A stretch of 32,689 bases of DNA from an uncultured Prevotellaceae bacterium (GTDB lineage Bacteria; Bacteroidota; Bacteroidia; Bacteroidales; Bacteroidaceae): the NCBI GenBank assembly GCA_946415645.1, contig CAMKTJ010000028.1, positions 1 to 32,689 on the forward strand, in the 5' to 3' direction. Shown piece after piece: positions 1 through 32,689 of the stretch; positions within the stretch are counted from its first letter, which is position 1, and every line of letters begins with the position of its first letter. Made by a program: the position numbers and the translations under genes. Below the pieces are notes generated by a model that was not told the DNA's origin, did not search any database, and was given only the letters and a program-made list of their open reading frames with translations.

Positions 1-83
1 TCACGAACTTTCTTATCTTCATCCTCACAAGAGGAAAACATCAGGGCAATAATGCCCATCAGTAGAAAATAGATTTTTTTCAT
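1..83 (-). CDS. N-terminus of a lipoprotein (partial, runs off window)
   Basis: Reading leftward from the ATG at 81-83 gives 27 codons before the window edge. The peptide is a lipoprotein signal: Lys-Lys at residues 2-3, a hydrophobic stretch to about residue 16, and a lipobox ending Phe-Ser-Ser-Cys with the lipidated cysteine at residue 19. The residues straight after the cysteine are Glu-Asp-Glu-Asp-Lys-Lys. Acidic residues just after the lipidated cysteine are part of the surface-export signal known for Bacteroidota lipoproteins, so the mature protein may be surface-exposed (inference). It lies 33 bases after the stop of the kinase-RapZ gene on the same strand and may share its transcript. 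Function cannot be told from this fragment. Confidence 0.7.
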   Translation of the reverse strand, partial: MKKIYFLLMGIIALMFSSCEDEDKKVR

Positions 84-116
84 GTTTGTAAAAGGTTTAA
101 TAATTTGTTGTTTCGA

Positions 117-1658
117 TTATGTTTCGGCTTTATTTTCAAAAGTCTGCGAGATACCTTGTTCACGATGACAAAGACGTACCTCTATGCCGAATTTTTGATG
201 AATATGCTCGGCCAGATGCTGAGCACTATATACGCTACGGTGCTGACCACCGGTACAGCCAAAACTGAACATAAGATCGGTGAAGCCACGCTGCAGATAA
301 CGCTGCACATGAGCGTCGGCCAACTTATAAACGCTCTCGAGGAAAGTAAGTATCTCGCCGTCATCCTCAAGGAAACGGATAACAGGCTCGTCGATGCCGG
401 TAAGCTCCTTGTAGGGCTCGTAACGGCCAGGGTTATGCGTGCTGCGACAGTCAAAGACGTAACCTCCACCATTGCCACTGGTATCAGCAGGGATACCCTT
501 GCCATATGAGAAACTGAAGACACGAACCACTAAGGGTCCTTTGCCGTCATAACGGCTGAAGGTGGCAGGTCCATCCTTAGGATGCGAGACGTATGGATTA
601 TTGTCTGTAGTCTTATAACCGTCGGCTCGCTGAATGGGCTCCTCAGGCTTAGCAGCAAACTGAGGCAGTTCCACCAACTGGCTGAGAACTTCGCGCAAAT
701 AAGGATAAGGACAACCACCCTCCTCGAGCAGTTCGCGTAGATTCTGGATGGCTGGCGGTATGCTCTCAAGGAAATGTTTCTTGCGTTCGAAATAACCACG
801 GAAACCATAGGCACCCAACACCTGCAACAAGCGGAAGAGAACGCAAAGTTTGAGATTCTGACGGAACTGTAGTTCGTTCACCTCTACATATTGTTTTAGG
901 CTGATGATATATGTGTTAATAAGTTCCTGACGTAATGCAGGGCTATAATGAGCCGATGCCTGCCAAAGAAAACTAGCCACATCATACTGTACAGGGCCAC
1001 GACGACCGCCCTGGAAATCGATAAAATAGGGATTGCCCTCTTTGTCGAGCATAATATTACGAGCTTGGAAGTCGCGATACATGAAGGTATCGCCCGGTAT
1101 GGCAACAATATCCTTGGCCATCAACTGGAAGGTTGCCTCAAGTTTCAACTCGTGGAAGTCAAGACCTGTTGTCTTCAAGAAACAATACTTGAAGTAGTTG
1201 AGATCGAAAAGAACATTGGTCTCATCGAGCGATTCCTGCGGATAGCAATGTTTGAAATCCAAGTCGCGAGATCCCTTTATCTGAATCTTGGGCAGCAGGG
1301 CAATAGTACGGCGAAGCAATTCCTTCTCGGATTGTGTATAACGGCCTCCTGCATCACGTCCGCCCTTGATCGCATCAAAAAGGGAAAGGTCGCCCAAATC
1401 GTCCTGCAGATACCTGAGACCGTCGGCACTCTTAGCCACAACGGCAGGAACGGGCAACTGGCGCTCTGTAAAATGCTGAGCCAGATAGCAGAAGGCGTGA
1501 TTCTCATCGAGGCTTGTACCGACAACACCAATAAGTGTGCTTCCATCGGATCCGTGCAAACGATAATACTTGCGATTGCTACCCGAGCCTGCTATCTCAT
1601 CGCACGACACAGCTTCTTGGCCCGTATGTTGGGTATATAGTTTCCTTAGTTCTTCCAT
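117..1658 (-). CDS. Phosphotransferase (APH/AmgK-like kinase) fused to a RapZ C-terminal domain
   Basis: The 513-residue protein has two parts. Residues 20-330 are an aminoglycoside/sugar-kinase fold: a Gly-rich loop with GSGSNRKYYRL at 24-34, a catalytic loop YRDFQARNIM (D196, N201) and the metal-binding DFQGG (D214). Residues 375-500 match the C-terminal domain of RapZ: FSFSYGKGIP, FDCRSTHNPGRY and FGCTGGQHRSVY at 467-477. In enterobacteria this domain binds glucosamine-6-phosphate and presents the small RNA GlmZ to RNase E. The P-loop ATPase half of classical RapZ is missing and the kinase takes its place. By family the kinase half resembles AmgK, which phosphorylates N-acetylmuramate/N-acetylglucosamine, so a role in amino-sugar sensing or salvage is plausible (inference). 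It starts 1 base after the FtsX permease stop, as the last complete gene of the leftward row. Confidence 0.85.
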   Translation of the reverse strand: MEELRKLYTQHTGQEAVSCDEIAGSGSNRKYYRLHGSDGSTLIGVVGTSLDENHAFCYLAQHFTERQLPVPAVVAKSADGLRYLQDDLGDLSLFDAIKGGRDAGGRYTQSEKELLRRTIALLPKIQIKGSRDLDFKHCYPQESLDETNVLFDLNYFKYCFLKTTGLDFHELKLEATFQLMAKDIVAIPGDTFMYRDFQARNIMLDKEGNPYFIDFQGGRRGPVQYDVASFLWQASAHYSPALRQELINTYIISLKQYVEVNELQFRQNLKLCVLFRLLQVLGAYGFRGYFERKKHFLESIPPAIQNLRELLEEGGCPYPYLREVLSQLVELPQFAAKPEEPIQRADGYKTTDNNPYVSHPKDGPATFSRYDGKGPLVVRVFSFSYGKGIPADTSGNGGGYVFDCRSTHNPGRYEPYKELTGIDEPVIRFLEDDGEILTFLESVYKLADAHVQRYLQRGFTDLMFSFGCTGGQHRSVYSAQHLAEHIHQKFGIEVRLCHREQGISQTFENKAET

Positions 1659-1659
1659 A

Positions 1660-2865
1660 TTATTCCTTGCGATTCCAGATTTTCATTACTCTGTTACGTA
1701 CAGCTAAGATATTGATGATGCTAACCACAGCAAAGAGACAGAAGCCCAGGCAGAAGGCAGGCAAGAGACTGCCATCCTGCATCTGTGGGAACATAGCCCA
1801 GAGGGTGTTCATATAATATCCGCGTACCATATATAATATAATAAATGAGAGAAGCAGCACCACTGCATTCATTCCAACCGTCAGAAGTTGATAAGGCAAA
1901 GAAACCCTGACGGGACTGTAACCTATGAGCAGGAGGTTTCGTAATTTCTCGGTATTCTTCTGTACCAACAGATAGATGCTGAGCATGAGGATATAGAACG
2001 AAAGGATGCTGATAAGCATGCCTATACACATAACCAACACAGTAACCACCCTGAGGAAATAGGTAGCCTTGCCGGCATCCAGTTTGTCGTTCTCCAATTC
2101 CAGGTTATGCTGATTGATATACTTGACGATGGCATCGTCTGTGGGATTTTTCACCTCAACAATCAGACGGTTTGGCGTAAGGTCAGCCTCAGGAGCAAAC
2201 TTGGCATTACTCCACTTGATGAACGACTCGGGCACCAAGATGGTATTCAAACGACTACTGAAACCGATGACCTTGCCTTGAAGGTGTTGCTCCTGACCAT
2301 TGCCACGAAGCACTACAACCATATCTATCATGCCCACGAGGCCTTCTGATATCTTTGGCAACGACTGACTCTGTGCGAATCCGAAGTTATAAATAGCCAA
2401 ATATGTACGAGGCAAAACAATAGGAACAACACCCTCTTCTGGATTGAACTTCCATTTACTAAGGTCTGTATCAACATACCTGTCAGGTACACTCTCGAAG
2501 AACATATCGGTACCCATCTGAGCCACTCCATTCACACCCAAACTACATACCACACGGTATTGACTAGCAGTAAAGGCACCAACACTCTTGCAGAAAGGCT
2601 GACTAGTAATATCATTAACATCCTTCTCAGAGAAACCACAACTCTCCCCTGCCCCAAGCACACTCATACCCGAGATGCGCTTGCTGACAATGAGGTACTC
2701 TGGCTTCAGAAAACCATCTTCCTGACTGAAGAGGGGTTTAACGTCATTATAGAACTGAAGTCCCAGCAAAACAATGAACATGCCAAAGAGGTTGGCAAAG
2801 AAGAAGCCTGCAAACTGAGCTATGCTAATATGCTGACGCAGCAATTTCCAAACCAACGACATCAT
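1660..2865 (-). CDS. FtsX-like ABC transporter permease
   Basis: This 401-residue protein has the MacB/FtsX layout: one membrane helix near the N-terminus (about residues 15-38), a large extracytoplasmic domain of about 230 residues, and three helices in the last third (about 268-300, 325-350 and 368-388). It overlaps the stop of the ATPase gene upstream by 4 bases (ATGA), so the two are translated together and should form one ABC transporter, with two copies of each subunit by analogy with the family. MacB and LolCDE relatives act as mechanotransmission machines on lipoproteins or periplasmic substrates rather than as simple importers. The substrate here is unknown. It is not obviously LolC or LolE, because only one permease gene is present. 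Confidence 0.8.
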   Translation of the reverse strand: MMSLVWKLLRQHISIAQFAGFFFANLFGMFIVLLGLQFYNDVKPLFSQEDGFLKPEYLIVSKRISGMSVLGAGESCGFSEKDVNDITSQPFCKSVGAFTASQYRVVCSLGVNGVAQMGTDMFFESVPDRYVDTDLSKWKFNPEEGVVPIVLPRTYLAIYNFGFAQSQSLPKISEGLVGMIDMVVVLRGNGQEQHLQGKVIGFSSRLNTILVPESFIKWSNAKFAPEADLTPNRLIVEVKNPTDDAIVKYINQHNLELENDKLDAGKATYFLRVVTVLVMCIGMLISILSFYILMLSIYLLVQKNTEKLRNLLLIGYSPVRVSLPYQLLTVGMNAVVLLLSFIILYMVRGYYMNTLWAMFPQMQDGSLLPAFCLGFCLFAVVSIINILAVRNRVMKIWNRKE

Positions 2866-3503
2866 AAGCGAAATGTTTTATCGTAAGACATATCCATGTG
2901 TTTGCCAATGCTGGTAACTATGACTCCAGCCCCTTGGCGATGAGCCTCTTCCATCATAATATCACACATGATTGCACTATTCACATCATCGAGGTGGCTG
3001 ATAGGCTCATCCACCATCAGAAAATCAAAAGGCTGTACCAAAGCACGGATCATAGCTACACGCTGCTGTTGACCAAAACTCATACGCCCCACTTTGGCAG
3101 ACATCTTATCGGCTATACCCAAACGCTGGAACCACTCCTCTATCTCCTTGAGACTCTTATGGTTGGTAAGGCCGTTCTTAATCTGAACATTCTCCAGAGC
3201 AGAGAGTTCAGGAAAGAGTCGTAACTCCTGAAAAAGTAAGCTAAGACTGTGCTGACGAATAGACGTCCAATCTGATACTCGATGCTGACGGATATCCTTA
3301 TCATCAAAAAGTATGTTACCCAAATAATCTTTTCTGTATCCTATAATATAGCTACAGAGCGAACTTTTACCCGTTCCTGAATTGGCCTCTACCAGATATG
3401 TCTCGCCCTTTTGGAAGGTGACATCATGTAGCCAGACTTCGCTCTGCACATCCCTACCCTCAAAGACGCAAGGCAAAGTGTTATGTAATTCTATTTTATC
3501 CAT
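2862..3503 (-). CDS. ABC transporter ATP-binding protein (LolD/MacB type)
   Basis: A compact 213-residue ABC ATPase and partner of the FtsX-type permease that follows with a 4-base overlap. Visible motifs are Walker A with core SGTGKSS at 42-48 (the first glycine of the usual motif is alanine), the Q-loop near LLFQELRLFPEL (89-100), the signature MSFGQQQRVA at 141-150, Walker B FLMVDEP at 161-167, the D-loop SHLD, and an H-loop histidine at about 202. The signature reads SFGQ instead of SGGQ, which is a tolerated variant. It starts directly after the last base of the DUF4836-like gene (stop and start abut), so the three genes are one transcription unit. The neighbouring membrane-anchored protein may be a substrate or accessory (inference). 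Confidence 0.88.
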   Translation of the reverse strand: MDKIELHNTLPCVFEGRDVQSEVWLHDVTFQKGETYLVEANSGTGKSSLCSYIIGYRKDYLGNILFDDKDIRQHRVSDWTSIRQHSLSLLFQELRLFPELSALENVQIKNGLTNHKSLKEIEEWFQRLGIADKMSAKVGRMSFGQQQRVAMIRALVQPFDFLMVDEPISHLDDVNSAIMCDIMMEEAHRQGAGVIVTSIGKHMDMSYDKTFRL

Positions 3504-4922
3504 TTACTTCAACAATCCTTTTATAAAGTCTGTCGTTTTCTCTTTTGTCGTTAATTCGTACTGTATGTGTCTTAAATCCGTAACACCTACATTTATATGA
3601 TCCAAGCTGGTGATACCCTTATCAAGTTGCATTGGTGCTCCATAGACATAATGCAGTACTTTTGCGAAATCCAAGGATACATAAATCCTCTTACCCTGAG
3701 ATTGTTCCCTAACTAGGGAAATATTTTTCTCTAACTGGGGAGCAGAAAAATGAAGGGTTTTACCATTGTCAGATGAAACATACAGGAAATCATCATGAAC
3801 GCCAAAGAAATACTTGTCGCGAGCATTCTGCAGGACAAAATCCTTATCTCCCAAGGCATGACAACTATAGCCAAAAGATGGAGAACCAGAACACCAGTCC
3901 TTGGCATTCTTCAGGAAATCTTGGTTCTTGATTTGGGCACTTGCAACTACAGTTGAAGAAGAGGCAGAGCGACCACCATACTCAAACAAGACGTCACCAT
4001 CGATGGACTTAATCATCATGTCTAAATCTATACAGAGGTTAAGTCCGACAAGCATTGTCCTGACAACAATATTCTCCCTGAGTTTGGGCAGAACATCCTC
4101 GCCATTAACATTTAAAATTACCCTAAAAACAGGATCTTCCATGCAAACAGGCAACTTCTTACCATCTATAGGACGAAAAAGTTTATCACATTCCGACGCA
4201 TAGTTAGCAAATTTCTCGTCCTCGCTTTCCAACTCCGTAGAGAGCAGGAAAGATTTCTCCTTTACCTTGAGAGAAGCGTTCAGGAAGATATCGTTCAGGT
4301 TGATATCCTTAATATTATCTGTAATCTGACTAGTGAGAGCCTGAGGCACTACAGCAAGACTGGAACGCAGGCTTATAACACCATCGTCCTTCTTTAGAGA
4401 AGATAAAACAGGAACATCATGAGAACCTTGCTTCATCCATTCTACCATCTTGCCACGCATCGCGTCAGCTCCGCCCCTGATTACAGGGCCCATTGCCAAG
4501 GCTTTCTTAGAGTCGAAACAAAGCAGGATTTCGCCCTTACTGGCCCACTTGAAGCCACGCTGGGACTCAACAGCGATATCCTCAACCTTCAGTTTCTCCT
4601 CAAAATCTTCGGCATTACTTAACGCAAAAACGCCACACACATAGTTGTCGGCAGAGACAAATCCATACATAGGCGCAAGCATATCTATTCCCCAACCAGC
4701 TTTGTCCTCCTCCTTTTGCTGCTGACGATGTTTCAGAGCTTTGAAAATGTCAGAGATGCTGAAATCCATCTGCTTCAGCGCTTGCTTAGCATCTATAACA
4801 AGAACAGCCTTTGCATCCTCTGGGATGACATTCTTACAGACGTCCTTCTTGCCGAAAAGAAAGAAATAAGCACCTATTGCAACGGCAATAAGCAGGGATA
4901 TAATGATCAGATATTTCTTCAT
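3504..4922 (-). CDS. Membrane-anchored DUF4836-like protein
   Basis: The 472-residue protein begins with an uncleaved-looking signal anchor (hydrophobic residues 5-23, then FLFGKK), so the rest should face the periplasm. No lipobox is present, although C29 follows soon after. The segment NVIPEDAKAVLVIDAKQAL just after the anchor resembles the start of the DUF4836/DUF3352 families, where a phrase of the type 'IP-DA-AV--ID' opens the mature domain. The rest is soluble and mixed alpha/beta with no catalytic motif that I recognise. It sits immediately upstream of an ABC ATPase-FtsX pair and 5 bases downstream of rsmE on the same strand. A role with the ABC transporter is inference from position only, and the DUF4836 assignment is by resemblance. 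Confidence 0.6.
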   Translation of the reverse strand: MKKYLIIISLLIAVAIGAYFFLFGKKDVCKNVIPEDAKAVLVIDAKQALKQMDFSISDIFKALKHRQQQKEEDKAGWGIDMLAPMYGFVSADNYVCGVFALSNAEDFEEKLKVEDIAVESQRGFKWASKGEILLCFDSKKALAMGPVIRGGADAMRGKMVEWMKQGSHDVPVLSSLKKDDGVISLRSSLAVVPQALTSQITDNIKDINLNDIFLNASLKVKEKSFLLSTELESEDEKFANYASECDKLFRPIDGKKLPVCMEDPVFRVILNVNGEDVLPKLRENIVVRTMLVGLNLCIDLDMMIKSIDGDVLFEYGGRSASSSTVVASAQIKNQDFLKNAKDWCSGSPSFGYSCHALGDKDFVLQNARDKYFFGVHDDFLYVSSDNGKTLHFSAPQLEKNISLVREQSQGKRIYVSLDFAKVLHYVYGAPMQLDKGITSLDHINVGVTDLRHIQYELTTKEKTTDFIKGLLK

Positions 4923-4928
4923 AATATA

Positions 4929-5657
4929 TTATCGTTTCTGATTTATCAATTGCATCATGTGAACAGCCACCAGAGCTGCAGTTTCAGTTCTCAAACGACT
5001 GGTTCCCAAAGAAACACTTCGATATCCGTTCTGAAGGGCAAGCCTCACCTCATCAACACTAAAATCGCCCTCTGGACCAATCAGCACAGTGCTTTCTACA
5101 CCACGCTGGAGAACATCCATCAGGAAAGGTTTAGAACCTCCGTCCTCAATATCCTCTTGATTATAACAATGACAGATAAACTTATCGCCCTTGCGCTCCT
5201 GCTTTATAAAATGCTCAAAAGGAGTCATCTCATTCAGAACAGGCTTCCATGCCTTATGACTTTGTTTGACGGCAGAAATAAGAATCTTATCTATGCGCTC
5301 ACACTTGATAACACGCCTTTCGCTGAACTTACAGTCCAAAAAGGATAGTTCGTCCATACCAATCTCCGTTGCCTTCTCAGCAAACCACTCAACACGGTCG
5401 TTTAGCTTCGTTGGCGCCATTGCCAAATGGATTCGACCCTCCCATGCTGGCTCTTGAGGCTTCTCCTCTATAATCCGATAAAGACATCGATGGTTGTCTG
5501 CAATGGTAATCTCGGCACGGAAGAAACTGCCCTTACCATCCATCAGCAACAACTCATCCCCCGCTGTGAGACGAAGGACCTTTACTGCATGACGAGCTTC
5601 CTCCTGAGGAAGTTCACCATTTACCTGCGGATCATAAAAAAAGCGTTCTTCTTTCAT
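4929..5657 (-). CDS. rsmE: 16S rRNA (uracil1498-N3)-methyltransferase RsmE
   Basis: RsmE uses S-adenosylmethionine to methylate N3 of U1498 of 16S rRNA in the assembled 30S subunit. The 242-residue length fits the family. Residues 1-70 form the PUA-like RNA-binding domain (start KEERFFYDP, with HAVKVLRL at 23-30). The SPOUT methyltransferase domain follows, with AMAPTKLNDRVEWFAEKATE at 79-98, IGPEGDFS at 193-200 and LRTETAA at 222-228, which form the knotted SAM site. The usual GPEGGFS reads GPEGDFS here, a minor change. The gene overlaps the end of the upstream transporter gene by 4 bases (ATGA). Confidence 0.95.
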   Translation of the reverse strand: MKEERFFYDPQVNGELPQEEARHAVKVLRLTAGDELLLMDGKGSFFRAEITIADNHRCLYRIIEEKPQEPAWEGRIHLAMAPTKLNDRVEWFAEKATEIGMDELSFLDCKFSERRVIKCERIDKILISAVKQSHKAWKPVLNEMTPFEHFIKQERKGDKFICHCYNQEDIEDGGSKPFLMDVLQRGVESTVLIGPEGDFSVDEVRLALQNGYRSVSLGTSRLRTETAALVAVHMMQLINQKR

Positions 5658-6919
5658 TTATTATTTTTGAATAGAATCGCGAACAAGATTGCTACAACAA
5701 GTGCGTATGCCGCAAAGATGTACCAACAAGTCTGCCAACCGGCAATAACCTCTGCGCCTGATGCACCAGCAGCCTGTGGAGTAAAGACATAATTGTTAAT
5801 GACAGCCTGAGCAACAAGAGTTCCAATAAATGCTCCCAGCCCGTTGGTCATCATCATAAACAAACCCTGAGCACTGCTACGGATACTCTCATCAGTCTCT
5901 TGATTGATAAACAGCGAACCAGAGATATTGAAGAAATCAAAGGCAACACCATAAACAACCATAGAGAGTAGGAAGAGCCACACGCCACTACCAGGATTGC
6001 CCAATCCGAAGAAGGCAAAACGCAGAACCCATCCTAGTAAAGCTATAAGAACTACCTTCTTGATACCAAACTTAGAGAGGAAGAAAGGAATAAGCAGAAT
6101 GCAAAGTGTCTCGCTCACCTGAGAAAGGGATATAAGGATATTGGCATGCTGAACGCCAAAAGTTGACTGATACTCGGTAATACCGCCAAAACTGGTGATG
6201 AAGGGATTAGCATATCCGTTGGAAATCTGCAGACAGAAACCTAGTAGCATGGCAAACAGTAAGAACACAGCTATGCGAGGATTTAAGAAAAGACGGAAAG
6301 CATTCAGCCCCAGTGCCTCAACGAACGTCTTTTGCTTGCTCTCATCTTTATTGATTGGCATGCGAGGCATCGTCAGGGAGTAGGCTGACATAACAAGGCT
6401 CAAACATCCGCTCACCATCCATTGCCCAGGAGTTGACTGTAAGCCGCAAAGGTCAACAACCCACATGGTAACAATGAAACCAACGGTTCCCCAAACGCGA
6501 ATAGGCGGAAAAGCCTTCACGGTATCTAACCCTGCCTTCTCTAATGCTGAATAAGCAACGGAATAACTGAGGGCGATGGTTGGCATAAAGAATGCCACAG
6601 AGAGTGTATAAAGTGAGAACAAAGTCCCAAAATCGGGATTAGAACCAGCCTGATAGCCATAGCTAGAAGCTGCTATCATGAATATGCCCGCCAAAGCGTG
6701 GCAAAGGCTCAACACTCGCTGTCCTTCCATCCAACGGTCAGCCAGAATACCCATCAGGGCAGGCATAAAGATACTGACAATACCTTGCACCGAATAAAAC
6801 CATCCTATATGAGAACCAAGTCCCACACCTGTAAGATAAGTACCCATAGATGTCAGATAGGCTCCCCAAACAGCGAACTCCAAGAAGTTCAGCAATGTTA
6901 GTCTAAATTTGATGTTCAT
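5654..6919 (-). CDS. Nucleoside:H+ symporter of the NupG/XapB family (MFS)
   Basis: A 421-residue, twelve-helix major facilitator protein. The N-terminus (NFLEFAVWGAYLTSMGTYL) and the loop GILADRWMEGQRVL between helices 2 and 3 are typical of the nucleoside:proton symporter family that includes E. coli NupG and XapB. It should import nucleosides across the inner membrane. Uridine phosphorylase is encoded at 30.1 kb in the same window, which would suit nucleoside salvage, although the two genes are far apart. It lies 17 bases after rlmI and overlaps rsmE by 4 bases. Substrate specificity within nucleosides cannot be read from the sequence. Confidence 0.85.
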   Translation of the reverse strand: MNIKFRLTLLNFLEFAVWGAYLTSMGTYLTGVGLGSHIGWFYSVQGIVSIFMPALMGILADRWMEGQRVLSLCHALAGIFMIAASSYGYQAGSNPDFGTLFSLYTLSVAFFMPTIALSYSVAYSALEKAGLDTVKAFPPIRVWGTVGFIVTMWVVDLCGLQSTPGQWMVSGCLSLVMSAYSLTMPRMPINKDESKQKTFVEALGLNAFRLFLNPRIAVFLLFAMLLGFCLQISNGYANPFITSFGGITEYQSTFGVQHANILISLSQVSETLCILLIPFFLSKFGIKKVVLIALLGWVLRFAFFGLGNPGSGVWLFLLSMVVYGVAFDFFNISGSLFINQETDESIRSSAQGLFMMMTNGLGAFIGTLVAQAVINNYVFTPQAAGASGAEVIAGWQTCWYIFAAYALVVAILFAILFKNNK

Positions 6920-6936
6920 ATGTAATGAGTTTTAGG

Positions 6937-8118
6937 TTATTCTACGAATAGGACAAGTCCTTTTAGATATTCGCCCTCTGGATGATAGATGTTAATGGGA
7001 TGATCTGCAGGCTGATGAAGCTGATGCAGGATACGAACCTTACGCTTGGCCATAGCTGCTGCTGTGAATACCGCCATACGGAACTGATCCTTATTGACGG
7101 CCTGCGAACAACTGAAAGTAAAGAGGATACTTCCAGAAGGCATCTTCTCGAGTGCCTTGGCATTAAGCTTGGTATATCCGCGCAGAGCATTCTTCAATGC
7201 ATCCTTATGCTTAGCGAAAGCAGGAGGATCCAGAATTACAAGGTCATAGTTACCATCCATTTCGTCCAAGAAACGGAAAGCATCCTCAGCAAATGCCTCA
7301 TGGCGTTTATCTCCAGGGAAATTCAGCTCTATATTGGCATTTACCAAATCAACTGCTTTAGCACTACTATCTACAGAGTGAACAAGTTCTGCCCCACCCC
7401 TCATGGCATAGACGCTAAATCCACCTGTGTAACAGAACATATTCAGCACCTTGCGGCCATGAGCATATCTTTCAACAAGGGCACGATTCTCACGTTGATC
7501 AACAAAGAATCCTGTTTTCTGACCTTTCAGCCAGTCGATATGGAACTTCAGTCCATTCTCTATTGCTACATTATCATCGCTATCTCCTAAAATAAAACCA
7601 TTCTCCTGACCTAAAGAAGCCTTGAAAGGAAGCGTGGTCTCACTCTTGTAGTAAACGGCTTTCAGATCATCGCCCATAACAGCCTTCAAGGCCTGGGCAA
7701 TCTCCATCCTGCATACATGCATACCTACACTATGAGCCTGCATGACAGCGTTCTTGCCATAGATATCGATAATCAAACCTGGCAGATTGTCGCCCTCGCC
7801 ATGAACAAGACGATACATATTATTATATGATGTTCCGGCCACACCAATACTACGGCGCACATCAAGTGCCGAAGCCAGGCGCTTCTTCCAGAACTCGGCA
7901 TCTATCTCCTGACGCTTAAAGGTCAGGACTCTGACGGCTATACTGCCTATCTGCCAATGTCCCAGGGCGATAAACTTTCCTTCGCTATTTAGTACCTCTA
8001 CGATATCCCCTTCTGCCGGCTCACCCTCTATATGATGAACAGCCCCCGAGAATATCCAGGGGTGAAAACGTTTTAAACTTTCCTCTTTGCCTTTACGGAG
8101 TATTACCAATCTACTCAT
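6937..8118 (-). CDS. rlmI: 23S rRNA (cytosine1962-C5)-methyltransferase, RlmI family
   Basis: RlmI methylates C5 of C1962 in 23S rRNA. The 393-residue protein shows a PUA domain at residues 2-67 (start LVILRKGKEESLKRFHPWIFSGA), a central domain, and a Rossmann methyltransferase domain from about residue 190. Visible motifs are QKTGFFVDQRENR (200-212), the SAM motif LNMFCYTGGFSVYA (225-238), the LDPPAFAK motif (296-303) and FSCSQAV (335-341), whose cysteine C337 is the expected nucleophile. Length and order agree with E. coli RlmI. It is the first gene of the long leftward row that runs to the window edge; the space upstream has only a weak promoter candidate at about 8143-8150. Confidence 0.92.
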   Translation of the reverse strand: MSRLVILRKGKEESLKRFHPWIFSGAVHHIEGEPAEGDIVEVLNSEGKFIALGHWQIGSIAVRVLTFKRQEIDAEFWKKRLASALDVRRSIGVAGTSYNNMYRLVHGEGDNLPGLIIDIYGKNAVMQAHSVGMHVCRMEIAQALKAVMGDDLKAVYYKSETTLPFKASLGQENGFILGDSDDNVAIENGLKFHIDWLKGQKTGFFVDQRENRALVERYAHGRKVLNMFCYTGGFSVYAMRGGAELVHSVDSSAKAVDLVNANIELNFPGDKRHEAFAEDAFRFLDEMDGNYDLVILDPPAFAKHKDALKNALRGYTKLNAKALEKMPSGSILFTFSCSQAVNKDQFRMAVFTAAAMAKRKVRILHQLHQPADHPINIYHPEGEYLKGLVLFVE

Positions 8119-8253
8119 TTAATACATTTATTATTTACGCTGCGAAGTTACACAAAAATTTCGATAAACACACCTTATTATATAAATAAATTTGCATTGG
8201 TTACCATATTAATTCAAAATTCATAACTGAAGGAGCAAGGAGCAAACAAAAAA

Positions 8254-8275
8254 GCCCCTCTCCATTGGGAGAGGG
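8254..8275. repeat. Perfect 9-bp hairpin, REP-like element, possible terminator
   Basis: CCCCTCTCC (8254-8262) pairs with GGAGAGGGG (8267-8275) around a 4-base loop. Leftward, the stem is followed by CTTTTTT, so it could act as a rho-independent terminator on the minus strand. An outer pair, AAAAGCC on the left and GGCTTTT on the right (8284-8290), makes it nearly symmetric. The string GGGAGAGGGGTTGAGGTGAG is of the kind found repeated between genes in many bacterial genomes. Confidence 0.55.
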
Positions 8276-8292
8276 GTTGAGGTGAGGCTTTT

Positions 8293-8333
8293 GCTCCCTC
8301 GTGGGAGCGCATTTGTTTTCTCGTGGGAGCGCA
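8293..8333. repeat. Direct repeat of CTCGTGGGAGCGCA, two copies
   Basis: CTCGTGGGAGCGCA occurs at 8298-8311 and again at 8320-8333, a period of 22 bases. The first copy also makes a small hairpin, GCTCCC (8293-8298) with GGGAGC (8303-8308). The core CGTGGGA recurs in the tandem repeat at the right end of the window (32619-32662), so both may belong to one intergenic repeat family. Confidence 0.6.
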
Positions 8334-8620
8334 AATTTTCTCTTTATTATAGCCCAAATCGCAAACCAGATTGGCCATTTAGCCACATGAACCCTTCCAA
8401 ATGCGTTCTGAATACTGAAATTCCGAACCACTCATGTGCGCGCTAAGGATAGGGAAAAACATCGGAAAGAGGGGTTAGTGCATCTCTTTTGAGGCCTTAG
8501 AGAGCAGGATTTTTATACATTCTGTCCCTTTTCCAAGGTTTGGCATAGCGGGGGCTGCCGCTTTACTTATATCGTATCTTATTGATATTCTGCTTTTTAG
8601 ATGATTAATTGTTCGTTGTC

Positions 8621-8762
8621 CGTTCCAGTTCCAGTTGTTTCAGTTTATTTTTAGCCCCCCCCACATCCTCTATAATTATATATAACTATATATATATATT
8701 AATAAGTTATATAGTCTAAAGAAAGGAGTATGATACCTCTTTTTTTAATTGGAACTGGAACG
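8621..8762. repeat. 13-bp inverted repeat around a TA-rich core
   Basis: CGTTCCAGTTCCA (8621-8633) is the exact reverse complement of TGGAACTGGAACG (8750-8762). Between the arms lie a run of eight C (8653-8660) and about 40 bases of nearly pure A/T (8670-8713). The arms could be ends of a small non-coding insertion, a protein-binding site or a cruciform. No open frame fits between them. Confidence 0.6.
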
Positions 8763-8773
8763 CAACACGTGTT

Positions 8774-8806
8774 TCATTCTTCATTCTTCACTCTTCATTC
8801 TTCATT
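8774..8806. repeat. Short tandem repeat of ATTCTTC/ACTCTTC units
   Basis: Four to five units of the type (A/C)TTCTTCA follow one another. The run overlaps the end of the possible gene remnant on the minus strand. Such runs change length easily by slippage. Confidence 0.55.
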
Positions 8807-8936
8807 TTCTACAAGGCCATAAAGTGCCATGCAAATCTCGTTGTACATGCCCAGGGCATACTTCTCTACCGAGAAATTATCATCAATTCGCAAGTTCTCT
8901 TGCGATGCTTAGGGCAGAAACGTCGAGAACGATTTA
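8795..8936 (-). pseudogene. Possible C-terminal gene remnant, frameshifted
   Basis: On the minus strand one frame gives IVLDVSALSIARELAN followed by a stop (8936-8883). A second frame, overlapping it, gives a protein-like tail containing RIDDNFSVEKYALGMYNEIC and ends at 8795 inside the ATTCTTC repeat. Codon choice (GTA GAG AAG, CTG GGC) resembles real genes in this window, and the two pieces join if one frameshift is allowed. The tail recalls the C-terminal helix of glycosyltransferases, but no motif proves this. There is no start codon or upstream domain. Confidence is low; it may be chance. Confidence 0.25.
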
Positions 8937-8995
8937 TTAATTAGAGAACTTCATCTATAAAATACCCACGCCCAACAAAAAAAAATCGGATTTAT

Positions 8996-9026
8996 TTTGT
9001 ATTGTCCTCACTTAATCATATTTTTG
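8996..9026 (+). promoter_or_regulatory. Bacteroidota sigma-type promoter for the FtsK paralog
   Basis: TTTG (8996-8999), a 19-base spacer, then TATTTTTG (9019-9026) match the TTTG-N19-TAnnTTTG consensus exactly. The predicted RNA start is about 9033, leaving an untranslated leader of about 120 bases before the ATG at 9154. The spacer carries CTCACTTAATC, also found in the promoter of the leftward antitoxin gene at 12005-12035. Confidence 0.75.
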
Positions 9027-9054
9027 CAAATGATAGAGCAAGAAATGCGCCATT

Positions 9055-9108
9055 ATGGAGCAGAGAACCATAGAGGAGGTGTCCTTCAATCTTAATGTGT
9101 TAATATAG
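9055..9108 (+). CDS. Very short open frame in the leader of the FtsK paralog
   Basis: ATG at 9055 opens 17 codons, MEQRTIEEVSFNLNVLI, then TAG. It lies inside the predicted leader, 45 bases before the start of the FtsK paralog. It could be a leader peptide, the stub of a lost gene or chance. No ribosome binding site or family supports it. Confidence 0.2.
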   Translation: MEQRTIEEVSFNLNVLI

Positions 9109-9153
9109 CATTTGCTGTTATAAAAAATACATGAAAACTACAAATAAAAAGAC

Positions 9154-11376
9154 ATGGGATTAAGATATAGAAAAAGGGTTAAAATTCTCCCTGGTATTTA
9201 CATCAACATAAGCAAAAGCGGAATTAGTACAACTATTGGACCGCGTGGCGCAAGTGAAAATATTGGTAAAAGAGGAACATATATAAACGCAGGAATTCCA
9301 GGAACAGGATTATATGAGCGTCAAAGAATAGATAGCGGACGTAAATTTCAGAATCGGAGCAATGTTCAAATCAACAATTCGTCTGAAGCACCTGATTCAC
9401 AGGATTATGACCCAAGAATATTATCTGCAATATTGATTGGGGCAGGAATTGCTATCGCAATAATTCTTTTTGGCCTTTATGATAAGATTCCTCCTTTTCT
9501 GCTGATGGCTTTTGTTATCTTGCTTTTTGTATTGCTAAGGAAAAGGAAAAAGGATACTATAGTGGCACCAGAGATACCAAATAAAAGAAGTCAGGAAGAG
9601 TTGAAACCAAACAAAAGCCAAGTTGTTAATCAAAGCCATACCATACAAGAAGCAAACAATCAAGGAACAGTTAACAAACAAGAAATACTTTTAAAAACAA
9701 ATGAAGAAACTTTACCATTAGATTCTACAAATCTGACAAATAAACAGTATATTGTAGGCAAGGAGTCAGAATTTGTTAATCTAGACGATGAGATGAAGGT
9801 GGTTGATGAAAGTACCGAAAAATCAGGAATAGCCAATGAGAGTCCCCTTGAACCTTATGACCCAAAGTTGGATCTGGAGCGTTACAGATACCCCACCCTG
9901 GATTTGCTGAAGCACTATGACAACATACAATCGAATGTTGACATAGAGGAACAGCAGACCAACAAGAATAATATTATCAAGGTTCTGTCATACTTCGGCT
10001 TTGAGATCTCAAGTATCAAGGCTACCATCGGACCGGCCATTACCCTATACGAGATAACGCCCGCACCTGGTATATCATTAAATAGAATAAAATATTACGA
10101 AAAAGACATCGCATTGAATCTTAGCGCCCTAGATATTCGTATCATAGCGCCCATCCCCGGCAAGGGTACCATAGGTATAGAAGTTCCCAACGCTAAGCCG
10201 CAGATAGTTTCGATGGAAAGCGTCATCAACAGCCGCAAGTTCCAAGAGACAGATTTCGAGCTGCCAATTGCATTAGGGAAAACAATTACCGACGAAGTCT
10301 ATATGCTCGATTTAGCAAAAGCGCCACATATACTTATTGCAGGTTCTACGGGGCAAGGAAAGTCTGTCGCATTAAATGTTATTATTACATCTTTGTTATA
10401 TAAGAAACATCCTGCAGAGTTGAAATTCATTCTAATTGACCCAAGAATCATAGAATTTTCAGCATACAACCCGATACGATACCATTTTCTTGCAGAAATC
10501 GAAGAAAATTATTATAACAATGCTATTGTATCCGATGCGAGAACTGCGATTTCTACACTAAGAAGCCTATGTGTCGAATTAGATGTAAGGTATAGTCTTT
10601 TACAAAAAGCCCAAGCACGAAATATCAAAATATACAACACAAAGTTTAAGGACCGTTATTTAAACCCAACGATGGGACATAAGTTTATGCCTTACATTGT
10701 AACGGTTATTGATTCGTTTAGTGATATCACCATTGGATATGAGACTGAATTTAAAGAATCTCTCACAAAACTTGTTAAATTAGGTAGAGCTGTTGGAATA
10801 CATATAGTAATAGCTACAGGAAGGCCTTCGAGCGATATAATTGCTAGCGAGATTAAAACATATTTTCCCATTAGATTGTCTTTTAGACTTCCAGAAAAAA
10901 CAGATTCGAGGATAATTCTTGACGATATTGGAAGCGAGAGCCTTACAAGAGCTGGAGACATGTTAGTGTATGGAGGTGTCTTTCCCGTTCGTGTACAATG
11001 TGCGTTCGTCGATACACCAGAGGTGGAGGACATCACATCCTATATCGCCTGCCAGCAAAGCTACAACGCGCCGTTCCCGCTGCCTGAAGTTCCGATGGAA
11101 GGTGGTGAGGATGGAGACGGACCAGATGTTGACCTGAACCACCTTGACCCTATGTTCAACGAGGTGGCCCGTATGGTGGTATTGGAACAAAGCGGCAGTA
11201 CCAGTATGATTCAGTGCAAGTTCAGCATTGGATATAACAGAGCCGGACGACTGATGGACCAGTTGGAGAAGGTGGGTATCGTAGGTCCTGCCAAGGGCAG
11301 CAAGCCACGTGAGGTTCTTTGCTTCAGCGAAGAAGACCTGCAATTTAAGCTAGATAACCTTCTAGGCAATTCATAA
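9154..11376 (+). CDS. FtsK paralog: DUF4236 domain, two membrane helices, FtsK core with altered Walker B
   Basis: A 740-residue protein. Residues 1-58 are a DUF4236 domain (GLRYRKRVKILPGIYINISK, then GIPGTGL at 48-54). Two membrane helices follow (about 89-108 and 112-128) in place of FtsK's four, then a polar linker to residue 231. Residues 232-737 align in frame with residues 331-836 of the true FtsK at 14829-17342 with a single one-codon indel. Walker A is intact (GSTGQGKS, 397-404), but Walker B reads VIDSFSD (518-524) where FtsK has IIDEFGD, so the catalytic glutamate is serine. IATGRP replaces IATQRP. The gamma DNA-reading domain is nearly identical to FtsK (120 of 124 over the last conserved block), with one Arg to Cys change in SMIQCKF. 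A normally ATP-driven pump is unlikely; a regulator of FtsK or a DNA-bound membrane tether is possible (inference). The N-terminal and motor parts are AT-rich, the shared blocks are not. Confidence 0.9.
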   Translation: MGLRYRKRVKILPGIYINISKSGISTTIGPRGASENIGKRGTYINAGIPGTGLYERQRIDSGRKFQNRSNVQINNSSEAPDSQDYDPRILSAILIGAGIAIAIILFGLYDKIPPFLLMAFVILLFVLLRKRKKDTIVAPEIPNKRSQEELKPNKSQVVNQSHTIQEANNQGTVNKQEILLKTNEETLPLDSTNLTNKQYIVGKESEFVNLDDEMKVVDESTEKSGIANESPLEPYDPKLDLERYRYPTLDLLKHYDNIQSNVDIEEQQTNKNNIIKVLSYFGFEISSIKATIGPAITLYEITPAPGISLNRIKYYEKDIALNLSALDIRIIAPIPGKGTIGIEVPNAKPQIVSMESVINSRKFQETDFELPIALGKTITDEVYMLDLAKAPHILIAGSTGQGKSVALNVIITSLLYKKHPAELKFILIDPRIIEFSAYNPIRYHFLAEIEENYYNNAIVSDARTAISTLRSLCVELDVRYSLLQKAQARNIKIYNTKFKDRYLNPTMGHKFMPYIVTVIDSFSDITIGYETEFKESLTKLVKLGRAVGIHIVIATGRPSSDIIASEIKTYFPIRLSFRLPEKTDSRIILDDIGSESLTRAGDMLVYGGVFPVRVQCAFVDTPEVEDITSYIACQQSYNAPFPLPEVPMEGGEDGDGPDVDLNHLDPMFNEVARMVVLEQSGSTSMIQCKFSIGYNRAGRLMDQLEKVGIVGPAKGSKPREVLCFSEEDLQFKLDNLLGNS

Positions 11377-11437
11377 TTTATAGCCCCTAGTTTATCTGCC
11401 CCAAACCTCTGTCCTTTCCCCTATCCTGATGAGCACA

Positions 11438-11467
11438 CAAAAAAGCGGATAGTGTTACCTATCCGCT
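11438..11467 (-). terminator. Rho-independent terminator of the toxin-antitoxin operon
   Basis: AGCGGATAG (11444-11452) pairs perfectly with CTATCCGCT (11459-11467) around a 6-base loop. On the minus strand the stem is followed by six T (11439-11444 read as A on plus). It lies 27 bases after the toxin stop codon. It also separates the convergent FtsK paralog from the toxin gene. Confidence 0.85.
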
Positions 11468-11493
11468 ATATGCTTGAACTTTATTATTATGGG

Positions 11494-11766
11494 TTAGAAT
11501 AAATCGGAGCGTGTACCGGTTCCCGTGAACAAAAGGATCAGCTCTGTATCGTTTTGCTCCCATAGCATCAGCCAATCGGGCTTCAGGTGACACTCCCATG
11601 TGCCAACATATTGTCCCGACAACTTGTGAGGATGATAAGTGGCGGGGAGTTGACCATCAGCTTCGAGTAAGCGGATGGCAGTCTTAAGCAATTCCATGTC
11701 GTAACCACGCTTGCGACAACGTTCCGCATCCTTTCGGAACGTTTTGGTCATCCTAATTTCGTACAT
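11494..11766 (-). CDS. YafQ/RelE-family mRNA interferase toxin
   Basis: A 90-residue toxin of the RelE superfamily, YafQ branch. Such toxins cut mRNA in the ribosomal A site and are held inactive by the antitoxin encoded just upstream. Landmarks are FRKDAERCRKRGYDM (10-24), YHPHKLSG (44-51), CHLKPDWLMLW (59-69) and TGTGTRSDLF (81-90). Against the active site known for YafQ (His50, His63, Asp67, Trp68, His87, Phe91), H47, H60, D64, W65 and F90 are present, but the last histidine is R86. RelE itself relies on arginines, so the enzyme may still be active, but this is a real departure from YafQ. It starts 6 bases after the antitoxin stop. Confidence 0.88.
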   Translation of the reverse strand: MYEIRMTKTFRKDAERCRKRGYDMELLKTAIRLLEADGQLPATYHPHKLSGQYVGTWECHLKPDWLMLWEQNDTELILLFTGTGTRSDLF

Positions 11767-11772
11767 AAATGC

Positions 11773-11976
11773 TCAAATGCCTAACGACTTAAACATCTCC
11801 TCCGAAGAAGAGAACTTTTCTATGCGACCGGCTTTTTTGTCCTCCTGAGAACGCTGGTAGCTACTTTTTGTCTTAGGGGAGACCTTAGAAATCAAAACGC
11901 CTAAGGCTTGTAGGTATTTCATCAACGCCTTACCACTAGAGGTGCGTTCGTTTAATGTAATTGTATAAGTTGCCAT
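11773..11976 (-). CDS. Antitoxin of the YafQ/RelE-type pair
   Basis: A 67-residue protein directly upstream of the toxin on the same strand, with 6 bases between them. The N-terminal half (MATYTITLNERTSSGKALMK) has the beta-strand-then-helix form of small dimeric DNA-binding antitoxins, as in many Bacteroidota RelE-type pairs. The C-terminal half is polar and probably unfolded until it wraps the toxin, ending EEMFKSLGI. By analogy it should repress its own promoter, and the tandem promoter repeats at 12005-12165 lie immediately upstream. The exact antitoxin family is not certain from sequence alone. Confidence 0.8.
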   Translation of the reverse strand: MATYTITLNERTSSGKALMKYLQALGVLISKVSPKTKSSYQRSQEDKKAGRIEKFSSSEEMFKSLGI

Positions 11977-12004
11977 ATTTCTTATTCTTTTATATTTTCT
12001 GATG

Positions 12005-12035
12005 CAAAGTTACGATTAAGTGAGTGGAATACAAA
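12005..12035 (-). promoter_or_regulatory. Proximal promoter of the toxin-antitoxin operon
   Basis: Read leftward: TTTG (12032-12035), a 19-base spacer, TAACTTTG (12005-12012), an exact TTTG-N19-TAnnTTTG match. The predicted RNA start is about 11998, some 20 bases before the antitoxin ATG. It is the first of two near-identical promoters 87 bases apart. Confidence 0.8.
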
Positions 12036-12091
12036 AGAAAAATTTATTTTTCTTTTTATTCCCGGGCGAAAGTATCTTCGAAACGCAGGAT

Positions 12092-12122
12092 CAAAGTTAC
12101 GATTAAGTGAAAGAAAAGCAAA
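12092..12122 (-). promoter_or_regulatory. Distal promoter of the toxin-antitoxin operon
   Basis: Read leftward: TTTG (12119-12122), a 19-base spacer, TAACTTTG (12092-12099). It shares CACTTAATCGTAACTTTG (18 bases) with the proximal promoter. The two could give a double-start transcript, or one may be a relic of the duplication. Confidence 0.75.
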
Positions 12123-12174
12123 AGAAAAGCCTGTTTTTCTTTTCCGAACGAAAGCAGGTTAGGCAAAGCCAAAG

Positions 12175-13299
12175 TTACATGCTTAGCAGCCGTAATGCGG
12201 CAGCCTGAGCCATGGCATCGTAGGCACGCTCGCTGGGGTGCAGGTGATCGCCACTATCAAAGCCATCGGCAAAAGCCTTGGGATTGGTGGTGCTGCGCAC
12301 GGCGGCATCGAAATCAACACAACCATCGAAAATGGGAGAGGTGCGTAGCCACTCGTTAAAAGCGTGACGCATGGCTTCGCGCTTTTCGTTATAGGTACGC
12401 CAACCGTAGATGGGCAGTAAGGTGCCGCTCCATACCCTGAGACCCATAGCCTTGGCGGGTTTTACATAAATATCCTCTACCCCACGCTGCATTTCATCTA
12501 CCGTGGGCAGATCGCTCCAGGGACGGAAGGGGTTAACATCATCGCCCACGGGGTGGATAATATCGTTGATGCCATGCTGGATAATCACATCGGTAGCACC
12601 TGACACACGCATCTCGATGGGGAAACGGATGGCACCCTTCAAACCATAGGCCTGATAGGTAATGCAATCGTACTGGCGCAGAATGCGAGTACCACTAACG
12701 GCTCGACGGATGATGGAAACATTGGTGCCAAAGGCGAGCTGAGCCAGATAGTCGGGCCACGACTGGGCTGTAATCGAATCGCCATAGCACACTACGGCGC
12801 GGTTATCGGGCGATGTGAGCACATCGATGGTATTGAGAAAATAGAACCAGTTGGTTTGGCGCGTGAGATTGAGTGGTAACTCATCGGCCTCGGCAAAATC
12901 GCCATAGGCATAGAAACCCTTCGACAACGGACCTATAATGAGTGTACCGCTATTCATCTGGGTGCAATCGGCCATATACATGCTTACATTAATGGTATCA
13001 CCACGGTTCACAGCATAGCTGATGGCATCACTCTCAACCTCTTTACCAGGCTGCAGCGTAACGCTATTCTGACCACAAAATGTTATGGGGGTGTGCCCCA
13101 CAAAGGCCTTAGTCAAACTTACGGGCTCGGTGCCTGTAAGATTGGAGAAGCGGAAACGGAATGCGCTACCTGTAAACGGCATGCGGACAGGATAACGCAA
13201 GGTAAGATTCTTGGCATACACAGCCTCACGTCGGTCGGTAATAGAGGTGGCATTACCCCAACAAGCCACCCATTTTAAATCGGTATTATTCATTATCAT
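12175..13299 (-). CDS. SGNH/GDSL hydrolase, XynE-like subfamily
   Basis: A 374-residue esterase-type enzyme. Residues 1-165 form a beta-rich domain (SITDRREAVYAKNLTLRYPV, then FRFRFSN, then TFCGQNSVTLQPGKEVESD) like that of XynE-type acylhydrolases, first described in Prevotella. The SGNH domain follows: GDS at 173-175 with nucleophile S175, G203, GIND at 243-246, and the DxxH pair D351/H354 in SGDHLHPSERAYD. The family removes acyl groups from carbohydrates or other esters. No signal peptide is visible, so it is probably cytoplasmic, unlike many plant-fibre esterases, and may act on imported oligosaccharides (inference). A second ATG two codons later would serve as well. It stands alone: about 200 bases from the antitoxin and 59 bases after the exonuclease gene. 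Confidence 0.85.
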   Translation of the reverse strand: MIMNNTDLKWVACWGNATSITDRREAVYAKNLTLRYPVRMPFTGSAFRFRFSNLTGTEPVSLTKAFVGHTPITFCGQNSVTLQPGKEVESDAISYAVNRGDTINVSMYMADCTQMNSGTLIIGPLSKGFYAYGDFAEADELPLNLTRQTNWFYFLNTIDVLTSPDNRAVVCYGDSITAQSWPDYLAQLAFGTNVSIIRRAVSGTRILRQYDCITYQAYGLKGAIRFPIEMRVSGATDVIIQHGINDIIHPVGDDVNPFRPWSDLPTVDEMQRGVEDIYVKPAKAMGLRVWSGTLLPIYGWRTYNEKREAMRHAFNEWLRTSPIFDGCVDFDAAVRSTTNPKAFADGFDSGDHLHPSERAYDAMAQAAALRLLSM

Positions 13300-13358
13300 A
13301 AGGAGTTTAGCTATTTCTTCAAATTATATAGGTATTAGATATAACAACCTTTATAACC

Positions 13359-14108
13359 TTATGTTTCGACTATTTTCGGCTTCGTAACTTTCTTGGCCTT
13401 TGGCTTGTATGTGGTTTTCTTCTTTTTTCTGGGCTTGTTGTTAGGCTTCTTGGCCTTTGGCTTGTCCTCCTTGGGAGCGGGAGCTACGGGTTCTGGTTCT
13501 GGAACGACCTCTAGGTCGTAGCCCTCCTTCTTTAAACGGAGCAGCTCCTGATAGAGCATCACACAGGCCCACGCATCTGTGGCTGCATAGCGTTTCTGAG
13601 GTTCGGTAAGGATGTCGGCCTCCCAATTGGAAAGGCGTTGCGTCTTGCTAATCTTCTGTCCGAAAATATTGGCATATAGCTTCTGCAGGCTTAGGTCCTT
13701 GATACCAAAATCACTTACCATCTCCTGAAGCTCGATAAAGTTGCCGGGGGTAAACTCGGCTCTCCTTTTTAGCATACGTATATCATCGTGCCAGGAGAGG
13801 CCTACCTTCGTATTACTGCTGTCCGAAAGAAGACGGACAATACAGGGAGGCATACCAATATGATTTAGTCGGAAAAGAAAACAGATATCACGACTGCTTA
13901 CCTGCAGCAGGGCAACCTCGTTCTGACGGCCTGCCTTGAACATGGGCTTGGTCTCGGTATCGAAGCCGATAATATCCTGACGCAACAGGTAATCTACGGC
14001 CTTTTCGGCCTCTGATTCACTAAGGATGGTCTCTACCCTACCCTCGAAAAGAACCTGAGGTAGCTGGGGAATAAGTTGCTTGTCGAATTTACTATAAATC
14101 TTCTTCAT
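13359..14108 (-). CDS. 3'-5' exonuclease, DEDDy family (RNase D/WRN-like) with Lys/Pro-rich tail
   Basis: A 249-residue nuclease. Residues 20-195 are a DnaQ-like exonuclease fold with the metal ligands in place: FDTET (D50, E52), the motif II aspartate in SWHDD (D108/D109), and YAATD (Y174, D178), which marks the DEDDy subtype. RNase D and the WRN exonuclease domain are relatives; whether RNA or DNA is trimmed cannot be told, and no HRDC domain follows. Residues 203-249 are a disordered tail rich in Lys and Pro (PEPEPVAPAPKEDKPKAKK and more), likely a non-specific nucleic-acid or protein-binding arm. The gene overlaps the DUF5063 gene upstream by 17 bases, so the two are co-translated. Confidence 0.88.
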   Translation of the reverse strand: MKKIYSKFDKQLIPQLPQVLFEGRVETILSESEAEKAVDYLLRQDIIGFDTETKPMFKAGRQNEVALLQVSSRDICFLFRLNHIGMPPCIVRLLSDSSNTKVGLSWHDDIRMLKRRAEFTPGNFIELQEMVSDFGIKDLSLQKLYANIFGQKISKTQRLSNWEADILTEPQKRYAATDAWACVMLYQELLRLKKEGYDLEVVPEPEPVAPAPKEDKPKAKKPNNKPRKKKKTTYKPKAKKVTKPKIVET

Positions 14109-14637
14109 CAGAACCGCTGTTCAGTACATAACGAACCTTGTGTAACTGCTTGAGTGTATCCACAAGATTCTGTCCCCAATATAACTCAAAATTATCCCTT
14201 ACACACCATAATGCATCAAGCATACAGGCCTCTACACGTTGCTGATAGGCGGAAACGAAGTTGCGGAGTGCCTGATAGATGTCTGCCAACCCTTCGCTAA
14301 CGGTTTTCCATTGGCTCTCCTCGGTCTGCATAGCCTCATCATATACAAAATCCTCGTACTCATCGGCTTCCTTCATGATTTCGTAGATGCCATAACGTAC
14401 ATAATTGTAATCTGCCTCGGTAACCTGGTCGTCGGGAAGGAAATCGCCCTCGCTCTCAACCTCTGGAAGCATCTGCGCCTTCAGATAAAGCAAAGGCAGC
14501 AGCTTCTGCATGGTAGCGATGAACTCGCTCCTATTTTTTCCCTCCAGCTGCTCAAGATACGCACAATATTCCGCTGAAACCGTAACAAATTCCAATGTAT
14601 TATGCGAATATATGGGATTTTCTGTTTTATTCTTCAT
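14092..14637 (-). CDS. DUF5063 family protein
   Basis: A 181-residue, mostly helical, acidic protein with no signal peptide and no catalytic motif that I can name. The pattern LLPLLYLKAQMLPEVESEGD (46-65) and the aromatic C-terminal part (LDALWCVRDNFELYWGQNLV) fit DUF5063, found next to 3'-5' exonuclease genes in Bacteroidota. It is first in a two-gene unit with the exonuclease (17-base overlap), which suggests a partner or regulator of that nuclease (inference). A textbook promoter stands 22 bases before its ATG. Confidence 0.72.
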   Translation of the reverse strand: MKNKTENPIYSHNTLEFVTVSAEYCAYLEQLEGKNRSEFIATMQKLLPLLYLKAQMLPEVESEGDFLPDDQVTEADYNYVRYGIYEIMKEADEYEDFVYDEAMQTEESQWKTVSEGLADIYQALRNFVSAYQQRVEACMLDALWCVRDNFELYWGQNLVDTLKQLHKVRYVLNSGSDEEDL

Positions 14638-14658
14638 TTACATATTCTATTTGGTCGG

Positions 14659-14689
14659 CAAAGTTACGAAAAGTCAAGAGCAGAACAAA
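14659..14689 (-). promoter_or_regulatory. Promoter of the DUF5063-exonuclease operon
   Basis: Read leftward: TTTG (14686-14689), a 19-base spacer, TAACTTTG (14659-14666), an exact consensus match. The predicted RNA start is about 14652, giving a leader of only about 15 bases. The flanking sequence resembles the tandem promoter units of the toxin-antitoxin operon. Confidence 0.78.
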
Positions 14690-14791
14690 AGAAATGTTTC
14701 ATTTTTTTTGCCGAGACAGAGTATCTTAGCGACTTTTATTGCAAAGTTATAAAAAAACGTTTAAATTCAGAAATAATTGAAGAATTTACAC

Positions 14792-14799
14792 TAAATTTG
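14792..14799 (+). promoter_or_regulatory. Probable -7 element of the ftsK promoter
   Basis: TAAATTTG matches TAnnTTTG and lies 29 bases before the ftsK ATG. The 15-mer ACACTAAATTTGCAA around it is identical to the one before serS (24634-24648). No TTTG stands at the usual -33 distance, so this is a partial match. Confidence 0.5.
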
Positions 14800-14828
14800 C
14801 AAACGTTTTATTTTATAAAGATACAAAT

Positions 14829-17342
14829 ATGGCCTCCAAGAAGAGCGATAAAAAATATAGAAATAACACAAAAGGCAAAAACGGCAATTTCTATTCGAAT
14901 GCCATGAGCTGGTTCAGAAAGAGCATTAAGAACGATTCGGATATCGATGCAGAGAAGAACACCGACCACAGCGACAACATCAAATTTGTATGGGGGTTTG
15001 TCCTTGCAAGCATATCCTTGTGTGTCTTCCTGGCTCTATTCTCTCACCTTTTTACAGGAGCTGAAGACCAAAAGCTAATCAACCACCCTGAACTGCCCGC
15101 CGCCAACTGGGTGGGCAAGATGGGATTCTGGATTGCCTACTGGCTGATGGACAATACATTTGGTATTGCTTCGATATTTATCCCCATCCTACTGGTAGCC
15201 ACGGGAATACGTATTATGGGAACCATAAAGGTGCGTCTGCACAAGTGGTTCCTGAACTGCATGATCCTGATGATATGGATTTCTGCCTTTATGGCTTTCC
15301 TGCAACTGCACTTCGAGACGTTGCAGAACGGATACATCAACTGGGGCGGCATGATTGGAGAGAGAGAGATATCCAGGCTCATAGAAAAAGTCGGTAACTT
15401 CGGTGCCATTGTAACCCTGTTAATTATGGCCTTGCTGTACACCTTCTACCTGAGCGGCGAAGCAATAACGGCCATCAGGAATGTTGTGAACAGAAACGAA
15501 AAGAATAAACTGGCTACCTTAGCAGGTGAAGAGAAAGAATTGGAAGACGGCGATGAGGAAGACATGCTTGACGAAGAGGAAGAAACGCTCTCAACAAGCG
15601 AGGAGGTAGAAATGAAGTTGGAAAACACCATCCCCTTCGAGGACGAGCCCTCAAAGACTGCCACAACCATAGACTTCGGTAACACCAGTGGTGAAATGGA
15701 GATTCCCTTAAAGGTTGGAGAACAGGCACTACCCCTGGAATTTGCCAACCCTGCCGATGATATGAAGGTTGTTGTGGGAGAAGACCCCGAAAAGGCCGAC
15801 ACCACCAAGGAAGGTGCTCTTGAGCCATACGACCCGAAGTTGGATCTGGAGCATTACAAATACCCCACCCTTGACTTGCTGAAGCACTATGACAACATCC
15901 AGTCAAATGTGGATATGGAGGAGCAGCAGGCAAACAAGAATAAGATCATCAAGGTTCTCTCATACTTCGGCGTTGAGATTTCAAGTATCAAGGCCACCAT
16001 TGGTCCTACTATTACTCTGTACGAAATAACGCCTGCACCAGGCATCCGTATCAGCAGAATTCGAGGCTTGGAAGACGATATCGCCCTAAGCCTTAGCGCC
16101 CTGGGAATTCGTATCATTGCTCCCATCCCCGGTAAGGGAACCATTGGTATAGAGGTACCTAACGCCAAGCCACAGATGGTATCCATGGAGAGCGTCATCA
16201 ACAGCCGCAAATTTCAGGAAACTGACTACGAATTGCCAATGGCACTCGGAAAGACCATTACCAACGAGGTCTTTATGGTCGACTTGGCTAAGATGCCCCA
16301 CCTGTTGGTTGCAGGTGCAACGGGTCAGGGTAAATCTGTTGGTTTGAACGCTATTATTACATCTTTGCTCTATAAGAAGCACCCTGCTGAGCTGAAGTTT
16401 GTAATGGTTGACCCCAAGAAGGTGGAGTTCAGCGTTTATAACCCTATAGTCAACCACTTCCTGGCACAGGTTGAAGGCAACGAAGGTACTGAAGAGCCTA
16501 TCATCACTGATGTAAACAAGGTAATTCAGACACTAAAGAGCCTTTGTGTGGAAATGGATACTCGCTATGACCTATTGAAAAAGGCCCGAGCCAGAAACGT
16601 AAAGGAATATAACCAGAAATTCAAGGACCGTCAACTGAACCCGGAGAACGGACATAAGTTCATGCCTTACATTGTGGTTATTATCGATGAGTTCGGCGAT
16701 CTGATTATGACGGCAGGCAAGGAAATCGAGTTACCAATAGCACGTATCGCCCAGTTGGCTCGTGCCGTAGGTATTCACATGATAATTGCCACACAGCGCC
16801 CGACCACAAACATCATTACAGGTACTATCAAGGCTAACTTCCCAGCCCGATTGGCATTCAAGGTAGCCAGCTCTATCGATAGTAAGACCATCCTTGACCG
16901 AACTGGAGCCAACCAATTGATAGGAAAAGGTGATATGCTGTTCCTCTCTGGCAACGACCCCGTTCGTGTGCAGTGTGCTTTCGTCGATACGCCCGAGGTG
17001 GAGGATATCACATCATATATTGCATGTCAGCAAAGTTACAATGCACCGTTCCCGCTGCCTGAAGTTCCAATGGAGGGCTGTGAGGATGGAGACGGACCGG
17101 ATGTTGACCTGAATCATCTTGACCCCATGTTCAATGAAGTGGCTCGTATGGTTGTTCTTGAACAAAGTGGCAGTACCAGCATGATCCAGCGTAAATTCAG
17201 CATCGGATATAACAGAGCCGGACGTTTAATGGACCAGTTGGAAAAAGTCGGCATTGTAGGCCCTGCAAAGGGTAGCAAGCCACGCGAGGTTCTCTGCGTC
17301 AGCGAAGAAGACCTGCAGTTCAGATTGGATAACATAGGATAA
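14829..17342 (+). CDS. ftsK: DNA translocase FtsK
   Basis: The septal DNA pump, which moves chromosome ends across the closing septum and activates XerCD recombination at dif. The 837-residue protein has four N-terminal membrane helices (about 52-76, 98-127, 139-160, 189-210), an acidic linker (about 230-330), and the alpha/beta motor from residue 331 (LEPYDPKLDLEHYKYPTLDL). Walker A is GATGQGKS (496-503) and Walker B is IIDEFGD with D620/E621; IATQRP follows. The gamma winged-helix domain with MIQRKFSIGYNRAGRLMDQL reads the polar KOPS sites in DNA. Length and motifs are all normal, so this copy is functional. It begins the rightward operon with lolA 19 bases behind, the order seen in many bacteria. 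Its core is the source or partner of the mosaic copy at 9154-11376. Confidence 0.96.
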   Translation: MASKKSDKKYRNNTKGKNGNFYSNAMSWFRKSIKNDSDIDAEKNTDHSDNIKFVWGFVLASISLCVFLALFSHLFTGAEDQKLINHPELPAANWVGKMGFWIAYWLMDNTFGIASIFIPILLVATGIRIMGTIKVRLHKWFLNCMILMIWISAFMAFLQLHFETLQNGYINWGGMIGEREISRLIEKVGNFGAIVTLLIMALLYTFYLSGEAITAIRNVVNRNEKNKLATLAGEEKELEDGDEEDMLDEEEETLSTSEEVEMKLENTIPFEDEPSKTATTIDFGNTSGEMEIPLKVGEQALPLEFANPADDMKVVVGEDPEKADTTKEGALEPYDPKLDLEHYKYPTLDLLKHYDNIQSNVDMEEQQANKNKIIKVLSYFGVEISSIKATIGPTITLYEITPAPGIRISRIRGLEDDIALSLSALGIRIIAPIPGKGTIGIEVPNAKPQMVSMESVINSRKFQETDYELPMALGKTITNEVFMVDLAKMPHLLVAGATGQGKSVGLNAIITSLLYKKHPAELKFVMVDPKKVEFSVYNPIVNHFLAQVEGNEGTEEPIITDVNKVIQTLKSLCVEMDTRYDLLKKARARNVKEYNQKFKDRQLNPENGHKFMPYIVVIIDEFGDLIMTAGKEIELPIARIAQLARAVGIHMIIATQRPTTNIITGTIKANFPARLAFKVASSIDSKTILDRTGANQLIGKGDMLFLSGNDPVRVQCAFVDTPEVEDITSYIACQQSYNAPFPLPEVPMEGCEDGDGPDVDLNHLDPMFNEVARMVVLEQSGSTSMIQRKFSIGYNRAGRLMDQLEKVGIVGPAKGSKPREVLCVSEEDLQFRLDNIG

Positions 17343-17361
17343 TCAACACATAACAAGAATA

Positions 17362-17985
17362 ATGAAGAAGATATTTACCTGCATTATGTGCCTGCTTTCA
17401 ATGGCAGCATCTGCACAGAATGCGCGCCAGATATTAGATGACACCGCCACAAAAATCAAGCAAATGGGAGATGTCAAGGTCAATTTTACAGCAACATCAT
17501 TCAGTGGAACAACAGAACAGGCCAAAACAAATGGTACCATATTGTTACAGGGCAAGAAGATGCAACTATCCACAGATGATATGAAGATGTGGTACAATGG
17601 CAAGACGCAGTGGAGCCTGATGCCAGAGAGTGGAGAAGTAAACGTAAGCACTCCAACAGAGAGGGAGATGACAAGCATGAACCCCTACTCTTTTCTGAAC
17701 CAATACAAAAAGGGATATAAGATGAAGGCCCGTCAGACCAAACTACGCGGAAAGGATGTTTACGAGATACACTTGACAGCCCGTTCCTCGAACGCCAATG
17801 CTCAGGAAATATACGTTGACGTTGCAAAAAGTGATTATTCCCCACTTTGCATCAGAGTTCGCCAGGACAACACCTGGAACCGTATAAGTATTCAATCCAT
17901 ACAGGGGAATAGGCATTTTAATGATGCTGATTTCGAATTCCCCAAGAGCGAATACCCCAATATAGAAATCATAGATCTAAGATAA
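17362..17985 (+). CDS. lolA: LolA-like outer-membrane lipoprotein carrier
   Basis: A 207-residue periplasmic protein with a cleavable signal peptide (cut after ASA at residue 18). LolA proteins carry lipoproteins from the LolCDE complex to the outer membrane in a half-open beta barrel. Family signs are the N-terminal AxQILDDTATKIKQMGDVKV pattern (a helix plus the first strand), the alternating strands in the middle (GTILLQGKKMQLSTDDMKMW) and the segment MNPYSFLNQYKKGYKM. The position straight after ftsK supports the call. In Bacteroidota no LolB is known, and the lipoprotein encoded at the left window edge would be one of many possible clients. Confidence 0.85.
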   Translation: MKKIFTCIMCLLSMAASAQNARQILDDTATKIKQMGDVKVNFTATSFSGTTEQAKTNGTILLQGKKMQLSTDDMKMWYNGKTQWSLMPESGEVNVSTPTEREMTSMNPYSFLNQYKKGYKMKARQTKLRGKDVYEIHLTARSSNANAQEIYVDVAKSDYSPLCIRVRQDNTWNRISIQSIQGNRHFNDADFEFPKSEYPNIEIIDLR

Positions 17986-18000
17986 CAAACACAAAACAAA

Positions 18001-18936
18001 ATGATACAGACTAAGCTACTTATTATCGGAAGCGGCCCTGCTGGTTATACTGCAGGCATTTATGCTGGTCGCGCAGGTTTGGCTCCCCTCCTTATAGAAG
18101 GAATTCAGCCAGGCGGACAGTTAACAATCACAACAGAAGTTGAGAATTTCCCCGGGTTCCCCGAAGGTATAGATGCCAACGAGCTCATGGAGAATATGCG
18201 CCAGCAGACCGAACGGTTCGGCGCACAGATTCTAAGCAATATCGTCACAAAGACTGATCTTAGCTCACAGCCTTATAAAGTATGGCTTGACGATGGACAG
18301 GAGATTCAGGCTAAGAGCATTATCATTGCCACAGGTGCCAGTGCAAAATATCTGGGACTGAGCGATGAGCAGAAGTATATGGGGCAGGGCGTCAGTGCCT
18401 GTGCCACCTGCGACGGTTTCTTCTACAGAAAGAAAGTTGTGGCTGTTGTTGGTGGAGGTGATACTGCCTGCGAAGAGGCTACCTATTTGGCAGGCTTGGC
18501 AAGCAAGGTTTATCTGATAGTCAGAAAGCCTTTCCTTCGTGCCAGTCAGATTATGCAGGAAAAGGTAATGAACAACGAGAAGATAGAGATTCTCTTTGAG
18601 ACAAACACCTTGGGTCTTTACGGAGAAGATGGAGTGGAAGGCGCACACCTTATATATAAAAAAGGTGAAGCAGAAGAACGCAAATACGACTTACCTATTG
18701 ACGGATTCTTCCTTGCCATAGGCCACCATCCTAATAGTGAATTATTCCTTCCCTGGGTAAAAATCGACGAGCAAGGCTATATCATCACCGAAGGATATTC
18801 TCCACGCACAGGCATTCCCGGCATCTATGCTGCAGGTGATGTTGCCGACTCGCATTATCGTCAGGCAATCGTTGCTGCTGCATCAGGAGCGAAGGCGGCT
18901 ATGGAGGCTGAGAAATTCATAAAGGAGAATGAATAA
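18001..18936 (+). CDS. trxB: Thioredoxin-disulfide reductase
   Basis: A 311-residue FAD enzyme that passes electrons from NADPH to thioredoxin. It shows the FAD-binding GSGPAGYTAGIYAGRAGL (10-27), the redox-active CATC (134-137) followed by DGFFYR, the NADPH-binding VVGGGDTACEEA (149-160) and the final FAD motif GIYAAGDVAD near the C-terminus. Length is typical of low-molecular-weight bacterial TrxB. It starts 15 bases after lolA and overlaps the DUF5687 gene by 8 bases. Confidence 0.96.
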   Translation: MIQTKLLIIGSGPAGYTAGIYAGRAGLAPLLIEGIQPGGQLTITTEVENFPGFPEGIDANELMENMRQQTERFGAQILSNIVTKTDLSSQPYKVWLDDGQEIQAKSIIIATGASAKYLGLSDEQKYMGQGVSACATCDGFFYRKKVVAVVGGGDTACEEATYLAGLASKVYLIVRKPFLRASQIMQEKVMNNEKIEILFETNTLGLYGEDGVEGAHLIYKKGEAEERKYDLPIDGFFLAIGHHPNSELFLPWVKIDEQGYIITEGYSPRTGIPGIYAAGDVADSHYRQAIVAAASGAKAAMEAEKFIKENE

Positions 18937-20428
18937 ATACCAGCTATACAAGTTACTCCGCAAAAACGAGAACCTAAAGGATAGGCGTCATCCCATGTTC
19001 GAGAAGAACCGTTTCATGAAGTTTCTTCTCATATTCTATTGGTTGTATAACGCTGCCATTCTTCTTTTTATAGGAGTAACAATGGCCATTGGCATGAAAG
19101 GGGCCTATAATGGTGTAGCTGCATATCATGTATTAGACGGATGGTTCCCAATAGTACTTCTGATTGACTTCTGGGTACGATTCATTTTACAGGACACGCC
19201 CGCCAACCAGGCTAAGCCATATACCCTTCTGCCCATACGCAGGTCATTCCTCATGCACGTTTACCTGACCCGTTCAGGCTTCAGCCTTGGCAACCTGTAT
19301 TGGGGATTCATGCTTGTCCCATTCGGACTAATTGCCATAGCCATTCACTTCGGTTGGATGGCGTTTATAGGTTGGCTATTGGGCTGGTGGCTATTATGTA
19401 TCGCCAACGGTTTCTGTTACCTTTTTGTGCGTACACTATTAAGCAAACATATGGCATGGCTCCTATTGCCAATTGTTGTACACGGAGTTGTCATTGCCGC
19501 AATGTTTGTTCCTGAACACAACTGGTTAGACATGCCATGCACCATACTACTCGATGCCGTTGCAAAATGGAAGATACTATACCTCTTGGCTATTTTTGCT
19601 GTCGTAGGACTGCTATATTACGCCAACTTCCTCTTGCAAAACGCTATGGTTTACAACGAGATAAGCAAGAAAGAAGAAGTAGAGGTTAAGAAAACTGCCA
19701 AGATGTCTTTCCTGGACCGATACGGCCGTTTGGGCGAGTACCTGAAACTAGAAGTCAGGATGAAGACACGCAACAAGACCGTTAAGATGCAGTTTGCTAC
19801 AGGAATTGGCTTGATGCTGATGTTCTGCTTTATGATGTACTTTAGCAATGCCTATAGCAGCGGACTAGGGAAAAGTTTTGTCTGTCTGTATAACTATGCA
19901 GTATTGGGAACAATGACACTCATCAGCATCATGTGTCACGAAGGAAACTACATAGACGGACTGATGAGCAGACGCGAGAGTATCTACCAGTTGCTACGTG
20001 CCAAATACTACTTTAATTCCTTCTTGTTGATTATCCCTCCTATCTTCTTTATCCCATTAATGGTAGTCGGAAAATTGTCTATTTGGATGAACCTTGGATA
20101 TTTATTCTTCACTGTAGGTGTAATCTACCCCATATTGTTCCAAATGGCTGTTTATAATAAAGATACGCTTCCATTGAATCAGAAACTTACAGGCAAACAA
20201 GGGAATGCTACCCAACAGATTGTTTCAATAGCCATATTACTCTTACCTATAGCTATAGAAAGATTATCTGTCCTACTTTTGGGCGACATCTGGGGCTACG
20301 TCTTCCTGATATTCCTGGGAAGTATAGGTATAGCAACCCATAAGATATGGCTTATGAACATATACCAGCGTTTTATGGCCCGCAGGTACACTAACATGGA
20401 AGGCTTCAGGGCCTCAAGAAACTCATAA
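18929..20428 (+). CDS. DUF5687 family membrane protein, ABC permease partner
   Basis: A 499-residue multi-helix inner-membrane protein with about ten to twelve helices. After a short basic N-terminus (RKNENLKDRRHPMFEKN) come helix pairs, then a cytoplasmic stretch around residues 245-285 (EVKKTAKMSFLDRYGRLGEY), and a second helix block. The sequence fits DUF5687, found in Bacteroidota beside a single ABC ATPase, as here: the ATPase gene follows 18 bases later. Together they look like an ABC-2-type exporter. The substrate is unknown. An 8-base overlap with trxB makes it part of the ftsK operon. Confidence 0.82.
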   Translation: MNKYQLYKLLRKNENLKDRRHPMFEKNRFMKFLLIFYWLYNAAILLFIGVTMAIGMKGAYNGVAAYHVLDGWFPIVLLIDFWVRFILQDTPANQAKPYTLLPIRRSFLMHVYLTRSGFSLGNLYWGFMLVPFGLIAIAIHFGWMAFIGWLLGWWLLCIANGFCYLFVRTLLSKHMAWLLLPIVVHGVVIAAMFVPEHNWLDMPCTILLDAVAKWKILYLLAIFAVVGLLYYANFLLQNAMVYNEISKKEEVEVKKTAKMSFLDRYGRLGEYLKLEVRMKTRNKTVKMQFATGIGLMLMFCFMMYFSNAYSSGLGKSFVCLYNYAVLGTMTLISIMCHEGNYIDGLMSRRESIYQLLRAKYYFNSFLLIIPPIFFIPLMVVGKLSIWMNLGYLFFTVGVIYPILFQMAVYNKDTLPLNQKLTGKQGNATQQIVSIAILLLPIAIERLSVLLLGDIWGYVFLIFLGSIGIATHKIWLMNIYQRFMARRYTNMEGFRASRNS

Positions 20429-20446
20429 TATATATAATAGGTAAAT

Positions 20447-21166
20447 ATGGACATCATCATACAGAACTTAAAAAAGAATTTTGGAGAAAAAGTTGCCGTC
20501 AACATCGACAACTTCAGAATTCATAGTGGCGAGATATTAGGACTTGTAGGCAACAACGGTGCCGGCAAAAGTACACTCTTCCGCCTAATCCTTGACCTTA
20601 TAAAGGCAGACGAGGGAACAGTAAGAATGGCTGATGCCTTTAAAGATATCAATGTAGCAGAGACTGAGGAATGGAAAGACTGGACAGGTGCCTTTGTTGA
20701 TGACAGTTTCTTGATTGACTATCTCACACCTGACGAGTATTTCCAGTTCATTGCACGCATTAGCGGAAAAAGCCCAGAAGAGTTGCAGCAATTCCTTGAT
20801 AAGTTCCAACACTTCATGGCAGACGAGATTCTGGGACAGAAGAAGTTCATCAGAAATCTATCAGCTGGTAACAAGCAGAAAGTGGGCATCATGGCAGCTA
20901 TGTTGCTTCAGCCACAGATCCTGATTCTGGACGAGCCCTTCAACTTCCTTGATCCCAGCAGTCAGAGCTCCATTAAACATCTGCTCAAGAAATACAACGA
21001 GGAGACCAAGGCCACAATCCTGGTTAGTAGCCACAACCTGCAACACACCGTTGATATCTGTCCTAGGATAGCACTCTTGGAACATGGCGTGATAATCAGG
21101 GACATCGACAATAGCGACGGTCAGGCTCAGAGAGAACTCGAGAACTATTTTCAAGTAACAGACTAA
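20447..21166 (+). CDS. ABC transporter ATP-binding protein (ABC-2 exporter type)
   Basis: A 239-residue ATPase and partner of the DUF5687 membrane protein just upstream. Motifs: Walker A GNNGAGKST (35-43), signature LSAGNKQKVG (138-147), Walker B ILILDEP (158-164), D-loop FLDP, and H-loop histidine in LVSSHNLQH. The signature has LSAGN in place of LSGGQ, as in some ABC-2-type exporters of the drug/antibiotic class. The gene is in the middle of the rightward row, 28 bases before the barrel-like protein gene. Confidence 0.9.
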   Translation: MDIIIQNLKKNFGEKVAVNIDNFRIHSGEILGLVGNNGAGKSTLFRLILDLIKADEGTVRMADAFKDINVAETEEWKDWTGAFVDDSFLIDYLTPDEYFQFIARISGKSPEELQQFLDKFQHFMADEILGQKKFIRNLSAGNKQKVGIMAAMLLQPQILILDEPFNFLDPSSQSSIKHLLKKYNEETKATILVSSHNLQHTVDICPRIALLEHGVIIRDIDNSDGQAQRELENYFQVTD

Positions 21167-21194
21167 ATTAAACATAAACACAAAACCTTGTAAT

Positions 21195-21977
21195 ATGAGA
21201 AAAACTTTATTTATTGCTTTCGCAGCTATGGCTTTTGCGCTGGAAAGTAACGCAGTTGGATTAAAGTTGTTTAATCACCTATCTGTAGGTGCAAACGTTG
21301 GAACAACAGGTGTAGGAGCTGACTTAGCAATGCCCGTAACAAGGTTCTTTGATATCGAGGCAGGCATATCCGTCATGCCAAGATTCAAATATAATACTGA
21401 TTTGCATTTTAATTTACCTACAAGCATCATAAATCAGTATCTTCCTGAACCAATTAACATCGACAAAGTACCTATCCAAGGTAAATTAGTCATGTTAAAC
21501 GGTAAAGCACTTGTTAACTTCTATCCTATCCCCATAAGCAGTTTTCATATTACTGCAGGCGCATATTTTGGTGGAGAGGACGTTATAGAAGTTTACAATA
21601 CTGACGAGCAATTGATGGCTGTCAATCGTGCAAACGAATTCATGAAGACTAATAATATACCTTACCAACTTGGACTAGAATTAGGAGATTATCTGCTCAC
21701 CCCAGATGCACAAGGTAATGTCAAAGCAACTTTAAAGACCAAATCCTTTAAGCCGTATGTCGGCATTGGCTTTGGAAGAGCAGTTCCAGGAAGACGCGTT
21801 GGTGTTAAATTTGATCTTGGCGCTATGTTCTGGGGCACGCCCGAAGTTATAGACCATAATGGTGTCTCACTTTCAAATCAGGACTTGAACGGCAAGGATG
21901 GTGGTGTAATTAAGGTCATCAGCAAAATCAAAGTATATCCCGTTTTAAACATCCGTATCTGCGGAAAAATTTTCTAA
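21195..21977 (+). CDS. Secreted outer-membrane beta-barrel-like protein, function unknown
   Basis: A 260-residue protein with a signal peptide (about residues 1-20, ending ESNA). The mature part has alternating hydrophobic and polar strands with glycines and aromatics: LSVGANVGTTGVGADLAM, FDIEAGISVMPRF, FKPYVGIGFGRAV, VGVKFDLGAMFWG. It ends in a terminal phenylalanine (ICGKIF), a common signal for insertion into the outer membrane. An eight- to ten-strand barrel is likely. No family name is recognised. It follows the ABC ATPase by 28 bases and may belong to that export system (inference from position only). Confidence 0.7.
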   Translation: MRKTLFIAFAAMAFALESNAVGLKLFNHLSVGANVGTTGVGADLAMPVTRFFDIEAGISVMPRFKYNTDLHFNLPTSIINQYLPEPINIDKVPIQGKLVMLNGKALVNFYPIPISSFHITAGAYFGGEDVIEVYNTDEQLMAVNRANEFMKTNNIPYQLGLELGDYLLTPDAQGNVKATLKTKSFKPYVGIGFGRAVPGRRVGVKFDLGAMFWGTPEVIDHNGVSLSNQDLNGKDGGVIKVISKIKVYPVLNIRICGKIF

Positions 21978-22059
21978 TGGTACAAAGCTTGTAAACGTTA
22001 GAAATAAAGCATCTCAAGAAACTTTGAATCTAAATAATAGGAAATAGACACAATTTTTG

Positions 22060-23772
22060 ATGAAGAGAATACCCAAAGGAATTATATGTCTTCTAGTCAT
22101 TATTGCCCTCTTTGGTTATCTGGGCAGTGTGATGGGAATGACCAACATGCTGAATACAATCATGAAGACAGCTCACGGGCTGCTTCTGAATACTGTATTC
22201 TATCTGATGAGCATGTGTGTACTTACCGGTGCACTTGGTAAGATACTGACGGAATTCGGCGTTGTTGACCTGTTGCAGAAGATGCTCAGACATGTTATGC
22301 GCCCCTTGTATAACATGCCAGGCGTGGCTGTTGTGGCAAGCATAATGACCTTCCTCAGCGACAACCCTGCAATTATAACCCTAAGCAAGAACAAGCAGTT
22401 CGCCAAGTATTTCAAGGTGTATCAGTATATCTCCCTTGCCAACTTCGGCACTGCATTCGGCATGGGTCTGCTGGTTATTGTCTTCATGATTGGCCAAGGG
22501 TACTTTGCTGCGCCCTTCATTGGACTGATAGGTGCAGCCAGCGGTGGTATCATAGCTACCCGTCTCATGCAGTACTTCATCTGCAAGAAGTATCCTGAAT
22601 ACCGTACAAAGGACGCCATATCTGCTCAGGAAATAGAACTCATAGAGAAAGAAAGCATGCAGAAGGCCGACGAGGAGGAGAAACCCAACACCTTCATCCG
22701 TGTCCTGAATGCACTCCTCGACGGAGGAAAGTCCGGTGTGGAAATCGGTCTTGCCATCATCCCCGGTGTTATCATCATCTGTACAATGGTAATGATGTTC
22801 ACCTTCAGAGGCAGTGTCGAAGGACTGGACGCAGCGGGCAACGAGATAATGGTTTATACTGGCGAGGCATACCAGGGATGCGGACTTTTACCCCTGATTG
22901 CCAGCAAACTGAATTTCATCTTCGAATGGCTCTTTGGCTTTAATGCCCCCGAGCTTATAGCCTTCCCCATCACCGCTTTGGGAGCTGTAGGTGCAGCATT
23001 GAGCCTTATCCCTGAGTTTACAGCTAAAGGTATCATCAACGACAATGCGGTAGCCGTGTTTACCGCCATGGGTATGTGCTGGAGCGGATTCCTCTCCACC
23101 CATACCGCCATGCTAGATTCCATGGGCTATCGTAAGCTGCTGGTTCAGGACTTTATCAGTCAGATTATCGGAGGTATCGGTGCAGGCATCATTGCGCATT
23201 GGCTCTATGCAACCATCATATATCTTTCCGCCTTGTTCCAGCCATCGCCCGTATGGAATGTGCAGACAACAGGCTGGACATGTATCAACGATGATCCTAT
23301 GCCCATAGAACTGGTTGCCCTTGATGACAGCAGCTATGTGGCAAAGAACTGGTTCGGAGAGGAAGGCTGCGACCTGTGCTTCAAGGTTAACAAGCAAGAC
23401 AGTACCATCATCATTCTGAATGCTTATGCCAACCAGCAGCAGGAGTACTTCTTTGTCCGCATCAACCAGCACGCACAAAAGGGCGAGCCCTCCTATGCTG
23501 TTGTCTGTCCCACCGATCAATTCTCCGAGTTTGACGGAGACAAGCAGAACGGACATCTTTATACCTTCATCTTTGTCTATGACCCTAACAGAAAAGAAAT
23601 CAATAAGGGGTACTACGAACTCACGTGGGGAAACAGGGAAAGACAGACAAAAGAAGCAGAGGAAGATATCCAACAACTGATGGCAGAAGAGAGAGCTCTT
23701 GCAGAACATATTGCAGATAGTCTATTACGCGAAGAGCTGATAGACAGCATTTTGCAAGATATAAATTTGTAA
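22060..23772 (+). CDS. Two-GATE-domain membrane transporter with C-terminal soluble extension
   Basis: The protein has 570 residues from the ATG at 22060; a TTG one codon earlier is a less likely start. Two halves carry the nucleoside-recognition (GATE) pattern: around FLSDNPAIITLSKNKQFAKY in the first half, and IINDNAVAVFTAMGMCWSGF with FLSTHTAMLDSMGY in the second. About ten membrane helices end near residue 395. This group is related to SpmA/SpmB-type and nucleoside-transporter gate domains; the substrate is unknown. The last 175 residues or so are soluble: a cysteine-bearing part (WTCINDD, GCDLCFKV), a beta-rich part, and an acidic helix at the end. The extension is not part of the basic GATE fold. 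It stands 82 bases after the barrel-like gene. Confidence 0.75.
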   Translation: MKRIPKGIICLLVIIALFGYLGSVMGMTNMLNTIMKTAHGLLLNTVFYLMSMCVLTGALGKILTEFGVVDLLQKMLRHVMRPLYNMPGVAVVASIMTFLSDNPAIITLSKNKQFAKYFKVYQYISLANFGTAFGMGLLVIVFMIGQGYFAAPFIGLIGAASGGIIATRLMQYFICKKYPEYRTKDAISAQEIELIEKESMQKADEEEKPNTFIRVLNALLDGGKSGVEIGLAIIPGVIIICTMVMMFTFRGSVEGLDAAGNEIMVYTGEAYQGCGLLPLIASKLNFIFEWLFGFNAPELIAFPITALGAVGAALSLIPEFTAKGIINDNAVAVFTAMGMCWSGFLSTHTAMLDSMGYRKLLVQDFISQIIGGIGAGIIAHWLYATIIYLSALFQPSPVWNVQTTGWTCINDDPMPIELVALDDSSYVAKNWFGEEGCDLCFKVNKQDSTIIILNAYANQQQEYFFVRINQHAQKGEPSYAVVCPTDQFSEFDGDKQNGHLYTFIFVYDPNRKEINKGYYELTWGNRERQTKEAEEDIQQLMAEERALAEHIADSLLREELIDSILQDINL

Positions 23773-23798
23773 CCAAAAGAAAGATTTTCTCAGAAATA

Positions 23799-23830
23799 TT
23801 TGCCCAATACAGAGAATTATTATAATTTTG
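23799..23830 (+). promoter_or_regulatory. Promoter of the rplU-rpmA operon
   Basis: TTTG (23799-23802), a 20-base spacer and TAATTTTG (23823-23830) fit the Bacteroidota consensus. The predicted RNA start is about 23837, giving an 80-base leader before rplU. The promoter starts 27 bases after the stop of the GATE transporter. Confidence 0.78.
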
Positions 23831-23836
23831 CAGCCG

Positions 23837-23916
23837 ATTTATGCCGACGGGGCTCAAAAAAGTGAGTCAACGATTGACTTCGCCTCCCGGTCAAACCCGT
23901 TATAAAACAAAAAACA
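23837..23916 (+). promoter_or_regulatory. Structured 5' leader of rplU, candidate autoregulatory element
   Basis: GTCAA (23866-23870) can pair with TTGAC (23874-23878) around a 3-base loop. The same TTGAC can pair instead with GTCAA at 23890-23894, so the two folds exclude each other. An outer pairing of GACGGGG (23846-23852) with CCTCCCGGTC (23883-23892) is also possible with a mismatch. Ribosomal protein operons are often controlled through such leaders. No covariation could be checked. Confidence 0.4.
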
Positions 23917-24234
23917 ATGTACGCAATCGTAGAGATTAACGGTCAGCAGTTCAAGGCTGAAGCTGGTAAGAAGCTCTTCGTACACCACATCGAGGGTGCA
24001 GAAGCAGGCCAGGCTGTTGAGTTTGAGAAAGTGTTATTGGTTGACAACGATGGCAACATCACTGTAGGTGCTCCCTCTGTTGATGGTGCTAAGGTTACTG
24101 CCGAGGTTGTTTCTCCCCTGGTAAAGGGTGAGAAGGTATTGGTGTTCCACAAGAAGCGCCGCAAGGGTTATCGCAAGTTGAATGGTCACCGTCAGCAGTT
24201 CACCGAGTTGACTATCAAGGAAGTTATTGCTTAA
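23917..24234 (+). CDS. rplU: 50S ribosomal protein L21
   Basis: L21, 105 residues, binds 23S rRNA in the large subunit. It begins [20 protein letters not shown] and carries [20 protein letters not shown], the family's basic hairpin, near the C-terminus. It is followed 26 bases later by rpmA, the usual rplU-rpmA pair. Codon use is strongly biased (AAG, GGT, CGC), as expected for a highly expressed gene. The leader upstream may control both genes. Confidence 0.97.
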
Positions 24235-24246
24235 CAATTTAATTTT

Positions 24247-24252
24247 AGGAGG
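24247..24252 (+). promoter_or_regulatory. Strong Shine-Dalgarno before rpmA
   Basis: AGGAGG sits 8 bases before the rpmA ATG. Most genes here have none, as is usual in Bacteroidota, where ribosomes make little use of this signal, so its presence is notable. Confidence 0.6.
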
Positions 24253-24260
24253 AACAAAGA

Positions 24261-24524
24261 ATGGCACATAAAAAAGGTGTTGGTAGTTCTAAGAACGGCC
24301 GCGAGTCAGCAGCTCAAAGATTAGGTGTTAAGATTTTTGGTGGAGAGAAGTGTGTTGCTGGTAACATCATCGTTCGCCAGCGCGGTACTCGTCACTATCC
24401 CGGCCTGAACGTAGGTATGGGTAAGGACAATACTCTGTACGCCCTCATCGACGGAACTGTTCAGTTCAAGAAGGGTCGTCTGGATCGTAGTACTGTTAGC
24501 GTGCTCCCCGTAGCTGAAGCATAA
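24261..24524 (+). CDS. rpmA: 50S ribosomal protein L27
   Basis: L27, 87 residues, lies at the peptidyl-transferase centre of the large subunit. It begins [20 protein letters not shown] with no N-terminal extension of the Firmicutes kind, so no protease processing is needed. [20 protein letters not shown] at 40-59 is the family signature. A strong terminator follows 23 bases after the stop. Confidence 0.98.
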
Positions 24525-24547
24525 GATTAGACTTTCAAGAACAGAAT

Positions 24548-24581
24548 AAGGCTGTACAATTTATTTGTGCAGCCTTTTTTT
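24548..24581 (+). terminator. Rho-independent terminator after rpmA
   Basis: AAGGCTGTACAA (24548-24559) pairs with TTGTGCAGCCTT (24565-24576) with one G-U pair and a 5-base loop, and the right arm runs into seven T (24575-24581). It ends the rplU-rpmA transcript before serS. Confidence 0.92.
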
Positions 24582-24636
24582 GTGATGTTATGGCTTTTTT
24601 TAAAGATAATACTACGTATTATTGACAAAAAAACAC

Positions 24637-24644
24637 TAAATTTG
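24637..24644 (+). promoter_or_regulatory. Probable -7 element of the serS promoter
   Basis: TAAATTTG lies 36 bases before the serS ATG, just after the rpmA terminator. The surrounding 15-mer ACACTAAATTTGCAA is identical to that upstream of ftsK. A -33 TTTG at the standard distance is missing. Confidence 0.5.
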
Positions 24645-24680
24645 CAATCAAATTAGAAAAAGTAATAAAAAGCTATATAT

Positions 24681-26000
24681 ATGCTGACACTAAAACTCAT
24701 TACAGAACAGACAGATCTCGTAATCAAGGGTCTCGAAAAGAAGCACTTCGCTGGTGCTAAAGAGGCTATTGCTGAGGTAATAGCTACAGACAAGAAACGC
24801 CGCGAGGCTCAGACCACCCTTGACCAGAACCTCTCTGAGGCTAAGAAAATGGCTGCTGAAATCGGTGGCCTGATGAAACAAGGTAAAAAGGAAGAAGCCG
24901 AAGCTATCAAGGCTAAGGTATCAGGACTGAAGGAGACAAATGAAGCATTAAAGCAGCAGATGGAAGCTGCAGAGAAGGAGCTTACAGCTCAGCTTTGCCA
25001 GATTCCCAACATCCCCTACCCTGAAGTACCCGAGGGCTCATGCGCAGAAGACAACTGGGTTGTCAAGAGCAACCTCAAGGAATGCGTCATCGGCAAGGAT
25101 ACCGTAGGCAACTGGGATGCCAACCCTGTTGTTGAGACTGCCAAACTCCCCCACTGGGAATTGGCCAAGAAATACAACCTCATAGACTTTGACCTGGGCG
25201 TTAAGATTTCAGGTGCAGGTTTCCCCGTTTATCGTGGTAAAGGTGCTCAGTTGCAGCGCGCCCTCATCAACTTCTTCCTGGCAGAAGCCAGCAAGGCAGG
25301 TTACGAGGAGATTATGCCTCCCACAGTAGTTAATGCTGCCAGCGGTTATGGTACCGGTCAGTTGCCCGACAAGGAAGGACAGATGTATCACTGCAATCTG
25401 GACGACCTCTACCTTATCCCCACAGCTGAGGTTCCCGTAACCAATATCTATCGTGACGTTATCCTTGATGAGAAGGATCTCCCCATCAAGAACTGTGCTT
25501 ACACACAGTGTTTCCGTCGCGAGGCCGGTTCTTACGGTAAGGACGTTCGTGGTCTGAACCGTCTGCACGAGTTCAGTAAAATTGAGATTGTACGCATTGA
25601 CAAACCCGAGCACTCAGCAGAGAGCCACAAGGAGATGTTGGCACACGTAGAGAGTCTGCTCCAGAAGTTGGAACTCCCCTACCGCATTCTCCGTCTCTGT
25701 GGCGGTGACCAAAGCTTCACATCAGCCATCTGCTATGACTTCGAGGTTTATTCTGAAGCCCAGAAACGTTGGTTGGAGGTAAGTTCCGTAAGTAACTTCG
25801 ACACCTATCAGGCCAACCGTCTGAAGTGCCGTTATCGCAATAGCGAGACCAAGAAGACCGAGCTCTGCCATACCCTTAACGGTAGTGCGCTGGCCTTGCC
25901 TCGCATCGTAGCAGCCATCTTAGAGAATAACCAAACAGAGGAAGGTATCCATATCCCCGCAGCGTTGCAGCCTTACATGGGTTGTGACCTCATCAAGTAA
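24681..26000 (+). CDS. serS: Seryl-tRNA synthetase
   Basis: This enzyme charges tRNA-Ser (and tRNA-Sec where present) with serine. The 439-residue protein has the N-terminal coiled-coil arm (about 28-105, rich in Lys, Glu and Ala) that grips the long variable arm of the tRNA. The class II core then shows motif 2 FRREAGSYGKDVRGLNRLHE (near 282-301), and motif 3 with GSALALPRIVAAILENNQ near the C-terminus. Length is normal. It has its own promoter after the rpmA terminator; the NfnSL gene follows 44 bases later and may be read through. Confidence 0.98.
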   Translation: MLTLKLITEQTDLVIKGLEKKHFAGAKEAIAEVIATDKKRREAQTTLDQNLSEAKKMAAEIGGLMKQGKKEEAEAIKAKVSGLKETNEALKQQMEAAEKELTAQLCQIPNIPYPEVPEGSCAEDNWVVKSNLKECVIGKDTVGNWDANPVVETAKLPHWELAKKYNLIDFDLGVKISGAGFPVYRGKGAQLQRALINFFLAEASKAGYEEIMPPTVVNAASGYGTGQLPDKEGQMYHCNLDDLYLIPTAEVPVTNIYRDVILDEKDLPIKNCAYTQCFRREAGSYGKDVRGLNRLHEFSKIEIVRIDKPEHSAESHKEMLAHVESLLQKLELPYRILRLCGGDQSFTSAICYDFEVYSEAQKRWLEVSSVSNFDTYQANRLKCRYRNSETKKTELCHTLNGSALALPRIVAAILENNQTEEGIHIPAALQPYMGCDLIK

Positions 26001-26044
26001 CATAATTAACTAAGGATAGCATAAAAACAATTTTAGGTAAAAGA

Positions 26045-28411
26045 ATGAACAAGATTGTTAGAAAGATTCAGTTCAGTGAGAAAGTTTTCCGCCTAGATGT
26101 GGAAGCACCCTTAATTGCAAAAGCACGTAAGGCAGGCCATTTCGTAATCGTCCGTGTAGGCGAGAAAGGCGAGCGTGTACCCCTTACCATTGCAGGTAGT
26201 AACCCTCAGGAGGGAACCATCACCCTTGTGGTACAGACCGTTGGTGCCAGTACTTCTAAGCTTTGCGCTCTGAAGGAAGGCGATTATATCACAGACGTGG
26301 TAGGTCCCTTGGGTAAAGCCACCCATATTGCCAACTTCGGTACCGTTGTTTGTGCCGGTGGTGGTGTTGGTGTTGCTCCCATGCTCCCCATCATCCAGGC
26401 TCTGAAGGCTGCAGGCAATCGCGTAATCAGCGTTCTGGCCGGTCGTAGCAAAGACCTCATCATCCTCGAGGACGAGGTTCGCAAGAGCTCAGACGAGGTT
26501 ATCATCATGACCGATGACGGTTCTTATGGCAAGCAGGGCGTTGTAACTGTTGGTATCGAAGAGGTAATCCAGCGCGAGAAGGTGGACAAGGTATTTGCCA
26601 TCGGTCCTGCCATCATGATGAAGTTCTGCTGCTTGCTTACCAAGAAATATGAAATCCCCACAGATGTCAGCCTCAATACCATCATGGTTGACGGTACCGG
26701 TATGTGCGGTGCCTGCCGTATCAGCGTAGGAGGCAAGACCAAGTTCGTCTGTGTTGACGGTCCCGAGTTCGACGGACATCAGGTTGACTTCAACGAGATG
26801 CTTCAGCGCTCTGGCGCCTTCAAGCCCGAAGAGGCAGAGGCCCTTGCAGCCTATCAGGCAGCCCTCGAGGGCAAGACCTGCGCTTGCACTTCAGAGAAGG
26901 CAGAAACAAAGTGTGCCGATGCACCTTCTGCCGAGGGGCAGGACACTACCACTCCCCTTTCTGAGCTTTTGGACCGTAGCGCTGCATGGCGCGATGAGCT
27001 CCGCAAGAGCATGAAGGCTAAGGAGCGTACCCAGATTGAGCGTGTTAAGATGCCCGAGTTGGATCCCGTATACCGTGCTACTACACGTACCGAGGAGGTT
27101 AACCAGGGTCTTACCAAGGAACAGGCCATGACCGAGGCTAAGCGCTGCCTTGACTGCGCCAACCCCTCTTGTATGCAGGGCTGTCCCGTAAACATTAATA
27201 TACCTTCATTCATCAAGAATATCGAGCGTGGAGAATTCCTGAACGCAGCCCGCGTTCTGAAGAGCACCTCTGCCCTGCCTGCCGTTTGCGGACGTGTTTG
27301 TCCTCAGGAGAAGCAGTGCGAGAGCCAGTGTATCCACCTCAAGATGAACGAGCCCGCCGTAGCCATCGGTTACCTGGAGCGCTTTGCTGCCGACTTCGAG
27401 CGCGACAGCGGTAAGACTGCTCTGCCCGAGGTAGCTGAGAAGAACGGCAAGAAGATTGCCGTAGTAGGTTCCGGTCCTTCTGGTCTGAGCTTCGCAGGCG
27501 ATATGGCCAAATTGGGTTACGACGTAACCGTATTCGAGGCATTGCACGAGATTGGTGGTGTACTGAAGTATGGTATCCCCGAGTTCCGTCTGCCCAACAG
27601 AATCGTGGACTTCGAGATTCAGAACCTAGAGAAGATTGGTGTTAAGTTCGTCAAGGACTGCATCATCGGTAAGACAGTAACCGTTAAGGAGCTGGAGGAC
27701 GAGGGCTTCAAGGGCATCTTCGTTGCCTCTGGTGCCGGTCTGCCCAACTTCATGGGTATTCCCGGTGAGAACAGCAACGGTATCATGTCATCCAACGAGT
27801 ATCTGACCCGTGTCAACCTGATGGATGCTTCCAGCGCAGAGTATGACACTCCCATCCGTCGTGGCAAGAACGTAATGGTTGTGGGTGGTGGTAACACCGC
27901 TATGGACAGCTGCCGTACCGCCAAGCGTCTGGGTGCCGAGCGCGTATTCATCGCTTACCGCCGTAGCGAGCAGGAGATGCCTGCACGTCTCGAGGAGGTT
28001 AAGCATGCCAAGGAAGAGGGCATCGAGTTCCTCACCCTGCATAACCCTATCGAGTATCATGCAGACGAGAAGGGTAACGTTACAGAGGTTGTACTGCAGA
28101 AGATGGAGCTGGGCGAGCCCGATGCTTCCGGTCGTCGCAGTCCTCAGCCCATCCCCGGTGCTACAGAGACCATTGCAATAGACCAGGCTATCGTAGCCGT
28201 AGGTGTATCTCCCAATCCCATTGTTCCCACCTCTATCGAGGGTCTGGAGCTGGGTCGCAAGAACACCATCGTAGTCAACGAGGGTATGCAGACCAACATT
28301 CCTACCATCTTTGCCGGTGGTGATATTGTTCGTGGTGGTGCTACCGTAATCCTCGCCATGGGCGACGGCCGTCGTGCTGCTGCTGCTATGCACGAGTACC
28401 TGAGCAAGTAA
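26045..28411 (+). CDS. Fused NfnS-NfnL: ferredoxin-NADP+ reductase / glutamate-synthase-small-subunit-like flavoprotein
   Basis: This 788-residue protein joins two proteins that are separate in many bacteria. Residues 1-280 are a ferredoxin-NADP reductase/PyrK-like unit: FAD and NAD sites (CAGGGVGVAPM, 103-113) and a [2Fe-2S] motif with DGTGMCGACR (C221, C224) and C236. A charged linker (about 280-335) leads to residues 336-788, like GltD/NfnL, with two [4Fe-4S] clusters (C368, C371, C376, C380 and C415, C419, C425, C429), an FAD site GSGPSG (475-480) and a second dinucleotide site VVGGGNTAMDSCR. NfnAB bifurcates electrons between NADPH, NADH and ferredoxin; this fused form probably does so too. 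Databases often name it as DHOD NAD-binding subunit/glutamate synthase. Codon use is strongly biased, suggesting high expression. Confidence 0.9.
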   Translation: MNKIVRKIQFSEKVFRLDVEAPLIAKARKAGHFVIVRVGEKGERVPLTIAGSNPQEGTITLVVQTVGASTSKLCALKEGDYITDVVGPLGKATHIANFGTVVCAGGGVGVAPMLPIIQALKAAGNRVISVLAGRSKDLIILEDEVRKSSDEVIIMTDDGSYGKQGVVTVGIEEVIQREKVDKVFAIGPAIMMKFCCLLTKKYEIPTDVSLNTIMVDGTGMCGACRISVGGKTKFVCVDGPEFDGHQVDFNEMLQRSGAFKPEEAEALAAYQAALEGKTCACTSEKAETKCADAPSAEGQDTTTPLSELLDRSAAWRDELRKSMKAKERTQIERVKMPELDPVYRATTRTEEVNQGLTKEQAMTEAKRCLDCANPSCMQGCPVNINIPSFIKNIERGEFLNAARVLKSTSALPAVCGRVCPQEKQCESQCIHLKMNEPAVAIGYLERFAADFERDSGKTALPEVAEKNGKKIAVVGSGPSGLSFAGDMAKLGYDVTVFEALHEIGGVLKYGIPEFRLPNRIVDFEIQNLEKIGVKFVKDCIIGKTVTVKELEDEGFKGIFVASGAGLPNFMGIPGENSNGIMSSNEYLTRVNLMDASSAEYDTPIRRGKNVMVVGGGNTAMDSCRTAKRLGAERVFIAYRRSEQEMPARLEEVKHAKEEGIEFLTLHNPIEYHADEKGNVTEVVLQKMELGEPDASGRRSPQPIPGATETIAIDQAIVAVGVSPNPIVPTSIEGLELGRKNTIVVNEGMQTNIPTIFAGGDIVRGGATVILAMGDGRRAAAAMHEYLSK

Positions 28412-28424
28412 TAAAAGTTAATTC

Positions 28425-28467
28425 AGAGACCAAGGATGACACCCTATGCGTGCCGTTCTTGGTCTCT
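28425..28467 (+). terminator. 10-bp hairpin after NfnSL, possible terminator or processing site
   Basis: AGAGACCAAG (28425-28434) is perfectly complementary to CTTGGTCTCT (28458-28467) with a 23-base loop, itself able to pair weakly. No T-run follows, so it is not a classical rho-independent terminator. It lies between NfnSL and the DUF486 gene. Confidence 0.55.
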
Positions 28468-28486
28468 TACATAAGAACCTTAATAA

Positions 28487-28852
28487 ATGTCTGGATTATA
28501 CACAATTCTACTGCTTATTGCCAGCAACATCTTCATGACGTTTGCCTGGTATCTACATCTCAAATTGTCACAGACCGGTGTCAGTAGCAACTGGCCCCTG
28601 ATAGGTGTCATAGCCTTCTCCTGGGGAATCGCATTCGTTGAATACTGCTTCATGATTCCTGCTAACCGTATCGGTTTCGTGGACAATGGCGGTCCCTTCA
28701 ACCTTATGCAGCTCAAGATTATCCAGGAGGTGCTGTCACTCATCATCTTTACTATCATAGCACAGCTCATGTTCCAAGGACAGAGTCTTCACTGGAATCA
28801 CATGGCAGCATTCCTGTGTCTTATACTTGCCGTTTATTTTATCTTTAAATAA
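28487..28852 (+). CDS. DMT-family protein, DUF486
   Basis: A 121-residue membrane protein with four predicted helices (about 3-25, 38-58, 73-96, 102-120). The motif WGIAFVEYCFMIPANRIGF (46-64) with NGGPFNLMQLKIIQEVLSL (67-85) is the DUF486 family signature. The family belongs to the drug/metabolite transporter superfamily as half-size units that would pair up. No substrate is known. It begins the closely spaced rightward set ending in mnmE, with 6 bases to the next gene. Confidence 0.85.
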   Translation: MSGLYTILLLIASNIFMTFAWYLHLKLSQTGVSSNWPLIGVIAFSWGIAFVEYCFMIPANRIGFVDNGGPFNLMQLKIIQEVLSLIIFTIIAQLMFQGQSLHWNHMAAFLCLILAVYFIFK

Positions 28853-28858
28853 GGAATT

Positions 28859-30115
28859 ATGAACAAGACCCTGCTTATCATAATCATGTTAATGACCTGC
28901 CTTGCTGCTCCTGCCCAGCGCAGGAAAGCCAAGCAGAAAGAACCTGCTCTGCCCGATATCAACCCTGTTGAGGCTATCAGTGAATACAAGTTCAAGGATG
29001 CCGAGAACTACCTCGTGCTGGCCATAGAACAGCTGCAGAAGAAAAAGCAGCCCACCGTTCACGAGGAGGAACTGCTGGAGACCGCCCGCAAGGGACGCAT
29101 CAAGCTGCAGGCTACTGAACAGGTAATGATTATTGACAGCCTGGTATTGCCCAAGGCACAGGTACTGCAGGCCATCAGGATAAGCTCGGAATGCGGAAGC
29201 ATACATCCCCTAAACACCCTTGTCAAGGAAGACAAGACCAATAGCAGCTATTTCCAGAACCAGTTGGGAGACAAGCGCATGTTCGCCATGCCCAACAAGA
29301 ACGGAAAGCTCCGTCTCATGGAGAGTCTGCTCATTGCCAATGAATGGAGTGCCCCCACCCCGCTCAAGGGATTCGATGAGGAAGAAAATGACAACCTCAA
29401 CTACCCCTTCATGCTCACAGACGGCATTACAATGTATTATGCTGCCGAGAACGACGAGAGCCTGGGCGGTTATGACATCTTCATGACACGCTACGATGCC
29501 GACGAGCAGCAGTTCCTGGTACCTGATAATATAGGCATGCCCTTCAACTCGCCTGCCAATGATTATCTGTATGCCATAGACGAGTTCAACAATCTGGGAT
29601 ACTTCGTTTCCGACCGCAACCAGCCGGCCGACAGCGTATGCCTCTACACCTTTATTCCCAACGACAAGAGAACCATTTATAATATTGATGAAATAGGTGA
29701 GGAAAAACTGCGTAACCTTGCCAAAATCAATAGCATAAAGGATACTTGGACAAACGTCGCCGCTGTTAAGGAGGCTCAGGCCCGACTGGCAGAGACAAGG
29801 AGCGCCAAGGAAAGTCTGCAGAAGAAGCATGACTTTGAATTCATCCTCAACGACCAGCGCACCTGCTACACTCTTTCAGACTTCCGCAATGCCGAGGCAA
29901 GGAAGAAAGTCCAGTGGTGGCTGGAGACCAAGAAGGACCTAGCATCCAGGACGGCAGAGCTCAACAGACTGCGCGAGCGCTATGCCGCTGCTGCAGAAAA
30001 CCAGAAGGCACAGTTCGCGCCTCAGATTCGCCTCAACGAGGAGAAGGTAGAGCAGATGCAGCAGGATCTTCATAATCAGGAAAAAGAGATCAGAAACATA
30101 GAACTTAACCCCTAA
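28859..30115 (+). CDS. Secreted propeller-like (PD40-type) protein with C-terminal coiled coil
   Basis: A 418-residue protein with a signal peptide (residues 1-20, ending APAQ) and no lipobox. After a helical, TPR-like basic stretch (PVEAISEYKFKDAENYLVLA), residues 170-275 contain PD40/TolB-like strands: YPFMLTDGITMYYAAENDES, LGGYDIFMTRYDADEQQF, LYAIDEFNNLGYFVSDRNQP. The last 110 residues are mostly charged helix and probably coiled coil, with RLRERYAAAAENQKAQFAPQ (364-383) as an example. PD40 proteins of Bacteroidota often work at the cell envelope, as parts of OmpA-type or gliding/secretion proteins, but no partner is evident here. The exact function is unknown. It lies 6 bases after the DUF486 gene and 12 before uridine phosphorylase. 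Confidence 0.7.
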   Translation: MNKTLLIIIMLMTCLAAPAQRRKAKQKEPALPDINPVEAISEYKFKDAENYLVLAIEQLQKKKQPTVHEEELLETARKGRIKLQATEQVMIIDSLVLPKAQVLQAIRISSECGSIHPLNTLVKEDKTNSSYFQNQLGDKRMFAMPNKNGKLRLMESLLIANEWSAPTPLKGFDEEENDNLNYPFMLTDGITMYYAAENDESLGGYDIFMTRYDADEQQFLVPDNIGMPFNSPANDYLYAIDEFNNLGYFVSDRNQPADSVCLYTFIPNDKRTIYNIDEIGEEKLRNLAKINSIKDTWTNVAAVKEAQARLAETRSAKESLQKKHDFEFILNDQRTCYTLSDFRNAEARKKVQWWLETKKDLASRTAELNRLRERYAAAAENQKAQFAPQIRLNEEKVEQMQQDLHNQEKEIRNIELNP

Positions 30116-30127
30116 ACACACAGAGCC

Positions 30128-30997
30128 ATGAAATTTTTTGAACCATCAGAACTGATTATCAACCCCGATGGCAGTGCATTCCATCTGCACATCACCCCAC
30201 AACAGTTAGCTCAGAAGGTCATCCTCGTCGGTGATCCAGGTCGTGTTGCCTTAGTGGCCTCACACTTTACAGAGAAAGAGTGCGATGTCCAGAGCCGTGA
30301 GTTCCATACCATCACCGGAACCTATAAGGGCAAGCGCATTACCGTGCTGAGCACCGGCATCGGATGCGATAATATAGATATTGTGGTAAACGAGCTGGAC
30401 GCCCTTACCAATATCGACTTCCAGACGCGTACCCAGAAAGAGCCCCTCCGCTCGCTGGAGATTGTCCGCATAGGTACCTGTGGAGGCCTGCAGCCCAACA
30501 CACCCGTAGGCACCTTCATCTCCAGTGCCAAGAGCATTGGCTTTGATGGCTTGCTCAACTTCTATGCCGGCCGTAACCAGGTCTGCGACTTGGCCTTCGA
30601 GAAAGCCTTCACCCAGTACATGAACTGGAACCCGCAGCTCTGTGCCCCCTACGTTATAGATGCCGACAAAGAACTTACCCAGCGTATTGCAGGCGATGAT
30701 ATGGTACGCGGTGTCACCATCTCCTGCGGCGGCTTCTACGGTCCTCAGGGACGAGAGCTCAGAATCCCCCTTGCTGACCCCACCCAGAACCAGAAGGTGG
30801 AGAGCTTCGAGTATGAAGGCTGGAAGATTACCAACTTCGAGATGGAATCCTCTGCCCTTGCCGGTCTGAGCCGTCTGCTGGGCCATAAGGCTACAACCTG
30901 TTGCATGGTTATTGCCAACCGTCTGATTAAGGAGGCAAATCCCAACTATAAGAATTCCATCGATACACTCATTCAAACAGTACTGGATAGAATATGA
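30128..30997 (+). CDS. udp: Uridine phosphorylase (nucleoside phosphorylase family)
   Basis: A 289-residue enzyme that splits uridine with phosphate into uracil and ribose-1-phosphate. Family motifs are VILVGDPGRVALVASHF, STGIGCDNIDIVVNELDAL, VRIGTCGGLQPNTPVGTF (phosphate and ribose binding) and NFEMESSALAGL (ribose binding, with the catalytic Glu-Met-Glu group). The extra length over E. coli Udp (253 residues) is mostly an N-terminal stretch and an insertion around residues 180-200. Purine substrates cannot be excluded. It overlaps the DUF3784 gene by 4 bases. The NupG-type transporter at 5.7-6.9 kb could supply its substrate. Confidence 0.88.
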   Translation: MKFFEPSELIINPDGSAFHLHITPQQLAQKVILVGDPGRVALVASHFTEKECDVQSREFHTITGTYKGKRITVLSTGIGCDNIDIVVNELDALTNIDFQTRTQKEPLRSLEIVRIGTCGGLQPNTPVGTFISSAKSIGFDGLLNFYAGRNQVCDLAFEKAFTQYMNWNPQLCAPYVIDADKELTQRIAGDDMVRGVTISCGGFYGPQGRELRIPLADPTQNQKVESFEYEGWKITNFEMESSALAGLSRLLGHKATTCCMVIANRLIKEANPNYKNSIDTLIQTVLDRI

Positions 30998-31293
30998 TAG
31001 TAATAAGCTTCGTTATTTCTGCAATCATCATTTTCTTTGCCATCGTCATTCTGACTGGCAAAGGCGATGGTTTAATGGCAGGCTATAATACGGCATCAGA
31101 AGAGAAACGTAAGAAAGTCAATATCAAACGTCTGCGACTGCTTACTGCAGCCATGCTGTTTTTAGCAAGTATATTCTTTTGCGTAATGCCATTCATCAGG
31201 GACAACGAAGTAATAAACCTTACCTCCCCCATTTTCTTAATTGTCATATTCGTTTTTGTAATTCTAGCTAACACATGGGCAAAGAAGAAATGA
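30994..31293 (+). CDS. DUF3784 small membrane protein
   Basis: A 99-residue protein with three predicted helices (about 2-20, 47-66, 77-95). The pattern GKGDGLMAGYNTASEEKRKK (22-41) after the first helix is the DUF3784 signature. The function of the family is unknown. It overlaps the udp stop by 4 bases (ATGA) and its own stop overlaps the mnmE start, so it is translated together with both. Confidence 0.85.
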   Translation: MIVISFVISAIIIFFAIVILTGKGDGLMAGYNTASEEKRKKVNIKRLRLLTAAMLFLASIFFCVMPFIRDNEVINLTSPIFLIVIFVFVILANTWAKKK

Positions 31294-32630
31294 ACATGAA
31301 CAGCGATACCATATGTGCTCTTTCCACCGCTTCCGGTGGTGCCATTGCCGTAGTCAGGGTCAGCGGACCGCAGGCTATAGAGATAACCAATGCTATCCTT
31401 AAGAAGGATATCTCCAAGGCCAAAGGCTATACCCTGCACTTCTGTGAGGTGAAGGAGAACGTAGACCACGTCTTGGTGTCCGTCTTCCGTGCCCCGCATT
31501 CCTATACCGGCGAGGACAGCACAGAGATCAGCTGCCACGGCGGATACTACATCGTTCAGCAGATTCTGAACCTGCTTATGGAGAACGGTGCCCGTCAGGC
31601 CCTACCCGGCGAGTTTACCCAGCGAGCCTTTATGAACGGCAAGATGGACCTCTCGCAGGCTGAATCCGTTGCCGACCTTATTGCTGCCACCAACCGTGCT
31701 GCCCATAACATGGCAATGAGCCAGCTCAGGGGTAACTTCCGCAACGATCTGGAGGACCTGCGCCAGCAACTGCTCAAGCTGACCTCCCTCCTGGAGCTTG
31801 AACTGGACTTCTCTGATCAGGATATCACCTTTACCGAGCGTGAGCAGCTCCTGCAGACGGCACAGAACATACAGAAGCACATCAACACCCTGCGTCAGTC
31901 GTTCAAGGTAGGCAACGCCATCAAGAACGGCGTTTCAGTAGCCATCATCGGAGCCCCCAACGTAGGTAAGAGCACCCTGCTGAACTCCCTCCTGCACGAG
32001 GACAAGGCCATCGTCTCCAGCATTCAGGGAACCACCAGAGATGTCATAGAGGACGTCATTCAGATTCAGGGAACCACCTTCCGATTCATAGATACGGCAG
32101 GTATCCGCAAGACCAAGGACCAGATAGAGAAGATGGGCATAGAGCGCAGTATTCAGGCTGCCGAGCGCGCAGACATCATCCTGCTGCTCACAGATGCCGA
32201 CAATCAGTTCCCCGACATCAAGATACCCGATGACAAACCCGTCCTGAAGGTTGTCAACAAGTGTGACATGACGCTGCCCAGCGCCTCCTTCCTTTATCAT
32301 AAGATGCCTGTGGACAATGTCTTTCACATCTCCTCCGTCACGGGCGACGGCATGGATTTGCTGACCGAGGCACTGGTACGCACGGCCGCCATTCCCGAGA
32401 TTAAGGAGAATGACACCATCGTAACCAATGTCCGTCATTATCAGGCCCTCAACAAGGCGCACACTGCCCTATCCCGTGCCATCAAGGGCATCAAGCAAGA
32501 GATCCCCAACGACCTTATCGCTCAGGATCTCCGCGAGTGCCTCCACTTCTTAGGCGAAATCACCGGTGGCGAAATCACCTCGGACGAAGTCCTGCAGAAC
32601 ATCTTCCGCAACTTCTGCGTCGGAAAGTAG
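31290..32630 (+). CDS. mnmE: tRNA modification GTPase MnmE
   Basis: MnmE works with MnmG to place the carboxymethylaminomethyl group at U34 of certain tRNAs. The chosen start, ATG at 31290, overlaps the DUF3784 stop as ATGA and gives 446 residues; an upstream ATG (31275) adds five residues and another at 31296 removes two. The folate-binding N-terminal domain begins DTICALSTASGGAIAVVRVS. The G domain shows G1 GAPNVGKST (from residue 221), TTRD, DTAG, and NKCD. The final four residues CVGK hold the cysteine needed for modification. All catalytic elements are present, and the length is normal. Confidence 0.96.
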   Translation: MNMNSDTICALSTASGGAIAVVRVSGPQAIEITNAILKKDISKAKGYTLHFCEVKENVDHVLVSVFRAPHSYTGEDSTEISCHGGYYIVQQILNLLMENGARQALPGEFTQRAFMNGKMDLSQAESVADLIAATNRAAHNMAMSQLRGNFRNDLEDLRQQLLKLTSLLELELDFSDQDITFTEREQLLQTAQNIQKHINTLRQSFKVGNAIKNGVSVAIIGAPNVGKSTLLNSLLHEDKAIVSSIQGTTRDVIEDVIQIQGTTFRFIDTAGIRKTKDQIEKMGIERSIQAAERADIILLLTDADNQFPDIKIPDDKPVLKVVNKCDMTLPSASFLYHKMPVDNVFHISSVTGDGMDLLTEALVRTAAIPEIKENDTIVTNVRHYQALNKAHTALSRAIKGIKQEIPNDLIAQDLRECLHFLGEITGGEITSDEVLQNIFRNFCVGK

Positions 32631-32663
32631 ATTTTGCGTGGGAAAGTAGATTCTGCGTGGGAA
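32618..32663. repeat. 19-bp tandem repeat starting in the mnmE stop region
   Basis: A unit GTGGGAAAGTAGATTCTGC-like repeats about two and a half times: GTCGGAAAGTAGATTTTGC, GTGGGAAAGTAGATTCTGC, GTGGGAAAA. The first unit contains the last codons and stop TAG of mnmE, so the gene end seeded the repeat or the repeat reached it. The core CGTGGGA is shared with the 22-bp repeats at 8298-8333. Confidence 0.7.
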
Positions 32664-32669
32664 AATGTT

Positions 32670-32688
32670 GTTTTCCTCAAAGGAAAAC
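32670..32688 (+). terminator. 8-bp hairpin downstream of mnmE
   Basis: GTTTTCCT (32670-32677) pairs with AGGAAAAC (32681-32688) around a 3-base loop. The window ends one base later, so a T-run cannot be judged. It may be a terminator or part of the repeat element. Confidence 0.45.
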
Positions 32689-32689
32689 G

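Follow-up and report, generated by a model that had tools for sequence, protein, structure and literature searches.

The FtsK paralog described here is, judged from its sequence, a variant of FtsK with an unusual evolutionary pattern. Its gene is a mosaic, in which AT-rich, family-specific parts (DUF4236 with a membrane segment, and the ATPase core) alternate with alpha and linker-gamma segments that look copied from the ftsK of the host. This mosaic make-up is new in the present analysis, which follows up an earlier note on the same DNA. The window, by which we mean the whole stretch of DNA analysed, comprises positions 1-32689 (32,689 nucleotides) of one contig of a draft genome of 2.89 Mb, and its features are collected in Table 1.

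Table 1. Features of the paralog gene and its surroundings, in positions of the window.
Feature	Position	Strand	Basis
Stretch of ~5.2 kb between exonuclease and rlmI-like genes, holding the paralog, a YafQ-type pair and a GDSL gene	8119..13358	.	
Promoter-like site TTTG-N19-TATTTTTG, 127 bp before the paralog ATG	8996..9026	+	
DUF4236-FtsK paralog, intact ORF, 740 aa	9154..11376	+	ORF and Pfam search
DUF4236 domain, residues 3-56, predicted as six short beta strands	9160..9321	+	Pfam, structure model
Two hydrophobic helices, residues 87-108 and 114-133, followed by RKRKKD	9412..9552	+	AlphaFold2 helices
Alpha domain, residues 235-365, resembling own-genome ftsK, GC3 0.56	9856..10248	+	
Beta ATPase core, residues 385-604, family-specific, AT-rich, GC3 0.27	10306..10965	+	
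Walker A GSTGQGKS, residues 397-404, kept	10342..10365	+	
Walker B VIDSFSD, residues 518-524, S521 replacing the catalytic Glu	10705..10725	+	
R545, equivalent of arginine finger Arg620, kept	10786..10788	+	
Phosphosensor T555-G556 (Gln631 lost) and DNA-gripping R557 (Arg632 kept)	10816..10824	+	
Linker plus gamma, residues 608-740, resembling own-genome ftsK, GC3 0.56-0.58	10975..11373	+	
FtsK gamma winged helix, residues 664-722, 58/59 residues as in local FtsK	11143..11319	+	
C688 (TGC), replacing a DNA-backbone-contacting Arg (Arg770)	11215..11217	+	
YafQ toxin (11494-11766) and 67-aa likely antitoxin (11773-11976)	11494..11976	-	Pfam (toxin)
Housekeeping FtsK, 837 aa, with 4TM domain	14829..17342	+	Pfam, alignment

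Pfam identifies four domains in the paralog, these being DUF4236 (residues 3-56), FtsK_alpha (247-346), FtsK_SpoIIIE (356-559) and FtsK_gamma (664-722). The N-terminal 4TM domain PF13491 is found only in the local FtsK, and in the paralog DUF4236 stands in its place, followed by two helices whose sequence suggests membrane insertion, likely as a two-pass hairpin. The two proteins are 70% identical (404/576 aligned positions). They are the only FtsK matches over the Pfam cut-off in the genome, a third, weak match elsewhere being below it, and the paralog is the single DUF4236 match in a profile search. The FtsK motor fold is complete in the structure model of the paralog. The model of DUF4236 is of medium confidence, and the lack of a PDB match to its fold at E 0.001 or better therefore says little.

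The earlier note described a paralog with an intact Walker A but with altered Walker B and IATQRP motifs, and alignment to the local FtsK confirms all three statements: GSTGQGKS is present at residues 397-404, VIDSFSD (518-524) replaces IIDEFGD, and IATGRP (553-558) replaces IATQRP, giving DSFSD/TGRP against the DEFGD/TQRP of FtsK. The two altered residues, S521 (codon TCG) and G556 (GGA), align with Glu596 and Gln631 of P. aeruginosa FtsK, which are named as the catalytic and the phosphosensor residue respectively in PMC9410874. Each is present in 24/24 FtsK rows of our comparison, and of the phosphosensor the paralog keeps T555. Also present are the Walker A Lys (K403) and Walker B Asp (D520), together with the arginine finger and DNA-gripping loop residues R545, R557, K568, K582 and R586; at the two loop I positions, K582 and R586, the local FtsK has S and K. 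Because the Glu and Gln are lost and these other residues are kept, the natural prediction is that the paralog binds ATP without normal hydrolysis, and this upholds what the earlier note had predicted from the loss of the Glu.

S521 and G556, as well as D520, F522, D524, R545 and R557, are invariant in the paralog and 15 other protein clusters (n=16), which were found through similarity over a 96-residue stretch and are 54-80% identical to the paralog. The two replacements are thus more than chance, since they persist across 16 sequences that include such distant clusters, and this invariance rules out a sequencing error behind them.

The design is not limited to the window genome, a possibility ruled out by the dozens of proteins with FtsK domains among the best 120 of 573 proteins that have this DUF4236 start and are 0.55-1.75 times the length. 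We name these the DUF4236-FtsK paralog family, and the window protein has its features, namely a PF14020 start, FtsK alpha, beta and gamma domains, and a core lying apart from FtsK. Members are annotated at source as "DUF4236 domain-containing protein" (P0078, P0093) or "DNA segregation ATPase FtsK/SpoIIIE" (P0136). No description of such proteins was found in the titles and abstract openings of the literature on FtsK paralogs and Walker B, mixed or inactive subunits (20 of 52 papers), KOPS/gamma and gene conversion, and of the papers searched one, PMC8049487, mentions DUF4236, in passing. The statement in the earlier note that no described protein of this design is known therefore holds for that literature, though the window protein is not unique, being one of a family.

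Paralog rows were chosen by a text pattern (a DUF4236-like start and Walker A) from the listed hits and the genome copies, giving 61 rows, a count that covers pattern-matched rows only and leaves any missed by the pattern uncounted. Dropping P0130 (the same as G405) and P0142 (no core) leaves 59, some of them near-identical (G332 and P0093 are at zero branch length). The Glu-Gln pair, found in 24/24 FtsK rows, occurs in 0/59 of these. At the two positions they have E/K (30), S/G (18), S/K (3) and A/N (3), with A/T, S/S, D/K, E/R and D/Q once each. The Glu596 equivalent is absent in 28/59 and kept, with Lys or Arg for the Gln, in 31/59; a dead motor is therefore not family-wide, and the idea that Walker B might be altered in all DUF4236-FtsK proteins did not hold. 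The DPK Lys is present in 24/24 FtsK rows against 1/59 paralog rows, and Asp599 is kept in 18/18 S/G rows and variable in the other paralog branches. The S/G rows were grouped by these very residues, and the presence of Ser and Gly in all 18 is therefore no test of them; the comparison with the 15 clusters serves for that instead.

Trees were built from 37 rows, a hand-picked subset of 85. In the core tree, 23 paralogs and 14 FtsKs lie on opposite sides (100/100), and eight S/G rows fall together (100/99). Without the trait columns, a single branch (73/98, which is not strong) still separates the 14 Glu-less rows in the set from all others, and the Glu changes once, counts that do not cover P0143 and P0222, which have Asp at the Glu position and were omitted. 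The simplest reading, though not proven, is that the Glu was lost once in the family, since it changes once on the tree and the Glu-less rows lie on one side of a branch; independent losses were set aside on the same evidence.

Other DUF4236 proteins are built differently. In P0137, P0141 and P0212 the FtsK gamma domain is found mid-protein, and in two of them an AAA-type ATPase follows. By domain assignment, then, DUF4236 plus gamma recurs with another engine (P0137, P0141). Many of P0167-P0232 are DUF4236 proteins of 640-658 aa whose last 75 residues are nearly identical, with no other Pfam domain listed.

The earlier note also stated that the gamma domain keeps 120 of 124 residues of the local FtsK and that the DNA-reading domain is intact. 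The near-identity stands but the count does not, being 119/124 over residues 613-736 or 120/125 over 612-736. The PF09397 domain keeps S684, Q687 and N695, the equivalents of Ser766, Gln769 and Asn777, which are named for KOPS recognition in PMC9764985, and also K689, R696 and R699, equivalent to the backbone contacts Lys771, Arg778 and Arg781 named in PMC6466248. Arg770 is given as another backbone contact, and here the paralog has C688. The Arg is kept in all 24 FtsK rows; among the 59 paralog rows the window paralog alone has Cys, one row has His, one Asp, and three have no letter. The gamma domain of the window paralog is nearly, not fully, intact, and the description as intact is correct for the base-reading residues but not at C688. 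Given that those residues are kept and that this contact is changed, DNA reading is likely retained, though possibly weaker.

The mosaic was apparent from sliding identity against nine reference rows. The window protein is closest to its own FtsK at residues 225-384 and from ~585 to the end, and closest to the S/G paralogs at 385-464 and 505-604; at 465-504 its own FtsK is slightly ahead (0.70 vs 0.68). In the beta core, 505-604, its identity to its own FtsK is 0.47. Tree tests were run on both parts. For gamma, a tree constrained to keep the eight S/G rows in one group is rejected (log-likelihood lower by 78, p-AU 0.0004), in a test that followed a quick gamma tree and used a group defined from core residues. 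For the core, the constraint that is rejected is one uniting the window protein and P0001 with the FtsK of the window (p-AU 3e-42). The gamma of the window paralog is placed with its own FtsK (89/95) and that of the G332 group with the G332 FtsK (100/98), with weaker placements for G405 (83/83) and G060 (63/77 or less); the gamma of P0129 does not group with G405's FtsK, unlike that of its relative P0130.

The same pattern is found across five genomes. Among 11 FtsKs, the one from the paralog's own genome ranks first, without ties, in 5/5 for residues 235-300, the linker and gamma, in 2/5 for 301-365 and in 1/5 for 366-384. For the core the figures are 2/5 (385-504) and 1/5 (505-604), with an own-genome excess of at most 0.03; the permutation count is also low there (1 to 2 of 120), so that a weak own-genome signal is present in the core too. 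This test omits G019, a near relative of G185 with a damaged gamma, and when it is added the own FtsK is best in 5/6 for alpha and gamma. The G019 paralog resembles the FtsK of G185 more than its own in alpha (0.92 vs 0.80) and gamma (0.89 vs 0.86), the linker alone being closest to its own.

Base composition follows the same divisions. GC3 in the window gene is 0.26 (residues 1-234), 0.56 (235-365), 0.27 (385-604) and 0.58 (608-733), against 0.52-0.60 throughout ftsK, and codons ending in G or C number 146/257 in the copied-like parts vs 119/454 in the family-specific parts (Fisher p 1e-15). A similar alternation is found in G060 (.27/.39/.27/.44), G332 (.31/.42/.31/.43) and G185 (.27/.44/.31/.52), with a weak form of it in G405 (.33/.49/.45/.49). 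In the window gene, the alpha and gamma segments probably came from the housekeeping ftsK nearby.

The paralog class, searched for with an 81-aa core piece at E 1e-28 or better, is found in 4/139 genomes of the genus (the window's own included, and one with DAYNV), in 2/13 of genus g19 and in 4/301 drawn from the family; DUF4236 of any kind is found in 17/399 genomes of the family and 12/393 of the order, all counts resting on partly incomplete genomes. Its rarity in the genus indicates that its function is dispensable. Of the plasmid and phage records with a match, 0/3313 and 0/311 respectively cover 80% of the paralog, and a phage or plasmid home was rejected on these counts; nine viral loci match the 81-aa piece with no more than 50% identity.

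The genes flanking the 5.2-kb stretch, an exonuclease gene and a methyltransferase gene which we take to be rlmI-like, are adjacent in G060 and G405 (L093, L100), the junction not being shown in the other loci. The ~1 kb before the paralog (8119-9153) has no ORF above 76 aa and is mostly AT-rich (GC 0.36-0.39 from 8000 to 9199); no Rfam match at gathering score was found in the window, this region included. The site at 8996-9026 presumably corresponds to the Bacteroidetes-type promoter consensus, and the window has five promoter-like sites vs 1.07 expected, a number reached by 1/100 shuffles. Two 52-nt copies, 83% identical and carrying promoter-like sites, lie before the toxin-antitoxin pair (12005-12056 and 12092-12143), and the similar site preceding the paralog is inverted relative to them. 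The 67-aa ORF has no Pfam match and is likely the antitoxin by its position. Elsewhere, a YoeB-like toxin gene precedes the paralog in G405 (L099 1155-1427), and in G332 a candidate defence protein (PADLOC PDC-S01, E 3e-94; L095 4635-5933) lies ~2 kb from it.

Our preferred proposal, which is tentative, is that the paralog would be a regulatory subunit adapted to the host FtsK, deficient in hydrolysis but able to grip DNA. It would bind ATP and grip DNA without hydrolysing the ATP, and would likely restrain the host FtsK, either from within shared rings or from neighbouring sites. In the simulation described in PMC9410874, once ATP is gone Glu596 turns to Thr630-Gln631 and Arg632 leaves the DNA. 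Because Ser and Gly replace Glu596 and Gln631, this release step would be missing and an ATP-bound subunit would stay clamped on DNA, while its arginine finger could still work on ATP bound by the FtsK subunit next to it. PMC4728128 describes FtsK and SpoIIIE as homo-hexamers and states that SpoIIIE rings tolerate or bypass separated inactive subunits, not two adjacent ones; it also cites work on FtsK (Crozat 2010). From the SpoIIIE result we would expect a dose-dependent effect, ranging between a mild slowing and arrest.

An action on FtsK is suggested because the host-matching ends would set the ring partner and the loading site, and the idea is strengthened by the 5/5 pairs in which the own FtsK is the best match to the linker, to gamma and to the N-terminal half of alpha. 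Against the regulatory subunit, the beta core, which carries the inter-subunit ATP site of FtsK, is the divergent part (0.47 over 505-604), which somewhat disfavours free co-assembly. The 4TM part of FtsK is absent, C688 removes one backbone contact in the window copy, the ends of the G019 paralog are closer to G185's FtsK, and some of the gamma branch support is modest. Also against it are the rarity of the gene (4/139 in the genus), the 31/59 family rows that keep the Glu, and the apparent use of ftsK/gamma DNA as a recombination arm in genus g19. A more elaborate version, which we consider doubtful, is a brake on the chromosome pump that spreads horizontally: in each new host, a cassette rich in AT, whose ATPase core is dead, would replace its own alpha and DNA-reading ends by those of the FtsK it finds there, and would so come to fit and restrain that host's rings and loading sites.

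The main alternative, though rather unlikely, is that the ends match simply because ftsK is the recombination partner, a mobile unit of DUF4236 and core spreading through ftsK-like DNA. The best argument for it comes from G185 and G019, in which the paralog is located between ftsK and lolA. Here identity per 100 bases is 96-100% from the 3' end of ftsK to about paralog codon 580, with lower values in the flanks (57-93% in ftsK upstream, 71-86% in the stretch after). This points to transfer between the two lines with ftsK/gamma DNA as a homology arm, and such recombination in genus g19 could explain matching ends without selection. The nearness of the G019 alpha and gamma to G185's FtsK, the patchy presence (4/139, 2/13), the differing locations and the extra 5.2 kb in the window all agree with it. 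On the other hand, 127 kb separate the paralog from ftsK in G060, and in G332 and G405 the two are on different contigs, and still the ends match best; and the core shows an own-genome excess of no more than 0.03 in five genomes, though it lies between the matching parts. Also against it, dN is low relative to dS in the copied segment: between the linker-gamma of the window gene and its ftsK, dN is 0.031 and dS about 1.44, a value that is rough at such saturation, many dS values not being computable. Fourfold sites are identical in 28/51 cases there, and in 17/46 between the FtsKs of the window genome and G060. From these figures we infer that the copying was no recent event and that the protein has kept its sequence from then on.

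In G019 (L098 10158-12587, minus strand) a frameshift falls within the gamma part of the housekeeping ftsK, and the neighbouring paralog has a gap of ~75 nt in its gamma. As both gammas are damaged, the contig may be misassembled between two similar sequences.

It is unlikely that the paralog works apart from FtsK rings, as a stand-alone DNA clamp or very slow motor forming its own rings at FtsK loading sites. The complete motor fold in the model and the basic loop I residues K582 and R586 would suit such a role, and the divergent core could favour self-assembly, but this reading gives no account of the likeness to the host FtsK that is seen in the N-terminal half of alpha as well. An accessory conflict gene, blocking the DNA pumps of incoming plasmids, phages or conjugative elements or trapping their DNA, is quite improbable: it would fit the patchy distribution and the neighbouring YafQ pair (window), YoeB-like toxin (G405) and PDC-S01 candidate (G332), but the gamma domain matches the host chromosome's own reader, and the PADLOC matches of the paralog are to SspH, mad8 and HerA models, the first two of which are matched better by the housekeeping FtsK. 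A decaying pseudogene or assembly artefact, which might be suspected from the draft-genome contig, the odd C688 and the damaged gamma of the distant copy G019, is very improbable given open frames of 653-740 aa in six genome copies, further copies in clusters from other sources and an S/G signature invariant in 16 sequences, the frames and the invariance together being the grounds on which a pseudogene was rejected.

If the regulatory subunit is real, a natural family of FtsK doubles with the release switch dismantled, and with interface and DNA-reading ends re-copied from the host, would amount to a built-in regulator of chromosome pumping. It would also provide a natural mutant set with which to test the Glu596-Gln631 switch, which is argued from simulation in PMC9410874. 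Even if the copying is a by-product of mobility, the paralog would still show a gene spreading through ftsK homology.

It remains to compare the paralog with known systems. The EccC/EssC proteins of type VII secretion have tandem ATPases in one chain and serve protein secretion, and differ from it. Like FtsK (the housekeeping protein of Bacteroidaceae, and that of P. aeruginosa, 2IUT and 6T8B), it has alpha, beta and gamma domains and Walker A, and it keeps the Walker B Asp, the arginine finger, the basic residues of loops I and II and the base-reading residues of gamma. Unlike FtsK, it has DUF4236 plus two helices in the position of the 4TM domain, Ser for Glu596, Gly for Gln631, Arg for the DPK Lys, and C688 in gamma. 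The Glu-keeping members of the family (such as P0102, P0136 and P0224) have the same architecture and have likewise lost Gln631, but they retain Glu596 and have Lys (30 rows) or Arg (1 row) for the Gln. P0137 and P0141 share the DUF4236 start and FtsK gamma with the window paralog, but their gamma lies at ~162-222 and is followed by an ATPase made up of AAA plus AAA_lid_6, not of the FtsK type.
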